DNA of 64,000 bases from Methylopila capsulata (lineage in GTDB: Bacteria; Pseudomonadota; Alphaproteobacteria; Rhizobiales; Methylopilaceae): contig NZ_JAFBCY010000001.1 of NCBI RefSeq assembly GCF_016907975.1, positions 434,001-498,000 of the forward strand. The letters run 5' to 3'. Both the position numbers and the translations under genes were made by a program. Below are positions 1 through 64,000 of this stretch, in pieces. The notes beneath the pieces are model-generated. The model was not told the origin of the DNA and made no database searches. It saw only the letters and a list, made by a program, of their open reading frames with translations. The first letter of the stretch is position 1, and the number at the start of each line of letters is the position of its first letter.

Positions 1-893
1 CCTTGCGACACCTCGAGCGGATTGGCGGTCGCCTGCTTGATGACGCCGACTGCGACCGCGGGCCCGGAATCGTAGCGCGACTGCTTGCGCTCGTCGGCCG
101 CGCCGAGTTCCACCTTCGCGACGTCGCGCATGCGCACCTGGGCGCCGTCCGCGACCTTGACGACGATGTTCCCGAATTCCTCGGGGGTCTGGAGCCCGGT
201 GCGCGACAGCACCGAGAACTCCCGGTCCGCGCTCTCGATCCGGCCGGACGGGATCTCGACGTTCTGCTGGGAGAGCGCGGTCTCGACGTCCTGGACGGTC
301 AGCGCGTAGGCCGCGAGGCGATTGCGGTCGACATAAATCCGCATCGCGTATTTGCGCTCGCCGAAGATCTGGATGTCGGCGACGCCGGGCAGGATCTTGA
401 AGCGGTCGAGCACATAGCGGTTGACGTAGTCGGTCAGCTCCAGCTGGTTCATCCGGTCGGAGCGGAACGCAAGGTACATCACCGGCTGGGCGTCGGCCTC
501 CACCTTGGCGATGACCGGCTCGTCGATCTCGTCCGGCAGGTTCTGCCGCACCCGCGCCACCCGGTCGCGCACGTCGCTCGCCGCCACGTCCGGGTTCACG
601 TTCAGGTTGAACCGCACGGTGATGCGGCTGGACTCCTGCCGGCTCTGGCTCTCGATGACGTCGATGCCCTCGATGCCGGAGATCGAGTCCTCCAGCACCT
701 GGGTGACCTGGCTCTCGATGATCCGCGCGGCGGCGCCGGGATAGGCGGTCGTGACCGAAACCGTCGGCTCATCGACGTTGGGATACTCACGCACCGCCAG
801 ACGCTGGTAGGACACGAAACCGACCAGCAGGATGACGAGGCTCAGCACCGTCGCGAAGACGGGGCGGCGGATGCAGGTTTCGGCGATCTTCAT
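1..893 (-). CDS. RND multidrug efflux permease, HAE1/AcrB family (N-terminal part)
   Basis: Inner-membrane proton/drug antiporter of a tripartite efflux pump. Translating the minus strand from the ATG at 893 gives MKIAETCIRRPVFATVL, the typical cytoplasmic start and first membrane helix of AcrB/MexF-type pumps. A porter-domain sequence follows, with the family hallmarks REYPNVDEP, VTTAYPGAAARIIESQVT and DRVARVRQ. The reading frame is open to the left edge, so about 297 of roughly 1040 residues are present and the rest lies outside. It starts 16 bases after the stop of the adaptor-protein gene, so the two form one operon. Substrate cannot be told from this fragment. No outer-membrane channel gene is visible. 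Confidence 0.93.
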   Translation of the reverse strand, partial: MKIAETCIRRPVFATVLSLVILLVGFVSYQRLAVREYPNVDEPTVSVTTAYPGAAARIIESQVTQVLEDSISGIEGIDVIESQSRQESSRITVRFNLNVNPDVAASDVRDRVARVRQNLPDEIDEPVIAKVEADAQPVMYLAFRSDRMNQLELTDYVNRYVLDRFKILPGVADIQIFGERKYAMRIYVDRNRLAAYALTVQDVETALSQQNVEIPSGRIESADREFSVLSRTGLQTPEEFGNIVVKVADGAQVRMRDVAKVELGAADERKQSRYDSGPAVAVGVIKQATANPLEVSQ

Positions 894-909
894 GGCGTCG
901 CGCCCCGCC

Positions 910-2061
910 TTAGCGGGCGGCTTTGACGGGCGCCGCGGCGGCCTGCCGGGCGGGATCGACGACCCGCACCGCTGAGCCGTCCCTCAGGCGCTGCTGGCCG
1001 GCCACGACCACCATCTCGTCGCTCGCGACGCCGTCCACGATCTCGACCTCGCCCACGCGGCGCTCGCCGAGCCTCACGGGCGTCTCGACCGCCTTGCCGT
1101 CACGCACCCGGTAGACGATGTTTTCGGAGCCGCGCGGCACCAGCGCGCTCTCAGGGATCACCACGACGGATTGGGTCTCGTCCGCCGTCACGTCGATGCG
1201 GGCGAACAGGCCGGGCCGCAGCAGACGCTCCCCGTTGTCGAGGCGGGCGCGGACCTTCAACGCGCGACCGTTGACGTCGACCAGCGGATCGATTGCGTAG
1301 ATCTTCCCCTCGAAGGTCCGGCCGGGATAGGCGTCGACCGACACCGAGACGCCGAGGCCGATCTTCACGTCGGCGAGGCGGGTCTCCGGCACGCGGAAAT
1401 CGACCTTCAGGGTGTCGATGCTCTCGAGATTGACGATTGGCTGGCCGGCCGGGACATAGGCCCCGATCGAGGCGAGGCGGAAGCCGACGACGCCTTCGAA
1501 CGGCGCGCGAATCTCGGTCTTGCCGAGCCGCACCTTCACGAGCTCCACCGCCGCCTTGGCGATCGCGCGGTCGGCGATCGCCTGGTCGCGGGCGGTGTCG
1601 GTGGCGTAGCCCGATTTCGAGAGCGACTGGGCGCGCTTGTAGTTGGCCTCTGCGAGCGCCAGCCGCGCTTCGAGGTCCTGCAGCTCCGCCATCAGCAGCG
1701 TGTCGTCGAATTTGAGGACCGGCGCGTTCGCCGCCACCCGGTCGCCGTCCGTGAAGTTGATCGACACCAGCCGGCCCGGCTGCTCGGCGGCGAGCTGCAC
1801 CGATTCCTCCGAGACCAGCGAGCCGACGGCGGCGAAGCGGGCGGAAACCGTCTCGGGCTTGGCGGCGACCGCCTCGACGGCGACGCCGGTCGCCTCGGCT
1901 TGAACCGGCTTCGCCACGGCGCTGGAGCCGGAACGCCCCGCAGCGGCCGCGACCTTGTCGAAAGCGCCTTGGACGGGCGAGGGCAGCAGATCGTTCAGTC
2001 CGCCGTAGGCGCCGGCTCCAATTGCGGCGAGCGCAGCAAGGGCGATGAACGACGTGCGCAT
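910..2061 (-). CDS. RND efflux periplasmic adaptor (membrane-fusion protein, AcrA/MexE type)
   Basis: Periplasmic adaptor linking the RND permease to an outer-membrane channel; 383 residues. I chose the ATG at 2061 because AGGAG lies six bases before it and the protein then begins with MRTSFIALAALAAIGAGAYG, a signal/anchor segment. The open frame extends upstream to 2205 but that part reads as non-coding. After the signal come a barrel-sandwich lipoyl half (residues about 70-110), a coiled-coil hairpin (about 110-170, LEARLALAEANYKRAQ) and the second lipoyl half with IRAPFEGVVGFR. A beta-barrel and membrane-proximal domain follow. No lipobox cysteine is seen, so it is probably held by its N-terminal segment. 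It is the first gene of the pump operon and divergent from the aminotransferase. Confidence 0.93.
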   Translation of the reverse strand: MRTSFIALAALAAIGAGAYGGLNDLLPSPVQGAFDKVAAAAGRSGSSAVAKPVQAEATGVAVEAVAAKPETVSARFAAVGSLVSEESVQLAAEQPGRLVSINFTDGDRVAANAPVLKFDDTLLMAELQDLEARLALAEANYKRAQSLSKSGYATDTARDQAIADRAIAKAAVELVKVRLGKTEIRAPFEGVVGFRLASIGAYVPAGQPIVNLESIDTLKVDFRVPETRLADVKIGLGVSVSVDAYPGRTFEGKIYAIDPLVDVNGRALKVRARLDNGERLLRPGLFARIDVTADETQSVVVIPESALVPRGSENIVYRVRDGKAVETPVRLGERRVGEVEIVDGVASDEMVVVAGQQRLRDGSAVRVVDPARQAAAAPVKAAR

Positions 2062-2288
2062 GCGATCTCCTGACAACGAACCATAATCCAGCGCGGGCGG
2101 CGGCGCCATCGACACGGGTCCCGTCTCATACGCAGACTTTCCGGCCGCCGTGCGGCCGATCACGCGAACGGGAACCGCGCCTGCCGGCTCCGGCGCGGGA
2201 GCCATGCCGTCCCGCGCCTTGACCCGGCGGGCGCGGGCGGCCCACCCTGCCGCCGCCCTCGCTTGTCTTCGAGACCGGATCAGCCGTC

Positions 2289-3632
2289 ATGTCCCCGAGT
2301 TCCGCCGCCGCATTCGCCCCCGCGGCGACCAACAATCTCGACGCCTTCTGGATGCCGTTCACGGCGAACCGGCAGTTCAAGGACGCGCCGCGTCTGCTCG
2401 TGGGCGCCAAGGACATGCATTACACCACCTCGGACGGCCGGCAGGTTCTCGACGGCACCGCCGGGCTCTGGTGCGTCAACGCCGGCCACGCCCGGCCGAA
2501 GATCGTCGAGGCGGTGCAGCGGCAGGTGGCGGAGCTCGACTACGCCCCCGCCTTCCAGATGGGTCACCCCAAGGCCTTCGAGTTTGCGAGCCGCCTCACC
2601 GCGCTCGCCCCGAAGGGCCTCGACCATGTGTTCTTCACCAACTCCGGCTCGGAGTCGGTCGACACCGCGCTGAAGATCGCCCTCGCCTACCAGAAGGTGC
2701 GGGGCGAAGGCGGCCGCTTCCGGCTGATCGGCCGCGAGCGCGGCTATCACGGCGTCGGCTTCGGCGGCATCTCGGTCGGCGGCATCGTCACGAACCGCAA
2801 GGCCTTCGGTCCCGGCCTCCCCGGAACAGACCACCTGCGCCACACCTACGACCGCGAGCGCAACGCCTACTCCCGCGGGATTCCGGAGCACGGCGCCGAG
2901 CTCGCCGACGACCTCGAGCGCCTTGTGGCGCTGCACGACGCCTCCACCATCGCCGCCGTCATCGTCGAGCCGGTCGCGGGCTCGACCGGCGTTGTGCTGC
3001 CGCCCAAGGGCTATCTCGAGCGGCTGCGCGCGCTCTGCGACAAGCACGGCCTGCTGCTGATCTTCGACGAGGTCATCACCGGCTTCGGCCGCCTCGGCGC
3101 GCCCTTCGCCGCCGACTGGTTCGGCGTGACGCCGGACATCATGGTGACGGCCAAGGGCATCACCAACGGCGTGGTGCCGATGGGCGCGGTGTTCGTGTCC
3201 TCGGCGATCTACGAAGCGTTCATGAACGGCCCGGAGCACGTGATCGAGCTGTTCCACGGCTACACCTACTCGGCGCACCCGCTCGCCTGCGCGGCGGGTC
3301 TCGCGACGCTCGACACCTACGCCGAGGAGGGGCTGCTGACCCGCGCGAGCGAGACCGGCGCGCGCTTCGCCGACGCGCTGCATTCGCTGAAGGGCCTGCC
3401 GCACGTCATCGACATCCGCAACATCGGCCTCGTCGGCGCGGTGGAGCTCGAGCCCATCCCCGGCCAGCCGACCAAGCGCGCCTTCTCCGCCTTCCTGAAG
3501 GCCTACGAGAAGGGGATCATGATCCGCACCACCGGCGACATCATCGCGATGTCGCCGCCGCTGATCATCTCGGAAGCGCAGATCGACGAACTGGTCGGCA
3601 CGCTCGCCGACGTGCTGCGCACGCTCGACTGA
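2289..3632 (+). CDS. beta-alanine/omega-amino acid--pyruvate aminotransferase (class III)
   Basis: PLP-dependent class III (fold type I) aminotransferase of 447 residues, full length. It transfers the amino group of an omega-amino acid such as beta-alanine to pyruvate, giving malonate semialdehyde and alanine. Visible features are the substrate-cofactor segment TNSGSESVDTALK (about residues 117-129), the PLP-ring aspartate D260 in LIFDEVITGFGR, and the Schiff-base lysine K289 in TAKGITNG. The WCVNAGH motif near residue 61 is typical of omega-amino acid:pyruvate transaminases. Two genes downstream lies an N-carbamoyl-amino acid amidohydrolase whose product for beta-ureidopropionate would be beta-alanine. 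This supports a role in pyrimidine or beta-amino acid catabolism. Exact donor specificity is inferred. Confidence 0.92.
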   Translation: MSPSSAAAFAPAATNNLDAFWMPFTANRQFKDAPRLLVGAKDMHYTTSDGRQVLDGTAGLWCVNAGHARPKIVEAVQRQVAELDYAPAFQMGHPKAFEFASRLTALAPKGLDHVFFTNSGSESVDTALKIALAYQKVRGEGGRFRLIGRERGYHGVGFGGISVGGIVTNRKAFGPGLPGTDHLRHTYDRERNAYSRGIPEHGAELADDLERLVALHDASTIAAVIVEPVAGSTGVVLPPKGYLERLRALCDKHGLLLIFDEVITGFGRLGAPFAADWFGVTPDIMVTAKGITNGVVPMGAVFVSSAIYEAFMNGPEHVIELFHGYTYSAHPLACAAGLATLDTYAEEGLLTRASETGARFADALHSLKGLPHVIDIRNIGLVGAVELEPIPGQPTKRAFSAFLKAYEKGIMIRTTGDIIAMSPPLIISEAQIDELVGTLADVLRTLD

Positions 3633-3633
3633 G

Positions 3634-4014
3634 ATGACGCTTCCCAACGGCGCCCCCGCCCCCCGCCCCTCCGACGACCGTCCGCTGAGCCGCGCCGCCT
3701 TCTTCGGCTGGGGCCTCGGCTTCATCAGCCTGATCGCGCTCTCGGTGGTCGGCCTCGGCCACAGCCCGCAGATCCGCGGCGCGGCGAACCTGCGCTACGC
3801 CATCGTCGTCGTGCTCGTGGCCGCCGCGCTTGGCGCCGCGACCGTCATGCTCGCCCGCTCCGCCTCCGCCACCCGCACGGGCGAGGGGTTCCGCCGCCTC
3901 GGCGTCGCCTTCGGCGCGGCGGCGCTCGTCCTCTTCGTCTGGGAGGCGATCGCGGTCGGCCGGGGGCTGTCGCCCTCGCCGGTCGGCATCGTCGCCGCCC
4001 TGCTCGGCTACTGA
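3634..4014 (+). CDS. small membrane protein of unknown function
   Basis: A 126-residue protein whose ATG lies one base after the aminotransferase stop, implying translational coupling. Three hydrophobic segments are visible: about residues 22-42 (AAFFGWGLGFISLIALSVVG), 55-75 (YAIVVVLVAAALGAATVML) and 93-115 (VAFGAAALVLFVWEAIAV). The N-terminus is proline-rich and polar. I recognise no family and no catalytic motif. Its position between an aminotransferase and an N-carbamoyl-amino acid hydrolase suggests a link to that catabolic operon, but nothing shows that it transports anything. Confidence 0.75.
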   Translation: MTLPNGAPAPRPSDDRPLSRAAFFGWGLGFISLIALSVVGLGHSPQIRGAANLRYAIVVVLVAAALGAATVMLARSASATRTGEGFRRLGVAFGAAALVLFVWEAIAVGRGLSPSPVGIVAALLGY

Positions 4015-4033
4015 TCCTCCGGAGGCGCAACCC

Positions 4034-5284
4034 ATGGCGACGCCCACCACCCACAACCTCGCCGTCGACGGCCGGCGGCTCTGGGACGCGATCCACGAGA
4101 CGGCCGCCTTCGGCGGGACGCCAAAGGGCGGCGTGCGGCGGTTGACCCTGTCCGACGAAGACCGCCAGGTGCGCAACTGGTTCCGCGCGGCCTGCGAGGC
4201 GCTCGGCTGCGCGGTGACGGTGGACGACATGGGCAACATGTTCGCCCGCCGCCCGGGGCGCCGCGACGACCTCGCGCCGATCGCCTTCGGCTCGCATCTC
4301 GACACTCAGCCGACCGGCGGCAAGTTCGACGGCGTGCTCGGCGTTCTGGCCGGCCTCGAGGTCCTCCGCACCCTCCACGACGCCGGCTACGAGACCAATG
4401 CGCCGCTGGAGCTGGTCAACTGGACCAACGAGGAGGGCTCGCGCTTCGCCCCCGCCATGCTCGCCTCCGGCGTGTTCGCAGGCGCGATCGCGAAGGAGAC
4501 CGCGCTCAATCAGACCGACCGCGAAGGCGCGACCTTCGGGGCCGAACTCGACCGCATCGGCTACCGTGGCGACGAGCCCTGCGGGGAGCGCGCGTTCTCC
4601 GCCTTCTTCGAGCTCCACATCGAGCAGGGGCCGATCCTCCAGGACGAGGACAAGATGGTGGGCGTGGTCGAGGCCGTGCAGGGCATCCGGTGGTACGAGA
4701 TCACGCTCATCGGCCAGGACGCCCATTCCGGCGCGACGCCGATGCGGCTGCGCCGCGACGCGCTGGTGGGCGCCTCGCGGGTGGTGGCGGCGGTCGATCG
4801 CATCGGCCGGGCGCGGCCGGACTGCGTCGGCACCGTCGGCCTGATGGAGGTCAAGCCGAACTCCCGCAACGTCTCGCCCGGCGAAGTCTTCCTCACCGTC
4901 GACTTCCGCTCGCCGGACGACGCCAAGGTCGCCGCCATGGAGGCCGACCTCATCGAGGCGGTCGCGGAAATCACGTCGGACCTCGGCCTCGACGGCGCGC
5001 CGGTGCGCATCTGGGACCAGCCCGCGACGATCTTCGACGCCGCGTGCGTGGCGGCAGTCGAGGCCGCGGCCGAGGCCTTCGGCCAGGGCTCCCGGCGCAT
5101 GGTGTCCGGCGCCGGACACGACGCCGCCTATATCGCCCGCGTTGCGCCGACCGCGATGATCTTCGTGCCGTGCAAGGACGGGATCAGCCACAACGAGGCC
5201 GAAAGCTCCACGCTGGAGCAATGCGCCGCCGGCGCCCAGGTCCTGCTCGACGCGGCCCTTCGCTACGACCGGAAGTTCGGCTGA
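4034..5284 (+). CDS. Zn-dependent N-carbamoyl-amino acid amidohydrolase (beta-ureidopropionase/hydantoinase family)
   Basis: M20-type metallohydrolase of 416 residues, a typical length for N-carbamoyl-L-amino acid hydrolases, bacterial beta-ureidopropionase and allantoate amidohydrolase. The ATG at 4034 has GGAGG thirteen to nine bases upstream. Metal-site motifs are present: GSHLDTQPTGGKFDG (first His and bridging Asp), NWTNEEGSRF (Glu pair), FFELHIEQGP (His) and near the end DGISHNEAE (last His). GAGHDAAYIAR is also a family motif. It probably cleaves N-carbamoyl-beta-alanine to beta-alanine, CO2 and ammonia, feeding the aminotransferase upstream. Activity on other N-carbamoyl amino acids cannot be excluded. 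Confidence 0.92.
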   Translation: MATPTTHNLAVDGRRLWDAIHETAAFGGTPKGGVRRLTLSDEDRQVRNWFRAACEALGCAVTVDDMGNMFARRPGRRDDLAPIAFGSHLDTQPTGGKFDGVLGVLAGLEVLRTLHDAGYETNAPLELVNWTNEEGSRFAPAMLASGVFAGAIAKETALNQTDREGATFGAELDRIGYRGDEPCGERAFSAFFELHIEQGPILQDEDKMVGVVEAVQGIRWYEITLIGQDAHSGATPMRLRRDALVGASRVVAAVDRIGRARPDCVGTVGLMEVKPNSRNVSPGEVFLTVDFRSPDDAKVAAMEADLIEAVAEITSDLGLDGAPVRIWDQPATIFDAACVAAVEAAAEAFGQGSRRMVSGAGHDAAYIARVAPTAMIFVPCKDGISHNEAESSTLEQCAAGAQVLLDAALRYDRKFG

Positions 5285-5286
5285 CA

Positions 5287-5408
5287 GGGCGTGCGTGCTT
5301 CGAGACGCCCGCCTCCGGCGGCCTCCTCAGCATGACGAGGTTTCCGGCCTCTCAGGGCCCCTCATGCTGAGGAGGCGCGGAATGCGCCGTCTCGAAGCAC
5401 GCACGCCC
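5287..5408. repeat. intergenic palindromic repeat element (122 bp)
   Basis: The ends are exact 21-base inverted arms: 5287-5307 (GGGCGTGCGTGCTTCGAGAC...) pair with 5388-5408. An inner pair, CCTCCTCAGCATGA against TCATGCTGAGGAGG, forms a second stem. The motif pair 'CTCATGCTGAGGAGG' and 'GTCTCGAAGCACG' resembles a dispersed intergenic repeat common in Hyphomicrobiales genomes. It lies between the amidohydrolase stop and the cobalamin riboswitch, where it could also act as a transcript-end stem. Confidence 0.8.
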
Positions 5409-5479
5409 GTACTGCGCATCCTACGAACGGCGGCTGCGCTTCCCGTTGTCCCGCCCCCCGCCGTCTGCTACGGCTCAGA

Positions 5480-5665
5480 CATTCGCTTCGGCGTCCTTCG
5501 GGACCTCTGAGGGAATCCGGTGGGACGCGCCTCGGCGCTTCGAATCCGGAGCTGCCCCCGCAACTGTGAGCGGCGAGCGGCGCGCCAAGGACCAGGGCCA
5601 CTGGGTTTCGACCTGGGAAGGCCGGCGCGACCGCCGCGACCCGCGAGCCAGGACACCTGCCGGAA
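5480..5665 (+). promoter_or_regulatory. cobalamin (adenosylcobalamin) riboswitch
   Basis: The conserved core of a cobalamin riboswitch is readable: GAGGGAATCCGGTGGGA at the 5' side, the B12 box GCTGCCCCCGCAACTGTGAG at 5551-5570, and the 3' element GAGCCAGGACACCTGCC at 5645-5661. It precedes cbtB, the first gene of a cobalt-transport/cobalamin-synthesis operon, and would lower expression when cobalamin is plentiful. Exact 5' and 3' limits are estimated. Confidence 0.95.
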
Positions 5666-5683
5666 CCGCGAGCAACCGCCAAC

Positions 5684-5700
5684 GCCCTCGGTGGGAGGGC
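5684..5700 (+). promoter_or_regulatory. cbtB: possible Shine-Dalgarno-sequestering hairpin of the riboswitch
   Basis: GCCCTC (5684-5689), loop GGTGG and GAGGGC (5695-5700) form a perfect six-pair stem that ends two bases before the cbtB ATG. The stem contains the only purine-rich ribosome binding site (GGGAGGG). This suggests that the riboswitch controls translation initiation. No terminator T-run is seen between the aptamer and the gene. Confidence 0.65.
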
Positions 5701-5702
5701 AC

Positions 5703-5897
5703 ATGAGGCCTGTGATGACCGACCTGACCCGCTCCCCGACCCGCGCCGGCGCCCTCTCCGCGGCCCGCGCGCTGCCGATCGTCTGCGCCTTCCTGCTCGG
5801 CGTGTTCGTGATCGGCGGGACCGGCTTCGCCCAGATGGCCGCCGCCCACAACGCGGCGCACGACCACAGGCATTCCATCGGCTTCCCCTGCCACTGA
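5703..5897 (+). CDS. cbtB: cobalt transporter subunit CbtB
   Basis: A 64-residue protein with one membrane helix (about residues 20-42, ARALPIVCAFLLGVFVIGGT) and a C-terminal histidine-rich end, HNAAHDHRHSIGFPCH. Both are diagnostic of CbtB, the small partner of the CbtA cobalt transporter. The start at 5703 directly follows the riboswitch hairpin; the next ATG in frame (5715) is an alternative. An upstream in-frame extension to 5520 would be translated from the riboswitch and is not credible. It is followed after four bases by cbtA. Confidence 0.9.
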   Translation: MRPVMTDLTRSPTRAGALSAARALPIVCAFLLGVFVIGGTGFAQMAAAHNAAHDHRHSIGFPCH

Positions 5898-5901
5898 GGG
5901 A

Positions 5902-6663
5902 ATGACCGAGATGACCCTTTTTCGCACCATCGTCCTTCTCGCGGCGCTGGTGGGCTTCGGCGCGGGCGTCGTCCTGACCGTGGTCCAGCAGTTCGGCACC
6001 CAGCCGCTGATCGTGAAGGCGGAAGTCTTCGAGCAGGCCCGCTCCGAGGCCTCGGCGCCGAAGCCCCACGACCATGAACCCTCGGGCGCCCATGACCACC
6101 TCGCGGCCTCCGCCGCGGACGTGGCGGCGGCGGAGGCCCACGAGCACGGCGGCGGCGACGAATGGGCGCCCGCCGACGGGGCCGAGCGCTTCCTCTGGAC
6201 GCTCGCCGCCAACGTCGTCAGCGGCGTCGGCTTCGCGCTTCTGCTGGTGGCCGCGAGCGAGCTCAAGGGCGGCCTGACCTCGTGGCGCGAGGGCCTGTTC
6301 TGGGGCCTCGCCGGCTTCGCCGTGTTCACGCTCGCGCCCTCGATCGGCCTGCCGCCGGAGGCGCCCGGCGTCGAAGGAGCGCCGCTGATGGACCGCCAGG
6401 TCTGGTGGATCGGCACAGCCGTCGCGACCGCGGCCGGCCTCGCCCTGCTCGCCTACGGCCGCTCGGCCCTAGCTGCGCTCGGCGCGATCGTGCTGATCGC
6501 TGCGCCGCACGTGATCGGCGCACCGCAGGCGACCGAGGCGCCGGCCATCCCGCGCGACCTGGAGCACGACTTCGTGGTGGCGGTGACCGTCACCGGCTTC
6601 GTGTTCTGGGCGGCGATCGGCGTCCTCGCCGGCGCCCTGCGCGGGCGCTTCGCGGCAGCCTGA
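5902..6663 (+). CDS. cbtA: cobalt transporter subunit CbtA
   Basis: A 253-residue integral membrane protein predicted to import cobalt together with CbtB. Membrane helices are seen at about residues 7-28, 95-113 (AANVVSGVGFALLLVAASE), 124-142, 165-185, 190-205 and 225-245. A cytoplasmic or periplasmic loop at residues 52-85 is rich in histidine (PKPHDHEPSGAHDH, EAHEHGGGDE) and probably collects metal. It follows cbtB by four bases under the same cobalamin riboswitch, and cobU follows seven bases later. Transport function comes from family knowledge and riboswitch context. Confidence 0.9.
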   Translation: MTEMTLFRTIVLLAALVGFGAGVVLTVVQQFGTQPLIVKAEVFEQARSEASAPKPHDHEPSGAHDHLAASAADVAAAEAHEHGGGDEWAPADGAERFLWTLAANVVSGVGFALLLVAASELKGGLTSWREGLFWGLAGFAVFTLAPSIGLPPEAPGVEGAPLMDRQVWWIGTAVATAAGLALLAYGRSALAALGAIVLIAAPHVIGAPQATEAPAIPRDLEHDFVVAVTVTGFVFWAAIGVLAGALRGRFAAA

Positions 6664-6670
6664 CGGGCCG

Positions 6671-7222
6671 ATGCCCACCCCCGCGCGCCGCGGGACCGTC
6701 ACCCTCGTCCTCGGCGGCGCGCGCTCCGGAAAGAGCCGCTTCGCCGAGGGTCTCGCGACGGCGACCGGGCTCGACCTCGTCTATGTCGCGACCGCGCAGG
6801 CCTTCGACGACGAGATGCGGGAGCGGATCGCCCGTCACCGCGCCGACCGCGCCGGCGAGGGCTGGCGCACGGTCGAGGCGCCGCTGGCGCTCGCGGGCGT
6901 CGTCGCCGCCGAATCAGCGCCCGAGACGGCGCTGCTGGTCGACTGCCTGACGCTGTGGCTGACCAACGTGATGCTGGCGGATCTCGACGTGGAGCGCGAA
7001 GTCGACGGCCTGCTCGCGGCGATCGGCGCCGCGCAAGGTCCCGTCGTCCTGGTCTCCAACGAGGTCGGCTACGGCATCGTCCCCGAGAACGCGCTGGCCC
7101 GCGCGTTCCGCGACCATCAGGGCCGGCTGAACCAGCGCGTGGCCGCGATCGCGGACCGCGTGACGCTGGTGGCGGCGGGCCTCCCCCTCGATCTCAAGCT
7201 CCCGAAGGAGCCGACCTCATGA
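6671..7222 (+). CDS. cobU: adenosylcobinamide kinase / adenosylcobinamide-phosphate guanylyltransferase
   Basis: Bifunctional CobU (CobP in aerobic nomenclature), 183 residues. It phosphorylates adenosylcobinamide and then transfers GMP to make AdoCbi-GDP for nucleotide-loop assembly. The P-loop GGARSGKSRFAE lies at about residues 15-26, the ATAQAFDDEM segment follows, and RIARHRADR contains the guanylylated histidine. VDCLTLWLTN and VSNEVGYGIVPENALARAFRD are strong family signatures. Its last four bases overlap the cobW start (ATGA). Confidence 0.95.
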   Translation: MPTPARRGTVTLVLGGARSGKSRFAEGLATATGLDLVYVATAQAFDDEMRERIARHRADRAGEGWRTVEAPLALAGVVAAESAPETALLVDCLTLWLTNVMLADLDVEREVDGLLAAIGAAQGPVVLVSNEVGYGIVPENALARAFRDHQGRLNQRVAAIADRVTLVAAGLPLDLKLPKEPTS

Positions 7223-8259
7223 CCGCATCCCACAAGATCCCCGCCACCGTCGTCACCGGCTTCCTCGGCGCGGGCAAGACCACGCTGATCCGCCACCTGC
7301 TGCAGAACGCCGGGGGCCGGAAGATCGCGCTGATCGTCAACGAGTTCGGCGACGTCGGGATCGACGGCGACGTGCTGCGCGCCTGCGAAAGCGAGGCCTG
7401 CCGCGAGGAGGACATCGTCGAGCTCGCGAACGGCTGCATCTGCTGCACCGTCGCCGACGACTTCATCCCGACCATGGAGAAGATCCTCGCCCGCAACCCG
7501 GCGCCGGACCACATCGTGATCGAGACCTCCGGCCTCGCCCTGCCCCAGCCGCTGGTGCGCGCCTTCCGCTGGCCGGAGATCGCGACCCGCGTGACGGTGG
7601 ACGGCGTGGTGACCGTAGTCGACGGCCCCGCCGTGCGCGACGGCCGCTTCGCGCATGACGAGGAGGCTGTGGCGGCCCAGCGCGCCGCCGACCCCAACGT
7701 CGACCACGAAGACCCGATCGAGGAGCTGTTCCAGGACCAGGTGCGTTCGGCCGACCTCATCATCGTGCACAAGGCCGACCGCCTGTCGGAGGCCGAGATC
7801 GAAGCCGTGAAGACCAACGTGCTGACGCATTCCAGCGCCGGCGTGCGGGTGGTGTCCGCCGCCAACGGCGACCTGCAGGCCGACGTGCTGCTGGGCCTCG
7901 CGTCGGGCGTCGAGGACAAGATCGACGCCCGCCCCACGACCCATGAGCTCGAGGGCGAGGTGCAGCACGACCACGACGACTTCGAGAGCTTCATCGCCGA
8001 GACGCCGGAGGCCGCGGACGCGGGCGAGCTCGAGGCGCGGGTGCGCCGCGTGCTCGAGGCGCACGAGGTGCTGCGGCTCAAGGGCTTCGTGCCGGTGGCT
8101 GGCAAGACCGCGCGGCTCGTGGTGCAGGCGGTCGGAACAAGGGTCGACACCTATTTCGACCGCGCCTGGAAGCCCGGCGAGGCGCGGCGGGGCCGGCTCG
8201 TGGTGATCGGCGAGAAGGGCGTGGACCAGGCCGCGATCGCGCAGGCGCTCGCGGGGTGA
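7219..8259 (+). CDS. cobW: CobW-type GTPase metallochaperone of cobalamin synthesis
   Basis: G3E-family GTPase of 346 residues. It has the P-loop GFLGAGKTT (residues about 13-21), the metal-binding motif NGCICCTV (CxCC, about residues 73-80), a switch aspartate-glutamate region IVIETSGLALP and a guanine-recognition motif HKAD. A histidine/aspartate-rich stretch, VQHDHDDFESF, lies before the C-terminal CobW domain. The family is thought to deliver cobalt to the CobNST chelatase. The start overlaps the end of cobU by four bases, and cobN lies downstream after a repeat element, consistent with that role. Confidence 0.94.
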   Translation: MTASHKIPATVVTGFLGAGKTTLIRHLLQNAGGRKIALIVNEFGDVGIDGDVLRACESEACREEDIVELANGCICCTVADDFIPTMEKILARNPAPDHIVIETSGLALPQPLVRAFRWPEIATRVTVDGVVTVVDGPAVRDGRFAHDEEAVAAQRAADPNVDHEDPIEELFQDQVRSADLIIVHKADRLSEAEIEAVKTNVLTHSSAGVRVVSAANGDLQADVLLGLASGVEDKIDARPTTHELEGEVQHDHDDFESFIAETPEAADAGELEARVRRVLEAHEVLRLKGFVPVAGKTARLVVQAVGTRVDTYFDRAWKPGEARRGRLVVIGEKGVDQAAIAQALAG

Positions 8260-8292
8260 ACTAAGACAGCCTCTCCGCGGAAAGGCTCTGGC

Positions 8293-8396
8293 GTCATCCC
8301 CCGGCTTGTCCGGGGGATCCACCGTCGGCTTCGGACCCCTCCGGCGACGGTTTGCAATCGTCGGGCCTGGATGCCCCGGATAAACCGGGGCATGAC
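8293..8396. repeat. intergenic palindromic repeat element (about 104 bp)
   Basis: Two self-complementary hairpins, one ATCCCCCGGcttgtCCGGGGGAT and one ATGCCCCGGataaaCCGGGGCAT, flank a short centre. They also pair with each other as GTCATCCCC... against ...GGGGCATGAC. This is the familiar form of an intergenic repeat in Hyphomicrobiales. It fills most of the 197-base gap between cobW and cobN, so cobN may depend on readthrough or on its own promoter. Confidence 0.75.
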
Positions 8397-8456
8397 GAGC
8401 GTCTACCGTTCCAGACCCTGCCCGACCGGTGCTTTGCACCAAGGACATCAAAGCGC

Positions 8457-11400
8457 ATGCACCTTCTGAAGGCCCAGGGACAGCCGATCGGCGACGGGAC
8501 GGAGGCGGTCGATCTCGACCTGACGCCGGCCGACGTCGTGATCGTCTCCGCGGCCGACACGGAGATCGCAGGCCTCGCCCGCGCGCATGCTGCGTTCGGG
8601 GCGGGCGCGCCGTCGCTGCGGCTCGCGAGCCTGCAGAAGCTGCGCCACAACATGTCGGTCGACCTCTTCCTCGAGAAGACGGTCGCGCGCTCCAAGCTGC
8701 TCGTGCTGCGGCTGCTCGGCGGCGCCGCCTACTGGCCCTACGGGGTCGAGGAGGCGGTCCGCATGGCGCGGCGCCATGGCGTCAAGCTCGCCGTCATGCC
8801 GGGTTGCCACAACGCCGACCCCGACCTCGTGGCGCGCTCCACCGTGCCCGCGGACGAAGCCGACCGGCTGTGGCGGCTGCTGGTGGAGGGCGGTCCGGCG
8901 AACCTCGCGACAGCGCTCGACGCCTGCCGCGCCTGGGTCGACGGAGCGCATGTCGGCGCCGAGGCGATCGCGACGCCCGCCGCGGGCCTCTATTGGCCGG
9001 GCCTGGCCGCGCCGGACCTAGACGCCATAGTCGCGCGGTGGGCCGACGGCGCGCCTGCGGCGCCGATCGTGTTCTACCGCGCGCAGTACCAGGCAGGCGA
9101 CGTCGCCGCGATCGACGCGCTCATCGCGGCGCTCGTCAGCCGTGGCCTCGGTCCCCTGCCGATCTTCGTTTCCTCGCTGAAGGAGGCCGCGGCCGCCGCC
9201 TTCGTGCGCGAGACCTTCGCGGCGGTCCGCCCCGCCGTGGTGCTGAACACGACGGTGTTCGCGGTGTCGAAGCCCGGCGCGGTCTGGGCCGCGACGCCGC
9301 TCGACTCGGCGGACGCGCCCGTGCTGCAGGTCGCGCTCGCCGCCATGGACCGCGCGACCTGGGAGGCCTCCCCCCGAGGCTTGAGCGCGCGCGACCTCGC
9401 CATGGGCGTGGCGCTGCCGGAGATCGACGGCCGAATCTTCACCCGCGCCATCGCCTTCAAGACCGCAGGCCGCGTCGACGCCGCGACCGAGACCGAGATC
9501 GTCGCCTTCGAGGCCGCGGAGGACCGCGTGGCCTTCGTGGCGGACCTTGCTGCCAACTGGGCGCGGCTGCGGACCACGCCGCGGGCTGACCGCCGGGTCG
9601 CGCTGATCCTCGCCAATTATCCCACAGGCGCGGCGCGCCTCGCCAACGGCGTCGGCCTCGACACGCCCCAGAGCACGGCCGTGATGCTCGACGCCCTGCG
9701 CTCCGCCGGCTACGCTGCAGACGGCGCGCCGGAGACCGGCGCCGCGGTTGTGGAGGCGATGACGGCGGCGCTGACGACCTCGATCGCGCCGGCCGCCGCC
9801 GCGCACCTCTCCCTCGCCGCCTACACGCGCTTCCTTGAGGCCCTCCCCGCAGCGGCCCAGGGCAAGATGCTCGACCGCTGGGGCCTGCCCGAGAGCGACC
9901 CGACCTTCGACGCGCAAGCCGGCGGCTTCCGTCTCGCGGTTCGCACCTATGGCGCCCTCGTCCTCGGCGTGCAGCCCTCGCGCGGCTTCGACGTCGATCC
10001 GAAGGCCGCACACCACGATCCCGACCTGCCGCCGCCGCACGGCCATCTCGCGTTCTATGTCTGGCTGCGCGAGGTCTTCGGCGTTCACGCCATCGTTCAC
10101 GTCGGCAAGCACGGCAATCTGGAGTGGCTTCCGGGAAAATCGCTGGCGCTGAGCGATACCTGCTACCCCGAGATCGCGCTCGGCCCCCTGCCCCACGTCT
10201 ACCCCTTCATCGTCAACGACCCCGGCGAGGGCGCCGCCGCCAAGCGCCGGGCGGCGGCCGTCATCGTCGACCACCTCACGCCGCCGCTGGCGCGCGCGGA
10301 GGGAACCGCTGATCTGCGCGAGGTCGAGACGCTGGTGGACGAGTACGCCGAGGCGCAGGGGCTAGACCCGCGCCGGGCGGCGAGCCTCGCCAGGGAGATC
10401 CTGACCCGCGCGGCGAGCCTCGGGCTCGACCGCGATTGCGGCTTCTCGATCGCCGACGACCCCGATGACGCCCTGACCAAGCTCGACGCCTTCCTGTGCG
10501 AGGTGAAGGAGCTTCAGGTCCGCAACGGCCTGCACGTGTTCGGCCGCTCGCCGACAGGCGCGAAGCGCGCGGAGCTGCTGGTGGCGCTGGTGCGCTCCCC
10601 CCGCGGTGCGCGGCCGGAGGACGCCTCGCTGACGCGGGCGCTCGCCGGCGATCTCGGGCTCGACGGCTTCGACCCGCTCAAACCCGATTTCGCCGCGCCC
10701 TGGACCGGCCCCCGGCCCGCGGCGCTGGCTGAAGTGTCCGACGAGCCCTGGCGCACCGCGGGCGACACGGTGGAGCGGCTCGAGCGCCTGGCGTTGCGGC
10801 TGGCGGAGACGGGCGCGGGGATCCCTCCTCGCGCCGAAGGCGTGGGGAGGGTGGCGCCGCCGGAGGCGGCGTCGGGTGGGGTCCGCGACGTAGAGGGCCA
10901 TCCCGATGCCGACCCCACCCGACCCGGCTTCGCCGGGCCACCCTCCCCTGTCCCAGGGGAGGGATCACGCGCCGTCCTTCGCGAACTCGCGACCGTCGTC
11001 GCCCCGCGGGTGGACGTCTCCGGCGCGGCCGAGATCGACGGCCTGTTGCGCGCGCTCGACGGGCGTTTCGTGGCGCCCGGGCCGTCCGGCGCGCCGACGC
11101 GCGCGCGGCTCGACGCTCTCCCCACGGGCCGCAACTTCTTCGCGCTCGATCCGCGCTCGGCGCCGACCGAAGCCGCGTGGCGGCTGGGGCGGACGGCGGC
11201 CGACGTGCTGTGCCGCCGGCATTTCCAGGACCATGGCGAGTGGCCGCGGCGGCTTGCGATCTCCGCCTGGGGCACCGCCAACATGCGCACCGGCGGCGAC
11301 GACATCGCCCAGGCGCTTGCGCTGATGGGCGTAGCGCCGCAGTGGGAGGCGGGCTCGTCGCGCGTGGTGGGGCTGGTTCCTCTCCCCCTGGCCGAGCTTC

Positions 11401-12410
11401 AACGCCCGCGCGTGGACGTGCTGTTCCGCATCTCCGGCTTCTTTCGCGACGCTTTCCCGTTCCAGATCGACCTGATCGACGAGGCCGTGCGCCTCGTCGG
11501 CGCGCTGGACGAGGACGACGAGGCCAATCCGATCGGCGCCCGCCTGCGCGCCGAGACCGAGGCCGGCCGGGCCGGCCACAGCGTGTTCGGCGCGGCGCCC
11601 GGCGCCTATGGAACGGGCCTCGCGCCGCTGCTCGACGCCGGCGCCTGGGAGACCCGCGCGGACCTCGCCGAGGCCTATCTCACATCGAGCGGCTTCGCCT
11701 ACGCCCAGGGCGTCGAGGGAACCGCGGCCCGGGCGGAGCTCAACGCGATCGCGCTGGGGGTCGACGGCGTGGTGCAGACGCAGGACGCCCGCGAGTTCGA
11801 CCTGCTCGACAGCGACGACGTCCACGAGTTCGCCGGCGGCCTGTCCGCGGCGGTGGAGACGCTGAAGGGCGCAGCGCCTGCGATCTACCACCTCGACACA
11901 TCCCGCACCGAGACGCCGGTCGTCCGCTCGCTGAAGGAGGAGATCGCGCTGGTGGTGCGGGCGCGGGCGACGAACCCGAAGTGGATCGACGCCATGCGCG
12001 AGCACGGCCACAAAGGCGCGGCCGAGATGCTCGCGACCGTGACGAACCTCTCAGGCTTCGCCGCCACCACCGACGCCGTCGGCTCGCACCAGTTCGACGC
12101 CCTCTACGGCGCCTATCTCGGCGACGAGGCGGTGCGCGGCTTCATCGCGGACGCGAACCCCGCGGCGCTCGCCGCCATGGCCCGCGCTTTCCTGGAGGCG
12201 GAGCGCCGAGGCTTCTGGCGGCCGACCCGCAACAGCGCGATGGCGCAGCTGGAGACGCTGGCGATCCCTCCCCTGGGACGGGAGACGGGGGACGGCGAAG
12301 CCGGCCGGGTAGGATCCTCCGCCGGACAGCGCCCCACGTCGAAGACCCCACCCGACCTCGGCCTGACGGCCGAGACCACCCTCCCCGCGCTGGCGCGCGA
12401 GGAGGGATAA
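8457..12410 (+). CDS. cobN: aerobic cobaltochelatase large subunit CobN
   Basis: The 1317-residue CobN subunit, which binds hydrogenobyrinic acid a,c-diamide and inserts cobalt with CobST. The ATG at 8457 begins MHLLKAQGQPIGDG. Family motifs include LRLLGGAAYWPYG, HVGKHGNLEWLPGKS, SDTCYPEIALGPLPHVYPFIVNDPGEG, ISAWGTANMRTGGDDIAQALALMG and VDVLFRISGFFRDAFPFQI. Two stretches do not belong to the family: residues about 789-836 and 1270-1317. They are rich in Gly, Pro, Arg and Glu, and each is encoded by a 145-base palindromic element inserted in frame; the second also supplies the C-terminus and part of the stop codon. cobO follows after 11 bases. Elsewhere the protein looks intact and functional. 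Confidence 0.95.
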   Translation: MHLLKAQGQPIGDGTEAVDLDLTPADVVIVSAADTEIAGLARAHAAFGAGAPSLRLASLQKLRHNMSVDLFLEKTVARSKLLVLRLLGGAAYWPYGVEEAVRMARRHGVKLAVMPGCHNADPDLVARSTVPADEADRLWRLLVEGGPANLATALDACRAWVDGAHVGAEAIATPAAGLYWPGLAAPDLDAIVARWADGAPAAPIVFYRAQYQAGDVAAIDALIAALVSRGLGPLPIFVSSLKEAAAAAFVRETFAAVRPAVVLNTTVFAVSKPGAVWAATPLDSADAPVLQVALAAMDRATWEASPRGLSARDLAMGVALPEIDGRIFTRAIAFKTAGRVDAATETEIVAFEAAEDRVAFVADLAANWARLRTTPRADRRVALILANYPTGAARLANGVGLDTPQSTAVMLDALRSAGYAADGAPETGAAVVEAMTAALTTSIAPAAAAHLSLAAYTRFLEALPAAAQGKMLDRWGLPESDPTFDAQAGGFRLAVRTYGALVLGVQPSRGFDVDPKAAHHDPDLPPPHGHLAFYVWLREVFGVHAIVHVGKHGNLEWLPGKSLALSDTCYPEIALGPLPHVYPFIVNDPGEGAAAKRRAAAVIVDHLTPPLARAEGTADLREVETLVDEYAEAQGLDPRRAASLAREILTRAASLGLDRDCGFSIADDPDDALTKLDAFLCEVKELQVRNGLHVFGRSPTGAKRAELLVALVRSPRGARPEDASLTRALAGDLGLDGFDPLKPDFAAPWTGPRPAALAEVSDEPWRTAGDTVERLERLALRLAETGAGIPPRAEGVGRVAPPEAASGGVRDVEGHPDADPTRPGFAGPPSPVPGEGSRAVLRELATVVAPRVDVSGAAEIDGLLRALDGRFVAPGPSGAPTRARLDALPTGRNFFALDPRSAPTEAAWRLGRTAADVLCRRHFQDHGEWPRRLAISAWGTANMRTGGDDIAQALALMGVAPQWEAGSSRVVGLVPLPLAELQRPRVDVLFRISGFFRDAFPFQIDLIDEAVRLVGALDEDDEANPIGARLRAETEAGRAGHSVFGAAPGAYGTGLAPLLDAGAWETRADLAEAYLTSSGFAYAQGVEGTAARAELNAIALGVDGVVQTQDAREFDLLDSDDVHEFAGGLSAAVETLKGAAPAIYHLDTSRTETPVVRSLKEEIALVVRARATNPKWIDAMREHGHKGAAEMLATVTNLSGFAATTDAVGSHQFDALYGAYLGDEAVRGFIADANPAALAAMARAFLEAERRGFWRPTRNSAMAQLETLAIPPLGRETGDGEAGRVGSSAGQRPTSKTPPDLGLTAETTLPALAREEG
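10821..10965 (+). repeat. 145-bp palindromic element inserted in frame in cobN (copy 1)
   Basis: Begins ATCCCTCCTCGCGC and ends GGGGAGGGAT, the outer inverted arms. Inner complementary blocks are GGGGAGGGTGG/CCACCCTCCCC and CGGGTGGGGT/ACCCCACCCG. It is read as about 48 extra residues (GIPPRAEGVGRVAPP... to ...PVPGEGSRA) between normal CobN sequence on both sides. The same element occurs in opposite orientation at 12264-12408, with identical length. Read by eye, not by alignment software. Confidence 0.8.
12264..12408 (-). repeat. 145-bp palindromic element forming the C-terminus of cobN (copy 2, inverted)
   Basis: The reverse complement begins ATCCCTCCTCGCGC and ends GTCCCAGGGGAGGGAT, matching copy 1 in order: GGGGAGGGTGG, GTCGGGTGGGGTC, CGACGT and CCGGCTTCGCCG. 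It is translated here in the opposite sense as IPPLGRETGDGEAGR... to the stop. The last base of the element provides the T of the TAA stop codon, so insertion appears to have replaced the native end of CobN. Confidence 0.78.
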
Positions 12411-12421
12411 AGGAGAGCCCG

Positions 12422-13024
12422 ATGACCGAAGATCTCGCCCGCCACGCCGAGAAGATGAAGAAGCGCAAGGAGCATCAGGACAAGATCGTCTCCGAGCGGC
12501 AGGTCGAAAAAGGGCTGCTGATCGTCCACACCGGCAAGGGCAAGGGCAAGTCCACCGCCGCCTTCGGCATGGCGATGCGCGCCATCGCCCACGGCCAGAA
12601 GGTCGGCGTGGTGCAGTTCATCAAGGGCCCGTGGGAGAGCGGGGAGCGCGACCTGCTGCGCAAGTTCCCGGATCAGGTCGAGGTCCACGCCATGGGCGAA
12701 GGCTTCACCTGGGAAACGCAGGACCGGGAGCGTGACATCCGCGCCGCGCAGGAGGCGTGGGAGATGTCGAAGCGCTTCATCGAAGACCCGTCGATCAAGA
12801 TGGTCATCCTCGACGAGCTCAACATCGTGCTGCGCTACGACTACCTCGACTTGAGGGAGGTGCTCGCCGCCATCGCCGCGCGGCCCGAGGGCTGCCATGT
12901 GGTGGTCACCGGCCGCAACGCCAAGGACGAGATGATCGAGATCGCCGACCTCGTCACCGAGATGACCCAGATCAAGCACCCCTTCCGGGATGGCGTGAAA
13001 GCGCAGGCGGGGGTCGAGTTTTAA
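12422..13024 (+). CDS. cobO: cob(I)yrinic acid a,c-diamide adenosyltransferase
   Basis: CobO/CobA-type corrinoid adenosyltransferase of 200 residues, which adds the 5'-deoxyadenosyl group of ATP to cobalt in cob(I)yrinic acid a,c-diamide. The P-loop variant VHTGKGKGKSTAAFG lies at about residues 34-48. It is followed by VQFIKGPWESGER, VILDELNIVLRYDYL and VVVTGRNAKDEMIEIADLVTEM, all characteristic of the family. The N-terminus is lysine-rich, as usual. It starts 11 bases after the cobN stop and ends the riboswitch-led cobalamin operon as far as this window shows. Confidence 0.95.
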   Translation: MTEDLARHAEKMKKRKEHQDKIVSERQVEKGLLIVHTGKGKGKSTAAFGMAMRAIAHGQKVGVVQFIKGPWESGERDLLRKFPDQVEVHAMGEGFTWETQDRERDIRAAQEAWEMSKRFIEDPSIKMVILDELNIVLRYDYLDLREVLAAIAARPEGCHVVVTGRNAKDEMIEIADLVTEMTQIKHPFRDGVKAQAGVEF

Positions 13025-13084
13025 GGTCTGAACCGGGGACGCAGAACGACGCCGGCGTTCTGCGTTGACGCGATGCCCCCCGCC

Positions 13085-13179
13085 GTCATTCCGGGCGAAG
13101 TCCCGGAATCCATAACGCCGCCGGCGCAGGACAATCTCGAACGGCGGGCTTATGGGCCCCGGGACACGCCCGGGGCGAC
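13085..13179. repeat. intergenic palindromic repeat element (about 95 bp)
   Basis: A hairpin ATTCCGGGcgaagtCCCGGAAT is followed by ATAACGCC, a short centre and a second hairpin CCCCGGGacacgCCCGGGG. The ends (GTCATTCC... and ...GGGGCGAC) are partly complementary. It is the same class as the elements at 8293 and 5287 and lies between the convergent cobO and dmfA2 genes, where it may also end both transcripts. Confidence 0.7.
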
Positions 13180-13273
13180 CGCGGAGCGTGGACGCCTGTC
13201 GCGTTCACCTGACGCGAAAAAGCAGGGAGCCTGAGCCGATCGTGCGATCGCATCCGCTCCGCGGCGCCCGCCC

Positions 13274-15595
13274 TCACTTCCACTGTTTCTCCTCGTTCAC
13301 CCAGAACGATCCCGGCAGCAGTCCCGGCTTGATGAAGGCGTCGACCAGATTGCCCAGCAGCTTCGAGATGTTGTTGTCGAAGCCGTTGATCGGCAGCGCC
13401 TGGCAGAAGGCGATCGAGCCGGTGCTGAACACGGCGCCGTTGTTGGGCGTCGGGAAATACACGAGGTCGGCGCGCAGCCGGTAGTCCTGCGAGCCGGCGA
13501 GGCCCGGGTAGGGATAGAGGATCTCCTCGATCGACAGCATGTAGTTGTCGCTGTGGCCGCCCGAGGAGGCGATGATCTTGGCGTGCGGCGGCGTGCCGAG
13601 AGTGAGGTCGTAGCGGTCGAGCTCAAGGCCTGCTGCGCCGCCGTAGGCGAGGCCGAAGTCGCCGATGATCTCGCCCTCGATGCCGTTGAACATCCAGTCG
13701 ACCGTGCGGTGGTAGCTGTCCGGCATCCGGCGGAACGGCCGGCTGGTCTCGAAGCCTTCGCCGATGAAGCCGACGCCGAAGGTCTTCTGCGGCGGACGGC
13801 CGAGGTTCTTCCAGAGGCCGCTCTTCTGGCCGGTGGTCGCGAGATAGTGCTCGCCCGGCCGCGCCTGCCAGGCGCGCATGCCAGAGTCGAGCTTGCGCAC
13901 CTCCATCACCCACGGCTCCTCATTCCGGAACGCCACGTTCCAATAGAAGCCGTTGCCGCCCATGTAGATGAAGCGCCCGCCGCCGGCGACGTAGTCCTCC
14001 ATCGCGTCCAGCATGGGCTCGGAGGTGTATTCGGGGTGCGAGCCGGTCAGCACGCAGGCGTAGGGCTCGATCGCGGCCAGACCCTCGCGGTGCAGGTCCT
14101 CGTCGGTGACGACGTCGTAGTCGTAGCCCTTGGTCTCCAGCCAGGCGAGGATCGACAGGTCTGCGGGAAACGCCCAGGTGACGCCCATGCTCGACATGCG
14201 CGCCTTGGGCCGCATGTTCAGGATCGGACGGCGGTAGGAGGTGTAGCAGACGCCGTTGCCGTCGGCCCAGCTGTCGTAGGTCGAGAAGCCGAACTCCCAG
14301 TTCTTGTACATCTCGATGTCGATTTCGGTGACGATCGGCGGCTGCCCCGTCATCGGCTGAATGATCTGGGCGTCGAAGCTCAGATGCTCGTTGGCGTAGG
14401 CGAGATAGGTCGCGGTCGGGAACAGCAGCGCGACCTTGCCCTTCGGCGTCTTCGGCCGGACGAAGAACACGACGTACTCTTCCGCGAGGCCCGTGCCCGG
14501 CCCCGCCCTCAGGCGGATCGCGTAGCAACCGCTCTTGAGATCGTCCGGCAGGCGGATGGTGCGCGTCTTCTCCCAGTTCGAGTCCACCACCTGGTCGTAG
14601 TGGAACTCGACCCCGCCGTACTCCTCGGGGGCCAGACGGAAGCAGTCGTTGCGGCCGTTCCAGTTCCAGCCGGTCTGGGCGCGCACTGGGCGGTTGAAGC
14701 CGAGCGCGTTCAGCCTGTGCGGGCCGGCGTCGATCACGACGTCGCCGATCCCCTGGTCGGTGTAGCCCGCGGTCGTGTCCCAATAGGCGACGAGGCCGTC
14801 CGGCTTCGGCGGCTTGCCGTCGCGGATCTCGTCCAGCTCGGCGCGGGTCAGGGCGCGGCCGTAGACGCCGGGACGGTCGATCTTGCCGCAGTAGGTCTCG
14901 GAGACGAAGGCGCCGCGGGTCTCGTGGAAGTCCTGCGAACCGGCGATCAGGAACGGCGTTTCGGCGAGATGTTTCGGCCGGAAACGGAAGGTCTCGGTGA
15001 CGTGGCTGCGGTACTCGATCGGGCAGACCTTGCCGAGCAGGCTGTTGTACCGGTTGGCGACGCTTTCCTGATAGATCTCCGTCCGGCCGGTCTTCGGATC
15101 GTAGCTGACGGCGACGAAGTACCACATCTTCACCAGCAGCGGGGCCTCCGCCTGGATGTAGTCGACCTCGCTCCCCTGCCCCACCCAGAATTCCAGATGG
15201 CCGCGCTGGTTGATGCCGAGCGAGTAGCCGAAGTTGCGGTCGTTGTTCCAGCGCGCCAGCAGGCACTGCCGCAGGCCCGCGTCCGGGATGCCGGGAAAGA
15301 TGAAGGCGAACAGCGTGATCGGCCCGTCGAGCGCGAGCACGTTGGTCGGATCGTCCACCTTCAGGTAGGAGCCGACCTGGGTGTACTGCTTCCGCACGGC
15401 CCAGGGACCATCCGCCTCGCAGGCCACCTCCTCCTCGATGAAGCCCGGTCCGTCCGGATGCTCGTCGCCGTGGATCAGGCGCACGAGCTTGGCGTCCGCC
15501 GTCTCCACGCCGTCGGCCGAGACGTGGATGTCGACGGTCTCGCCCGGCTTCACCGAGATCTTGTCGGCGTAGCCGAACAGTTTCACCTGGGCCAT
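13274..15595 (-). CDS. dmfA2: N,N-dimethylformamidase large (catalytic) subunit
   Basis: A 773-residue protein with the length and layout of the DMFase beta subunit, which hydrolyses N,N-dimethylformamide to formate and dimethylamine. It has an N-terminal beta-rich region (GYADKISVKPGET, LVRLIHGDEHPDGPG), a LamG-like sandwich (residues about 85-270) and a C-terminal catalytic region. Residues at the places expected for the mononuclear iron site of characterised DMFase are present: Y400 (TYLAY), Y440 (FSTY), H520 and E522 in GSHPEYTS, and E658 (GLELD). The last assignments rest on recalled family numbering, offset by about one. It is the last gene of the transport operon, 63 bases after the permease/small-subunit gene. 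A related amide is also possible as substrate. Confidence 0.9.
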   Translation of the reverse strand: MAQVKLFGYADKISVKPGETVDIHVSADGVETADAKLVRLIHGDEHPDGPGFIEEEVACEADGPWAVRKQYTQVGSYLKVDDPTNVLALDGPITLFAFIFPGIPDAGLRQCLLARWNNDRNFGYSLGINQRGHLEFWVGQGSEVDYIQAEAPLLVKMWYFVAVSYDPKTGRTEIYQESVANRYNSLLGKVCPIEYRSHVTETFRFRPKHLAETPFLIAGSQDFHETRGAFVSETYCGKIDRPGVYGRALTRAELDEIRDGKPPKPDGLVAYWDTTAGYTDQGIGDVVIDAGPHRLNALGFNRPVRAQTGWNWNGRNDCFRLAPEEYGGVEFHYDQVVDSNWEKTRTIRLPDDLKSGCYAIRLRAGPGTGLAEEYVVFFVRPKTPKGKVALLFPTATYLAYANEHLSFDAQIIQPMTGQPPIVTEIDIEMYKNWEFGFSTYDSWADGNGVCYTSYRRPILNMRPKARMSSMGVTWAFPADLSILAWLETKGYDYDVVTDEDLHREGLAAIEPYACVLTGSHPEYTSEPMLDAMEDYVAGGGRFIYMGGNGFYWNVAFRNEEPWVMEVRKLDSGMRAWQARPGEHYLATTGQKSGLWKNLGRPPQKTFGVGFIGEGFETSRPFRRMPDSYHRTVDWMFNGIEGEIIGDFGLAYGGAAGLELDRYDLTLGTPPHAKIIASSGGHSDNYMLSIEEILYPYPGLAGSQDYRLRADLVYFPTPNNGAVFSTGSIAFCQALPINGFDNNISKLLGNLVDAFIKPGLLPGSFWVNEEKQWK

Positions 15596-15640
15596 ATCAT
15601 GCTCCGAAACGCGATCGCCGAGCGCCGTCGGCGGCGATGA

Positions 15641-15676
15641 TCAGGACTCGAGGAGATCTCAGGACTCGAGGAGATC
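15641..15676. repeat. 18-bp perfect tandem duplication over the dmfA1 stop codon
   Basis: The 18-mer TCAGGACTCGAGGAGATC occurs twice without a gap (15641-15658 and 15659-15676). On the minus strand one copy encodes the final residues and stop of the small subunit (LLES, stop); the other is an untranslated duplicate just after it. It leaves the reading frame intact. Confidence 0.95.
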
Positions 15677-16024
15677 CTGGACGCGGCGGAGGAAGACGCC
15701 GTGATAGGCCTCGTCCGTCGACGTGTAGATCTTGTCCTCGACGATGCGCGGAGCGACGCCGCGCTGCCCCGAGAGGGCGACGATGCGGTAGGCCTTGAAC
15801 GGCTCGACGGCCACGATCGCGTATTTGTCGTTCTGCGGAGCGCGGCGGAAGTAGAGCAGAAGGCGCTCCAGCGGCTCGCTGTGCTGGCCGAGCGGCTTCT
15901 TGCGGTGCTCCTCGATCAGCTCCGGCGAGATCACCGTCTTCAGGAACTCGCGCTGCATCTTGTCGTAGCGGCGCCAGTACAGCAGGTCCTTGTCCTTGGT
16001 CTCGGTGGCTTCCTCAGGCAACAT
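15659..16024 (-). CDS. dmfA1: N,N-dimethylformamidase small subunit, possible independent translation product within the fusion frame
   Basis: An internal ATG at 16024 in the same frame as the permease is preceded by AAAGGAGG at four bases' distance, the best ribosome binding site in this operon. Translation from it gives a 121-residue protein, close to the roughly 130 residues known for the DMFase alpha (small) subunit, with the conserved VFLRRVQDL end. The cell could therefore make free small subunit, the permease fusion, or both. The small subunit packs on the large subunit in known DMFase complexes. Listed separately because the start decides what protein is made; the sequence alone cannot say which. 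Confidence 0.7.
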   Translation of the reverse strand: MLPEEATETKDKDLLYWRRYDKMQREFLKTVISPELIEEHRKKPLGQHSEPLERLLLYFRRAPQNDKYAIVAVEPFKAYRIVALSGQRGVAPRIVEDKIYTSTDEAYHGVFLRRVQDLLES

Positions 16025-17299
16025 CTCGCCTCCTTTCTCGGCCCGCATGGACCGGCGTTCGCTCTTCTTCTTGTCGCGCCAGGCCCGGAACTGAGCCTTG
16101 ATGCCGAACAGCCCGCCCTTCAGGAACAGCACCACCCCGAGCATGATCAGGCCGATGAGGATCAGCCGGAGCGGACCGGTGGAGAGCAGCACCTTGTCGA
16201 GCAGGATCACGATCGCGGTGCCGACCACCGCGCCCTCGGCCCGGCCGATGCCGCCGATGACCAGCATGGCGAGCCCGAGCAGCACCGTGTCGAAGCTGAA
16301 GATCGAGAACGACACGCCGCGGTAGTGCGCGGCGTAGAAGCCGCCGATGAAGCCGAGCCCGATCGACGAGATCACGAACACCCAGATGCGGGCGCGCCGG
16401 AAGTCGACGCCGGTCGCCTCCGCGAAGGCCTCGCGCTTCTCGGGCGCCATCTTCAGGATGCGGCCGAGCCTGCGGCCGTCGATGAAGCGGTAGAGCGCAA
16501 GCCCCGCCAGCATCACGCCGAAGCAGGCGTAGTAGGCGAGCAGCGACTGGTCGTACTGGTCCCACCCCTGCGGGATGTAGGTGTCGGCGCCGTAGAGACC
16601 GCCGGTCGACGACCCGAACTGCTTCGACTGCAGCGTGTAGACGCGGCAGAGCTCGTTCAGGCCGATGGTCAGCAGCGCGTAGTAGAACCCGTCGAGCCGG
16701 ATCGCGGGCACGGCGATGATCATGCCGAACACCAGGCCGATGCCGGCGCCGACCAGCGGCAGCGCCCACCAGGGCAGCCCGAGGTTGATCGACAGCCACG
16801 AGGTCCCGAACGCCGCGGCCCCCACCACGGCGTAGCTCGCCAGCGAATAGATGCCCGCGGTGCCGATGATCAGCATCCAGCAAAGGTTGATCGCGGCGTA
16901 GATCGAGAAGGTCGCGCCGGCCGTCAGCAGCGTGTTCTGGAACGACGTCGGCATCACCAGCGGCGCCAGCATGAAGGCCAGCAGGCCCAGCACCCACCAG
17001 ATCGGCCGCTTGTCGACGATGGTCTTCTCGAGACGCATCGTCTTCGGATTGTAGACGCTGCGGATGTTCAGCGCCCGCCGGCGCGTCCCCCAGTAGCGGA
17101 AGCGCGGCCAGGTCAGGCCGCCGTGGCCCGGCCACTTGTAGTAGTAGCGCAGCCGCCCGACCGGCAGCATCGGCGCCTTGGACGTGGTGGTCTCGTCCCA
17201 CACGTCCTGCGGGCTTTTGTGCGGGATGGAGGGGACCTCCTTCTCCGCGCCTTCGACGCCCCAGAAGTAAAGCGGATTGCGCCAGATGTGGCCGGTCAT
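15659..17299 (-). CDS. branched-chain-type ABC permease (LivM-like) fused to N,N-dimethylformamidase small subunit
   Basis: One open frame of 546 residues from the ATG at 17299 (TTG at 17305 is an alternative). Residues 1 to about 95 are a polar, Trp/Tyr/Arg-rich extension absent from ordinary LivM. Residues about 96-400 are a LivM permease with eight or more hydrophobic segments and the motifs SLASYAVVGAAAFG, VPAIRLDGFYYALLTIGLNELCR and VIGGIGRAEGAVVGT. After a basic linker (RDKKKSERR) the last 121 residues match the DMFase small subunit: LLYWRRYDKMQREFLK, PLERLLLYFRRAP and the end AYHGVFLRRVQDLLES. No stop separates the two parts. A Shine-Dalgarno sequence and ATG sit inside the frame at the junction. 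The gene lies between livH and dmfA2. Confidence 0.88.
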   Translation of the reverse strand: MTGHIWRNPLYFWGVEGAEKEVPSIPHKSPQDVWDETTTSKAPMLPVGRLRYYYKWPGHGGLTWPRFRYWGTRRRALNIRSVYNPKTMRLEKTIVDKRPIWWVLGLLAFMLAPLVMPTSFQNTLLTAGATFSIYAAINLCWMLIIGTAGIYSLASYAVVGAAAFGTSWLSINLGLPWWALPLVGAGIGLVFGMIIAVPAIRLDGFYYALLTIGLNELCRVYTLQSKQFGSSTGGLYGADTYIPQGWDQYDQSLLAYYACFGVMLAGLALYRFIDGRRLGRILKMAPEKREAFAEATGVDFRRARIWVFVISSIGLGFIGGFYAAHYRGVSFSIFSFDTVLLGLAMLVIGGIGRAEGAVVGTAIVILLDKVLLSTGPLRLILIGLIMLGVVLFLKGGLFGIKAQFRAWRDKKKSERRSMRAEKGGEMLPEEATETKDKDLLYWRRYDKMQREFLKTVISPELIEEHRKKPLGQHSEPLERLLLYFRRAPQNDKYAIVAVEPFKAYRIVALSGQRGVAPRIVEDKIYTSTDEAYHGVFLRRVQDLLES

Positions 17300-17301
17300 G
17301 C

Positions 17302-18183
17302 TCAAGCTTCCCGAGCGCGGTCGAGGATACCCGCGATGCCGCGGGGACGGACGAGCAGGATCAGGATGATCAGGATGAACTGGGTGATCAGCACGTACTG
17401 GCCGCCGAGCAGGCGGGCGGTGAGCGCCTCGTTGAGGCCGAGGATGATCGCCGCGATCACCGCGCCCCGGACGCTGCCGAGCCCGCCGCAGAGCGCGATG
17501 CTGACGCCCTTGATCATCGGCGCGAGGCCGCCGAAGGGCGAGATGTAGTAGGTCTGCGACAGCAGCACCGCCGCGAGGCCCGCGAGCCCGCCGGTGATCG
17601 CCATCACGTAGAAGCCGGTCTTGCGCACCCCGATGCCGACGATCGAGGCGGCGTGCGGGTTCATCATCATCGCCCGGATCTCGAGCCCCCGCCGGCTCGA
17701 CCGCATCCAGAGCAGCACCGCGGTCACCACCACGATGGAGACGACGACGTTGCCGATCTTGTCGGACGTCAGGACGATCCCCGCGAGGTTGATCTTCCAG
17801 AAGCCGAAGATGTCCGGCAGATTCTTGGACCGCGGGCCGAAGACGTAGAGCAGCGCCTGCGTACCGATGAGGCTGATGGCGAGCGTCGCGATCAGGCCGC
17901 GGACGGTGAAATTCGGCTTGTCGTGGATCGGGATGAAGGCGAGCGCGCAGACCAGCAGCCCGCCGAGGGCGCCCGTGAGCACGCCCGCGGTGAGCACCAC
18001 CACGCCGTTGGTCGAAATGTACTGCGAGGCGAGCCAGGCGCCGTAGCCCGACAGCGCGAAGATGAAGCCGTAGCCGAGGTTGATCAGGCCGACGCTCGAC
18101 CAGGTAATGGAGAGCCCGATCGCGAGCGTGCCGTAGATGCAGGCGAGCACGATCGCGTTGGTCAGGATGAAGCCGACGTCCAT
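17302..18183 (-). CDS. ABC transporter permease, LivH/HAAT family
   Basis: Inner-membrane permease of 293 residues beginning MDVGFILTNAIVLACIYGT from the ATG at 18183. Sequence upstream to 18252 in this frame overlaps the end of the ATPase gene and is not needed. About eight hydrophobic helices and the motifs SVGLINLGYGFIFALSGYGAW and KGVSIALCGGLGSVRGAVIAAIILG identify the LivH side of a branched-chain amino acid/amide-type importer. It ends one codon before the permease-DMFase fusion gene. In this operon the substrate is most likely a short-chain amide. Confidence 0.9.
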   Translation of the reverse strand: MDVGFILTNAIVLACIYGTLAIGLSITWSSVGLINLGYGFIFALSGYGAWLASQYISTNGVVVLTAGVLTGALGGLLVCALAFIPIHDKPNFTVRGLIATLAISLIGTQALLYVFGPRSKNLPDIFGFWKINLAGIVLTSDKIGNVVVSIVVVTAVLLWMRSSRRGLEIRAMMMNPHAASIVGIGVRKTGFYVMAITGGLAGLAAVLLSQTYYISPFGGLAPMIKGVSIALCGGLGSVRGAVIAAIILGLNEALTARLLGGQYVLITQFILIILILLVRPRGIAGILDRAREA

Positions 18184-18187
18184 GGGA

Positions 18188-18946
18188 TCAGAGCTCCCGG
18201 CGGGTCTGGAAGGACAGCGACGCCGAGGCCTCGCCCTTGAGCTTGCCGACATGCATGCCGATGACGCGGTCGACGCGGCCCTCGAGCAGCGCGACGTTCT
18301 GCTCGGCGATGATCATCGCGGACTGGCCGAGCTCGACATCGAACAGCGCCTCCATCACGCCCTTGCCGATCTTGGGCGCGAGGCCGAGCGAGGGCTCGTC
18401 GACGAGGAACAGCGAGGCGTCCGCCATCAGCCCGCGGCCGATCGAGACCATGCGCCGCTCGCCGCCGGACAAGCGGCCGACAGGGGTCTTCAGCAGCTTC
18501 ACCAGCGGCGGGAAGATCTTGAGGATCTTCTCCTTGCGCTCCTTGCGCTCCTTCCAGGCGCGGGGCGTGAAGGCGCCGGAGTCGAGGTGCTCCTCGACGG
18601 TGAGCCCGTGGAAGATCTCGTCGCCCTGCGGGATGAGCGCGAGGCCCTGGCGGACCACGAGGTGGGTGTAGCGGCCCGGGCCCTGGCTGCGCGTGCGCCC
18701 GACCTCGACGCCGTTCAGCAGGATCGAGCCGCGCTGCCAGCCCGTGAGGCCGGCGATGGCATAGAACAGGGTCGACTTGCCGTGGCCGTTCAGGCCGACG
18801 ATGCCGACGCGCTCGCCGGAATAGACCGACAGGTCGAGGTCGTGGATGACCCGCATCGGACCGTAGCCGGCGGACAGGCCCTTCACCTTCAGGATCTCGC
18901 GCCGCTCCGCGGGGGCGGCGGGCTGCGCCGCGACGGGGGCGCTCAC
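18188..18946 (-). CDS. ABC transporter ATPase, LivF type
   Basis: Cytoplasmic nucleotide-binding subunit, 252 residues. Walker A is GLNGHGKST (residues about 52-60); histidine replaces the usual alanine. The Q-loop region is LALIPQGDEIFHGLTVEEHL, the signature LSGGERRMVSIGR and Walker B LFLVDEPSLGLAP, and the H-loop position reads AEQNVALL, as normal for LivF. An N-terminal extension of about 18 residues is alanine/proline-rich. The gene overlaps livG by four bases and is followed after four bases by livH. Confidence 0.92.
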   Translation of the reverse strand: MSAPVAAQPAAPAERREILKVKGLSAGYGPMRVIHDLDLSVYSGERVGIVGLNGHGKSTLFYAIAGLTGWQRGSILLNGVEVGRTRSQGPGRYTHLVVRQGLALIPQGDEIFHGLTVEEHLDSGAFTPRAWKERKERKEKILKIFPPLVKLLKTPVGRLSGGERRMVSIGRGLMADASLFLVDEPSLGLAPKIGKGVMEALFDVELGQSAMIIAEQNVALLEGRVDRVIGMHVGKLKGEASASLSFQTRREL

Positions 18947-19707
18947 GCGCCGTCCCCTTCGCCGGGTCCCTCGAAGTAGGCGGCGTGGACCTTGGGGTCC
19001 GTCAGGATGTCGGCGAGCGATCCGGAGGCGATGACGGACCCTGCGTCCATCACCATCACCCGGTCGGCGATGGTCTCCAGCAGCTCGATCCGATGCTCCA
19101 CGATGACGATCGCCACGTTCATCTCCTTCGAGAGCATGCGGATGAGGTGGTCGATCTCGTCGACCTCCGAGTTGATGAGGCCGGCCGCGGGCTCGTCCAT
19201 CAGCAGGATCGCCGGACGCCGCATGAGCAGGCAGGCCAGCAGCAGCTTCCTCCGGTTCATGGTCTCGAGCTGCGCGGTCGCGTCGTCGTGGTCGACGTGC
19301 AGATGCACGAGCTCCGCGCCATACTCCGCGTCGAGCCGCGTCAGGTAGGGGCGGTAGGCCTGACGGGCGGCCTTGAAGGTCTGGCCGACCGTCAGTTCAT
19401 CGGGCACCACGGGGGTCTGGTAGGTGCGCCCGACGCCGAGGCGCGCCCGCGCGTGCAGCGGCAGCCGGGTGATGTCCTCGCCCTTGAAGGTCACCCGCCC
19501 GCTCTTCGGCCGCATGCGGCCAGACAGCACCTCGAACAGGCTGGTCTTGCCGGCGCCGTTCGGGCCGATGATCCCGAGCACTTCGCCGGGCCGGACGTCC
19601 AGGCTGATCCCGTGCAGGATCGAGCGGCCGCCGAGATCGAGCTTGATGTCCTCGCACGCGAAGAGCGGCGCGTCCGAAACGCGCGCCGCCCTCGCAGGCG
19701 CCGCCAT
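18943..19707 (-). CDS. ABC transporter ATPase, LivG type
   Basis: Nucleotide-binding subunit of 254 residues from the ATG at 19707, which overlaps the stop of the binding-protein gene as TGATG; GTG at 19719 is the alternative start. Walker A is GPNGAGKTSLFE, with LPLHARARLGVGRTYQTPVVPDELTVGQ after it. Walker B is ILLMDEPAAGL and the H-loop IVIVEHRIELL. The usual LSGGQ signature is degenerate here: the corresponding segment reads LETMNRRKLLLACLLM. Such loss occurs in one of the paired ATPases of some LivFG transporters, but it should be noted. Confidence 0.9.
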   Translation of the reverse strand: MAAPARAARVSDAPLFACEDIKLDLGGRSILHGISLDVRPGEVLGIIGPNGAGKTSLFEVLSGRMRPKSGRVTFKGEDITRLPLHARARLGVGRTYQTPVVPDELTVGQTFKAARQAYRPYLTRLDAEYGAELVHLHVDHDDATAQLETMNRRKLLLACLLMRRPAILLMDEPAAGLINSEVDEIDHLIRMLSKEMNVAIVIVEHRIELLETIADRVMVMDAGSVIASGSLADILTDPKVHAAYFEGPGEGDGA

Positions 19708-20993
19708 CAGCTCCACCACGGCGCGGGCTTGAGCGCGGATTCCTTGATCTCGTAGGGATAGATGATCTTGTGCTCGACGTCCTGGACCTGGACGTAGAGC
19801 TGGCTCATGCCCTTCTCGAGCTCGGTCGCCGTGACCGCGAACCCGTTGTCGGGGAAGTGCCCGGACTCCTGATATTCGTTGTTCATGTTCATGTATCCGC
19901 AGACCCCCCGGTAGGGGTTGGTGCGGATCCAGTCACAGACCTCCTTGAACTTCGAGGGGTCTCCTACGGCCTCCCACGCGGCCTTCAGGTAGTAGGCGAT
20001 GTCGTAGCCGTTGCCGGTGTAGACGAGGCCCATGATGCCGGGGAAACGCTTCTTGTACTTGGCGCGGAAGGCGTTGCCCTTCTCGTCGGCGTAGACGCCG
20101 AGCACCGTCGACCAGCAGAAGCCGTTGGCCGCCTCGCCCGCGAGCGTCAGGAACTCGGGCTGCGACGGGCCGTACTGGAGATAGACCAGCGAGTTCGGCA
20201 CCGGATCGGCCTGGAACTGCTTGCAGAAGGCGGCGTATTCAGCGGCGACCCAGTGGTCGATCATGATCGCGCCGGCGTCGACCTCCTTCAGCTCCTGGAT
20301 CACCGGACCCCAGTCCTGCACCGGGAACTGGATGTCGGTGATCTTGGCCACCTCGAAGTCGCTCTTCTTCAGCGCCTCCTGGGCCGCGCGCGAGATCGTC
20401 TGGCAGTAGGCGACCTGCTCCTGGACGATGTGCACCTTGCGGTTCTTCGGCTTCCAGGCGCCGGAGCTCTCCATCGCCTTCAGCCAGATCGGGTAGGTGT
20501 AGCCGTAGTGCACTTCCGACGGGTCGGTTTGGAAGACGTGGCTGTACTTCTCGGGGTTCTTCTTCACCGCCTCGGTCGCAGCGCGCTGGGTGTTGCCCTC
20601 GAGATAGGGGCACTTGTACTTGGCGGAGGCGTCCATCGCAGGGATCGGCACGAACACGAAGGCGTTCGAGATCGCGTGCACCTTGGCGTCGACGCAGGCG
20701 GCGATCGCCTGCTGGCAGCTTTCGGGCGAGAGCTTGTCGACGTCGGTGACGTAGAGCTTCAGCGGCCGGCCGAGGATGCCGCCGGCGGCGTTGATCTCCT
20801 CCATGGCGAGGGTCGTGCCGTTGAGGTGGTCGAGGTCGTCGGCGACGCCTGCGGCCGCGGTCTGCGACGTCGGAACGCCGAGCAGGATGGGCTCCGCCGC
20901 CCAGGCCCGCGAGATGAAGGGGGTCGAGAGCGCCGCCGCGGCGCCGCCCGCCGCCGTCGCCTTCACAAGTGTCCGCCGCGTGATGTCTTTCAT
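19707..20993 (-). CDS. amide-type ABC transporter substrate-binding protein (Tat-exported)
   Basis: A type-1 periplasmic binding protein of 428 residues in the LivJ/UrtA/AmiC superfamily. The N-terminus MKDITRRTLVKATAAGGAAAA carries a twin-arginine signal with likely cleavage near SRAWAAE. Mature features are GVPTSQTAAAGVADDLDHLNGTTLAMEEINAAGGILGRPL and SLVYLQYGPSQPEF. It is the first gene of an overlapping transporter-DMFase operon, so DMF or related small amides are the likely ligands. It shares clear similarity with the signal-less protein at 23556-24773, for example the identical core SLVYLQYG. Ligand is inferred from context. Confidence 0.9.
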   Translation of the reverse strand: MKDITRRTLVKATAAGGAAAALSTPFISRAWAAEPILLGVPTSQTAAAGVADDLDHLNGTTLAMEEINAAGGILGRPLKLYVTDVDKLSPESCQQAIAACVDAKVHAISNAFVFVPIPAMDASAKYKCPYLEGNTQRAATEAVKKNPEKYSHVFQTDPSEVHYGYTYPIWLKAMESSGAWKPKNRKVHIVQEQVAYCQTISRAAQEALKKSDFEVAKITDIQFPVQDWGPVIQELKEVDAGAIMIDHWVAAEYAAFCKQFQADPVPNSLVYLQYGPSQPEFLTLAGEAANGFCWSTVLGVYADEKGNAFRAKYKKRFPGIMGLVYTGNGYDIAYYLKAAWEAVGDPSKFKEVCDWIRTNPYRGVCGYMNMNNEYQESGHFPDNGFAVTATELEKGMSQLYVQVQDVEHKIIYPYEIKESALKPAPWWS

Positions 20994-21239
20994 CGTGCCG
21001 CCCCCAGGGTCGCGTTAAACGATCGCGAGATCACTACGCATTACGTCTAGCTCTCTGGGCTAGAGGCTAGGCGGCGGGCTTTTGGAGTGTCAACTGCATT
21101 TCGTCCCACGAAACGAATTTTCTTTTGGTATCCGCTTCGCGATCTTCTGCATTTGGCCTTCGATCCGCCTATGTATGAGGCAGACGCCTCTCCAAAGTGG
21201 CTATTGAGTAAGCTAGCCAATTCGTTTAGATCGGAACCC
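20994..21239. promoter_or_regulatory. divergent promoter region between the amide operon and its regulators
   Basis: A 246-base stretch visibly poorer in G+C than its surroundings. It separates the leftward transporter/DMFase operon from the rightward regulator genes and must hold both promoters. A perfect inverted repeat TTTCGTcccACGAAA at 21099-21113 is a good candidate operator for the LuxR-type regulator. No convincing sigma-70 hexamer pair could be assigned by eye. Confidence 0.6.
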
Positions 21240-22010
21240 ATGCTGAACTCCTTCGAGAGCATCGCTCCCAAGCCGAGGCGCCGCGGCCGCGCGGAGGACG
21301 CCGACCGCGCGCCGCGCCCCGACGCCTCGCGCGACGCGCCTGCGGGAGCGCGGCTGAAGGTCGTCATCGCCGACGACCACTGGATGGTCCGGCAGTCGCT
21401 CAAACAGGTGATGCAGCGGCTGGAGCAGACGATCGAGATCTACGAAGCGGAGAGCTTCGCCGAGGCCGCGGAGACGCTGGCGCGCCATCCCGACGTCGAT
21501 CTCATGCTGGTCGATCTGGTGATGCCGGGGTTCGAGGCCTTCGCGGGGCTGCGGCGGCTGCGCAAGGAGTTCCCGACCGTCCCGCTCGTGGTCGTCTCGG
21601 TGCACGAGGACGTCGAGCACGTCATGCGCTCGGTCGAACACGGCGTCATCGGCTACATCCCGAAGTCGGCGGGCGCGCCCGAAGTGGAGCGCGCGCTGGA
21701 GCGCGTCCTCGCCGGCGAGGTGTCATTCCCTCGCCGCATCATCGAGCGGTCCGCCCCCGGAACGCCGGCCGCCCCGACGCCCGAGCCGGCGCCGGACGCG
21801 CCGGCGCTGACAGACCGGGAGCGCGAGGTGATGGAGCTGCTGGGACGCGGCGCCTCGGTGCGGAAGATCGCGGAAGCCTGCGGCGTCGCGGAGCAGACCG
21901 TTCGCGTCCACCTGCGCAACGCCATGAAGAAGCTAAACCTCCCCGACAGATCCGCGGCCCTGCACTACGCCATGAGCCTGTTCGGCGGCGCCAACGCCGG
22001 CCGTGGCTGA
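21240..22010 (+). CDS. response regulator, NarL/LuxR family, of the amide locus
   Basis: A 256-residue two-domain regulator. The receiver domain occupies about residues 38-160, with acidic pair D45/D46 (VVIADDHWMV), phospho-acceptor D92 (LMLVDLVMPG) and K residue in IPKSAGA. An Ala/Pro linker leads to a LuxR helix-turn-helix at about residues 185-245 (LTDREREVMELLGRGASVRKIAEACGVAEQTVRVHLRNAMKKL). I chose ATG 21240, where G+C content rises to coding level; no strong ribosome site is seen and ATG 21171 is possible. The gene overlaps the kinase start by eight bases. It probably activates the divergent DMFase operon. A LuxR-type regulator is also reported beside dmf genes in Paracoccus (from memory). 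Confidence 0.88.
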   Translation: MLNSFESIAPKPRRRGRAEDADRAPRPDASRDAPAGARLKVVIADDHWMVRQSLKQVMQRLEQTIEIYEAESFAEAAETLARHPDVDLMLVDLVMPGFEAFAGLRRLRKEFPTVPLVVVSVHEDVEHVMRSVEHGVIGYIPKSAGAPEVERALERVLAGEVSFPRRIIERSAPGTPAAPTPEPAPDAPALTDREREVMELLGRGASVRKIAEACGVAEQTVRVHLRNAMKKLNLPDRSAALHYAMSLFGGANAGRG

Positions 22011-23529
22011 CGGAGACTCCGCGTCGGAGGCGAACGCCGGTCGCGTGTTCGCCGGTTTCGACGCTTTGCCGAACGGGGCCGCGGTCTGGGATGAGACGGG
22101 CGCACTGCTCTTCGCGAACCGCGCATTCCGCCGGAGCTTCGACTTCGCGCTTCCTGTCGGCCTGCTCTACGCGCGCTTCCTGACAGCCGTCGTGGCCTCT
22201 CGGGAGTGGCGGCTGCCAGATCCTCCGGAGATGTGGATCGCGGACCAGGCCGCGGCCTTCGGAGACGAAAGCGAAGCCGACTACAAATCGGCGGACGGAC
22301 GCGTTGTCCGGATGTCGGTCGCCCCCGTCGACGGCGGCGGCGCCATCACCATGCTCTCGGACGTGACGGCCGCGGAGCGCCGGGAAGCGACGCTGCTGGC
22401 CGCCAAGGAGAAAGCCGAGGCCATCGACGAGGCGAAGTCGCGCTTTCTGCGGGCCGCCAACCACGACCTCAGGCAACCCCTCGCGGCGTTGAAGATCATG
22501 ATCTTCAACTGCGTGCGCGAGACAGACGAGGCGCGCCGGCGCGAACTGCTGCACGGCATGGACGTGTCGGCGTCCGTGATGGAGGATCTGCTCGGCGCGC
22601 TGCTGCAGATCGGACAGCTCGACGCCGGCCGGATCAAGCCACGGGTCGCGACGTTCCAGCTGTCGACGCTGTTCGAGCGTCTCGAGATCCAGTTCCGCCA
22701 TCAGGCCACGGACAAGGGCTTGAGCCTGCGGATCGTCGGCGCCCGCGCCGCGGTGTCCAGCGACCGCGCGCTGCTCGAACGGATCCTCAGCAACATCGTC
22801 GCCAACGCGCTCCGCTTCACCGACGTCGGCGGCGTGCTGGTCGGCTGCCGGCGACGCGGCGACGGGCTCCGCATCGACGTCGTCGACACCGGGCGGGGCG
22901 TCGCGGCCGAGGATCAGGAGAGGATCTTCGACGAGTTCTATCGCGCGGCGGACGATCGACGGCTCGAGAAGACCGGCCTCGGCCTCGGCCTCAACATCGT
23001 CAAGCGCCTGTCGGACCTGCTCGGCCATCGGATCCAGCTGCAGTCCGCGCCGGGCGTCGGGTCGCGCTTCTCGGTGTTCGTGCCGCTCGGCAACGTCTGG
23101 CACAGCGAGGTCGTGGAGACCGAGGTGAACGAGGCGGTCGCCGGAGAGTTCGTCGGCGCGCCCATCCTGCTCGTCGAAGACGACGACGCGCTCCGGGAGG
23201 CCATGGGCCAACTGCTCGACCGTTGGGGCGTCGATCGGCGCTCCGCGGCGGGGGCCGAGGAGGCCGCGGCGATCGTCGCCGGCGGGTTCCGGCCGCGGCT
23301 GATCATCGCCGACTACAGCATCCGCATGAGCACCGGCCTCGACGTGATCGCCCACGTCCGGGCCGTGTCGGGAGCGGAGATCCCCGCCTGCATCATCACC
23401 GCCGACGCGGAGCCCGGCGTCGTCGAGCGGGTCCGCGCCGCGGGCGTGCCCTTGATGGTGAAGCCCGTCAGCCCGCCCCGGCTCAGGGTGATGATGCACC
23501 ACCTGCTGTTCGAACGAGACCCCGCCTGA
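22003..23529 (+). CDS. soluble hybrid histidine kinase (PAS-HisKA-HATPase-REC)
   Basis: A 508-residue kinase starting at GTG 22003, overlapping the response regulator stop. No membrane segment is visible, so it is cytoplasmic. Order of parts: PAS-like domain (about residues 13-120, LPNGAAVWDETGALLFANRAFRR), dimerisation domain with phospho-accepting H154 in RAANHDLRQPLAAL, catalytic domain with N box ILSNIVANALRFT, G1 box DTGRGV, F box IFDEFYRA and G2 box LGLGLNIVK. A C-terminal receiver (about 388-500, ILLVEDDD and IIADYSIRM) completes it. It should phosphorylate the adjacent LuxR-type regulator. The signal may come from the cytoplasmic binding protein encoded next. Confidence 0.9.
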   Translation: MADGDSASEANAGRVFAGFDALPNGAAVWDETGALLFANRAFRRSFDFALPVGLLYARFLTAVVASREWRLPDPPEMWIADQAAAFGDESEADYKSADGRVVRMSVAPVDGGGAITMLSDVTAAERREATLLAAKEKAEAIDEAKSRFLRAANHDLRQPLAALKIMIFNCVRETDEARRRELLHGMDVSASVMEDLLGALLQIGQLDAGRIKPRVATFQLSTLFERLEIQFRHQATDKGLSLRIVGARAAVSSDRALLERILSNIVANALRFTDVGGVLVGCRRRGDGLRIDVVDTGRGVAAEDQERIFDEFYRAADDRRLEKTGLGLGLNIVKRLSDLLGHRIQLQSAPGVGSRFSVFVPLGNVWHSEVVETEVNEAVAGEFVGAPILLVEDDDALREAMGQLLDRWGVDRRSAAGAEEAAAIVAGGFRPRLIIADYSIRMSTGLDVIAHVRAVSGAEIPACIITADAEPGVVERVRAAGVPLMVKPVSPPRLRVMMHHLLFERDPA

Positions 23530-23555
23530 ACCGAAACGCCGGAAGGACGAACGCC

Positions 23556-24773
23556 GTGGTCGACGCCTTCATCCCCATTGGCAGCATGGTGCCTCTGACC
23601 GGCCCGTCCGCGGCCGACGGCGCCGAGTTTCGCAAGGGCGTCATCCTGGCGGCCGAGGAGGTGAACGCCCGTGGCGGCCTCCTGGGCCGCCCGATCAGGC
23701 CGATCTTCGCCGACACCGGCCGCCAGGGCGCCGAAGACGTGGTCGCGGCGGCCCGCACGCTGATCGGGACGCACAAGGTCCACGCCATCGTCAACGGCTA
23801 CAACATCGGCCCGCAGAACTCCGAGTACGAACCGGTGGCGGAGGCCGGCGTGATCTACATCCACGCCAACACGCTGCTGCAGCACCACGACACGGTGATG
23901 AGCGATCCCGATCGCTACTTCGGCTGCTTCATGACCGACCCCGCCGACTACTGGTACGGGCCGGGCTTCCTGAAGTTCATCTCGTGGCTGCGGGACACCG
24001 GCCAGTGGAAGCCGTCGTCGAACCGCATCGCCATCGTGTCCGGCTCGAAGCCCTACAGCATCGTCATCGCTCAGGCGATGGCGTCGTCCGCCGCCAAGTT
24101 CGGCTGGCGCGTGTGCTTCGGTCCCGAGATCGTGCAGACGCCGACCTCCGAATGGCGCGAGGCGCTCGACGCGATCCGCGCGACGGAGCCCGCGGTGATC
24201 GCCAACACCCATTTCTATTCGGGCGATCTTGCGAGCTTTCAGCTGCAGTTCATGGAGCGCCCGACCGACAGCCTCGTCTATCTCCAGTACGGCGCCATGC
24301 ACCAGTCGTTCTCGGACATCGCGCAGGGCAAAGGCGTCGGCGTGCTGACGAGCACGGTCATCGGCCTGCTGCGCGACGAGATGGGCAAGAGCTTCGCTTC
24401 GCGCTACGTGGCCCGCTTCGGCGAGGGCTCGACGCCGCACATCGGCTGCCAGTCCTACAGCGCGCTGCACCACTACGTCCTCGCCGCCTCGCTCGCCGGC
24501 GGCTCGGCCGGGCCCGGCGGCTTCGAGCAGAACCGGAAGGTGGCGAAGGCGCTGAAATCGGTGATCTACCGAAGCGTTTCCGGCACGATCCGCTACGACG
24601 AGCAATGGCAGGCCGCCGCGCCCTACCCCGTGGTCTCCCAGGACCCTTCGTTGGGCCTCCCGCACCTGTTCTTCCAGATCCAGGACTACCGCAAGCCGCT
24701 CGCCCTGATCGCGCCGGAGCCGTTCAACACCGACCGCTTCGTCCTGCCGCCCTGGATCGACGCGCGCGGCTGA
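23556..24773 (+). CDS. cytoplasmic amide-binding protein (AmiC/UrtA-like), putative sensor
   Basis: A 405-residue type-1 binding-protein fold starting at GTG 23556, preceded by GGAAGGA. It begins MVDAFIPIGSMVPLTGPS, so the first strand of the fold starts at once and there is no signal peptide. Family motifs are KGVILAAEEVNARGGLLGRP, CFMTDPADYWYG and SLVYLQYGAMHQSF. It is a paralogue of the exported binding protein at 19707-20993 but stays in the cytoplasm, like AmiC, the amide sensor of Pseudomonas. It lies 26 bases after a soluble hybrid kinase, suggesting that it reports internal amide level to that kinase. A transport role is unlikely. The sensor role is inferred. Confidence 0.85.
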   Translation: MVDAFIPIGSMVPLTGPSAADGAEFRKGVILAAEEVNARGGLLGRPIRPIFADTGRQGAEDVVAAARTLIGTHKVHAIVNGYNIGPQNSEYEPVAEAGVIYIHANTLLQHHDTVMSDPDRYFGCFMTDPADYWYGPGFLKFISWLRDTGQWKPSSNRIAIVSGSKPYSIVIAQAMASSAAKFGWRVCFGPEIVQTPTSEWREALDAIRATEPAVIANTHFYSGDLASFQLQFMERPTDSLVYLQYGAMHQSFSDIAQGKGVGVLTSTVIGLLRDEMGKSFASRYVARFGEGSTPHIGCQSYSALHHYVLAASLAGGSAGPGGFEQNRKVAKALKSVIYRSVSGTIRYDEQWQAAAPYPVVSQDPSLGLPHLFFQIQDYRKPLALIAPEPFNTDRFVLPPWIDARG

Positions 24774-24858
24774 CGACCCTGGACCTTGATGAGCCCCGCG
24801 GCCGCGCCGATAGTTGGCAGGCGCCCGCGCAGATCGCCGACGGCCAGGACAGGTTCGC

Positions 24859-25605
24859 ATGAACGGCACCGAGCACAGCTCCGGCGACATGCTTCTCTCG
24901 GAGGAGCAGGCGGACGCGGCGCCCGCGCCGGGCATGCTGGGGCCGCTCGCGCCGGAGGATCGCGCGCGCGTCGAAGCGCATGGGCGGCGGATCGCGTATG
25001 AGCGCGGCCAGACCATCTTCCGGCAGGGCGACGCACATGACGGCGTGGTGCTGATCCAGCGCGGTCTGGTCCGCAGCTTCTACGCCGCGCCGCAGGGCCG
25101 TGAGATCACGCTGGCCTACTGGCGGCCGGGCGCCTTCGTGGGCGGGCCTGACGTCTTCGGCGGCGGGCGGCACATCTGGGCGGCCGAGGCGGCCCGTCCC
25201 ACCGAAGCGCTGCACCTGCCCGGCGCGGGCCTACGGGCACTGGCGCGCGAGGTGCCTGACCTCGCCCTCGGCATCATCGACGCGCTCGCCTACAAGGCCC
25301 GCTGCTACTCCTCGCTGGCGCAGATGCTCGGGACCCGCTCGCTCGGCGAGCGGCTGGCGCATGTGCTGCTGCATATGATGCAGATCCATGGGGTGCCGGA
25401 CGACGACCAGGCGAAGGGCGTCGCCATCGCGGCCTCGTTCACCCACGCGGAGATCGCGGCGCTGATCGGGGCTACCCGGCAATGGGTCACGATCAGCCTC
25501 AACCGGCTTCAGAAGGACGGCGCGCTGAGCCAAAAGCGGGGTGTGCTTCGGATCCTGAAGCCGGACGCGATCATTGCGCTCGCCGGCGGCGACCGCGCAG
25601 CCTGA
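24859..25605 (+). CDS. Crp/Fnr-family transcriptional regulator
   Basis: A 248-residue regulator with an N-terminal cyclic-nucleotide-binding-like beta roll (about residues 25-140, TIFRQGDAHDGVVLIQRGLVRSFY) and a C-terminal winged helix (about 165-240, FTHAEIAALIGATRQWVTISLNRLQKDGAL). The ATG at 24859 is preceded by AGGACAGG. No cysteine cluster typical of FNR oxygen sensors is present. It follows the amide sensor genes by 85 bases on the same strand and precedes the M20 hydrolase operon, so it could serve either. The effector is unknown. Confidence 0.88.
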   Translation: MNGTEHSSGDMLLSEEQADAAPAPGMLGPLAPEDRARVEAHGRRIAYERGQTIFRQGDAHDGVVLIQRGLVRSFYAAPQGREITLAYWRPGAFVGGPDVFGGGRHIWAAEAARPTEALHLPGAGLRALAREVPDLALGIIDALAYKARCYSSLAQMLGTRSLGERLAHVLLHMMQIHGVPDDDQAKGVAIAASFTHAEIAALIGATRQWVTISLNRLQKDGALSQKRGVLRILKPDAIIALAGGDRAA

Positions 25606-25878
25606 GGCCACGGCGCAGAAGACGGCGGAGTGCGCCCCGTCGGGCGCCCGCCTCGGCGCCATTCAGCCCCCTGAGGAAATTTTCTGACAGTCCGGCCCCC
25701 GTCGCGGGAATCCGTTGGTTTTCCTGCGGCGATGCGCCGACAGGCCCACCGACGAGAGGTTGCGAGGGCGTGGCACGGAGCTTGCGCTTGAGAGCCCGAC
25801 GCGGCGATCGGGCTTGATCGCCGAATAAGGAAACTAATCGACTCAAGTGATCGATTTAATCTGGTAGATCGCCTCAGC

Positions 25879-27174
25879 ATGACCATCGCCCCCGCCGCCA
25901 TGACCGACCTCGAGCGCCGCGTGCTCGACGGCGTCACCGAACAGGCCTGGCTCAGCCTCGCCTGCGCCCTCATCCCCGCAGGTCAGCCGGAGGCCGAGAA
26001 CCCGCTCGACCCCGATCAGCCGGCGGGGCGCGAGGAGGGCGCGGCGCTGTTCATCGCCGGCATCCTGTCGGACCTGGGCTTTTCCGTGGAGTTGCCAACC
26101 AAGCGCGAGGGCCGGCCCAACGTCGTGGCGTCGCTGGCCGGCGAAGGCGGCGGCAAGTCGCTCATCCTGAACGACCACCTCGACACCTATCCCGCGGGCG
26201 ACTGGGCCGCCTGGACCATGACCGGCGGCCATCCGTTCCGCCCGACGCGGCACGGCGACCGTCTCTACGCCCGCGGCACCTCCGACACCCGCGGCAACCT
26301 TGCCTGCACGCTGCTCGCGGCTCGTGCGGTGCTCGCCGCCGGCGCGCGGCTCAAGGGCGACTTGCAATGCGTCTACACCGCCGACGAGGAGAAGAACGGA
26401 CCGGACGGCTCGATCTTCCTGCTCGACGAGATGGGGCTCGACGCGGATTGCGTCATCGTCTGCGAGCCCACCGCGTGGACCGCCCCCGACGAGAGTTGGG
26501 GCATGGGCGTCGCCGTCGCGAACGGCGGCAATTATCTGGTCGAGGTCGAGGCGCGGGGGACCAAGACCCACCTCTGGCGCCCCGACACCGGCGTCAACGC
26601 GGTCGCCAAGATGGCGCGGCTGCTGCCGGCGCTCGAGACCATGGCCTTCGCCCACACGCCGGCGAAGCTTGAGGGCGGCACGCCGCCCCGCACCACCATC
26701 CTGCGCATCGGCGGCGGCGTTCCCCGCGAGATGCAGTTCACGCCGGACGTCTGCCGCGTCGTGCTGGGCGTGGTCGGGATCCTGCCCGGGATGACGGCCG
26801 ACAGCGTGATGGCCGACATCGACGCCGTGATCGCGGACGCCATGAAGGCCGATCCGGAGCTTGACGCCTCCGCGCGGCCCTATCCCGGCGCGCTTTTCGT
26901 CGACGGCACGCTGGAGCAGGACGGCGACGTCGAGCCGACTGCGGCGCTGCGGAGAGCCTACGCCCGCGTGCTGGGAGCCGAACCGAAGCTCTACCGCAAG
27001 AACGCCTTCAACGACACGATCCGCTTTGCCGAGCGCGGCAAGGCGGCGGTGACCTTCGGTCCCGGCGACGACGGCTGGGCTCCGATCAACGAAAGCATCC
27101 ACATCGGCAAGGCGGTCGCGGCCACCAAGGTGCTCGCGCTCGCCATGCTGGACATCCTCGGCGTCGCCGAATGA
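25879..27174 (+). CDS. M20-family metallohydrolase (ArgE/DapE type)
   Basis: A 431-residue zinc hydrolase of the acetylornithine deacetylase/succinyl-diaminopimelate desuccinylase family. Metal ligands are recognisable: H100 and D102 (ILNDHLDTYP), D136 (RGTSDTRGN), E170/E171 (TADEEKNGPDG), and a CEPT motif. A lid/dimerisation domain interrupts the catalytic domain at about residues 215-330. Biosynthetic use is unlikely, because it heads an operon with an ABC importer and an allophanate-hydrolase-like amidase; it probably deacylates an imported amide or ureido compound. The 273-base upstream gap holds an AT-rich promoter-like end at 25830-25862. Confidence 0.85.
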   Translation: MTIAPAAMTDLERRVLDGVTEQAWLSLACALIPAGQPEAENPLDPDQPAGREEGAALFIAGILSDLGFSVELPTKREGRPNVVASLAGEGGGKSLILNDHLDTYPAGDWAAWTMTGGHPFRPTRHGDRLYARGTSDTRGNLACTLLAARAVLAAGARLKGDLQCVYTADEEKNGPDGSIFLLDEMGLDADCVIVCEPTAWTAPDESWGMGVAVANGGNYLVEVEARGTKTHLWRPDTGVNAVAKMARLLPALETMAFAHTPAKLEGGTPPRTTILRIGGGVPREMQFTPDVCRVVLGVVGILPGMTADSVMADIDAVIADAMKADPELDASARPYPGALFVDGTLEQDGDVEPTAALRRAYARVLGAEPKLYRKNAFNDTIRFAERGKAAVTFGPGDDGWAPINESIHIGKAVAATKVLALAMLDILGVAE

Positions 27175-27211
27175 GCGCCGCCCCCTGCCCCGCCCCTCGA
27201 GGAGACGTTCG

Positions 27212-28243
27212 ATGATCCGCGCAGCCTTCGGCGTGAGCCGCCGTCTCGTGCTTCTGGCCGGCCTTGCGCTCGGCCTCGCCGCCCCCGCCGCAGCGCAGGA
27301 CGCGAAACCGATCCGCATCGGCTTTCAGACCGGCGAGATCAACGTGCTGCTGAGCTACGCGCTCGGCTCCGGCCTTTTCAAGAAGGAAGGGCTCGACGTC
27401 TCGACCAAGCCGTTCCCGGCCGGTCCCGCGATGCTGCCGGCGCTCGCGGGCGAAGAGATCGACCTCGCCTGGATGGGCGAGTTCCCCTCCGTCACCGGCT
27501 ACGCCAACGGCCTGCCGATCGCGATCCTGTTCATGGAGCGGATCGACGCCACCAACGTCAGGCTGGTGGCCAACCCCAAGGCGGGCATCGCGACGCTCCA
27601 GGACCTCAGGGGCAAGCGGATCGGCGTCGCGCTCGGGTCGACCAGCCACTACCATACGCTCCGCGCGCTGGCGCAGGCGGGCCTCAAGGCGGAAGACGTG
27701 ACCCTGGTGAACCTCACGCCGTCCAACATGCCGCCGGCCTATGTCGCCGGCCAGATCGACGCCGCTTTCGTGTGGGAGCCGAACGTCGGCGCCATGGAGC
27801 GCGAGGGCGCGAAGCCGATCGCGAACACCAAGAGCCTCGGCATGATCACCGGCGGCGTCTGGGTCGGACGGCGGGCCTTCATGGACGGCGAGCCGGAGAC
27901 CATGCGCCGCTTCCTGAAGGCCTGGGACCAGGCTCAGCAGGACTACAAGGCGAACCCGGCCGCGGTGCGCGCCTACGACGCGAAACGCGTGGGCATGACG
28001 GCGGAGCAGTTCGACGCTCTCGTCGAAGGCCAGAGCGTCGCGCACCCGACCTTCCGGGAGACCCTGACCGCCGACTTCCTCGGCGCGCCGGGCCAGGAGC
28101 TCGACTCCCGCCTGATGAAGCACCTGCAGGGCATCGGCGGCTTCCTTCTGGAGCAGAAGCGGATCCAGGCCGAACCCAAGGACTGGCCGGGCCTGTTCGA
28201 CACCAAGCCGATCCAGGCCTACCTCGCGAGCGCGTCGCAGTGA
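27212..28243 (+). CDS. ABC transporter substrate-binding protein, SsuA/ThiY (NMT1) type
   Basis: A periplasmic protein of 343 residues with a Sec signal peptide (RRLVLLAGLALGLAAPAAAQ, cleavage near residue 29) preceded by GGAGA. The mature part starts KPIRIGFQTGEINVLLSYALGSGLFKKEGLDV and includes GKRIGVALGSTSHYHTLRAL and DAAFVWEPNVG. These are typical of the taurine/nitrate/thiamine-precursor class. Its stop overlaps the ATPase start (GTGA). The ligand is unknown; flanking hydrolases suggest a nitrogenous amide or pyrimidine-derived compound. Confidence 0.88.
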   Translation: MIRAAFGVSRRLVLLAGLALGLAAPAAAQDAKPIRIGFQTGEINVLLSYALGSGLFKKEGLDVSTKPFPAGPAMLPALAGEEIDLAWMGEFPSVTGYANGLPIAILFMERIDATNVRLVANPKAGIATLQDLRGKRIGVALGSTSHYHTLRALAQAGLKAEDVTLVNLTPSNMPPAYVAGQIDAAFVWEPNVGAMEREGAKPIANTKSLGMITGGVWVGRRAFMDGEPETMRRFLKAWDQAQQDYKANPAAVRAYDAKRVGMTAEQFDALVEGQSVAHPTFRETLTADFLGAPGQELDSRLMKHLQGIGGFLLEQKRIQAEPKDWPGLFDTKPIQAYLASASQ

Positions 28244-29064
28244 CGGTCGCGGCGCGTCCTCTGTCCCCGCTCGAACCTGGCGCCGCCCCGCTTCAGGCCA
28301 AGGCCAAGGCCGCGGACGCGCCGCCGGTGCTCAAGTTCGAGAAGGTCGGCTTCGCCTACGACGGCCGCACCATCATGCGCGACGTCTCCTTCGCGGTCGG
28401 GCCGGGCGAACTGGTCGCGCTGCTCGGGCCGTCCGGCTGCGGCAAGACGACGATCCTCAACATGGTCGCGGGCTTCCTCAGGCCGACGGACGGCGTCGCG
28501 GTCGTGGACGGCCGCGAGATCGTGGGTCCCGGGCCAGACCGCGGCGTCGTGTTCCAGGCGGCCGCACTGTTCGACTGGATGACGGTGGCCGAGAACATCG
28601 CCTTCTCGCTTCGCTGCGCAGGCGCCCGCAAGAGCGAGCGGCGAGCGGTCGCCGAAGAGATGGCGGCGCTCGTCGGCCTCACCGGCTTCGAGGACGCCTA
28701 CCCCTACCAGCTCTCCGGCGGCATGCGGCAGCGCGTCGGCCTCGCGCGGGTGCTGGCCGCGAAGCCCAAGGTCATGCTGATGGACGAGCCGTTCTCCGCG
28801 CTCGACGTGCAGACCCGGGAGAGCCTCCAGGAGGAGGTGCTGCGCATCCGCGACCGCACCGGCTGCACCATCCTGTTTGTCACCCACGCGATCGACGAGG
28901 CGGCGTTCCTCGGCGACCGCATCTTCCTGCTGAACGACCTCAAGTCCGGGGCCTACGACACCTTCGACGTCGATCTGCCGACGCCGCGCGCCTTGCCGGA
29001 GAACAGGCTTCACCCCTCGTTCCTGCGCCTGCGGGAGACGATCTACCGGAGGATGCGGCATTGA
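28240..29064 (+). CDS. ABC transporter ATPase, SsuB/TauB type
   Basis: Nucleotide-binding subunit of 274 residues with a GTG start that overlaps the binding-protein stop. Walker A is GPSGCGKTTILN, the Q-loop VFQAAALFDWMTVAENIAF, the signature QLSGGMRQRVGLARVL and Walker B VMLMDEPFSALDVQTR, with H-loop LFVTHAIDEAAFL. The first 28 residues form a proline/alanine-rich extension. The last bases overlap the permease start. It pairs with the permease at 29061 to form an importer of small nitrogenous solutes. Confidence 0.92.
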   Translation: MTVAARPLSPLEPGAAPLQAKAKAADAPPVLKFEKVGFAYDGRTIMRDVSFAVGPGELVALLGPSGCGKTTILNMVAGFLRPTDGVAVVDGREIVGPGPDRGVVFQAAALFDWMTVAENIAFSLRCAGARKSERRAVAEEMAALVGLTGFEDAYPYQLSGGMRQRVGLARVLAAKPKVMLMDEPFSALDVQTRESLQEEVLRIRDRTGCTILFVTHAIDEAAFLGDRIFLLNDLKSGAYDTFDVDLPTPRALPENRLHPSFLRLRETIYRRMRH

Positions 29065-29852
29065 GCCGAACGGACGAGCGCCGCGAGCGCCTGCGCTACG
29101 TTCTGGTCGCGACGCTGTCGCCGCTCGCGATCCTGGCCCTCTGGGCCTTCGCGGCCGCGCGCGGCTGGGCCTCGCCGATCATCCTGCCGCCGCCCTCCGC
29201 GATCTGGGCGAGCTTTCTCGACATGGCGACGAACGGCTACTCCGGCATATCGCTCTGGACGCATGTCGGCGCGAGCCTCGCGCGCGTCTCCGTGGCCTAC
29301 GTCGCCGGCGCGGCGCTCGGCGTCGGGCTTGGCCTGCTGCGCGGCCGCTCCCGCCTGATCGACGCCCTGCTGCTGGCCCCCTCCGAGCTGCTGCGTCCGA
29401 TCCCGCCGCTCGGGCTGATCCCGCTGTTCATCCTGTGGTTCGGCGTGGGCGAGACCTCGAAGGTCCTGCTGATCTTCCTGTCGGTGCTGCTCATCATGAT
29501 GGTCAACGCCCAGGCCGGCGTCCGCGCCTGCTCACTGGACTCGCTGCGCGCCGCCCAGTCCATGGGGGCCAATCGCTGGCAGGTGTTCCGCTTCGTGGTG
29601 CTGCCGTCGGCGCTGCCGCAGATCATGACCGGCCTGCGAGTCGCGATGGGGACGGCGCTCACCATTCTCGTCGCCTCCGAACTGCTCGGCGGCGACCGCG
29701 GCCTGGGCTTCCTCATCCTCGACGCCTCCAGCTTCTTCCGCACCACCTATGTCTTCGCCGGCGTCGCGGTGATCGGCCTGATCGGCCTCGCCACCGACCG
29801 CGGGCTCGCCTGGGCGGGCCGCCGCATCGTTCACTGGGAGGGACGGCGATGA
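29061..29852 (+). CDS. ABC transporter permease, SsuC/TauC type
   Basis: A 263-residue permease with six or so hydrophobic segments (for example LVATLSPLAILALWAFAAA and VGASLARVSVAYVAGAALGVGLGL). The EAA-like loop AAQSMGANRWQVFRFVVLPSALPQIM contacts the ATPase. The start is TTG at 29061 within a four-base overlap (TTGA) with the ATPase stop, the only arrangement that fits the conserved N-terminus. Its last bases overlap the amidase ATG. It belongs to the same importer as the preceding two genes. Confidence 0.9.
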   Translation: MSRTDERRERLRYVLVATLSPLAILALWAFAAARGWASPIILPPPSAIWASFLDMATNGYSGISLWTHVGASLARVSVAYVAGAALGVGLGLLRGRSRLIDALLLAPSELLRPIPPLGLIPLFILWFGVGETSKVLLIFLSVLLIMMVNAQAGVRACSLDSLRAAQSMGANRWQVFRFVVLPSALPQIMTGLRVAMGTALTILVASELLGGDRGLGFLILDASSFFRTTYVFAGVAVIGLIGLATDRGLAWAGRRIVHWEGRR

Positions 29853-31258
29853 TCCTCGCCTCGCCGCAGGCGCGCCCCGCGCTGACCGATCTCGACGCGC
29901 TGCCGTTCGACTTCGCCTCCGTCCGCGCCGCTCTAGCGGACGGCGCCGATCCCGTCGCGCTCGCGCTCGAAGCCCACCGGCGCGCCGCGGCGGTGGCGGG
30001 CGATAGCGTTTTCACCGCCCTCGTCCCGGAAGGGACCGTGCGCGCCCGCGCCGAGGAGGCCGCCGCCCGCGCGCGCGCCGGCGACGCGTTGCCGCTGCTG
30101 GGCCTGACCTTCGCGGTCAAGGACAACATCCACGTCGCGGGCATGACGACGACGTCGAACTGTCCGGTGCTGGCGCTCGACCCCGGCGCGGGCTCGCCGC
30201 TGATCGGCGTGCTGGAGCGGGCCGGCGCGGTGCTGATCGGCAAGAACACCATGGACCAGTTCGCGACCGGCCTGAACGGCACGCGCTCGCCGGAGCCGCT
30301 CTGCCGCAACGCCGTGAACCCCGCCTACATCCCGGGCGGCTCAAGCTCCGGCTCGGCGGTGGCGGTCGCGCGCGACGTGGTGTCGTTCTCGCTCGGCAGC
30401 GACACCGGCGGCTCCGGCCGCGTGCCCGCCGCCTGCAACGGCGTCGTCGGCCTGAAGCCGACGCTCGGCCTCGTGAGCACGCAGGGACTTGTCTACAACA
30501 GCCGGTTCCTCGACTGCGTGCCGGTGTTCACGAAGCGCGTGGCCGACGCCGCGGAGATCCTGCGCGCGATCGCGGGCTTCGATCCCGTCGATCCCTGGAG
30601 CCGGCGCGACGCCGACGCCATCGACCTGACGTCGACGCCTCCGGACGCGGGCGCGCGGATCGCCGTTCCCCGCCGCGACCAGCTTCGCTTCTTCGGCGAC
30701 GCCGCCGCGGAGGCCGCCCACGACGCCAATCTGGGCACGCTGCGGGCGCTGGGCTTCGACCTGGTCGAGATCGACTTTGCGACGTTCGAGGAGGCGGGGC
30801 GGCTCGTCTTCCAATCGGCCTTGGTGGCCGAGCGCCTGGTCGACTACGGCGAGGTGTTCGCGAACCGACCGGAGGGCGTCCACCCCGCGGTGCGCGCCTC
30901 GATCGAGCCCGGTCTCGCCTACTCCGCGCGCGACGCCTTCGAGGCGATCTACCGCATGCGCGAACTGGCGCGCGCCGCCGAGATCGCGCTCGCCGGCTTC
31001 GCGGCGCTGGTGACGCCGACCGTGCCGACGATCTTCACGATCGACGAGCTGCTCGCCGAGCCGATGGCGCGCAACACGGTGATGGGGACCTACACCTACT
31101 ACGTGAACCCGATGAACCTCTGCGCCGCGTCCGTCCCCGGCGCGCGCCGGGCGGACGGGTTGCCCTCCGCGATCAGCGTGGTCGGGCTGGCGGCCGCCGA
31201 CGGCCGGATCATCGGACTGGCCGAACGGTTCGAGAAGCGGCTTACCGAAGCAGGATAG
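29849..31258 (+). CDS. amidase-signature hydrolase resembling the amidase domain of allophanate hydrolase
   Basis: A 469-residue amidase with a Lys-Ser-Ser catalytic set: K91 (TFAVKDNIHVAG), the GGSSSGSA motif at 163-170 and S189 (SDTGGSGRVPAACNGVVGLKPT). MDQFATGLNGTRSPEPLCRNAVNP strongly recalls AtzF/allophanate hydrolase, which makes ammonia and CO2 from allophanate. It is shorter than those enzymes and lacks their C-terminal domain of about 120-150 residues, so the substrate may differ. It overlaps the permease gene by four bases. With the M20 hydrolase it brackets an importer, suggesting stepwise degradation of an imported ureide or amide. Confidence 0.87.
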   Translation: MILASPQARPALTDLDALPFDFASVRAALADGADPVALALEAHRRAAAVAGDSVFTALVPEGTVRARAEEAAARARAGDALPLLGLTFAVKDNIHVAGMTTTSNCPVLALDPGAGSPLIGVLERAGAVLIGKNTMDQFATGLNGTRSPEPLCRNAVNPAYIPGGSSSGSAVAVARDVVSFSLGSDTGGSGRVPAACNGVVGLKPTLGLVSTQGLVYNSRFLDCVPVFTKRVADAAEILRAIAGFDPVDPWSRRDADAIDLTSTPPDAGARIAVPRRDQLRFFGDAAAEAAHDANLGTLRALGFDLVEIDFATFEEAGRLVFQSALVAERLVDYGEVFANRPEGVHPAVRASIEPGLAYSARDAFEAIYRMRELARAAEIALAGFAALVTPTVPTIFTIDELLAEPMARNTVMGTYTYYVNPMNLCAASVPGARRADGLPSAISVVGLAAADGRIIGLAERFEKRLTEAG

Positions 31259-31340
31259 AGCCCCGCAGTCCGCGCCGGCCGAGCGGATATTTACGCCTCT
31301 TCAGTGTATGAAGGCCGCGGAATGGCGCGGGAGAGCGGGC

Positions 31341-32711
31341 ATGTCGAACTCTGAGACCGAGGTGAGCGCAACGCCCGGCGCGCGCGGCCCGTCGTTAGGC
31401 GATCTCGCGCGCGGGCGCGCCAAGGGCGACCTCGGCGCCACGCCCTACTGGTGGGACGCAGCCCCGCCGATGTCGTCCGGATTCCCGCGGCCGCCCGCAA
31501 AAGCCGACGTCGTCGTCATCGGCTCCGGCTTCACCGGTCTTTCGGCCGCGCTGGTTCTCGCGCGGGCCGGCCGCCAGGTGGTCGTCCTCGACGCCGGGGT
31601 TCCGGGCTTCGGGGCGAGCACCCGGAACGGCGGCCAGGTCGGCAGCGGAAACCAGAAGTTTCGCGTCCGCACGCTGATCGCGATGATGGGCGAACGAACG
31701 GCCGTCGCGCTGCTGCGCGAAGGCGTCGAGATGCTGGACGGCGTCGAGGCCCTAATCGCTCAGGAAAAGATCGATTGCAACTTCGCGCGCTGCGGTCGCT
31801 TCCGCGGCGCGATGCGCCCGGAGCATTACGAGAGCATGGCCCGCGACATGGCCGATCTCACCCGGTGGGCGGGGGTCGAGGCGGCCATGGTCCCGAGGCC
31901 TGAGCAGGCGAGCGAGATCGGCTCCGACCTGTTTCACGGCGGCGCCGTACTGCCCCAGGACGCGGGGCTTCACCCCGGCCGCTATCACGTGGGGCTGATG
32001 CAGCGGGTGATCGAGGCCGGAGGCGTGGTCTGCGGGCGCGCCGCGGTCCGGGACATCGTCTCCGAAAACGGGCGGCGCTCCGTCCGCCTCAACGACCTGA
32101 CGATCGACGCCCGCGACGTTCTGGTCGCGACCAACGGCTACACCAGGAACGTCGGCCCGTTCTTCGCGAAGCGCATCGTGCCGATCGTGTCGGCCCAGAT
32201 CGCGACCGAGCCGATGCCGCAGGAGCTGTTCGACGCGATCCTGCCAAGGAAGCGCATGTTCGGAAACTCGAACCGCGTGTTCTTCTACTTCCGCCCCGCG
32301 CCCGGCGAGACCCGCCTGATCTGGGGCGGCCGGTCGAACCATCTGGCGTCGAAGACCTCGGCCGCGGCCTACGCGCATCTCGCTCGCGATCTGCTGCGCA
32401 CCTTCCCGGCGCTCGAGAACGTCGCCGTCAGTCATGCGTGGAGCGGGCGGATCGGCTACACCTTCGACGAGTTTCCCCATCTTGGCCGGACCGACGAGGG
32501 CGTGCACTACGCCATGGGCTACTGCGGAACCGGCGTGTCGCGCTCCACCCATTTCGGACGGAAGATCGCACTCCAGATGCTCGGACGCCCCGAAGGCGCC
32601 AGCGCCTTCAGCGACATCGCCTTCCCGAGCCACCGGTTCCAGAAGCTTGCGAAGCCGGCGGTCCCGGTGGTCGAATCCTGGTATCGGCTTCGCGACGCCG
32701 GCAACTTCTGA
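31341..32711 (+). CDS. FAD-dependent amine/D-amino acid oxidoreductase (DAO family)
   Basis: A 456-residue flavoprotein from ATG 31341, which has GGAGAG upstream; ATG 31308 is possible. The dinucleotide fold is VVVIGSGFTGLSAALVLARAGRQVVVLDAG at residues about 57-86 (positions given to locate it), followed by STRNGGQVG. An N-terminal extension with YWWDAAPP, and the end segment HAWSGRIGYTFDEFPHLG...YCGTGVSRS, are typical of gamma-glutamylputrescine oxidase/PuuB-like enzymes. It oxidises a C-N bond of an amine or amino acid with release of H2O2 or electron transfer. It follows the amidase by 82 bases and may use a product of that pathway. Confidence 0.88.
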   Translation: MSNSETEVSATPGARGPSLGDLARGRAKGDLGATPYWWDAAPPMSSGFPRPPAKADVVVIGSGFTGLSAALVLARAGRQVVVLDAGVPGFGASTRNGGQVGSGNQKFRVRTLIAMMGERTAVALLREGVEMLDGVEALIAQEKIDCNFARCGRFRGAMRPEHYESMARDMADLTRWAGVEAAMVPRPEQASEIGSDLFHGGAVLPQDAGLHPGRYHVGLMQRVIEAGGVVCGRAAVRDIVSENGRRSVRLNDLTIDARDVLVATNGYTRNVGPFFAKRIVPIVSAQIATEPMPQELFDAILPRKRMFGNSNRVFFYFRPAPGETRLIWGGRSNHLASKTSAAAYAHLARDLLRTFPALENVAVSHAWSGRIGYTFDEFPHLGRTDEGVHYAMGYCGTGVSRSTHFGRKIALQMLGRPEGASAFSDIAFPSHRFQKLAKPAVPVVESWYRLRDAGNF

Positions 32712-32842
32712 CGACGAAGCCTCGCTTCCCAGATCGATCCGACTGCCGACTTGGACGGCGAGAACCACGCTCCCTCGCGTGCGATCCCGGAGGGAATCAG
32801 CGAAGACTGCGTCTGCCCGATTCGGGCTTCGGGAGATGCGTG

Positions 32843-33151
32843 GTGACGACAGATCGCGAGACGGAGGCGCGCGCCGAAGGCGCGACGGTCGGGCTCGAGC
32901 TCGCGCGCGCCGCGATCCGCCAGAGCCGGGAGAACCCGACCGAGGACCAGCGCGCCCAGCTCCGGGCCGGCATCAACCGCCGCGTCAAGGCGGGCGCCGC
33001 GAGCCTCAAGATCGCCGGCGAGTCCGAGGCGGTGATCGACGCCTGGCTGGCGGGACTTCAGTCCGCGTTCACCCGCGAGGTCGACGCTGCGTCGCGCGTC
33101 ATCAAGTCCGCCCTTTCACAGCGCGGCCCGCGCAAGGCCGGACGGGCCTGA
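32843..33151 (+). CDS. small hypothetical protein
   Basis: A 102-residue acidic/basic, helix-rich protein with a GTG start at 32843 (GTG 32840 is also possible) and GGGAGA just upstream. It is rich in Ala, Glu and Arg (ELARAAIRQSRENPTEDQRAQ) with no signal or membrane segment. I do not recognise its family. A strong terminator immediately after it at 33185 supports expression as the end of a transcript. Confidence 0.6.
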   Translation: MTTDRETEARAEGATVGLELARAAIRQSRENPTEDQRAQLRAGINRRVKAGAASLKIAGESEAVIDAWLAGLQSAFTREVDAASRVIKSALSQRGPRKAGRA

Positions 33152-33184
33152 AAACGGCGCCCTACCGATTCCGGGCTTGAATAC

Positions 33185-33218
33185 GAAAAGGCCCCGCAGC
33201 GAACTGCGGGGCCTTTTC
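33185..33218. terminator. bidirectional Rho-independent terminator
   Basis: A perfect 15-base-pair stem, GAAAAGGCCCCGCAG, loop CGAA, CTGCGGGGCCTTTTC. T-runs occur on both strands, so it can end the rightward small-protein transcript and the leftward porin transcript. Confidence 0.95.
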
Positions 33219-33237
33219 AATTCAGCCGACTAAGAGC

Positions 33238-33915
33238 TTACCAGCCGAACTTGTAAGCGACGCCAGCCATCACGCGGTGCTCGGTGTAGTCGCTCTTGAC
33301 GCGAACGCCGCCGATATTGAACTTGTCCTTACCGAAGTCGGAGTAACGATACTCGGCGCGGACAACGACATTATCCGTGACGGCCGATTCGACGCCGCCG
33401 CCGACAGTCCAGCCGACAGCGGTCTTGCTGTCCTTGCCGATACCCGCGACGCGCAGCTCGCGGTCGGCGTAGGCCACACCGGCCGCGCCGTAGACGAGGA
33501 AACGGTCGAACGCGTAGCCCAGACGAGCGCGGGTTGCGCCGGTCCAGTTGACCTCGTTGCGAGCGCGCAGCAGGCCGCCGAAGACGGTCCGCTTGTCGTC
33601 CGCGTCGGAGTAGTTGAAATCGGTCTCGATGCCGATCACGACCGGCGAGCCGTCGAACTGGTAGTTGTAGCCGGCGTAGCCGCCGACGACGAAGCCGTCC
33701 GGGCTGGTCTTGATGTTGCCGAACGGGGTCCGGGACTTGCTGTCGCCCCAGCCGTAGCCGGCCTGAACGCCGACGTAAGCGCCGGTCCAGGTGAAGGACG
33801 GAACGGCGATCGACGGAGCCGGCTCATAAGCCGGGAGGTCAGCGGCGAAGGCGCCGGTGGCGAGTGCGGAGAGAGCCGCAGCCGAGACGGCGACGGCGAG
33901 ACGGTGACGAAGCAT
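33238..33915 (-). CDS. outer-membrane beta-barrel protein, Omp25/Omp31 (porin-like) family
   Basis: A 225-residue exported protein; ATG 33915 is preceded by GGGGGAAG. The signal peptide ends at TGAFA/ADLP (about residue 24). The mature part is an eight-stranded barrel pattern of alternating residues: FTWTGAYVGVQAGYGWGD, GGYAGYNYQFDG, VVIGIETDFNYSDADD, WTGATRARLGYAFDRFLVYGAAGVAYA and VVVRAEYRYSDFG, ending VMAGVAYKFGW with the terminal aromatic expected for outer-membrane insertion. Common in Hyphomicrobiales as a surface structural protein. The coding strand is less G+C-extreme than its neighbours, consistent with high expression. Confidence 0.92.
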   Translation of the reverse strand: MLRHRLAVAVSAAALSALATGAFAADLPAYEPAPSIAVPSFTWTGAYVGVQAGYGWGDSKSRTPFGNIKTSPDGFVVGGYAGYNYQFDGSPVVIGIETDFNYSDADDKRTVFGGLLRARNEVNWTGATRARLGYAFDRFLVYGAAGVAYADRELRVAGIGKDSKTAVGWTVGGGVESAVTDNVVVRAEYRYSDFGKDKFNIGGVRVKSDYTEHRVMAGVAYKFGW

Positions 33916-34037
33916 AGCTTCCCCCCAAAAACGAGTGGAACGCAGGTGACCCCCGCGCTTGGCCACTGAAATGAGCGACGGACGATGAAAAGTCGAGCAT
34001 CGTACGACGCGAAATTCAGCAGTGTGGCGAAACCGCA

Positions 34038-35003
34038 TCACTCAAAGGCGCGCGCCGCGAGATCCGCCCGCGCTGCTGCATACTCTGCGCGCATACGGCC
34101 GACGACCGTTTCGACCGAGGGCGCGTCTGTGATGGCGCCGAGGCCTTGGCCTGCGCCCCAGACGTCCCGCCAGGCCTTTGCGCCGGTCGCTCCGAAGTTC
34201 ATGGCGGTCTTGTCCACCTCCGGCAGCGCGTCGGGATCAAGGCCGGCGGCGGCGATCGAAGGCTTGAGGTAGTTGCCGCTCACGCCGGTGAAGAGCGACG
34301 AGGTGACGATGTCGCTCGCGGCGCCGTCGACCAGCATCCGCTTGTAAGCCTCGAGCGCATTGGCCTCCGCGGTCGCGATGAACCGGGTGCCGACGTAGGC
34401 GAGGTCGGCGCCCGCCGCCTGGGCCGCCAGCACCGCGCGACCTGTCGCGAGCGCGCCGGACAGCAACAGCGGCCCGTCGTAGAAGGCCCGCACCTCCTGC
34501 AGCAACGCGAACGGGCTGAGGGCGCCGGCGTGCCCCCCAGCGCCTGCGCAGACAAGGATCAGCCCGTCGACGCCTGCCTCCAGGGCCTTCTTCGCGTGCC
34601 GAACCGAGATCACATCGTGCCAGACGACGCCGCCCCAGCCGTGGACGGCCTCGACGACTTCGTTCGGAGGCCGCAGCGAAGTGATGACGATGGGGACGCG
34701 ATGCTCGGCGCAGGTTTCCATATCCTGTTGAAGACGGGCGTTGGACGCGTGGACGATCTGGTTCACGGCGAAAGGCGCGACCGGCTGATCCGGATGCGCA
34801 TCCGCATGGGCGTCGAGCTCGGCGCGGATGCGCGTGAGCCAGAGATCGAGCTGGCCCTGCGGCCGGGCGTTCAAAGCCGGAAAAGAGCCGACCACCCCCG
34901 CCTTGCACTGCGCGACGACGAGCTCCGGCCCCGAGACGATGAACATCGGCGCCGCGACCACCGGCAGGGCGAGGCGCCCTTCGAGCACGTTCGGAATCGG
35001 CAT
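34038..35003 (-). CDS. nitronate monooxygenase / 2-nitropropane dioxygenase family protein
   Basis: A 321-residue FMN-dependent TIM-barrel protein; GGGAGA precedes ATG 35003. Motifs are LPVVAAPMFIVSGPELVVAQCKAGVVGSFPALNARP at the N-terminus (located by residues about 13-48), VWHDVISVRHAKKALEAGVDGLI, CAGAGGHAG (residues about 151-159) and ADLAYVGTRFIATAEA. Enzymes of this family oxidise alkyl nitronates to carbonyl compounds and nitrite, or act as enoyl reductases. It stands alone between a porin gene and a divergent helicase gene. Substrate is unknown. Confidence 0.88.
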   Translation of the reverse strand: MPIPNVLEGRLALPVVAAPMFIVSGPELVVAQCKAGVVGSFPALNARPQGQLDLWLTRIRAELDAHADAHPDQPVAPFAVNQIVHASNARLQQDMETCAEHRVPIVITSLRPPNEVVEAVHGWGGVVWHDVISVRHAKKALEAGVDGLILVCAGAGGHAGALSPFALLQEVRAFYDGPLLLSGALATGRAVLAAQAAGADLAYVGTRFIATAEANALEAYKRMLVDGAASDIVTSSLFTGVSGNYLKPSIAAAGLDPDALPEVDKTAMNFGATGAKAWRDVWGAGQGLGAITDAPSVETVVGRMRAEYAAARADLAARAFE

Positions 35004-35172
35004 GCAGATCTCCCGCTCGGACGCCTTCTACGGGCGGCTCGTCTGTTCGCGGATCCAGCCATATCCCGGTTCGGCCGGCGCGGGCCAGAGCCCGTAACGG
35101 CTGCGCTCGCCGGCGCGGCCGACTCTGCTACAACGCGTCGATCGTCACTGCCCCCGAGGAGGCGCAAGGTTC

Positions 35173-36264
35173 GTGCGGTGGTCCCCCCAGCAGGATGAGG
35201 CGCTCGCCTCCGTGGCCGATTGGCTGAAGCGGCCGCGGCAGCAGGTCTTCCGCCTGTTCGGCTACGCCGGCACGGGCAAGACCACGCTCGCCCGGCATCT
35301 GGCGGAGGATCTCGACGGAGACGTCGCCTTCGGCGCCTACACCGGCAAGGCCGCCCTCGTCATGCGCTCGAAGGGGTGCGAAGGCGCGACCACGATCCAC
35401 GCCATGATCTACCGCCCGCGCGGCGGCGACGAGGAAGGCCCCTCCTTCGCGATCAACCGCGACGGCGCCGCCGCCAAGGCCGACCTGATCGTCGTGGACG
35501 AGTGCTCGATGGTGGACGAGGAGTTGGGCCGCGACCTGCTGTCGTTCGGCACCAAGGTGCTGGTGCTGGGCGATCCTGCGCAGCTGCCGCCCGTGAAGGG
35601 CGGCGGCTTCTTCACCGAGGCCGAGCCCGACGCGATGCTCACCGAGGTTCATCGCCAGGCGGTCGACGACCCGATCATCCGCATGTCGCTCGCGATCCGC
35701 GAAGGCGGGACGCTGGATTACGGCCCCTACGGCGAAAGCCGCGTGGTGACGCGACGGGAGATCACGACCGAAGACGTGACCTCGGCCGACCAGGTGCTAG
35801 TGGGCCTGAACAAGACGCGAAAGCTCTACAATGGCCGCCTGCGGGAGCTGAAGGGGCTGCTCGACCCCCTGCCCGCCGTCGGCGACAAGCTGGTCTGCCT
35901 CCGAAACGACAAGACCAAGGGCCTGCTGAACGGCGGCGTGTTCCAGGTGCAGCGGCTGAAGTCGTCGGACGCGACGCGGGTGAAGATGGACCTCAGCCCG
36001 GAGGACGATCTCGGCCGCAAATCCGTCTCGGTGAGCGTGCTCAAGGCGTTCTTCGAAGGCGACGCGGAGGCGATCCCCTTCGCCCAGCGTCGGAAATCGG
36101 ACGAGTTCGACTACGGCTACGCGCTCACCGTGCACAAGGCGCAGGGCTCGCAATGGGACGACGTGGTGCTGTTCGACGAGAGCTACGCCTTCCGCGAGCA
36201 CCGCGCCCGGTGGCTCTACACCGGCCTGACGCGCGCCGCGAAGCGGGTCACGGTGGTGCGCTGA
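35173..36264 (+). CDS. AAA-family ATPase, RecD2/Dda-like DNA helicase
   Basis: A 363-residue superfamily-1 helicase starting at GTG 35173. Motif I is GYAGTGKTTLARHL (about residues 30-43), motif II VVDECSMVDEE, motif III LGDPAQLPPV, and near the end the UvrD_C_2 signature DYGYALTVHKAQGSQWDDVV and RWLYTGLTRAAKRVTVV. It is much shorter than RecD2 and close in size to phage Dda-like helicases, but it is common on alphaproteobacterial chromosomes. A role in DNA repair or replication restart is likely. No neighbouring recombination genes are seen. Confidence 0.9.
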   Translation: MRWSPQQDEALASVADWLKRPRQQVFRLFGYAGTGKTTLARHLAEDLDGDVAFGAYTGKAALVMRSKGCEGATTIHAMIYRPRGGDEEGPSFAINRDGAAAKADLIVVDECSMVDEELGRDLLSFGTKVLVLGDPAQLPPVKGGGFFTEAEPDAMLTEVHRQAVDDPIIRMSLAIREGGTLDYGPYGESRVVTRREITTEDVTSADQVLVGLNKTRKLYNGRLRELKGLLDPLPAVGDKLVCLRNDKTKGLLNGGVFQVQRLKSSDATRVKMDLSPEDDLGRKSVSVSVLKAFFEGDAEAIPFAQRRKSDEFDYGYALTVHKAQGSQWDDVVLFDESYAFREHRARWLYTGLTRAAKRVTVVR

Positions 36265-36378
36265 GAAGCGTTTAAGCACTTCGGCCAGTCATCCGACAGG
36301 CGCATCGTTTCGTAGTATCGTGCGGTAGGAAACAGACCAAGACACGCGCAAGGCGTGCGTTCGCTCCGGGAGATTACG

Positions 36379-37248
36379 ATGTCCACGCGCCTGTCGCCCT
36401 CCTCGTCCTCTGCTCGCCGCTTCCGTCGCGGCGCTTACGCGCTCGCGGCGCTCGGCTGCGTCGCCACGCTCGCCGGCGCGCCGGCGCGCGCGGAGGACAC
36501 CGACAAGACCTTCGCCACCTTCAAGGACGACGCTTTCGGCGCCCGTCCGATCGAGGCGGACAGCCCGCTCGTCATCCTCGATGCGCCCAAGCGCGCCGAA
36601 GACGCCGCGGTGGTTCCGATCGACGTGCAGGTGAGGCTGCCCGACAACGATCCGCGCAGCATCGCGAAGGTGACCTTGATCGTCGACGAGAACCCTTCGC
36701 CCGTCGCCGCCACCTTCGCGCTTGGACAGAAGCGGCAGGAGTTCGGCCTGTCGACGCGGCTGCGCGTGAACGCCTACTCCTCGGTTCGGGCGGTGGTGGA
36801 GACCGACGACGGCAAGCTGCACATGGCCGCGCGCTTCGTGAAGGCGAGCGGGGGCTGCTCCGCTCCCGCCCTCAAGGACGAGGATCAGGCGCTGGCGCAT
36901 CTCGGCGAGATGAAGTTCCGGCGCGTGACCGAGAAGGCCTCGGAAAAGCCGTCGGAGGCGAACGCCGGCATGTCGCAGGCTCAGCTCATGATCCGCCACC
37001 CGAACTTCTCCGGGCTGCAGATGGACCCGATCAGCCGGAGCTATGTTCCCGCCCGCTTCGTGAACCACATCGTGGTCAAGCAGGGCGAGGAGACGGTGTT
37101 CACGATGGACGGAGGGATCTCGCTGAGCGAGGACCCCGCCATCTCGTTCACCTACCCGACCGGCAAGGGCGGCGTGACGGTGGCCGCCAGCGACACCGAA
37201 GGCGTCCAGTTCACCGGCGCGCTCGATCAGAAGAAACCGGGCTCGTAA
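36379..37248 (+). CDS. quinoprotein dehydrogenase-associated SoxYZ-like carrier
   Basis: A 289-residue exported SoxY-SoxZ fusion. ATG 36379 follows GGGAGATTACG; a basic N-terminus and hydrophobic stretch (YALAALGCVATLAGAPARA) form the signal peptide ending near residue 38. The SoxY-like half (residues about 45-160) ends in a swinging-arm motif ASGGC with C160. The SoxZ-like half (about 185-289) follows (AQLMIRHPNFSGLQMDPISRSYVPARFVNHIVVKQGEE, about residues 202-240). Such fusions occur with PQQ-dependent alcohol dehydrogenases in methylotrophs rather than with sulfur oxidation. No quinoprotein gene lies within the window, so its partner is elsewhere. Confidence 0.85.
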   Translation: MSTRLSPSSSSARRFRRGAYALAALGCVATLAGAPARAEDTDKTFATFKDDAFGARPIEADSPLVILDAPKRAEDAAVVPIDVQVRLPDNDPRSIAKVTLIVDENPSPVAATFALGQKRQEFGLSTRLRVNAYSSVRAVVETDDGKLHMAARFVKASGGCSAPALKDEDQALAHLGEMKFRRVTEKASEKPSEANAGMSQAQLMIRHPNFSGLQMDPISRSYVPARFVNHIVVKQGEETVFTMDGGISLSEDPAISFTYPTGKGGVTVAASDTEGVQFTGALDQKKPGS

Positions 37249-37392
37249 TCGAGGCGTAAGACGCCTCGTCAGGCGCGGGGGCGATCACCCCGCGACCTGC
37301 GCCAGTGATCTCGGCGAGAGCGCCCGGTTGGAAGCGCTGCAAGGGAACGAGCGTCAGGGGCGCCCGCCGACCCGGCCGATCCCGTCCGAGGC

Positions 37393-37746
37393 TTACGGGA
37401 AACACTTCACCTCGGCTTCCGCCTGCGCGCGGCGCATGGTGGAGACGACGTCGCGAAGCTGCCCGGTCGAGCGGAACACCTCGGACGACTGACCGGCGAC
37501 CTTGTTCATCCGCAGAACGGTCTCGGCCTGCTCGTATTCGGCGAAGGGCAGGATGGTCGCGATCGTGTCGATCGAGCAGGAGCAGCGGTCGAGCGACTCG
37601 CGGGTCTGCCCGTTCGCCGCCATGCAGCCGAAGATGTAGTCGGCCTTTTCGGCCGTCGGGTAGTCCTCGCCGACGCCCGCCTGCGCGGCGCCAGCTCCGG
37701 CCGCGCAAAACAGCGCGGCCGCGATCAGCGAAACCTTGAACGTCAT
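37393..37746 (-). CDS. small exported cysteine-containing protein
   Basis: A 117-residue protein with a clear Sec signal (MTFKVSLIAAALFCAAGAGAAQA, cleavage near residue 23). The mature part holds four cysteines (FGCMAAN, RCSCSID and VKCFP at the C-terminus), suggesting two disulfides or metal binding. I do not recognise the family. It overlaps the end of the upstream gene by four bases, and both lie opposite the SoxYZ-like carrier gene, so a role in the same periplasmic oxidation system is plausible but unproven. Confidence 0.75.
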   Translation of the reverse strand: MTFKVSLIAAALFCAAGAGAAQAGVGEDYPTAEKADYIFGCMAANGQTRESLDRCSCSIDTIATILPFAEYEQAETVLRMNKVAGQSSEVFRSTGQLRDVVSTMRRAQAEAEVKCFP

Positions 37747-38447
37747 GGCTTGGCTCCCGATGCGTCCTCTCCGGTGACCGTCAGGGTCTCCACGAGCAGC
37801 GGCGTCGTCGCGCCGGCCTTCGGCGTGACCGTGTGGATGGCGTAGAGGCCGCCCGGCACCTTGTCCGAGTAGGTGATCTCGTAGGTCCGGTCGGCGAAGT
37901 CCTTGAGCTTCGCGCGGTTCGGGTCATTCACGAACGGCGTCACCTTGATCGACCAGGCGTCGATCGACTGGCCTTTGTAGTCGACCTTCACCTCTTCGAC
38001 CTTTTCGGCCGACGTCAGCGCGTCGCGGATGCGGGCGCGGATGTAATAGGGGCTGCCGCCGAGCACCTTCTGCATCTCGACCACGTCCTGCTCGAGCAGG
38101 ACCAGCACGACCGGATTGTAGGTGGCGGGCATAGGCCCGAACGAGCGCGCCTTCAGGCCTGAGAAAAGCTGGACCACGGCCGCCTTGCCGCCGTCGCGCG
38201 CGTCATCCGGCTTCACGACGTTGAGCGTCACGACGTCCTCGAACGACGGCGCGAGGTTGGTGTCGGCGGCGACGCGGGAAAACCGGTAGGAGATCGACGC
38301 GCCTGGCTCGAACGTCTCGAGGAAGGGCTGCTCGAACACCAACTGCTCAGGGGTCGGCGCGGCCTGCGCCGCGGACCCGAACGCCCCCGCGAGCATCAGG
38401 GCCAACGCGCCGGCGCCGGCGAAACGCCGGCGTACTGACTTCGACAT
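37743..38447 (-). CDS. exported protein of unknown function
   Basis: A 234-residue protein from ATG 38447, preceded by GGGAAG. The frame is open to 38549, but that extra part lacks a signal and lies in the promoter. The signal peptide is KSVRRRFAGAGALALMLAGA with cleavage near AQAA. The mature protein is beta-rich and without cysteine (SISYRFSRVAADTNLAPSFEDVVTLN, RTYEITYSDKVPGGLYAIHTVT). No family is recognised. It is translationally coupled to the small cysteine protein at 37393 and follows the two-component genes on the same strand. Confidence 0.75.
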   Translation of the reverse strand: MSKSVRRRFAGAGALALMLAGAFGSAAQAAPTPEQLVFEQPFLETFEPGASISYRFSRVAADTNLAPSFEDVVTLNVVKPDDARDGGKAAVVQLFSGLKARSFGPMPATYNPVVLVLLEQDVVEMQKVLGGSPYYIRARIRDALTSAEKVEEVKVDYKGQSIDAWSIKVTPFVNDPNRAKLKDFADRTYEITYSDKVPGGLYAIHTVTPKAGATTPLLVETLTVTGEDASGAKP

Positions 38448-38582
38448 CTTGAACGCTTCCCTTGCCAGGAGCTTCTCGCACGGTCGATCGAGCGGGCTCC
38501 GTGTTCTCAGAATACGCTCATTATGGCCCGTTGGATGCTCCGGCGCCATGCCGGGGACGCTCGGCAGATGGGAGGGGCGCGG

Positions 38583-39266
38583 TCAGTTCGGGGCGTACAT
38601 GAAGCCGCGGCCGCGCACCGTGACGATCAGCCGGGCGCCGTCGGTCGTGGCGTCGGCGAGCTTGTGGCGGAGGTACCCGATGTAGACGTCGACCACGTTG
38701 AGCGAGGCGCCGCCATGCCCCGCCCACAACGCGGCGAAGATGTCGGCGCGGGCCAGCGGCTCGCCGGCGTGGCGCATGAGCAGGGCGAGCAGGTCGACCT
38801 CGCGCTCGGTGAGACGGGTGGAGCCCTCGGCGCTGGTCGCGACCCGGGTTTCGAGATCGAGATCGAGCGGGCCGACGACCAGATGGCGCTGGTCGGCGCC
38901 GTCGTTCTCGCGGCGCAGCTCCTGGACCTTCACGCGCGCGAGCAGCTCTTCGAAATCGAACGGCTTCACCATGTAGTCGTCGGCGCCGGCGAGCAGGCCT
39001 TCGGTGCGCTCGGAGACGCTGGAGCGCGCGGACAGCATGATGATCGGCGCGGTCTGGCCCGCGGCGCGGAGCGCCTTGCACACCTCGATGCCCGACCGTC
39101 CGGGAAGCATCACGTCGAGGATGATCGCGGCGAGCGGCTTGCCGGAGGCCGCCGCCAGCGCGGAGTCGCCGTCGGCCACCAGCTCGACGTCATAGCTCTC
39201 GGCCGCGAAGCCCCGCCGCAGCACCGAGCCGATGTCGGCGTCGTCTTCAACGATCAGAATGGTCAT
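38583..39266 (-). CDS. OmpR/PhoB-family response regulator
   Basis: A 227-residue regulator with a receiver domain (residues 1-118; acidic pocket VEDDAD, phospho-acceptor D in AIILDVMLPGRSG, K in MVKPFDFEELLARV) and a winged-helix DNA-binding domain (about 130-225; LTEREVDLLALLMRHAGEPLARADIFAALW, VVDVYIGYLRHKL). The ATG overlaps the end of the adjacent kinase gene by four bases. It may control the exported-protein genes downstream or the C1-oxidation genes nearby, by location only. Confidence 0.93.
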   Translation of the reverse strand: MTILIVEDDADIGSVLRRGFAAESYDVELVADGDSALAAASGKPLAAIILDVMLPGRSGIEVCKALRAAGQTAPIIMLSARSSVSERTEGLLAGADDYMVKPFDFEELLARVKVQELRRENDGADQRHLVVGPLDLDLETRVATSAEGSTRLTEREVDLLALLMRHAGEPLARADIFAALWAGHGGASLNVVDVYIGYLRHKLADATTDGARLIVTVRGRGFMYAPN

Positions 39267-40990
39267 GAGCGTGCTCCGATCACGAGGCGATGCGTCAATG
39301 CAGGAAGGCGGATGAGAACGGTGGTGCCCGAGGCGCGGCCCGGCGAAGCCGTGCGGCTGTCGATTGTGATGGTCCCCTGGTGGCGCTCGACCACCCAGCG
39401 CGCCAGCGCGAGACCGATGCCGAAGCCGGATCCCTCCCGCTCGGACCCGCCGCGGTAGAACCGCTCGAACACGTGAGGAAGATCGTCCGCGGGAATCCCC
39501 TCGCCGTCGTCCGAGACCGCGATGGTGACGGCCCCGTCCGAATCGATCCCGCCGATGAGGCGGACCGTGCCGCCATAGGCGGTGTGGCGCAACGCGTTGG
39601 CGATCAGCGCCTCCACCACCTGGCGCAGCCAGTCGGCGTCGGCCTCGACCTGCAGATCGAAGAGCGGCAGCTCGGCGGCGAGCGCCACGCCCCGGGCGCG
39701 GGCGCTGGGCTCAAGGCTGGCGCGGGCGGTGGTGATCAGGTCGTTCACCGAGAGCGGCTCAAGCTCAAGTTCGAGCTGTCCGCTTTCCGAACGCGCGACC
39801 CTCAGCAGGTCCTCGACCCGCCGGTGCAGGCCCTTGGCGCGCCCCCTGATCTTGGTCAGCGCCGCGGTCAGGTCTTCGACCCCGCCCTTGGTGCGCAGCG
39901 TCACATCCGCCTCGCCCAGGATGACCGTCAACGGCGTGCGAAGCTCGTGGCTGACGTCCGTGAAGAAGCGGCGGCGCGCACGGTCGGCGTCCGTCAGCCG
40001 CTCGTTCGCGCCCCGCAGTTCCGCCGTGCGCTCGTCCACGATCTCCTGAAGCCGCGCCTGCGCCTCGATCAGCCGGCGTTCGCGCCGGGCGAGCTGCGCG
40101 GCCATGCGGTTGAAGCGCATCATGGCGAGACTGAGCTCGTCGTGACCCCGCACCTTCAGCCGGATGCCGCTTTCGCCGCGGGCGATCTCTCCGGCCGCGG
40201 CGGCGACGTCGGAGATGCGCGAGACCAGCGGTCGCGCGATGGCGCGGTAGAGCACGAAGGCGAGCAAGGCCGCGAGCCCGGCGGCGATCGCCGCGCCCGG
40301 CACCAGCGCGGAGCGCAAGCCCGCCATCGCGGCCTCCGCCTCGCGGGCGGTGGCGCGCTCCTCGCCGATCGCCTGGGACAGTCCCGGGCCGAAGCTCGCG
40401 GCGAAACTGTCGAGGGCGACGCGCAGACGCTCCACGTTGCCGCCCTGCCCGTCCCGCGCGTCGCGGATCGACTGCAGGGCCTGACGATCGAGAAAGTCGA
40501 ATCGGCCGCGCATCTGCGCGAACACGCGGCTGCGGGCCGCGACCATCGTCGCGCCCTGCTCGTCCCTCGCCCTCGCCACTGCGCGCGCGAGTTCCTCGTC
40601 GAGCCGGACGAAGGTCTCCTGCACCCGCTTGCGCGGCAACGACAGCCGGTCGGGCTGGCCTTGCGATTCCGTGGTCTGAAGCGCGACGAGCGCGTAGTCG
40701 CCCACCCGCCCTGAGATCGCCGACAGAAGCTCGAGCCGGCGCTGCGCGGAGGCGAGCTCCTCCACATGATCGTCCGCCACTTTGAACGTGAGGGCGACCG
40801 CCAGCCCAGCCGCCGCGGTCGTCAGCACCGCCGTCGCGAGCAGCAGGGCCATGCGGACCCGAAGCGATCTGAAGATCGAGCGCCACATCCGGCGGACGCC
40901 TTCTGGAGAGCCGTCGGCGCGGGGCCGCCGGCGGTCCGGGGGAGCGATGGGACGGGGCGCGGACGCCTCCGTCCCTGTGGAACGCGTCAC
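39263..40990 (-). CDS. membrane-bound sensor histidine kinase
   Basis: A 575-residue kinase partner of the OmpR-type regulator. The GTG at 40990 has GGAG nine bases upstream; ATG 40888 (MWRSIFRSLRVRMALLL) is an equally credible start and removes a proline-rich lead. Two membrane helices (about residues 47-69 and 229-248) enclose a roughly 160-residue helical periplasmic sensor. A HAMP domain follows, then coiled coil, HisKA with FTDVSHELRTPLTVILGEAD and an ATPase domain (VEALIANALRHT, DDGEGIP, GFGIGLALARWV). The signal is unknown. Confidence 0.92.
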   Translation of the reverse strand: MTRSTGTEASAPRPIAPPDRRRPRADGSPEGVRRMWRSIFRSLRVRMALLLATAVLTTAAAGLAVALTFKVADDHVEELASAQRRLELLSAISGRVGDYALVALQTTESQGQPDRLSLPRKRVQETFVRLDEELARAVARARDEQGATMVAARSRVFAQMRGRFDFLDRQALQSIRDARDGQGGNVERLRVALDSFAASFGPGLSQAIGEERATAREAEAAMAGLRSALVPGAAIAAGLAALLAFVLYRAIARPLVSRISDVAAAAGEIARGESGIRLKVRGHDELSLAMMRFNRMAAQLARRERRLIEAQARLQEIVDERTAELRGANERLTDADRARRRFFTDVSHELRTPLTVILGEADVTLRTKGGVEDLTAALTKIRGRAKGLHRRVEDLLRVARSESGQLELELEPLSVNDLITTARASLEPSARARGVALAAELPLFDLQVEADADWLRQVVEALIANALRHTAYGGTVRLIGGIDSDGAVTIAVSDDGEGIPADDLPHVFERFYRGGSEREGSGFGIGLALARWVVERHQGTITIDSRTASPGRASGTTVLIRLPALTHRLVIGARS

Positions 40991-40991
40991 T

Positions 40992-41249
40992 TTACTTGGC
41001 TCCGAGCGCCTTCTTGGCGTCGGCGACGGCGTCGAGGCACTCGTCGTATTCCTTTTCGCCCTTCTCGCGCTTCGCGACCCGCAGAGCGGTCTTGAGCGCG
41101 TCGGCGACGGGGGCCGGATGGGTCTTGGCCTGCTCGGCCTCGATCATCACAATCCCCTCGTCGCACTTGGAAGCGTCGTCGGCGTAGGCGGCGCCCGCGC
41201 CGAGCGTCATCGCCGCGATCGTCGCGGCCAGAGCCGTCATTCTCGTCAT
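40992..41249 (-). CDS. small exported protein
   Basis: An 85-residue protein with a signal peptide (TALAATIAAMTLGAGAAYADD, cleavage near residue 24) and a charged helical mature part of about 60 residues with two cysteines (SKCDEG and DECLDAV). They could form one disulfide bracing two helices. It ends one base before the kinase GTG, so the two are probably co-transcribed. I do not recognise the family. Confidence 0.7.
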   Translation of the reverse strand: MTRMTALAATIAAMTLGAGAAYADDASKCDEGIVMIEAEQAKTHPAPVADALKTALRVAKREKGEKEYDECLDAVADAKKALGAK

Positions 41250-41307
41250 GCCAGTGGTTCCTTCCCTCTCGCAAATCGGCGCTTGGCGCGCCTTGTTCTG
41301 AGCGCCC

Positions 41308-41745
41308 TCACGGCTTGACCTTGAAGGTTCCCGTCATGCCGCGGGATTCGAGGCCGTCGATCCACCATTTGAAGTCGCCGGGACGAATCACGACGAATTC
41401 GATGCGGATCGCGCCGGCGTCGTCCCACTCCAGATGGTGCGGCGCGCCGGGTCCGTGGATCTCGAGGTGGTTGATCACGATCTGGTTGATCCAGATGTGG
41501 CGAAACAACTCCGGCGAGAAGAACTTGTACTCCTTGCCGCCCTTGGAGACGATGTCGAGCTGGTACGCTTTGCCCGACTCGAGTTCGTAGTCTTTCTGGC
41601 TTACGGCGTAGTCGCTGCCGTTCTCCTCGCCGAGGACAAGATCCGGAAGCGTCGTCCGGCCCTTGGCGAGGTCCACCGCGCCCGCCGGCGCAGCCGCGAG
41701 GCCGAAGGCGATCGCAGCCGCCGCAGCGGCCAATCTCTTGAGCAT
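41308..41745 (-). CDS. exported protein, possibly cupredoxin-like
   Basis: A 145-residue exported protein with signal RLAAAAAAIAFGLAAAPAGA (cleavage near residue 23). The mature part is beta-rich with several histidines (FRHIWINQIVINHLEIHGPGAPHHLEWDD) and a C-terminal RGMTGTFKVKP. The fold pattern recalls small cupredoxins, and RGMTG could supply a Met ligand, but no cysteine is present, so a type-1 copper site cannot be complete. It heads the leftward group of small exported protein, kinase and regulator. A periplasmic role tied to quinoprotein oxidation is speculative. The 293 bases upstream (41746-42038) hold an AT-rich end but no gene that I can support. Confidence 0.7.
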   Translation of the reverse strand: MLKRLAAAAAAIAFGLAAAPAGAVDLAKGRTTLPDLVLGEENGSDYAVSQKDYELESGKAYQLDIVSKGGKEYKFFSPELFRHIWINQIVINHLEIHGPGAPHHLEWDDAGAIRIEFVVIRPGDFKWWIDGLESRGMTGTFKVKP

Positions 41746-42038
41746 CGTTCTCTCCGCGTTGGTCCGCTTGAGACGCGGACATGTCGTTGGGATCCAAGAT
41801 CCGTCGCCAAGACCGGAGACGAAACGTCACCCTTCCACGGAGGCCCGACGCGCCGCGCCGCCCGGATAGCTGCATCCCACGCCACGACGTCGTCGGTCGA
41901 AAGACCAAGACGCCATAACGGCGGGGCGCAGCATCGAGCGTGTCCCGTCCCAGTCTTGGACTACAAGACTAACCACGAGAAATAACGTCGTCCACTCTTC
42001 TAAGTATTATTCTTTTCTTATGATGAAGAGCTTACGGC

Positions 42039-42263
42039 TCAGTTTGCGCCGATCTTGCGGTCGAGCGCCGCCGCGCGCGACGCACGGCCGCACTGCCACC
42101 GCGCGACGCGCCAGTCGGGGTTGGTCTCGGACCATTCCGCGATCACGGGAACGGCGCCGGCCATGCACATGCGGGGATCGGTCAGTTCATAACCGACCGC
42201 GACATGCTCTTCGCGGCAGGTGTCCGGGGACGCAAGAAGGCACACCATAAGGACGAGATCCAT
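42039..42263 (-). CDS. small conserved protein of Hyphomicrobiales, unknown function
   Basis: A 74-residue protein beginning MDLVLMVCLLASPDTCREEHV. The sequence pattern (four Cys: VCLL, DTCREE, RMCMAG, WQCGRAS; then NPDWRVARW) matches a short protein that I recall as common in this order, usually unannotated. The N-terminal segment may be a short signal. No other function can be assigned. It is isolated between the exported protein gene and fae. Confidence 0.65.
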   Translation of the reverse strand: MDLVLMVCLLASPDTCREEHVAVGYELTDPRMCMAGAVPVIAEWSETNPDWRVARWQCGRASRAAALDRKIGAN

Positions 42264-42648
42264 CGCTCAGGCTCCCTTTGGGGGCGGCGCGCCACAGCGC
42301 CGCCCTACGCGCGGGAAACCCAAGAGGGTCCCCCTCGGAAACCTCAGTCTACGCTTATTATTTTGCGTTGCAACAACGACATGCTGCAACGCGATGACAG
42401 TTGGCGGGCGATTTCCGGCTCCGTCGAAGCGGCAGGTCGTCGCGTGCGGCATATGGGGCGCTCCCTAAGAAGCGCTTGCGGTCGCCGGGAAGTCCCGACT
42501 AGTGTGCGCGCCGCATGCCCCTGCATGGCGCTATCGGGTCAACCGGTTCGGCTCCCACCGAACGCAGACGCAAAGATAGCCTAGGGCATCGGTCGGCGCG
42601 CCCATTGGGGGCGCCGGCTACACCATGGCTTAACCTGGGAGGATGCTT
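42264..42648. promoter_or_regulatory. upstream region of fae with an inverted repeat
   Basis: A 385-base gap without a supported gene. It contains GCGTTGCA at 42365-42372 and its exact complement TGCAACGC at 42385-42392, with centres 20 bases apart, directly after an AT-rich stretch (TTATTATTTTGCG). This could be an operator for the strongly regulated fae promoter. The remainder shows no clear promoter hexamers or RNA structure. Confidence 0.5.
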
Positions 42649-43161
42649 ATGGCGAAGATCACCAAGACCCTGATCGGCGAGTCGCTCGTCGGCGACGGCA
42701 ACGAGGTCGCTCACATCGACCTGATCATTGGACCGCGCGGCTCGACCGCCGAGTCGGCGTTCGTGAACGCTCTGACCAACAACAAGGACGGCTTCACCTC
42801 GCTCCTCGCGGTGGTGACCCCCAACCTGCTGGCCAAGCCGAACACGATCCTGTTCAACAAGGTCACCATCAAGGACGCCCGTCAGGCCGTCCAGATGTTT
42901 GGCCCGGCGCAGTACGGCGTCGCCAAGGCTGTCGTCGACTGCGTCGCCGACGGCACGATCCCCGAGGACGAAGCCGACGACCTGTTCATTTCGGTCGGCG
43001 TGTTCATCCACTGGGAAGCTGCTGACGACGCCAAGATTCAGCAGTACAACTACGAAGCGACCAAGGAAGCCCTCAAGCGCGCCGTCGCCGGCGAGCCGAA
43101 GGCCAAGGACGTCGTCGCCCAGTCGGCGACTGCGAAGCACCCCTTCGCTTCGAACGCGTAG
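42649..43161 (+). CDS. fae: formaldehyde-activating enzyme
   Basis: A 170-residue enzyme, the same length as characterised Fae, which condenses formaldehyde with tetrahydromethanopterin to methylene-H4MPT, the first detoxification and oxidation step in many methylotrophs. GGGAGG lies six bases before ATG 42649, which decides against the ATG two codons earlier. Diagnostic sequence is [18 protein letters not shown] with the conserved catalytic histidine (H22), [35 protein letters not shown] and [14 protein letters not shown]. It is single-gene with its own promoter and two terminators downstream, in keeping with very high expression. Strong evidence for methylotrophic metabolism. Confidence 0.97.
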
Positions 43162-43264
43162 AGCGGAAACCACCCTGGACAGACTCCGCCTGCAGCAAAG
43201 CCTCCAGGCCTGCTCCAGCGGTTGGCCGCGATCTTATTTGGTAAATAAGTAAGACTGACGGCGA

Positions 43265-43302
43265 CGGCTCGAAGCGCAAGCTTCGGGCCGTTTCCTTCTT
43301 CT
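43265..43302 (+). terminator. terminator after fae
   Basis: The stem CGGCTCGAAGC, loop GCAA, GCTTCGGGCCG (one T-G wobble), is followed by a pyrimidine tract TTTCCTTCTTCT. It lies about 100 bases after the fae stop. Confidence 0.7.
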
Positions 43303-43342
43303 GACGCTCGCCGCGGCGCTGACGCGTCCCGGCGGTTCCACG

Positions 43343-43378
43343 AAAAAGGCCCCCGACGTTTCGCCGGGGGCCTTTTTT
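43343..43378. terminator. bidirectional Rho-independent terminator between fae and the FadL-type gene
   Basis: AAAAAGGCCCCCG pairs with CGGGGGCCTTTTT around a nine-base loop. The A-run on one side and T-run on the other allow it to end transcripts from both converging genes. Confidence 0.95.
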
Positions 43379-43400
43379 AGTCTCGGGCGTCTGATCCGTC

Positions 43401-44714
43401 TCAGTACTTCGTGACGAGCACGGGAGCGGCTTCGCCGCCGAACTTGTAGCGCACGGAGGCGGAGACGATGTGGACGTTGGACTTCGAGGTCGCCTCAAAA
43501 TTGAACGGCAGCGGGGCCGGCAGTTCGACGTCGATCTTGGACCGGCCGGGCACGAACACGTAGGAGTAGCCGAGGTCGAACGACAGCCGGTCGGAATAGT
43601 TGTAGGCGCCGCCCGCCGACAGCCACCACCGGTCGTCGTCCGGCAAGCGGACGTCGCGGTTTTTGTTGGTGATCGGCGAGAGTTCGTAGCCGACGCCGGC
43701 CCGCCCCGTGAACTGCGGCGAGAAGGCGTACTCCGCGCCGGCCGAGAAGAACCATCCGTCCTCGTACTCGAACGGGAGCGAGGTCAACGTCGCGCCGCCG
43801 TTACGCGCCTTGACGTTGATCGTGCCCAGACGGCTCCAGTTGGTCCATTCGACGCCGCCCAGGATCGTGAGGTCCGGCGTGATCGCCTGCCGCACGCCGA
43901 CGGAGACCGTCTCCGGCAGGGTGACGTCGGCGTCGATCTTCGAATCGCCCTCCGGCGTCTTGAGCTTGCCTTCGAGCTTGTGCTTGATCGCCGAACGGAA
44001 GCCGACGCCGATCGACGTTCCCTCCGCGGGCGTCACCGTGAAGCCTGCGGTGAAGCCGAAGCCCACGTCGTCCCCGGTCAGCGTGGCGGACGGCGACGTC
44101 GGCAGCAGGCCGGTCGCGCGCCGCAGCCGGATGTCGAAGTACTGGATCTGCACGCCGCCGGCGATCGACAGCCAATCGGTGAGCGTCACGCCCAGCGTCG
44201 GCGAAACATTGACGGACATGACCTTCGACGAGCGGGCCAGAACCTGCCCGCCCCACGCCCCGTGCGGGTCCGTCACCAAACCGAAGGGGGACGTGACGGC
44301 CAGACCGACGGCGACCTTGTCGCTGATGCGATAGGCGTTGTAGCCGGCGGCCAGGAGCGCGCCCTGCCCGATGTCGCCTGAGTCGCCCGTGGCGCCGGTT
44401 CCGCCGGTCACGGCGCCGATGTTCCTCCTGGTCGCGTCGCTGACGTCGATCTTCGACGACGGGAACACGCCGGTGACGTGCTGCTCGCTTTGGAAGGTCG
44501 TGACCTGGTTCACGACCGCCGGGTTCCAGAACATGCCCGAAATCGAGTCGCCGCCGCCCGCCGCCATGCCGGCGAAGGACATGCCCTGCCCGGTCGCGCT
44601 CTGCTCGCGGAGGCCGAACGCGCCAGCCATTGCGCTCGACGAGGCGCCCGCAAGGAGCGCTGCGGCGACGCTCGCCATGACGATGCGCCTGTGGCGGATA
44701 GGGGTCACGACCAT
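43401..44714 (-). CDS. FadL/OmpP1-family outer-membrane transport protein
   Basis: A 437-residue beta-barrel protein for passage of hydrophobic molecules such as fatty acids or hydrocarbons. ATG 44714 has GAGGAA at a good distance; ATG 44720 overlaps that site and is less likely. The signal peptide ends near SSSAMAGAF, and the mature N-terminus GAFGLREQSATGQGMSFAGMAAGG is the hatch signature of FadL proteins, followed by MFWNPAVV. Strands continue to a C-terminal SASVRYKFG. Inside are VKARNGG and DDRWWLSAGGAYNYSDRLSFDLGYSYVF. It has no operon partners, and its ligand is unknown. Confidence 0.92.
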   Translation of the reverse strand: MVVTPIRHRRIVMASVAAALLAGASSSAMAGAFGLREQSATGQGMSFAGMAAGGGDSISGMFWNPAVVNQVTTFQSEQHVTGVFPSSKIDVSDATRRNIGAVTGGTGATGDSGDIGQGALLAAGYNAYRISDKVAVGLAVTSPFGLVTDPHGAWGGQVLARSSKVMSVNVSPTLGVTLTDWLSIAGGVQIQYFDIRLRRATGLLPTSPSATLTGDDVGFGFTAGFTVTPAEGTSIGVGFRSAIKHKLEGKLKTPEGDSKIDADVTLPETVSVGVRQAITPDLTILGGVEWTNWSRLGTINVKARNGGATLTSLPFEYEDGWFFSAGAEYAFSPQFTGRAGVGYELSPITNKNRDVRLPDDDRWWLSAGGAYNYSDRLSFDLGYSYVFVPGRSKIDVELPAPLPFNFEATSKSNVHIVSASVRYKFGGEAAPVLVTKY

Positions 44715-45016
44715 GAGCATTTCCTCGACGTAGGGCCGACCCTGCGAAAGAGCCGGTCGTTGATTCCGTCTCGCTGGACGGTGTTGGTCGAGCGTGACGC
44801 GGTCGATTCCAACGGACAACTATCGCGCTCTATTTTCGCCGCGGTTTCGCCGCAGGAGTGGCAAGCGAGCACCACATTTCGCCCGCCTCGAACGTTTCGC
44901 TGTCGAAAGTCTAAGGCTGCGGCGCTATTGCTTGCCGCCGCGCGGCTCCAGCCGCATGATCCGCGCGCAAAAGTTCAGGCGACGCACAACGCGCGCTGAT
45001 GAAATGAGGAGACGTC
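44715..45016. promoter_or_regulatory. divergent intergenic region
   Basis: 302 bases between the leftward FadL-type gene and the rightward FAH-family gene; it must contain both promoters. I see no open frame with coding character, no strong hairpin and no recognisable sigma-70 hexamers. Only the ribosome site TGAGGAGA before the gene at 45017 is clear. Confidence 0.4.
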
Positions 45017-45865
45017 ATGAAGCTTGTGCGATTCGGTCCCGCAGGCGCTGAGAAGCCCGGCATCATCGACAAGGACGGCGCGATCCGCGACCTGAGCGGG
45101 ATCGTTCCCGACATCGCCGGCGAGGCGCTGACCGTCGCCGGGCTCGACAAGATCCGCGCGGTCGATCCCGCCTCTCTTCCGCTCGCGCCCGCAGGCGCTC
45201 GGCTCGGGCCGTGCGTCGGCGGCGTTCGCCATTTCGTCGCGGTCGGCCTGAACTACGTCGACCACGCCCACGAAACCGGCCTTCCCATTCCGGAGGAGCC
45301 GATCCTGTTCAACAAGGCTCCGAACTGCATCGTCGGCCCCAACGACGACGTCGTCCTGCCCAAGACCCACCAGAAGGTGGACTGGGAGGTCGAGATCGCC
45401 TTCGTCATCGGCGACAGGGCGGAAAACGTCGCGAAGGACGGCGCGCTCTCCCACGTCGCCGGCGTTTGCATCTGCAACGACGTCTCGGAGCGCCACTTCC
45501 AGGTGGAGCGCGGCGGCCAGTGGATGAAGGGCAAGGGTTGCCCGACCTTCGGCCCGCTCGGACCCTGGCTCGTCACGCTCGACGAGATCCCGGATCTTCA
45601 GAACCTCGGCATGTGGCTGGACGTGAACGGCAAGCGGAAGCAGACCGGCTCGACGTCGACGATGATCTTCGACATCCAACATCTCGTCAGCTACATCAGC
45701 GACTTCGTCACGCTGGACCCCGGCGACGTCGTCACCACCGGCACGCCTCCCGGCGTCGGCATGGGCATGAAGCCGCCGCAGTACCTCAAGGCCGGCGACG
45801 TCGTGAGCCTCGGCATCGATCTTCTGGGCGAGCAGCGCCAGACCGTCGTCCCCTACGGCGGCTGA
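45017..45865 (+). CDS. fumarylacetoacetate hydrolase (FAH) family protein
   Basis: A 282-residue enzyme of the FAH superfamily, with ATGAGGAGACGTC before the ATG. The N-terminal cap (MKLVRFGPAGAEKPGIID) and catalytic domain motifs are complete: GLNYVDHAHETG, LFNKAPNCIVGPNDDV, VDWEVEIAFVIG with the metal-binding glutamates, CNDVSERHFQ and GDVVTTGTPPGVGMGM. Relatives include ureidoglycolate lyase and 2-hydroxyhepta-2,4-diene-1,7-dioate isomerase/decarboxylase. There are no neighbouring genes of either pathway, so the reaction stays open. Confidence 0.9.
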   Translation: MKLVRFGPAGAEKPGIIDKDGAIRDLSGIVPDIAGEALTVAGLDKIRAVDPASLPLAPAGARLGPCVGGVRHFVAVGLNYVDHAHETGLPIPEEPILFNKAPNCIVGPNDDVVLPKTHQKVDWEVEIAFVIGDRAENVAKDGALSHVAGVCICNDVSERHFQVERGGQWMKGKGCPTFGPLGPWLVTLDEIPDLQNLGMWLDVNGKRKQTGSTSTMIFDIQHLVSYISDFVTLDPGDVVTTGTPPGVGMGMKPPQYLKAGDVVSLGIDLLGEQRQTVVPYGG

Positions 45866-45994
45866 CCCCGGCGACGTCGGCGACAGCGGTATCTGCTGTG
45901 TCGCCGGCGCGTCATGCGTGAGCACTAGTTTCCACGGCGCTTGAATGAATCGACGCCCGTCGCTCAGACGGGCGCGAGCGCATGGGGACACATC

Positions 45995-47794
45995 ATGACG
46001 GCCTATTCGGTCGCGACCGGCGACACGCTCGCCGCGCGCCTCACCATGGCGGGCGGCGACACGCTGCAGGTCGACGGAACCTTTTCGGTCGCGACCAACG
46101 CCCAGACCGTGCGGTTCTCGACCGCGCCGGACGGCGCCGAGATCCACAACGACGGCCTGATCGAGAACACGGCCTCGGGCGGCCGCGCCATCCGATTCGA
46201 GACGGCCGTCGGCTCGGATCTGACCGCTCTCATCGACAACGAAGGCCGCATCCTCGCCGTTGACGACGCGATCCAGATCCAGGCGGGAACGGTGAGCGCC
46301 GGCACGCTGACGATCACAAACGGCGTCCACGGAAAGATCATTTCCGCGGAAGGTCAGGCCCTCGATCTGGCGTCCGCCAGCGGGGAGTTCCTCGCCGACA
46401 TCGACAACGCCGGCTCGCTGGCGTCGCGGATCTCCGACGGCGTCCGGATCGCCGGCGGCACACAGCTCGTCAACAGCGGCGCGATCCGCGGCGGCGCCGC
46501 GGCGGGCTACGTTCAGGGCGCGGACGGCGTGCAGATCGAGGACGGAGCGGGCGGGCTCGTCTTCAACGCCTCGGGCGGCGTCATCGTCGGCGACCGTCAC
46601 GGGATCAACGCGGGCGAGGACAGCTCCCTCGGAGCGATCAACGAGGCCGGCGGATCGATCGTGGGCCGGAACGGCTCGGGCATAGGGTCCGACGGCGCGG
46701 GCCTTGTCGTCAACTATGGCATGATCACCGGGTTCTTCGCCGACGCCGCGGGCTCGGACGTCAACGGAACGACGCCCGACAGCGGCCCGGACGGCGTCAA
46801 CGACGGCGATGGCGACGGGATCGATATCGACGGCGAGGCGACGATCCAGAACTACGGCCTCATCCGCGGCCTCGGCGCCGGCGGAACCGGGTCCGACGGC
46901 CTCCCCAACACCGCGGAGGGGATCGCCGCGGGCGGCGGCGACATCACGAACTTCGCCGGAGGAAAGATCTACGGCGCAGGCCTCGGGATTCTCATCGACG
47001 ACAGCTCCCAAGGCGACGCGCCGTTCGAGACCACGATCGAAAACGCCGGCACGATCCAGGGCGGATCGAGCTACGCCATCAAGATCGTCAGCAACCTCGA
47101 CGACGTCGTCATCAACAGCGGACGCATCATCGGCGGCGGCGGAAACGCCATCCTGTTCGGGTCCGGCGACAACGTGCTTGCGATCGACGCCGGGTCCGCC
47201 ATTCGCGGCCTGAGCGACGGCGGCGCCGGCGACGACGCGCTCGACTACTCGCTCTATGGCGCCGGGGCCCGCGTCAATCTGGAGACCGGCCGCGCCGTCG
47301 GGACCGGCGGCGTCACCGCTTTTGAGACGGTCGTGGGGTCCGACTTCGGCGATTCCATCACCGGCGACGCAACGGCGAACACGCTGTTCGGCCAGAACGG
47401 AAACGATCGTCTGTTCGGCGGCGCCGGCGACGACACGATCATCGGCGGAGACGGCGCCGATGTCCTCCGGGGCGACGGCGGCGCGGACACCTTCGCCTTC
47501 GACGTTCTTCCCCTCGTCGACGAACAAGACCGCGTCGTCGATTTCACCCATGGCGAAGACGTCGTCGCCTTCGACTCCAGCGTCTTCACGGCCTTGTCCG
47601 CCGGCGCGCTGACCGAGGACGCATTCACGCTCGGGTCCGAAGCGACGACCCTGGACCAGCGGATCGTCTACGACGCGCGCACGGGGCGTCTTTTCTACGA
47701 CGCGGACGGCTCCGACGAGGCGCAGGCCGCGGTGCTGATCGCCACGCTCACCGGCAAGCCGACGGTCGACGCCTCCGACATCCTGGTGGTGTGA
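45995..47794 (+). CDS. RTX/hemolysin-type calcium-binding protein with beta-helix-like repeats
   Basis: A 599-residue protein without Sec signal, from ATG 45995; a TTG at 45941 would add 18 residues. Residues about 10-450 are a long series of Asn/Gly/Asp-rich repeats of the kind IENAGTIQGG, LVNSGAIRGG and VINSGRIIGG, suggesting a right-handed beta-helix. Residues about 470-510 hold classic RTX nonapeptides (NTLFGQNGNDRLFGGAGDD, IIGGDGADVLRGDGGADTF) that bind calcium after secretion. The end ADTFAFDVLPLVDEQDRVVDFTHGEDVVAF... is the peptidase-M10-like C-terminal type-I secretion region. It is probably secreted by a TolC-dependent ABC exporter; none is encoded nearby. Function may be adhesion or matrix. 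Confidence 0.85.
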   Translation: MTAYSVATGDTLAARLTMAGGDTLQVDGTFSVATNAQTVRFSTAPDGAEIHNDGLIENTASGGRAIRFETAVGSDLTALIDNEGRILAVDDAIQIQAGTVSAGTLTITNGVHGKIISAEGQALDLASASGEFLADIDNAGSLASRISDGVRIAGGTQLVNSGAIRGGAAAGYVQGADGVQIEDGAGGLVFNASGGVIVGDRHGINAGEDSSLGAINEAGGSIVGRNGSGIGSDGAGLVVNYGMITGFFADAAGSDVNGTTPDSGPDGVNDGDGDGIDIDGEATIQNYGLIRGLGAGGTGSDGLPNTAEGIAAGGGDITNFAGGKIYGAGLGILIDDSSQGDAPFETTIENAGTIQGGSSYAIKIVSNLDDVVINSGRIIGGGGNAILFGSGDNVLAIDAGSAIRGLSDGGAGDDALDYSLYGAGARVNLETGRAVGTGGVTAFETVVGSDFGDSITGDATANTLFGQNGNDRLFGGAGDDTIIGGDGADVLRGDGGADTFAFDVLPLVDEQDRVVDFTHGEDVVAFDSSVFTALSAGALTEDAFTLGSEATTLDQRIVYDARTGRLFYDADGSDEAQAAVLIATLTGKPTVDASDILVV

Positions 47795-47809
47795 CGCCAA
47801 CGCCCAGGC

Positions 47810-47833
47810 GGCGGCCGTCGCGCGACGGCCGCC
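47810..47833. terminator. GC-rich hairpin between convergent genes
   Basis: GGCGGCCGTCG and CGACGGCCGCC form an uninterrupted palindrome between the RTX gene and thiD, which converge. There is no T-run, so termination strength is uncertain. Confidence 0.45.
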
Positions 47834-47878
47834 ATCGCACCAACAGGGCGCTGACCGTTCGAGCCTGCGACGGCGAGG

Positions 47879-48700
47879 TCAGCGGCGCTGGGGCCACCAG
47901 GCGTGGAAATGATGCACCGGCCCGTGGCCGGCGCCGATCGTGAGTTCGTCGGCCGCGGCGATCGCCGCGCTGACATAGGCCTTCGCGCTCGCGACGGCCT
48001 CGATGAGGCTGCGGCCTTTCGCGATCTCCGCCGCGATGGCGGAGGACAGGGTGCAGCCGGTGCCATGGGTGTTGCGTGTGACATGGCGCTCCGCCACGAA
48101 GCGCGTCACGCCGCCGTCTTCGTCCACGAGGACATCGACGCTGTCGGCGCCGTCCGCGTGGCCGCCCTTCACGAGCACCGCCCGCGCGCCCAGCGCCTGC
48201 AGCGCCCGCCCCTGCTCGGCCATCTCAGTCTCGTCACGGGCCACCGCGCCGCCCAGCAAGGCGGCGGCCTCCGGCAGGTTCGGCGTCAGGAGACGAGCGC
48301 GGGGAATCAGCCGGCGCTTCAGCGTCTCGACCGCGTCCTGCTGCAGCAGCCGGGCGCCTGAGGCCGCGACCATGACGGGATCGGCGATCACCTCGACGAC
48401 GGCGCGCGCTTCGAGAGCGGCGGCGATCGCCTCGATCGTCGCGCTCTGCGACACCATCCCGATCTTCACGGCGCCGACCGCGAGGTCGTCGAACACCGCG
48501 TCGATCTGCGCGGTCACGAAGGCCGCCGGCGCATCGTGGATGGCCGTCACGCCCCGGGTGTTCTGCGCGGTGAGCGCCACGATCACCGACGCGCCGTAGA
48601 CGCCGAGCGCCGAGAAGGTCTTGAGGTCGGCTTGTACCCCTGCGCCGCCCGACGAATCGGAGCCAGCGATGGTGAGCGCGATGGGCGTGATCATGCCCAT
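47879..48700 (-). CDS. thiD: hydroxymethylpyrimidine/phosphomethylpyrimidine kinase
   Basis: A 273-residue ribokinase-fold kinase that phosphorylates HMP and then HMP-phosphate in thiamine synthesis and salvage. Motifs: [21 protein letters not shown] (about residues 7-27), [42 protein letters not shown] and the anion-hole sequence [18 protein letters not shown] 48694, six bases in, is equally likely as start. Its end HHFHAWW is typical of ThiD. It lies alone, next to a tRNA gene; no TPP riboswitch is seen in the 43 bases upstream. Confidence 0.95.
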
Positions 48701-48743
48701 CTCTTAGCCGCGCTCGTTATGCCGTTAAAGCTCGAAGAGAAAG

Positions 48744-48818
48744 TGGTGCCCGAAACAGGGATCGAACCTGTGACCCCACCCGTGTGAAGGGTGTGCTCTC
48801 CCGCTGAGCTATTCGGGC
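48744..48818 (-). tRNA. tRNA-Val (anticodon CAC)
   Basis: The minus strand folds into a full cloverleaf of 72 nucleotides plus encoded CCA. Acceptor GCCCGAA/TTCGGGC, D arm GCTC/GAGC, anticodon stem CACCC/GGGTG with loop TTCACAC, and T arm ACAGG-TTCGATC-CCTGT. Anticodon CAC reads the GUG valine codon. Confidence 0.97.
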
Positions 48819-49035
48819 GCCGAAGCGGAACGGCCGTCGTTTACGCCGGATCGAATGAGATTTCAATCGCTGTCGCGCGCGAAGTCCGCGCGATCGGCGC
48901 GGAGCCATGTCGAAGCGTCGCTCGTCGCCGGTCTCTGGGAGCCGCCTTCCTGCGGCGGGACGCATGGCGCCAGCCCTCACGGGCGCCGCCCCGCTTGGGA
49001 TTGACCGGGGCGCGCCGTCGGTCGACCGTGGCGCC

Positions 49036-49791
49036 ATGAGCGATTTCCTGTTCGAACTCCGCGAGCGCCTCCCGGTTTCAGCCACAGCCTATCCGCTTCC
49101 GGAGCGCGCCGGCCTCATCATCGTGGACGTCGTCGCCGGGTTTTGCTCCGTGGGCGCGGGGCCGCTCGCGCCCGTCGCGCCGGACGCGCAGATCGGCGGC
49201 ATGGTCGCGGCGGTCGCCGAGACGGCGCGGCGCTTTCTCGACGCCGGACGTCCCGTTTTCGCGCTGCTCGACACCCACGAGCCCGGCCGGCCGGAGCCGC
49301 CCTACCCGCCCCACTGCGAGCGCGGCAGCGGCCAGGAACGGCTCGTCCCGGAGCTTGGCTTCCTCGAAAGCGCGCCGCGCGCGACGCTGCTGGAGAAGGA
49401 CGTCATCAACGGCTTCGTCGGCGCGATGGCGAAGGACGGCTCGAACGCGCTGGCGGACTGGATCCTCGCCAACGACCTCGAGGCGGTGGTCGTCGTCGGC
49501 ATCTGCACCGACATCTGCAACCTGGACCTCGTCGTGACGCTGCTGTCCGCCCGCAACCACCATCACGGCGACGCCCCGATGCTGGGCGCGCTTCGAGACG
49601 TCGTGGCCTACACGCCGGGCTCGGCGACCTACGATCTCCCCGCGGCCACGGCCCAGGCCCTCGGGCTGCCGCCGACGGCCACGCATCCCCAGGCGGAAAC
49701 CCAGCACATCGGGCTTTATGTGATGCAGGCGCGGGGCGCGATCATCGCCGACCAGTTGACGTACTGGCCAACGGCGCCGTCAACGACTTGA
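49036..49791 (+). CDS. cysteine hydrolase, isochorismatase/nicotinamidase-like
   Basis: A 251-residue alpha/beta hydrolase starting at ATG 49036. The frame is open to 48907, but the extra part is proline/arginine-rich and unlike the family. The catalytic triad can be placed: Asp in LIIVDVVAGFC, Lys in EKDVINGF and Cys at the end of VGICTDICNLD. A HxxxG-like insertion PPYPPHCERGSGQERLV and a long C-terminal part (HPQAETQHIGLYVMQARG) are compatible with nicotinamidase-like amidases. The substrate is unknown; there is no operon partner. Confidence 0.87.
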   Translation: MSDFLFELRERLPVSATAYPLPERAGLIIVDVVAGFCSVGAGPLAPVAPDAQIGGMVAAVAETARRFLDAGRPVFALLDTHEPGRPEPPYPPHCERGSGQERLVPELGFLESAPRATLLEKDVINGFVGAMAKDGSNALADWILANDLEAVVVVGICTDICNLDLVVTLLSARNHHHGDAPMLGALRDVVAYTPGSATYDLPAATAQALGLPPTATHPQAETQHIGLYVMQARGAIIADQLTYWPTAPSTT

Positions 49792-49977
49792 ATTCGCCTT
49801 GGCCGCATGTCATATGAGCGTTATCGGATGGTCCAGGCTTCGAACGCGGAAGCGTTTGTCATACGCCGGTCGCCCGACACTCTCATACATCGGACAGGCG
49901 CTGCTCCTCGCAGCTTCGTGCGCTGTCCGGCAGTTTCGGCCCGCTGACTCAAAAGCTTCAGCGGCCAAGGGAAAACA

Positions 49978-50136
49978 ATGAAAAAGACTACGAAAACTCT
50001 TCGCGCCAGCGAGCGCAGCCATCGCCGCGTCCATGCGGCTCCCACTCCTACGACCTCCACAGCGGCTTGGGCTCCCGAGCCCTGCGGCCTGTCGCGCGCC
50101 GAAATGCGCGTGATCGTCGCCGAAATGCTCGGCTGA
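49978..50136 (+). CDS. 52-residue basic peptide gene
   Basis: Too short for usual gene finders. ATG 49978 follows AAGGGAAAACA. The product is basic and threonine-rich at the N-terminus (KKTTKTLRASERSHRRVHAA), with a short conserved-looking end EPCGLSRAEMRVIVAEMLG. A strong terminator sits 48 bases downstream at 50184, as for a genuine small transcript. No signal peptide or membrane segment. I do not know its function; the C-terminal helix could mediate protein contact. Confidence 0.6.
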   Translation: MKKTTKTLRASERSHRRVHAAPTPTTSTAAWAPEPCGLSRAEMRVIVAEMLG

Positions 50137-50183
50137 ACGACGGACCCTGACGCCCGCGAGCCTTCGCCGGCGTCCACACTGAA

Positions 50184-50215
50184 AAGACGGCGCCCTTTCG
50201 GCGCCGTCTTTTTTT
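50184..50215 (+). terminator. Rho-independent terminator after the 52-residue gene
   Basis: AAGACGGCGCC, loop CTTTC, GGCGCCGTCTT followed by a run of T to 50215. This is a textbook terminator for the small gene upstream. Confidence 0.95.
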
Positions 50216-50444
50216 GTCGATCTGACGACCCGCGACGCACGTCCGCCGGATCGCCCTTCCCACGTCAGGTTAAGCGTCAGCTCGCTGACGCTTACGGGGC
50301 GTCCGGATGCAACCGACGTCTTCCCGCCGCATTGTCGCCCAATTTCGTTTTTAACCCTCAGTATATTCAGTATATAATTCTGATCCTCGCGCTTAAGTCG
50401 AATTATGTGCTGAACTTTCCACAGTCACAGCGATAGGAGACAAG
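50216..50444 (+). promoter_or_regulatory. AT-rich promoter region of the bacteriocin-like pair
   Basis: 229 bases between the terminator and the first double-glycine gene. Its 3' half is unusually AT-rich for this genome, with a direct repeat AGTATAttcAGTATA near 50360-50378. It ends in the ribosome site TAGGAGACAAG before ATG 50445. The low G+C suggests a regulated promoter or foreign origin. Confidence 0.5.
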
Positions 50445-50687
50445 ATGCGAGAGCTTAATGTCAACGAGCTGGACGCCGTGTCCGGCGGCGCCACGACGAT
50501 GGAATACGCAGCAGGAGGGATCGGCGGCGCGCTTGCAGGCTTCGGCGTCGGCGCCGGCGCCGGCGCGGAGATCGGCGCGATGGTCGGCGCGGTCGGAGGC
50601 CCGGTGGGTGCGGTGGCCGGCGGCCTCGTCGGCTTCGGGATCGGCGCGGTCGGCGGCTTCGTCGCGGCCCACTACCTGTCGGAGTGA
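50445..50687 (+). CDS. double-glycine-leader peptide, two-peptide bacteriocin-like (peptide A)
   Basis: An 80-residue precursor. The leader MRELNVNELDAVSGG fits the class II bacteriocin/peptidase-C39 leader pattern (L, EL, I/V and GG at -2/-1). Cleavage after GG would release a 65-residue core, ATTMEYAAGGIGG...AHYLSE. It consists almost only of Gly, Ala, Val, Ile and Phe, with many GxxxG motifs (GALAGFGVG, GAVGGPVG, GGLVGFGIG), and contains no cysteine. GxxxG cores that form paired membrane helices are the hallmark of class IIb two-peptide bacteriocins. AGGAGA precedes the ATG. It pairs with the next gene six bases downstream. No exporter or immunity gene is adjacent. Confidence 0.8.
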   Translation: MRELNVNELDAVSGGATTMEYAAGGIGGALAGFGVGAGAGAEIGAMVGAVGGPVGAVAGGLVGFGIGAVGGFVAAHYLSE

Positions 50688-50693
50688 TGATCC

Positions 50694-50933
50694 ATGCGTG
50701 AACTGGACATGACCGAACTCGACGCTGTCGCCGGCGGCCAGAGCGCCACCGGCCTTGGCGTCGCGATCGCCGCCGGCGGCTTCTCCGCCGGCATGGGCGC
50801 CGGCGAGATGGGCGCGATCATCGGCACGGCGCTCGGCGGACCCGCCGGCTTCGCGGCGGGCGCAGCGATCGGCGGCGCGGCCGGAGCGATCGTCGGCGGC
50901 GTGATCGGCGGCCTAGCCTACATGCAGCAATAG
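50694..50933 (+). CDS. double-glycine-leader peptide, two-peptide bacteriocin-like (peptide B)
   Basis: A 79-residue precursor that begins six bases after peptide A. The leader MRELDMTELDAVAGG is nearly identical to that of peptide A, while the 64-residue core (QSATGLGVAIAAGG...GLAYMQQ) is different in sequence but again Gly/Ala-rich with GxxxG motifs (GGFSAGMGAGEMG, GGPAGFAAG, GGAAGAIVGG). Conserved leader with divergent core is what is expected of co-secreted peptides processed by one C39 peptidase-transporter. The gene is followed by the convergent lysR. No terminator is seen. A role in membrane permeabilisation of competitors is inferred from family likeness. Confidence 0.8.
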   Translation: MRELDMTELDAVAGGQSATGLGVAIAAGGFSAGMGAGEMGAIIGTALGGPAGFAAGAAIGGAAGAIVGGVIGGLAYMQQ

Positions 50934-50983
50934 ACCTTCAGGAGGCCGTGGCGCGCGACGCCGCTCCGCGGCCTCCCGAAACG

Positions 50984-51949
50984 TCAGGCAAGCGCCAGGC
51001 TCTCTGACGTGAGCCATGGGACCATGACGCTGATCTGCGGCAGCGCATGGGAGCGCGCCACCGCTCGGGCGACGTCGGCGATCCGCGGCGCCAGAGTCTC
51101 CAGATCGCCGCGCCGCATCGTCAGCAGCAGGTCGCGCGAGAAGCCGGGGCCCGGCAGCGGCAGGGCGACGACCGCCGCGGCGTGCGCCAGCCCTTGCAGC
51201 AGGCAGAGCGGCGTGGTGATGGCGACGCCCATGCCGGTCGCGACCATGGCGACCAGCGCGTCGGACGTGTCGAACTCGAAGGCGCGCGGCGGCCTCAGTC
51301 CCATGCGCTCGAGGTGGCGCTCCACCTGCCGCCCGGCGTGGGAGCGGGCGCTGTGCCGCACCAGCCGGCGGCTCTCCAGCACCTCACGCAGGGTCAGCGT
51401 GCGAAGCTCGTCCGCAGCGCCTCGGGGGGCGATGAGCACATAAGGCTCCCGGAACAGCAGAATCCGCTCCATGTCCGCGAGCCCCTCCATCGGGTCGCAG
51501 GTCAGCGCGGCGTCGATCTCCCGCCGCATCAGCGCCTCCGCGTGCGAATGCGCGAGGCCCGACCACGCGGTGACGCTGAGCGCCAGGGCACCGTCCGCGA
51601 GCTCCTTCACAATGCGCGCGCCGATGGTGCCGGCGAGCGAATCCACCAGCCCGATCCGAAGATCGATCCGACCGGGCAATTCGGCCGCGGCGCGGGCGTC
51701 CGCCAGCAGCGACGCGGCGTCTCGCGCAAGATCGTGGGCGCGGCTCGCAACCATGCGGCCCACGGCAGTCGGCGTGAGCGGCCGCCGGCCGCGGTCGAAC
51801 AGCGGCGCCCCTATCAGCGCCTCGGCGCGCCTCAGCGCCTGCGAGGCGGCGGACTGGGTGACGCCCGCCCGTTCGGCGGCGGAGGTGACGCTCCCGGTTT
51901 CGGCGATCGCCGCGACGAGCTGCAGGGTTTTCAAGTCCAGATCCAGCAT
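50984..51949 (-). CDS. LysR-family transcriptional regulator
   Basis: A 321-residue regulator with an N-terminal winged helix-turn-helix (about residues 5-63; LKTLQLVAAIAETGSVTSAAERAGVTQSAASQALRRAE) and a C-terminal periplasmic-binding-like effector domain (about 90-300). Its start codon faces the amine oxidase gene 95 bases away. The intervening AT-rich sequence with ATAATCGTTTACGATT is the likely operator/promoter. Typical LysR logic suggests that it activates that gene and the importer that follows, with the substrate as inducer. Confidence 0.92.
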   Translation of the reverse strand: MLDLDLKTLQLVAAIAETGSVTSAAERAGVTQSAASQALRRAEALIGAPLFDRGRRPLTPTAVGRMVASRAHDLARDAASLLADARAAAELPGRIDLRIGLVDSLAGTIGARIVKELADGALALSVTAWSGLAHSHAEALMRREIDAALTCDPMEGLADMERILLFREPYVLIAPRGAADELRTLTLREVLESRRLVRHSARSHAGRQVERHLERMGLRPPRAFEFDTSDALVAMVATGMGVAITTPLCLLQGLAHAAAVVALPLPGPGFSRDLLLTMRRGDLETLAPRIADVARAVARSHALPQISVMVPWLTSESLALA

Positions 51950-52044
51950 GCCGTATCATAAGCTGCATGCATGCTGTTCGGTAGTTTGACTTCATATAAT
52001 CGTTTACGATTGCCGATAGGCCACCATCATGGTCGTCTGAGGGC

Positions 52045-53250
52045 ATGACCGATATTTATGCATCTCCCCCTCCCGGAACGCCCGAACGCGTGCAGGTGGC
52101 CGTCGTCGGCCTCGGCGCGATGGGCGCGGCGGCGCTTTACCAGCTCGCGAAACTCGGGACCGACGTGATCGGCATCGACCGCTTCGCGCCGCCCCATACG
52201 CTGGGTTCGAGCCATGGCGAGACCCGCATCACCCGGCAGGCTGTCGGCGAAGGCGCGGCCTACGCGCCGCTCGTGCTGGCCTCCCATCGCATCTGGCGCG
52301 AGCTGGAAACGGAAACCGGCGAGAGCCTGCTCGAGGCCTGCGGCGTGCTGGTGATCGCTCCCGGCTCCGGGGGCTCCTCGCACCACGGCAAACCGGACTT
52401 CGTCGCGCGTTCGATCGCGACGGCGGAAGAGTTCGGCATCCCGCACGAGGTGTTGGACGGGGCAGCGGCGCGGCGGCGGTTTCCGCAGTTCGAGGGCCTC
52501 GCGGGCGACGAGAAGGTCTATTACGAGCCCGGCGGCGGCTATGTGCGCCCGGAGCGCTGCATCGCCGCGCAGCTGGCGCGCGCCGTCGCGCTTGGGGCGC
52601 GGACCCGTCTCGACACGGAGGTCACCTCGATCCGGCAGGAGGGCGACGTGGTCCGCATCACCACGGCCGGCGGCGACGTGCTTGCCGACCAGGTGGTGGT
52701 TTCGGCCGGGGCCTGGACCGCTCCGCTGCTCGGCGCGCCGTTCGATCGTCTGCTGACCGTCAACCGTCAGGCGCTGCACTGGTTCCGCCTCATTCGGCCG
52801 ACCGATTACGGACCCGGCGCGCCGGTGTTCATCTGGATGCACGGGTCGGGAGACGAGGAATACCTCTACGGCTTCCCGCCCCTGCCCGGCGACGATCGCC
52901 TGAAGGTCGCGACCGAACAGTACGGCGTCGCCACGACGGCGGAGGCGATCGACCGCACGGTCGCCGCGTCGGAGTCGGCGGCGATGCATCGGACCCATGT
53001 CGCCGGCCGTCTTGCCGGCGTGACAACCGAGGTCGCGAACGCCGCGGCGTGCCTCTACACGGTCACGCCTGACAACGGTTTCATCATCGACCGCCATCCG
53101 CGGCAAGATCGCGTCATGGTGGTCTCCGCCTGCTCCGGGCACGGCTTCAAGCATTCCGCCGGGATCGGCCAGGCCGTGGCCGAATCTGTGGTCGGAGCGC
53201 CCAGCGGCTTCGACCTCACGCCGTTTTCGCTTGCCCGCTTCGGCGCCTAA
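52045..53250 (+). CDS. N-methyl amino acid oxidase, MSOX/MTOX (SolA) family
   Basis: A 401-residue flavoprotein that demethylates a secondary N-methyl amino acid (sarcosine, N-methyltryptophan or similar), yielding formaldehyde, H2O2 and the amino acid. FAD fold VAVVGLGAMGAAALYQLAKLG lies at residues 17-37, with SSHGETRITRQA following. C336 in ACLYTVTPDNGFIIDRHP is the expected site of covalent flavin attachment, and SACSGHGFKHSAGIGQ closes the family signature. Formaldehyde production would link it to fae in this methylotroph. It heads an operon with a polar amino acid importer under the divergent LysR gene. Confidence 0.9.
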   Translation: MTDIYASPPPGTPERVQVAVVGLGAMGAAALYQLAKLGTDVIGIDRFAPPHTLGSSHGETRITRQAVGEGAAYAPLVLASHRIWRELETETGESLLEACGVLVIAPGSGGSSHHGKPDFVARSIATAEEFGIPHEVLDGAAARRRFPQFEGLAGDEKVYYEPGGGYVRPERCIAAQLARAVALGARTRLDTEVTSIRQEGDVVRITTAGGDVLADQVVVSAGAWTAPLLGAPFDRLLTVNRQALHWFRLIRPTDYGPGAPVFIWMHGSGDEEYLYGFPPLPGDDRLKVATEQYGVATTAEAIDRTVAASESAAMHRTHVAGRLAGVTTEVANAAACLYTVTPDNGFIIDRHPRQDRVMVVSACSGHGFKHSAGIGQAVAESVVGAPSGFDLTPFSLARFGA

Positions 53251-53356
53251 CCGCAGCATGGCATGCCAATTGCTCATCCCCCGCACGATCGTTCCTTCGC
53301 AACGACCGTATTCCCCGGGGCCCCTCGCCCAAGCTTCCGCACAAAGGCCCGCTTCC

Positions 53357-54166
53357 ATGCGCAAGACCCTCGCTCTCATCATCGCCGCGGCGATCGCGCC
53401 GTTCGCCGCGCAGGCCGCTGACGGCGTCGACGCCATCAAGCAGCGCGGCACGCTCATCGTCGGCGTGAAGGCGGACTACAAGCCCTTCGGTTTCCGCGAT
53501 CCGAGCGGCGCAGTCATCGGCATCGAGCCGGATCTGGCGGCGGACGTCGCGAAGCGCCTCGGCGTCAAGCTGGAGCTGGTGCCGGTGGTCTCGTCGAACC
53601 GGATCGAGTTCCTGCAGCAGGGCAAGGTCGACATGCTGATCGCGACCATGTCCGACAAGCCGGAGCGTCGGAAGGTCGTGCAGGCGATCGACCCGCAGTA
53701 CTACTCGGACTTCGTCAACGTGCTGCTGCCGAAGAAAGCCGGCGTGAAGGACTGGAACGAGCTCAAGGGCAAGCCGCTCTGCGCCACCTCGGGCGCCTGG
53801 TACAACAAGGACATCGCGCGCACCTACGGCCCCGAGATCGTCGCGTTCGACGGCTCGGAGAAGCCCCTGTTCGCGCTGAAGCAGGGCAACTGCGTCGGCT
53901 ACGTCTACGACCAGACCTTCATCCAGGGCCGCCTGCTGGACGCCGAGTGGAGCACGGACTTCGAGATGCCGCTGAAGGGCGTGCTCGACGCGCCGTGGAT
54001 CATGGCGGTGGCGCTCGGCAACGACAGCCTCAAGACCCTTCTTGAAGAGACCACCAAGGACTGGATGAAGACCGGCTTCATCGTCGCCGAGGAGAAGAAG
54101 TACGGCATCGAGCCGACCGAATACTCCAAGGCGATGCACGAGAAGATGAAGAGCGCGACCAACTGA
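53357..54166 (+). CDS. polar amino acid ABC transporter substrate-binding protein
   Basis: A 269-residue periplasmic protein, family SBP_bac_3; ATG 53357 begins a signal peptide (RKTLALIIAAAIAPFAAQAAD, cleavage near residue 22). The mature start VDAIKQRGTLIVGVKADYKPFGFRD and the motifs GIEPDLAADVAKRLGVKLELVPV and GKVDMLIATMSDKPERRKVV are characteristic. A large stem-loop between this gene and the first permease probably keeps binding-protein levels above permease levels. Likely ligand: an amino acid or N-methyl amino acid used by the adjacent oxidase. Confidence 0.92.
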   Translation: MRKTLALIIAAAIAPFAAQAADGVDAIKQRGTLIVGVKADYKPFGFRDPSGAVIGIEPDLAADVAKRLGVKLELVPVVSSNRIEFLQQGKVDMLIATMSDKPERRKVVQAIDPQYYSDFVNVLLPKKAGVKDWNELKGKPLCATSGAWYNKDIARTYGPEIVAFDGSEKPLFALKQGNCVGYVYDQTFIQGRLLDAEWSTDFEMPLKGVLDAPWIMAVALGNDSLKTLLEETTKDWMKTGFIVAEEKKYGIEPTEYSKAMHEKMKSATN

Positions 54167-54172
54167 TCGGCT

Positions 54173-54206
54173 GCGCGGCCGGGTTCTCGCGAGAGCCCGG
54201 CCGCGC
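54173..54206 (+). promoter_or_regulatory. intra-operon stem-loop after the binding-protein gene
   Basis: GCGCGGCCGGGTTCTC (54173-54188) pairs with GAGAGCCCGGCCGCGC (54191-54206) with one wobble and a two-base loop. There is no T-run, so it likely protects the 3' end of the binding-protein message or attenuates the permease genes downstream. Confidence 0.7.
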
Positions 54207-54264
54207 TCCGTTCCTGATGTAACGAACGCGGCGCGCCACGGCGAGCCCGCAACCGGATCGCGCA

Positions 54265-55011
54265 ATGGACGTCATACCGGCCTGGTTCCAGAACCTCTAC
54301 GAGACGACGGGCCTCAACTTCACGGTTTTCTACGACGCCTACGACTGGAACCGCTACGTCAATGGGCTGAAGACCACGCTGGTGCTGGCCGTGGTCACCA
54401 TCCTCGTCAGCCTCGTGATCGGCGCGGTCGGCGCCTTGCTGCAGAGCGCTCCGTCGCGCGTCGTCCGGGGGGCGGTCAACGCCTTCGTGGTCGTCTTCCG
54501 CAACACGCCGCCGCTGGTCCAGATTTTCTTCTTCTACTTCGGCGTGGGCGCCGTGCTGCCCGCCGGACAGGACCAGTTCGGCCTGCGCCAGCCGATCATC
54601 GACAACCTGCAATGGGCGATCATCGCCCTGTCGCTGTTCGCGGGCGCCTTCAACGTCGAGATCTTCCGGTCCGGCATCGAGGCGGTGCCGAAGACGACGG
54701 TGGAGGCGGCGGAAGCCCTCGGCTACACGCGGATCCGGGCCTACCTCTTCGTCATCCTGCCGCTCGCGCTGCGGGTGTGCCTGCCGGCGCTCAACAACAA
54801 CCTCGTCAATCTGCTGAAGACCACGACCCTCGCCTACGCGATCGCTGTGCCCGAGACGCTCTATGCGGTGAAGCAGATCTGGTCGGAATCGCAGAACGTG
54901 CTGGAGATGATGCTGGTGCTGTTCGTCACCTACGGCGTGCTGGTCGGCCTGCTCGTCTGGATCATGCATCGCTGGGAGAAGGCGCTGCGCATCCCGGGAT
55001 ACGGCCGATGA
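54265..55011 (+). CDS. polar amino acid ABC transporter permease (first)
   Basis: A 248-residue HisM-family permease with about five hydrophobic segments (GLKTTLVLAVVTILVSLVIGAVGALL and others). The EAA loop EAAEALGYTRIRAYLFVILPLALRVCLP contacts the ATPase. VVFRNTPPLVQIFFFYFGVG is the classical family signature. It overlaps the next permease gene by four bases. Works as a heterodimer with the product of 55008-55856. Confidence 0.93.
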   Translation: MDVIPAWFQNLYETTGLNFTVFYDAYDWNRYVNGLKTTLVLAVVTILVSLVIGAVGALLQSAPSRVVRGAVNAFVVVFRNTPPLVQIFFFYFGVGAVLPAGQDQFGLRQPIIDNLQWAIIALSLFAGAFNVEIFRSGIEAVPKTTVEAAEALGYTRIRAYLFVILPLALRVCLPALNNNLVNLLKTTTLAYAIAVPETLYAVKQIWSESQNVLEMMLVLFVTYGVLVGLLVWIMHRWEKALRIPGYGR

Positions 55012-55856
55012 GCGCCGAGCCGAAGACGGGCGCGCCCCTGGCCGTGCTGCTGCCGTTCAAGGTCGAGACCACCCGCCTGTCGGCGCCGCGGCTGGCGCCT
55101 GTCCACGCCGCGCTGTTCGGCGTGGGGCTCGCGCTTCTGGCGGGGACGGCCTGGGCGCAGTCGGGGGCCGCGCAGCTCTCCCCGCTCGAGGTCATCGTGA
55201 AGTGGGCGCCGCTGCTGCTCAGCGGCTTCGTGTTCAACATCCTGATCTCGATGGTCGCCATGGCGCTCGGCACCGCGGCGGGGCTTGGGCTCGGCCTCGC
55301 CATGCTGGCGCAGAACCCGCTTCTCGCCCGCGTCGCCTGGGCGCTGACCCAGTTCTTCCGCAACGCGCCGTGGCTGGTGCTACTGTTCTTCGTGATGTTC
55401 CTCGTGCCGTTCCAGGTCACGATCTTCGGCGTGCGCATCCCCCTGCCCGACTGGGCCAAGGCGACGGTGGGCTTCTCGCTTCCCGTCATGGCGAACGTCG
55501 CGGAGATCGTCCGCGGAGCCGTCCGCTCCGTGCCCTCGACGCAGTGGGAGGCGGCGGAATCGCTCGCCTTCACGCCGCGGCAGATCATGTGGCGGATCAT
55601 CCTGCCGCAATGCGTGAAGCGCATGCTGCCGCCGTGGATGAACCTCTACGCGCTGGTGGCCATGGCCACGGTGCAGGCCTCGATCGTCGGCGTGTCCGAG
55701 ATGCTGACGCTGACCGCGCAAGTTCACACCGCAGAGGGCGGCCGGCCCGAGCTGTTCGCGCCGCTCTACGGCTTCGCCCTGCTCTGTTTCTTCCTCTACT
55801 GCTACCCGATCGACCGGTTCACCGCCCGGCTCGAGCGTCGGTTCCAGATCCGCTGA
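55008..55856 (+). CDS. polar amino acid ABC transporter permease (second)
   Basis: A 282-residue permease starting at ATG 55008 inside the stop of the first permease gene. The HisM-type signature FFRNAPWLVLLFFVMFLVPF and EAA loop EAAESLAFTPRQIMWRIILPQCVKRMLPP are present. The first 55 residues are unusual: a polar start, an extra hydrophobic segment (HAALFGVGLALLAGTAWAQ) and a signal-peptide-like end. This makes it longer than the first permease. Otherwise an ordinary partner for the importer. Confidence 0.92.
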   Translation: MSAEPKTGAPLAVLLPFKVETTRLSAPRLAPVHAALFGVGLALLAGTAWAQSGAAQLSPLEVIVKWAPLLLSGFVFNILISMVAMALGTAAGLGLGLAMLAQNPLLARVAWALTQFFRNAPWLVLLFFVMFLVPFQVTIFGVRIPLPDWAKATVGFSLPVMANVAEIVRGAVRSVPSTQWEAAESLAFTPRQIMWRIILPQCVKRMLPPWMNLYALVAMATVQASIVGVSEMLTLTAQVHTAEGGRPELFAPLYGFALLCFFLYCYPIDRFTARLERRFQIR

Positions 55857-55870
55857 AAGCCTCAGTCCCC

Positions 55871-56641
55871 ATGGCCGCTCCGACCGTCTCTCCCCCCGTC
55901 TGGACGCCCGATCAGCCGATCGTCCAGCTGATCGACGTTCACAAGTCCTTCGGCTCATTCGAGGTGCTGAAGGGCGTCAGCTTCGACGTGAAGAAGGGCG
56001 AGGTGATCTGCATCATCGGCCCCTCCGGCTCCGGCAAGTCGACGCTGATCCGCTGCATCAACGCGCTGGTGCCGGTGAGTTCCGGCACGATCCGGGTGGA
56101 GAACATCGAGGTCGCCGACCCAAAGCTCGACAAGCTGGCGCTGCGCCGGAAGGTCGGCATGGTGTTCCAGCAGTACAACCTGTTCCCGCACAAGACGGCG
56201 CTGCAGAACGTGATGATGGCGCCAATCCACGTGCTCGGTCAGGACAAGCGCGAGGTCGAGGAGCGCGCCCGCGACCTTCTCAAGAAGGTGCGCCTCTCCG
56301 GCAAGGAAGGCAGCTATCCCGGCGAGCTTTCCGGCGGCCAGCAGCAGCGCGTCGCGATCGCCCGCTCACTCGCCATGCGGCCCGACGTGATGCTGTTCGA
56401 CGAGGTGACGGCAGCGCTGGACCCGGAGACGGTGAAGGAGGTGCTCGTCACCATCCGCGAGCTCGCCGAGGAAGGCATGACCTGCCTGCTCGTGACGCAC
56501 GAGATGAACTTCGCCCGCGACATCGCCGACCACATCTACTTCACCGATCGCGGGGTCATCGTCGAGCACGGCCCGCCCGCGACCTTCTTCACCGCCGCAA
56601 GCGACCCCCGCACCCGGGAGTTCCTCTCCCAGGTGCTGTGA
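55871..56641 (+). CDS. polar amino acid ABC transporter ATPase
   Basis: A 256-residue nucleotide-binding subunit (GlnQ/HisP class). Walker A is GPSGSGKSTLIRCIN, the Q-loop VFQQYNLFPHKTALQNV, the signature LSGGQQQRVAIARSLA, Walker B VMLFDEVTAALDPE and H-loop LVTHEMNFARDIAD. FDEV replaces the more common FDEP, a minor change seen in the family. A 16-residue proline-rich N-terminal lead precedes IVQLIDVHKSFG. Its stop overlaps the MmgE/PrpD gene start. Confidence 0.94.
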   Translation: MAAPTVSPPVWTPDQPIVQLIDVHKSFGSFEVLKGVSFDVKKGEVICIIGPSGSGKSTLIRCINALVPVSSGTIRVENIEVADPKLDKLALRRKVGMVFQQYNLFPHKTALQNVMMAPIHVLGQDKREVEERARDLLKKVRLSGKEGSYPGELSGGQQQRVAIARSLAMRPDVMLFDEVTAALDPETVKEVLVTIRELAEEGMTCLLVTHEMNFARDIADHIYFTDRGVIVEHGPPATFFTAASDPRTREFLSQVL

Positions 56642-58032
56642 TGGCGGCCGCCCGGCCGACCGTCGCCGAGCAGGCCGCCGACTTCCTGCTCGGCCTGCGG
56701 CTCGAGACCCTTGACGCGGCGGTCGTCGCGGCGGCGCGCGAGGCGATCGTCGACTATGTCGGCGTCGCCCTCGCCGGCGCGCAGGAGCCGGTCGCCCGCA
56801 ACGTCCGCGGCTGGGCCGCCACCCGCTCCCACGCCGCCGACGCCGCGGTGCTGGGCGCCGGCGGGTTGAAGCTCGACCGAGAGAACGCAGCGCTCTGCAA
56901 CGCCGTCGCCGGCCACGCGCTCGACTTCGACGACACCAGCTGGACAACCATCGGCCACCCGACGACCGTCGTCGCGCCCGCGGCCTTCGCCGTCGCCGAA
57001 TGCGTCGGCGCCTCGGGCGCGGACGCACTTGTCGCCTATGTCGCGGGCGTCGAGGTCGCCCACCGCATCGCCGAGCTGGCGATGCCCGAGGCGTCGGAGA
57101 ACGGCTGGCACACGACCGGCGCGTTCTACGCCCTCGGGGCCGCGGCCGCCGCCTGCGCGCTGCTCCGGCTCGACCGCGCGACGACCGTCAGCGCGCTCGG
57201 CCTCGCCGCCTCGCGCTCCGGCGGCGTCCGCGCGAACTTCGGCACGCAGGCGAAGCCGTGGCACGCCGGGATCGCCGCCCGGAACGGCTTGGAGGCCGTC
57301 TCGCTGGCGCAGGCCGGCGTCACCGCCTCTCCCGCCTCGATCGAGGGGCCGGACGGCTTCGTGCGCTGCCTCGGGGGCGCGGAGGCCTTCGAGCGGCTTG
57401 GCGACCGCCCCCTGCACTTCGGCGCGCCCTTCGATCTCGCGGCGCGCGGACTGGCGTTCAAGCGCTACCCCTGCTGCAGCGGATCGCATCCGGCCTGCGA
57501 CCTGATCGCGGACCTTGCGGCCGAGCACGGCTTTCGGGCGGCCGACGTCGTCGCGATCGATGTCGGCGTGAGCCTGCTGGCCAAACGCGAACTGGTCGCT
57601 CATGCGCCGACGACGCCGCAGGAGGCGCGCTTCTCCATGGAGTTCGCGCTGGCGGCGACCCTCGCCGCCGGTCCGCTGACGCTCGGATCGTTCACGGCGG
57701 AGACGCTCCGCGACCCCGAGGTCCGGCGCCTCATGGGCGCTGTGAACATGAGTCTCGATCCGGAGCTCGCCGCGCTTGGCTTCATCGGCACGGCGCCGGT
57801 CACCATGATCGTCCGGCTGGCCGACGGCCGGACGGCGGTGGGCGAACGCGACCTCGCCGTCGGCAATCCGGAACGCCCCATGAGCGCGCAGGACCACGCC
57901 GCAAAGTTCATGTCCTGCGCCGCCCGGGCGCTTCCAGACGGCGACGCCGCAGCGCTGCTGGAGCGGCTTCGGGCGATCGAGCGCGAGCCCAGTCTCGCCG
58001 CGCTCTGGGCGACGTCCCCATCGACGATGTAA
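56641..58032 (+). CDS. MmgE/PrpD-family protein
   Basis: A 463-residue protein of the family that includes 2-methylcitrate dehydratase and cis-aconitate decarboxylase. The ATG at 56641 overlaps the last base of the ATPase gene; GTG 56638 is an alternative. Motifs: LRLETLDAAVVAAAREAIVDYVGVALAG, NAVAGHALDFDDTSW, GWHTTGAFYALGAAAAACALL, FGTQAKPWHAGIAARNG and the substrate-site YPCCSGSHPACD. No prp genes are near, so it is not part of a methylcitrate cycle. It is co-transcribed with an amino acid importer and N-methyl amino acid oxidase, where its reaction is unknown. Confidence 0.9.
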   Translation: MAAARPTVAEQAADFLLGLRLETLDAAVVAAAREAIVDYVGVALAGAQEPVARNVRGWAATRSHAADAAVLGAGGLKLDRENAALCNAVAGHALDFDDTSWTTIGHPTTVVAPAAFAVAECVGASGADALVAYVAGVEVAHRIAELAMPEASENGWHTTGAFYALGAAAAACALLRLDRATTVSALGLAASRSGGVRANFGTQAKPWHAGIAARNGLEAVSLAQAGVTASPASIEGPDGFVRCLGGAEAFERLGDRPLHFGAPFDLAARGLAFKRYPCCSGSHPACDLIADLAAEHGFRAADVVAIDVGVSLLAKRELVAHAPTTPQEARFSMEFALAATLAAGPLTLGSFTAETLRDPEVRRLMGAVNMSLDPELAALGFIGTAPVTMIVRLADGRTAVGERDLAVGNPERPMSAQDHAAKFMSCAARALPDGDAAALLERLRAIEREPSLAALWATSPSTM

Positions 58033-58168
58033 CTCTCGAGGGTTGCGCTGCAGCAGTCTCCCGCAGACGTTTTGCTGCGGCGCAGTATTCCGCGCGCTGG
58101 TCTTAAGCGCTTTCTCGCGCTAATCTTCCCATCGATACGTCTTGAACGACTACGACAGGAGGAACGCG

Positions 58169-58408
58169 ATGCAGTGGCTCCAACTGACGGCGGCCGGGTC
58201 GCACGACGTCTTCGTGAACATGTCGCTCGCCGTGCACATGCGGCGCTTCGGCGAGAAGACCGTCATCGACATGCTGACGAGCGCGCTCGATCGGACGCAT
58301 TCGATCACCGTGGTGGAAACGCCGGCGGAGATTCTCCAGAAGATGTGCGACTGCGGCTGGGTCTCGCCACCCGCGACGGAGAGCGCGACCGTTCCGCCTC
58401 CGCACTGA
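58169..58408 (+). CDS. small hypothetical protein
   Basis: A 79-residue protein with an excellent ribosome site (AGGAGG six bases before ATG 58169). It starts MQWLQLTAAGSHDVFVNMSL and continues with a mixed alpha/beta pattern (TVIDMLTSALDRTHSITVVETPAEILQKM), ending in a polar proline-rich tail. No signal peptide or membrane helix. I do not recognise its family. It converges with the DUF971 gene 17 bases away. Confidence 0.65.
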   Translation: MQWLQLTAAGSHDVFVNMSLAVHMRRFGEKTVIDMLTSALDRTHSITVVETPAEILQKMCDCGWVSPPATESATVPPPH

Positions 58409-58425
58409 CCGGGCTCGGCTCAGCC

Positions 58426-58785
58426 TCAGCCTCGGCTGAGGCTGCGTTCCGCGAGGGCCTTTTCGTACGCGGCGAACAGCTCCTCACCCTCCTGGCCGAA
58501 GCGTCGGAGCGCGGGCCAGGTGAAGATGCCTGTGTCGTGCCCGTCGCTGAACACGAGGCGGACGGCGTAGGAGCCCACCTCCTGCACGTCGCGGATCACA
58601 ACGTCGCGCTTTCCCGGGACAATGGTCTTCTGCTCCGCCGAATGGCCCTGAACCTCCGCGCTGGGGCTCTCGACGCGCAGCAGCTCCGCGGAAAGCGCGT
58701 CGCTGCGTCCGTCCGCCCAGGTTAAGGTGAGCACGCGCCCATCACGCGAGAGCTTGATCTCGATCGGCCAGTCCGCGTCCGCCAT
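58426..58785 (-). CDS. DUF971-domain protein
   Basis: A 119-residue protein from ATG 58785, with GAGGTGATGAA upstream. The frame is open to 58953, but that region carries the moaA promoter. It matches the DUF971 / gamma-butyrobetaine hydroxylase N-terminal-like domain: [71 protein letters not shown] (located at residues about 6-41 and 60-95). Bacterial members are often near ParA/Mrp or molybdenum-cofactor genes and may handle iron-sulfur clusters. Here it is divergent from moaA, whose product is an Fe-S enzyme. Confidence 0.85.
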
Positions 58786-58897
58786 TTCATCACCTCGTCG
58801 GGCGCAGACCTTTACGCGCGCCATTCCAACTCCTAGCTTCTGGACGCTGTTCCGGCCAGCCACCCGTGGCGTCGGGACGAAAGAGGTTACGCATCCC

Positions 58898-59917
58898 ATG
58901 TCGTTTGCCGCCGTTGCGCCCGCTCCGCTCGTCGATCCGTTCCAGCGGGCCATCAGCTACCTCCGCGTGTCGGTTACGGACCGCTGCGATTTCCGCTGCG
59001 TCTACTGCATGTCGGAGCACATGCAGTTCCTGCCGAAGCGCGAGCTTCTGACGCTCGAAGAGCTCGATCGGCTGTGCAGCTCGTTCATCATGCTGGGCGT
59101 CAAGAAGCTCAGGCTCACCGGCGGCGAGCCGCTGGTCCGGCGCGATCTGATGACCCTCATCCGTTCGCTCGGCCGTCACCTCGACAGCGGCGCCCTCGAG
59201 GAGCTGACGCTGACGACGAACGGCAGCCAGCTGGAGACTCACGCGCGGGATTTGTTTGCGGCCGGCGTGCGGCGCATCAACGTGTCGATCGACACGCTTG
59301 ATCCGGAGAAATTCCGCGAGATCACGCGCCGCGGCGACCTCGCTCAGGTGATCCGCGGCGTCGACGCCGCGCTGGCGGCGGGCCTCAAGATCAAGATCAA
59401 CACCGTGGCGCTGCGCGGCGTGAACGAGGACGAGATCGCCTCGATCGCCGAATGGTCCCATGCGAGGGGCATGGACCTCTCGCTGATCGAGACCATGCCG
59501 CTCGGCGACATCGACGGCGACCGCACCGACCAGTATCTGCCGCTCAGCTTGGTGAAAGCCCGGCTGGCGCAGCGCTGGACGCTGAACGAGAGCGCCTACC
59601 GCACGGGCGGTCCGGCGCGATACGTTTCGGTGGCGGAAACGGGCGGGCGCATCGGCTTCATCACACCGATGACCCACAATTTCTGCGAGAGCTGCAACCG
59701 GGTGCGCGTCACCTGCACCGGCACGCTCTACATGTGCCTCGGCCAGGACGACGCCGCGGACCTGCGCACGCCGCTGCGCGCGAGCGAGGACGACGGCAAG
59801 CTCGTCGAGGCGATCCGCGAGGCCATCCGGCGGAAGCCCAAGGGCCACGACTTCATCATCGACCGCCGCAACGCAAAGCCCGCCGTGGCCCGGCACATGT
59901 CGACCACGGGCGGCTGA
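58898..59917 (+). CDS. moaA: GTP 3',8-cyclase (molybdenum cofactor biosynthesis protein A)
   Basis: A 339-residue radical-SAM enzyme that converts GTP to 3',8-cyclo-7,8-dihydro-GTP, the first step of molybdopterin synthesis. The N-terminal [4Fe-4S] site is C30-C34-C37 ([18 protein letters not shown]), then [14 protein letters not shown] and TTNGSQL. The second cluster motif [23 protein letters not shown] lies near residues 264-286. The C-terminus normally ends GG for MoaC interaction; here it ends MSTTGG. ATG 58898 is preceded by GAGG at a rather long distance. Formate dehydrogenases and other molybdoenzymes of methylotrophs would depend on it. Confidence 0.96.
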
Positions 59918-59953
59918 GCTCAAGCCGCTCGCGGTATTCCAAGCCGCGCGTCA

Positions 59954-59974
59954 GTCCCGGCTCGAGGCCGGGAC
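59954..59974. terminator. hairpin between convergent moaA and otsA
   Basis: GTCCCGGC (59954-59961) and GCCGGGAC (59967-59974) form a perfect stem with a five-base loop. It lies 37 bases after the moaA stop and 45 before the otsA stop, and could end both transcripts or be a remnant of the intergenic repeats. Confidence 0.5.
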
Positions 59975-60018
59975 ACGAGCGACGGCAGCCCTCGACTGTT
60001 CTGGAAACGGCCGCCCGT

Positions 60019-61440
60019 TCAGCTGACCGCGGCGATCCGGCCCGCCTGCGGCGGCGCGGCCTCCTCGTTTTCGAGCGCGTCGAGGAAGCTGCGGCACCAC
60101 CAGGCGACGTCGTATTCCAAGATGCGCTCGAACATCGACGACCAGCGATCCTTCCGCTCCTCGAGCGGCATGTCCAGCGCCCGCGCGATCGAGCCTGCGG
60201 TGCCGTCGACATCGTAGGGATTCGTGAGCAACGCCCCGTCCAGTTCGGAGGCGGCGCCGGCGAACCGCGACAGCAGCAGAACGCCCGGATTCTCCGGGTC
60301 CTGCGCCGCCACGAACTCCTTCGCCACCAGATTCATGCCGTCCCGCAAAGGCGTGACGAGGCCGACCCGGGCGTAGCGGTAGAGCCCGGCGAGGGCGTTC
60401 CGGCCGACGGTGCGATTGACATAGCGGAGCGGCGTCCAGTCCAGCTCCGAGAAGGTGCCGTTGATGCGGCCGGCGAGGCCGGCGACCTCCCGCTCCATGG
60501 CGGCGTATTCCGGGACCTCGCCCCGGGACTTGGGCGTGATCTGAAGATAGGTGCAGCGGCCCCGCCACTCCGGGTCCAGCAACAGGAAGGTCTCGAACGC
60601 CTGGATGCGTTCGGCGATACCCTTCGAGTAGTCCAGACGGTCGACGCCGATGATCAGCTTGCGGTCGCCGAGGCTTTCCTTCGTCCGGCGCACCAGCGCG
60701 TTGCGTTCCGAGGCTGCGGCCACGTCGGCGAAGGTCTGCGTCTCGATGCCGACGGGATAGGCCTCGACGCGCACCGTCCGGCCGTGCACCACGAAGCGCC
60801 CGTCGGGAAGCCGGCGCCCGATCTTCTCGCGGCGGACGTAGGTCTCGAAATTCTCGACGTCGATCGGCGTCTGGAAGCCCACGACGTCGTAGGCGGCGAG
60901 CGAGCGCACCACATCGGCGTGGTTCGGCAGCACAGTGAGGATGTCCGGGGGCGGAAACGGGATGTGCAGGAAGAAGCCCATCCGGTTCTTGCAGCCGATG
61001 CTCCTGAGCTCGGCCGCAAGCGGGATCAGATGGTAGTCGTGCACCCAGATGGCGTCGTCGGCGGCGATCTGCGGAGCGAGCAGACGGGAGAACAGACGGT
61101 TAACGCGATGGTAACCGGCGAGGTTGACCCGGGTGAACTCGGTGAGGTCCATCCGGTAGTGGAACAGCGGCCACAGCATCCGGTTGGAGAAGCCCGCGTA
61201 GTAATCGTCGAGGTCGCGTTCTGACAGATCGACGACGGCGTAGGTCACGCCCTCGCTCTCGGTCAGCTCGGCGGCGCGCGGCTCCCCGGCGTCCGGCGGC
61301 AACGTGCGGCCGCTCCAGCCGAACCACAGTCCGCCGCGCGCCTTCATGGCGCCCGAGAGGGCCACAGCGAGGCCGCCGGCCGGCGGCGTGCCGGGCGTCG
61401 GAACGGGCACGCGGTTCGAGACGACGACGAGACGGCTCAT
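60019..61440 (-). CDS. otsA: trehalose-6-phosphate synthase
   Basis: A 473-residue GT20 glycosyltransferase joining UDP-glucose (or another NDP-glucose) and glucose-6-phosphate to trehalose-6-phosphate. GGGGGAG precedes ATG 61440. Visible are MSRLVVVSNRVPVP, the N-loop GGLAVAL, WFGWSG, VWVHDYHLIPLA, GFFLHIPFPPPD, the donor site IIGVDRLDYSKGIAERI and ALVTPLRDGMNLVAKEFVAAQ-like RVGLVTPLRDGMNLVAKEF. All are family hallmarks. It is the third gene of an otsB-GH15-otsA operon for the compatible solute trehalose. Confidence 0.96.
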   Translation of the reverse strand: MSRLVVVSNRVPVPTPGTPPAGGLAVALSGAMKARGGLWFGWSGRTLPPDAGEPRAAELTESEGVTYAVVDLSERDLDDYYAGFSNRMLWPLFHYRMDLTEFTRVNLAGYHRVNRLFSRLLAPQIAADDAIWVHDYHLIPLAAELRSIGCKNRMGFFLHIPFPPPDILTVLPNHADVVRSLAAYDVVGFQTPIDVENFETYVRREKIGRRLPDGRFVVHGRTVRVEAYPVGIETQTFADVAAASERNALVRRTKESLGDRKLIIGVDRLDYSKGIAERIQAFETFLLLDPEWRGRCTYLQITPKSRGEVPEYAAMEREVAGLAGRINGTFSELDWTPLRYVNRTVGRNALAGLYRYARVGLVTPLRDGMNLVAKEFVAAQDPENPGVLLLSRFAGAASELDGALLTNPYDVDGTAGSIARALDMPLEERKDRWSSMFERILEYDVAWWCRSFLDALENEEAAPPQAGRIAAVS

Positions 61441-61585
61441 GGATGCTCCCCCTTGGTTGGGCCGAGGGCGATGCAGGCTAACTCACCGCCGCCGGCCGCG
61501 GCTATGACCGTCGGCGAAGTCATCCCGCGCATGTGAAAACGGCCGCGTGCGGCCGCAGGTTCCGCCGGCTTGGGGCGGCCGGCCC

Positions 61586-63382
61586 TCAAAAGGCGTCTTC
61601 CCACGGGCGCGATAGCCGCATCGCGGCCTTGACGACGCCGACCATCGAGTAGGTCTGCGGGAAGTTGCCCCACAGCTCGCCGGTGCCGACATGCAGACCC
61701 TCGGACAGCAGCCCGAGGTGATTGCAGTGGTCGAGCACCTCTTGGAACGCCGCCCTGGCCTCATCCATCCGCCCGACGGCGGCGAGCGCGTTGATCAGCC
61801 AGAAGGTGCAGGCCGTGAAGGCGGTCTCCGGCTCGCCGAAGTCGTCGGGCGCCTTGTAGCGGTAGATGTGGTTGCCGTAGCGCAGCTGGCGCTCCACCTC
61901 GGCCAGCGTGCCGAGGAAGCGCGGATCGTGGGGCGCGACGATGCCGATCTCCGGCAGCAGCAGCAGGCTTGCGTCCACCGTGTCGCCGCCGAAGACGCTG
62001 GTGAAGCTCTTCATCTCGACGTTCCAGGCGCGCTGCAGGATGTCGGTCTTCAGCTCCGCCGCCCGTCCGCCCCACTCTCCGGCCTTCTCGGACAGGCCGA
62101 GCCGGTCGGCGATGCGCGAGAGCCGGTCGCAGGCAGCCCAGCACATGGCGGAGGAATGGGTGTGGACCCCCTCGCGGGTGCGGTACTCCCAGATCCCGGC
62201 GTCCGGCTGGTCCCAGCGCTCCACGGCCTGCCGGCCGAGCTTCTCCAGCCGTTCGAACAGCGCCTCGTCGCCGGGGGTCGGCAGGCGCGCGTCGAAGAAG
62301 CATTGGGCCACCGCGAGGATCACCGACCCGTAGCCGTCATTCTGCACCTGCGTGTAGGCGGCGTTGCCCTTCCGCACCGGGCCGAAGCCCTGGTAGCCCG
62401 GCAGCGACTCGGCCTGGGATTCGTCGAGCGTCGTCTCGAAGCCGAGGCCGAACAGCGGCTGCAGATAGCCGTTGGGCGACCCCGCGACGAGGTTCGTCAC
62501 GTAGGAGAGGTAGCCCTCCATCGTGTTGGTGGCGCCCAGCCGGTTCAGCGCCTCGACCGTGAAGTAGCTGTCGCGCAGCCAGCAGAAGCGGTAGTCCCAG
62601 GTCCGGCCGGTGTCGCCGTACTCCGGGATCGATGTGGTCAGCGCGGCGACGATGCCGCCGGTCTCCTCGTGGCTGCAGAGCTTCAGCGTGATGGCCGCGC
62701 GGATCACGATCTCCTGCCACTCGAACGGCAGCGAGAGGTAGCGCGTCCAGTCGATCCAGTAGTCGCGCGTGCGCTCGTAGAATTCCCGGCTGATGCGCGC
62801 CGGGGAGTCGGTCAGCGACTCGTCCGGGCCGAGCAGGAACGCGAGCGGACGGTCGAGCACGAAAGGCGTTTCGTCGGCGACGAAAGCCACCGGCGCGTCC
62901 GTCGTCAGCCGCAGCACGCTGTCGCCGAGGAGAAAGCGGATGTGGTTCGAGCCGCGCGTGGTGTCCGGCGCCGCGGCCCCCCAGTCCCGACACGGCCGCA
63001 TCCGCACGGCGATGCGGGGCGACCCGGAGATCGGCTCCACCCGGCGGACGATCATGTTCGGCCGGAACATGCGTCCGGAACGGCGGAAACGAGGGGCGAA
63101 GTCCACCACGCGGATCGCGCCGTCGCGGCCGAACAGGCGCGTCTCCAGGATCGCGGTGTTGCGGTGATACTCCTGCTCGACCCGCGTCAGGCCCTCCAGC
63201 TGGAAGTCCCAGAAGCCCTTGTCGGCGTCGTCGCCGGCCAGCAGGCCGCAGAACGTGGGATCGCCGTCGAACCTCGGAAAGCACATCCACACGAGGCGCG
63301 CGCGCCGATCGATGAGGGCGGCGGCGGCGGCGTTTCCGACGACTCCGAGTTCGAGCGACGCGCGACCGTTCGGAACCGTCAT
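61586..63382 (-). CDS. glycoside hydrolase family 15 protein (glucoamylase/trehalase-like)
   Basis: A 598-residue GH15 enzyme, full length. It has an N-terminal beta-sandwich (GVVGNAAAAALIDRRARLVWMCFPRFDGDPTFCGLL at about residues 13-48) and a C-terminal (alpha/alpha)6 barrel with YGDTGRTWDYRFCWLRDSYF, GYLQPLFGLGFETTL, DAGIWEYR and GLLSEGLHVGTGELWGNFPQTYSMVG, where catalytic glutamates are expected. The start overlaps the otsB stop by four bases (ATGA); otsA follows after 145 bases. This gene order with otsA and otsB recurs in rhizobia. It may hydrolyse trehalose or an alpha-glucan. Confidence 0.93.
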   Translation of the reverse strand: MTVPNGRASLELGVVGNAAAAALIDRRARLVWMCFPRFDGDPTFCGLLAGDDADKGFWDFQLEGLTRVEQEYHRNTAILETRLFGRDGAIRVVDFAPRFRRSGRMFRPNMIVRRVEPISGSPRIAVRMRPCRDWGAAAPDTTRGSNHIRFLLGDSVLRLTTDAPVAFVADETPFVLDRPLAFLLGPDESLTDSPARISREFYERTRDYWIDWTRYLSLPFEWQEIVIRAAITLKLCSHEETGGIVAALTTSIPEYGDTGRTWDYRFCWLRDSYFTVEALNRLGATNTMEGYLSYVTNLVAGSPNGYLQPLFGLGFETTLDESQAESLPGYQGFGPVRKGNAAYTQVQNDGYGSVILAVAQCFFDARLPTPGDEALFERLEKLGRQAVERWDQPDAGIWEYRTREGVHTHSSAMCWAACDRLSRIADRLGLSEKAGEWGGRAAELKTDILQRAWNVEMKSFTSVFGGDTVDASLLLLPEIGIVAPHDPRFLGTLAEVERQLRYGNHIYRYKAPDDFGEPETAFTACTFWLINALAAVGRMDEARAAFQEVLDHCNHLGLLSEGLHVGTGELWGNFPQTYSMVGVVKAAMRLSRPWEDAF

Positions 63383-64000
63383 GCCGCCGCCGCGAGCGCG
63401 ACGAGCCAGGCGCGCATGGCGTCGGGATCGGCCAGCCCATGCTGGGCGACGCTCGGACGGCTGACCGCGCCGATCAGCACGGAGACGCCGCCGAGATCGT
63501 TCGCCGCGGCGAAGGCGAACTCGTCGGTCAGATCGTCGCCGAACATCCAGGGGGTGCGCCCCGCGAAGGGCTTCTCCGCCATCATGCGCTTGAGCGCCGT
63601 GCCTTTGTCGCAGCCGCGCGGGCGCACTTCGACGACCATTTTGCCGGGCTGGAGCTCGTGGGTCGGCGCGAGCTGCGCGACGAGTTCGCCGATGCGCTCC
63701 TTCACCTCGCCCTCGCGGTGCGGAGCCTGGCGGAAATGGACGGCGACGCTCGCGCCCTTGTCTTCGAGCGCAAGGCCGGGACGCGCGTCCACGAAGGCGC
63801 CGAGCGCCGCCGTGAGCCGGTCCGGGGGCGCGCCGACGCCGGCCTCGGACACCCGCCCGCCGCCGCTGCGGCGAAGCTCCGCGCCATGGAGGGCCGCGGC
63901 GGGAAGCCGAAGCGGCGACAGGATACGGTCGACGTCCTCGAGCCCGCGGCCGGTCACGATTGCGAGGGCGCCGTTCAGCCGCTGGGCCAGCACGCCGATC
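63379..64000 (-). CDS. otsB: trehalose-6-phosphate phosphatase (C-terminal part)
   Basis: A HAD-superfamily phosphatase that dephosphorylates trehalose-6-phosphate. About 207 residues lie within the window; the N-terminus with the expected DxDGT nucleophile motif lies beyond the right edge, so the gene is partial. Visible are ALAIVTGRGLEDVDRIL (motif II), LHGAELRRSG, EVRPRGCDKGTALKRMM with the conserved lysine, and FGDDLTDEFAFAAAND (motif III/IV), followed by SVLIG. It is the first of three co-directional trehalose genes; its stop overlaps the GH15 start. Confidence 0.93.
   Translation of the reverse strand, partial: IGVLAQRLNGALAIVTGRGLEDVDRILSPLRLPAAALHGAELRRSGGGRVSEAGVGAPPDRLTAALGAFVDARPGLALEDKGASVAVHFRQAPHREGEVKERIGELVAQLAPTHELQPGKMVVEVRPRGCDKGTALKRMMAEKPFAGRTPWMFGDDLTDEFAFAAANDLGGVSVLIGAVSRPSVAQHGLADPDAMRAWLVALAAAA

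Follow-up and report, generated by a model that had tools for sequence, protein, structure and literature searches.

A permease fused to the dimethylformamidase small subunit: a probable dual-product gene with a conserved internal start

In the window, i.e., the whole 64,000-nt stretch of Methylopila capsulata DNA analysed here, a single minus-strand frame of 546 aa (15659..17299, stop included) joins an ABC-importer permease, a linker and a dimethylformamidase (DMFase) small-subunit (DmfA1) domain, as recognised by translation, Pfam and a structure match. A comparison of related operons leads us to regard this frame as probably a dual-product gene, giving both a membrane-tethered and a free small subunit, with DMFase docked on its importer.

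Architecture of the fused frame and its operon

Read on the minus strand from the ATG at 17299, the frame has 546 codons followed by a stop, with zero internal stops; an in-frame TTG lies near this ATG, at 17305. The least conserved part of the protein was an N-terminal extension of about 95 aa before the first hydrophobic segment (17015..17299; this and all features below are on the minus strand), with a mean majority-residue share of 0.63, compared with 0.76 for the permease membrane part. The latter (16100..17014) was defined by Pfam and by its hydrophobic segments: the BPD_transp_2 match covered residues 129-389 (E = 2.5e-22), and hydrophobic segments lay within residues 100-397. Against the LivM model (NCBIfam NF008450) the permease scored 46.7 bits, below the cut-off of 366; it is LivM-like, not LivM. 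A basic linker ending in EKGGE (residues 401-425; 16025..16099) had a mean majority-residue share of 0.86, the highest among the five regions measured (50 sequences, all three of the operon types described below). The DmfA1 domain, which is also the proposed free product (121 aa plus stop; 15659..16024), matched the DMFase small subunit 6lvb_B: residues 430-543 of the fused frame aligned with residues 11-127 of its 132 (E = 3e-12). This domain gave zero Pfam family matches.

Downstream lies the gene for the DMFase large subunit, DmfA2 (773 aa; 13274..15595; PF20254, E = 1.1e-92; 6lvb_A, E = 1.3e-182). When aligned with 6lvb_A, it retained the iron ligands Y399, Y440 and E521 and also H519 and N547, residues named for the Paracoccus enzyme in PMC7686228. 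Its best solved relative was 6lvb_A, with 612 bits; the next, 8huy, an N-acetyl-(R)-beta-phenylalanine acylase, scored much lower (388.7 bits). Upstream lie a partner permease of the LivH type (17302..18252, with the ATG at 18183 as the likely start; PF02653, E = 1.5e-29), ABC ATPases of the LivF/UrtE type (18188..18946) and the LivG/UrtD type (18943..19719), and a periplasmic substrate-binding protein (19707..20993; PF13458, E = 1e-26) with a twin-arginine signal (TIGR01409, 23.1 bits; cut-off 16.7). Two BPD_transp_2 permeases, two ABC ATPases and one Peripla_BP protein make up the set of an importer of the HAAT family. By its predicted gene content the operon is a complete importer plus DMFase, because the partner permease, two ATPases and binding protein lie upstream and DmfA2 downstream. 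This operon structure suggests that the imported compound may be the DMFase substrate.

The same genome has a second DMFase-like operon (L101, G000:C2:36000-55000). There, too, LivH/LivM-type importer genes adjoin small-subunit genes and a DmfA2-like gene (38% identity). However, its permease (382 aa) is unfused, and its small subunits have frames of their own (136 and 153 aa).

Conservation of the fusion

A scan of 84,980 species genomes, with selection on two permease peptides only, yielded 74 loci. In 70 of the 71 that contained the junction, one frame ran straight across it; judged by their titles, these loci come from alpha-, beta- and gammaproteobacteria, several of them from genera with Methylo- names. 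One locus titled Oceanobacillus (L066) is out of place, and its title is probably wrong. The sole exception among the 71, from a single-cell Pelagibacteraceae genome (L098), has a frame shift within 506-558; the stretch in which the frame changes includes eight consecutive T, some 100 nt ahead of the junction ATG. Outside the 71 are L091 and L092, where the contig ends before the junction, and L097, which has 504 matching bases at a contig end, without the junction. We rejected L097 as an unfused permease: its 504 bases are identical to part of L048, from the same draft genome, and are followed by unrelated sequence, which we read as a probable broken copy or assembly join.

Among the matches listed in a tblastn search against plasmids, at least 26 records, with identities of 60-80% throughout, matched the fused query over 80% of its length or more; the next matches had 28-32% identity over about half its length. 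The fused frame was open, and the gene order importer genes, fusion, dmfA2 was kept, in 6/6 plasmid loci examined of these 26 records; two variants were L022, with a dmfA1 gene between the fusion and dmfA2, and L019, with two dmfA2 genes. No close unfused relative of the fused permease was seen among the loci from the genome scan and the plasmid search. The fused frame was present in five of 18 genomes of the window's own family. A class-wide sample of 385 genomes gave two at E ≤ 1e-100, including the genome of the window itself, so that the frame was too rare there to add events.

More distant homologues formed a sister clade of nine distinct loci (L100, L102, L103, L104, which shares a contig with L121, and L116-L120), whose permease identity was 47-53% (four loci). 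All nine are fused, with dmfA2 following, and no separate dmfA1 was found within 1,367 nt (L100) or more than 5,000 nt (the others) after the fusion.

The earlier note had described a permease fused in frame to the small subunit and had proposed searching related genomes for the same arrangement. Both the 546 open codons and the search, in which the scanned loci, the plasmid loci and the sister clade agreed, bear the description out. Its simple alternative, a missing or mutated permease stop codon, is excluded because the fused frame is conserved across relatives; sequencing error is ruled out as the cause of the fusion on the same ground. The loci support the view that the fusion is an old conserved trait, not a local mutation. 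In all five annotated plasmid records examined the fused frame is named merely permease, and since the DmfA1 part lacks a Pfam match, the small-subunit gene in such records seems to be missing. The fusion would explain this apparent lack in DMFase operons of this kind.

A probable internal start that tracks operon type

The junction in the window reads AGAAAGGAGG-CGAG-ATG, in frame (16038-16022), i.e., an internal Shine-Dalgarno sequence (SD; 16029..16038) 4 nt upstream of an in-frame ATG (16022..16024), the proposed start of the free small subunit. In the 4,135,070-base genome the only occurrence of the pattern AAAGGAGGN{4,9}ATG is at this junction. Because the 16S tail of the window genome was not found (two patterns tried, zero matches), an anti-SD sequence was assumed. 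To its complement the internal SD gave a 10-nt match, the longest of the operon positions examined, the other seven (one of two LivH positions being placed one codon late) giving 0-5 nt; the permease start had 3 contiguous nt and dmfA2 4 nt. The spacing of 4 nt is short, which counts against the dual-product reading. The pairing energy in the window was matched by 1.25% of 400 synonymous reshuffles using the gene's own codon usage; this alone is unusual but no proof, and the proof is comparative.

Operons were therefore typed by the genes that follow the fusion, i.e., fusion-dmfA2 (type I, 45 rows, including the window), fusion-dmfA1-dmfA2 (type II, 17 rows) and fusion-dmfA2-dmfA1-dmfA2' (type III, 11 rows). 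Four rows (L034, L048, L078 and L080) were too short for typing. L002, nearly identical to the window, was set aside from the counts, and L001 and L003-L005, which duplicate the window or L025, L026 or L028, were removed prior to the counts. At L089 a type III copy could be missed, because only 2,364 nt were available after the fusion.

The peptide EKGGE-x-LPEEA was nearly invariant in all operon types, whereas its codons differed. In type I they were most commonly GAG AAA GGA GGC GAR ATG or GAG AAA GGY GGA GAR ATG; in types II and III they were mostly GAR AAG GGC GGC GAR, followed by GCN, ATG, CTG, ATC or GTG. Taking at least 6 contiguous pairing nt together with an ATG, GTG or TTG start codon as the rule, SD and start were present in 39 of 45 type I genes, but in 0 of 28 genes of types II and III (Fisher 1.1e-14). 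The corresponding counts were 31/36 versus 0/23 after thinning at 95% identity, 24/28 versus 0/20 at 90% and 16/20 versus 0/12 at 80%. For the SD alone (at least 6 nt) they were 39/45 versus 1/28. The six type I genes failing the rule were L086, L087 and L089, which have GGGAGG, and L052, L057 and L095, which are weak, L057 and L095 being from Methylobacterium.

An ATG stood at the Met position in 44/45 type I, 8/11 type III and 0/17 type II genes, the type II codons being GCN (15), GTG (1) and CTG (1); in the single type I exception, L087, the next codon is GTG. The eight type III genes that have the ATG but not the SD count against the dual-product reading. Relocation of the internal start was ruled out for types II and III, since a search 90 nt to either side found no start preceded by an SD of 6 nt or more.

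The choice of individual codons bears on the improbable alternative that the fusion is the sole product, and the SD-like string a by-product of the codons for EKGGEM. Lys-Gly-Gly-Glu codons can indeed resemble an SD, the peptide itself is conserved, and at the 5% level only 22/45 type I genes do better than their own reshuffles in SD length, and 13/45 in pairing energy. However, the 28 operons that have a separate dmfA1 mostly use AAG GGC GGC for this peptide at equal GC (gene medians 0.638, 0.630 and 0.631 for types I, II and III). Lys422 was AAA in 41/45 type I genes (8.0 expected from the genes' own lysine usage) but in 2/28 of types II and III (4.6 expected), where AAG stood in 26/28; Gly423 was GGA in 22/45 type I genes (4.4 expected), compared with GGC in 24/28 of types II and III. 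The replacement of Met by Ala in 15/17 type II genes further argues that the protein does not demand the Met. An artefact of GC or codon bias was rejected, because GC is equal and the expectations come from each gene's own codons.

Since z values for codon columns ignore relatedness, ranks were used for synonymous conservation. Among the 233 conserved columns of type I, AAA at 422 ranked first and GGA at 423 third; the same two columns came 120th and 36th of 231 in types II and III. Compared with synonymous reshuffles, the mRNA at the junction was less folded in type I (median z +1.73) but not so in types II (-0.77) or III (-0.99), the window's own value being just +0.60. Pairing energy, with medians of -11.0 in type I and -7.5 in the others (p = 1.6e-4), separates operon types less well than contiguous pairing: 19/45 type I genes fell within the range of the other types, and with a longer anti-SD the medians were -14.2 and -13.6.

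The sister clade, with the junction peptide EKGGE[VAI]MPEEA, has its ATG one codon further on in 9/9 loci, preceded by a variable codon (GTC, GTG, GCC or ATC). L100 has an SD of 13 contiguous nt, AGAAAGGAGGTGA, and L104 one of 7 nt; the other seven have 5-nt matches only, within GGGGG- or GGAGG-type strings, below the 6-nt rule. We give almost no credence to the idea that the SD-like string acts as a programmed pause site for ribosomes, aiding membrane insertion or folding of the fusion. It does sit in the linker, past the last hydrophobic segment, but types II and III form the same membrane fusion without it, and an ATG accompanies it in type I, and the sister clade retains one a codon further downstream.

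In a tree rooted with eight sister-clade loci (a quick method with 25/81 inner branches open, short-permease rows excluded), types II and III were nested inside type I. It is therefore likely, going by this tree, that fusion and internal start came first, that a separate dmfA1 was gained twice, and that the internal start was lost twice. Because the tree shows just two changes of operon type, the association of type with the SD amounts to two events, and a sign test on independent pairs (p = 0.5) is unable to reach 0.05. A tree of DmfA1 sequences, both fused and free (121 columns), had long branches and was too poorly resolved on whether the free copies descend from the fused domain.

The mark of a dual-product gene, an SD and a start codon conserved within the frame, was found here. 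The sequence comparison shows RNA-level selection on the internal SD and start, and the internal start looks functional. The SD and ATG embedded in frame at the junction were as the earlier note had described them, and the contrast between operons without and with a separate dmfA1 upholds its proposal of an internal ribosome-binding site. It had allowed for the fusion, the free subunit or both; the comparison makes both the preferred reading, since operons in which no separate dmfA1 was seen mostly retain SD and start, and those with one have lost them.

Proposed docked and free forms of the small subunit

DMFase from Paracoccus is described in PMC7686228 as containing two large and two small subunits, or double that, with the N-terminal helix of the small subunit wedged between two large subunits; its large subunit without the small one is inactive. 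Of 30 genomes with type I operons only, 13 had the fused frame as their sole DmfA1 match at E ≤ 1e-8; these are draft genomes, five of them metagenome-assembled by title, and one (G422) holds two fused frames. The other 17 had further DmfA1-like matches elsewhere, mostly distant or partial. The fused gene must presumably feed the enzyme, because it is the sole DmfA1 match in those 13 genomes and the large subunit alone is inactive.

One might suppose that only the free subunit matters and that the fusion is run-through of a permease with a lost stop codon. The far longer pairing of the internal SD in the window (10 contiguous nt versus 3 at the permease start) would fit, but frame and linker are intact across alpha-, beta- and gammaproteobacterial loci, and operons of types II and III keep the domain without the internal SD and start, though its loss was possible; we hold this reading to be even less probable than production of the fusion alone. 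Frame and linker are conserved in the 28 operons with a separate dmfA1, although none of these has the internal SD together with a start. In type II the fused domain was 62-69% identical to that of the window (3 aligned), compared with 35-62% for the separate copy (5 aligned), and branches of the fused copies were shorter than those of the separate copies. Because types II and III keep the frame and linker, and the type II separate copies diverged more, we infer that the fused copy has a separate function, for which docking is the simplest candidate.

The same figures would also fit a different function. Both products might be made, with the fused copy acting as a sensor or gate of the importer (e.g., reporting the state of enzyme or product) and holding no active enzyme; the closeness of the type II fused domain to that of the window and its shorter branches suggest that the fused copy does something the free copy does not. 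Against this, the fused frame was the only DmfA1 source found in 13 of the 30 genomes, and the need of Paracoccus DmfA2 for a small subunit means that the fused domain must still fit DmfA2. We consider a sensor or gate unlikely, though less so than the other alternatives.

Under the dual-product reading, full-length translation would yield an importer permease bearing the DMFase small subunit on its cytoplasmic C-terminus, and initiation at the internal SD and ATG would yield an identical small subunit, free. By the positive-inside rule, basic segments lie on the cytoplasmic side, and since the basic linker follows the last hydrophobic segment, the DmfA1 domain is predicted to be in the cytoplasm. 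DmfA2, encoded directly downstream, would assemble with the tethered and the free small subunit alike. In the architecture of the LivH-LivM pair there is one tail per pair. Because the enzyme needs at least two small subunits and the pair offers one tail, a mixture of tethered and free copies would let a whole enzyme sit at the importer: one tethered and one free small subunit would place it at the importer's exit, with a presumed stoichiometry of one complete enzyme per importer. The longer internal SD (10 versus 3 nt) would favour more free than tethered subunit. The mechanism supposes accumulation of both proteins and binding of DmfA2 to the tethered copy, with faster hydrolysis of the imported amide, which may be DMF or another small amide, as a result.

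Tethering at the cytoplasmic mouth of the transporter, with channelling, is plausible; it would fit the position of the basic linker past the last hydrophobic segment and the inactivity of DmfA2 alone in Paracoccus. With somewhat less assurance than for the two products themselves, we lean towards an importer-hydrolase metabolon in which DMFase is built on its importer and the two starts set the ratio of docked to free enzyme; where a separate dmfA1 was acquired, the start would have decayed and the docking subunit stayed. If so, an importer and a structural subunit of the enzyme that uses up its cargo would be covalently linked, and the same gene would also supply this subunit in free form. 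The three operon types would then be a natural experiment separating the role of the fusion from that of the free subunit.

In open-licence PubMed Central we found no paper that connects DMFase to an ABC transporter, nor one that connects it to a fusion or an internal start; among the matches listed for permease-hydrolase fusions, none fitted when judged by title and the start of the abstract. For Paracoccus aminophilus, PMC4543880 describes DmfA1 and DmfA2 as two subunits encoded in an operon, and both dmfA1 and dmfA2 are named in PMC11381386. Compared with the Paracoccus DMFase (6lvb), both subunits are recognisable in the window and the five DmfA2 residues are conserved; whereas Paracoccus has a small-subunit gene of its own, in the window the small subunit forms the C-terminal end of an importer permease.

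The two proposed products resemble those of SctQ/YscQ in injectisomes, where, as described in PMC4295842, one gene yields a full-length and a C-terminal product via an internal in-frame start, the short product being required for assembly and abolished by a Met-to-Ala change. SctQ/YscQ is, however, part of a secretion C-ring, not a transporter joined to an enzyme. With cas8b and cas10d, the small subunit Cas11 comes from an internal start or from a separate gene, depending on the subtype (PMC11899642). This trade between start and gene is the one seen between the operon types of the fused frame, although the setting there is a CRISPR effector complex. In cas8b/cas10d the longer partner of Cas11 is a non-membrane protein. 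SulP transporters with carbonic anhydrase domains do join a transporter to an enzyme acting on its cargo; they are not ABC importers, and to our knowledge they have no dual start. Thus, a gene encoding a long protein together with its own C-terminal subunit is a known arrangement, and what is unusual here is the pairing of an importer with an enzyme.

Operons with a different gene content

In the type III operons (fusion-dmfA2-dmfA1-dmfA2'; L038, L039, L041, L042, L044, L046, L047, L051, L063, L079 and L094), the fused permease-small-subunit gene is accompanied by two DmfA2 genes in each case, with 57-68% identity to the large subunit encoded in the window. This suggests that two enzymes, or else one mixed enzyme, occur at a single importer. 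Two dmfA2 genes also follow the fusion on the Aminobacter conjugative plasmid pMDW2 (L019), where no separate dmfA1 was present in the 8 kb examined; the neighbors there include genes for a propionyl-CoA synthetase and a haloacid dehalogenase.

In two Methylobacterium loci of type I (fusion-dmfA2; L057 and L095), the internal Shine-Dalgarno sequence at the proposed start of the free small subunit was weak (GGTGGTGAA-ATG). A separate dmfA1 was not found within 7 kb at either locus; elsewhere in each genome there was a single small-subunit match, which was partial and more distant.

Possible broken or shifted frames

A contig from a Pelagibacteraceae single cell (L098, positions 1-985) has the same gene set as the operon, with the permease and DmfA1 in two frames that overlap at 506-558. 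The overlap contains a run of eight T (518-525), and AGAGGAGGAGAA-ATG lies downstream of it, at 623. The two frames may represent an error or a real frameshift. A permease piece at a contig end (L097, positions 1-504) is identical to part of L048, which belongs to the same Rhodopseudomonas draft genome, and continues into unrelated sequence; it may be a broken copy or an assembly join.

The ends and surroundings of the fused gene

At its N terminus, the permease carries an extension of about 95 residues (window 17015-17299) with conserved Trp and Arg positions. In the sister clade, i.e., among fused loci with about half permease identity to the window's, the three full-length matches listed start between residues 47 and 57, and the shortest frames of that clade are 507-511 residues long. 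At the other end, an exact 18-bp tandem duplication (window 15641-15676; unit tcaggactcgaggagatc on the + strand, twice) covers the stop codon, so that the last codons and the stop are present twice between the fusion and dmfA2.

Adjoining the operon is a divergent regulatory set (window 21087-25605, + strand), which includes a LuxR-type response regulator, a NahK/ErcS-like hybrid histidine kinase, a Crp/Fnr regulator and a second Peripla_BP_6 protein (23487-24773, + strand). This set may serve the operon as its amide sensor.

Plasmids, host records and related operons

In Agrobacterium, Rhizobium and Ensifer records (L020-L024), the operon was plasmid-borne; the plasmids are large and typed as conjugative, and one has the name pTiAB2_73. 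The fused frame was also present in records titled Oceanobacillus (L066) and Klebsiella pneumoniae (L089). The former title is probably wrong, because its genome (G432) falls in the family of a Rhodobacter record (G440); the latter is a short metagenome contig.

Between the window and Methylopila sp. Yamaguchi (L025), the fused proteins share 99% identity. The window's own genome has a second importer and DMFase-like operon (L101; G000:C2:36000-55000), in which the LivM-type permease is unfused and is accompanied by two free small-subunit-like frames, of 136 and 153 residues, and a DmfA2-like protein (38% identity).
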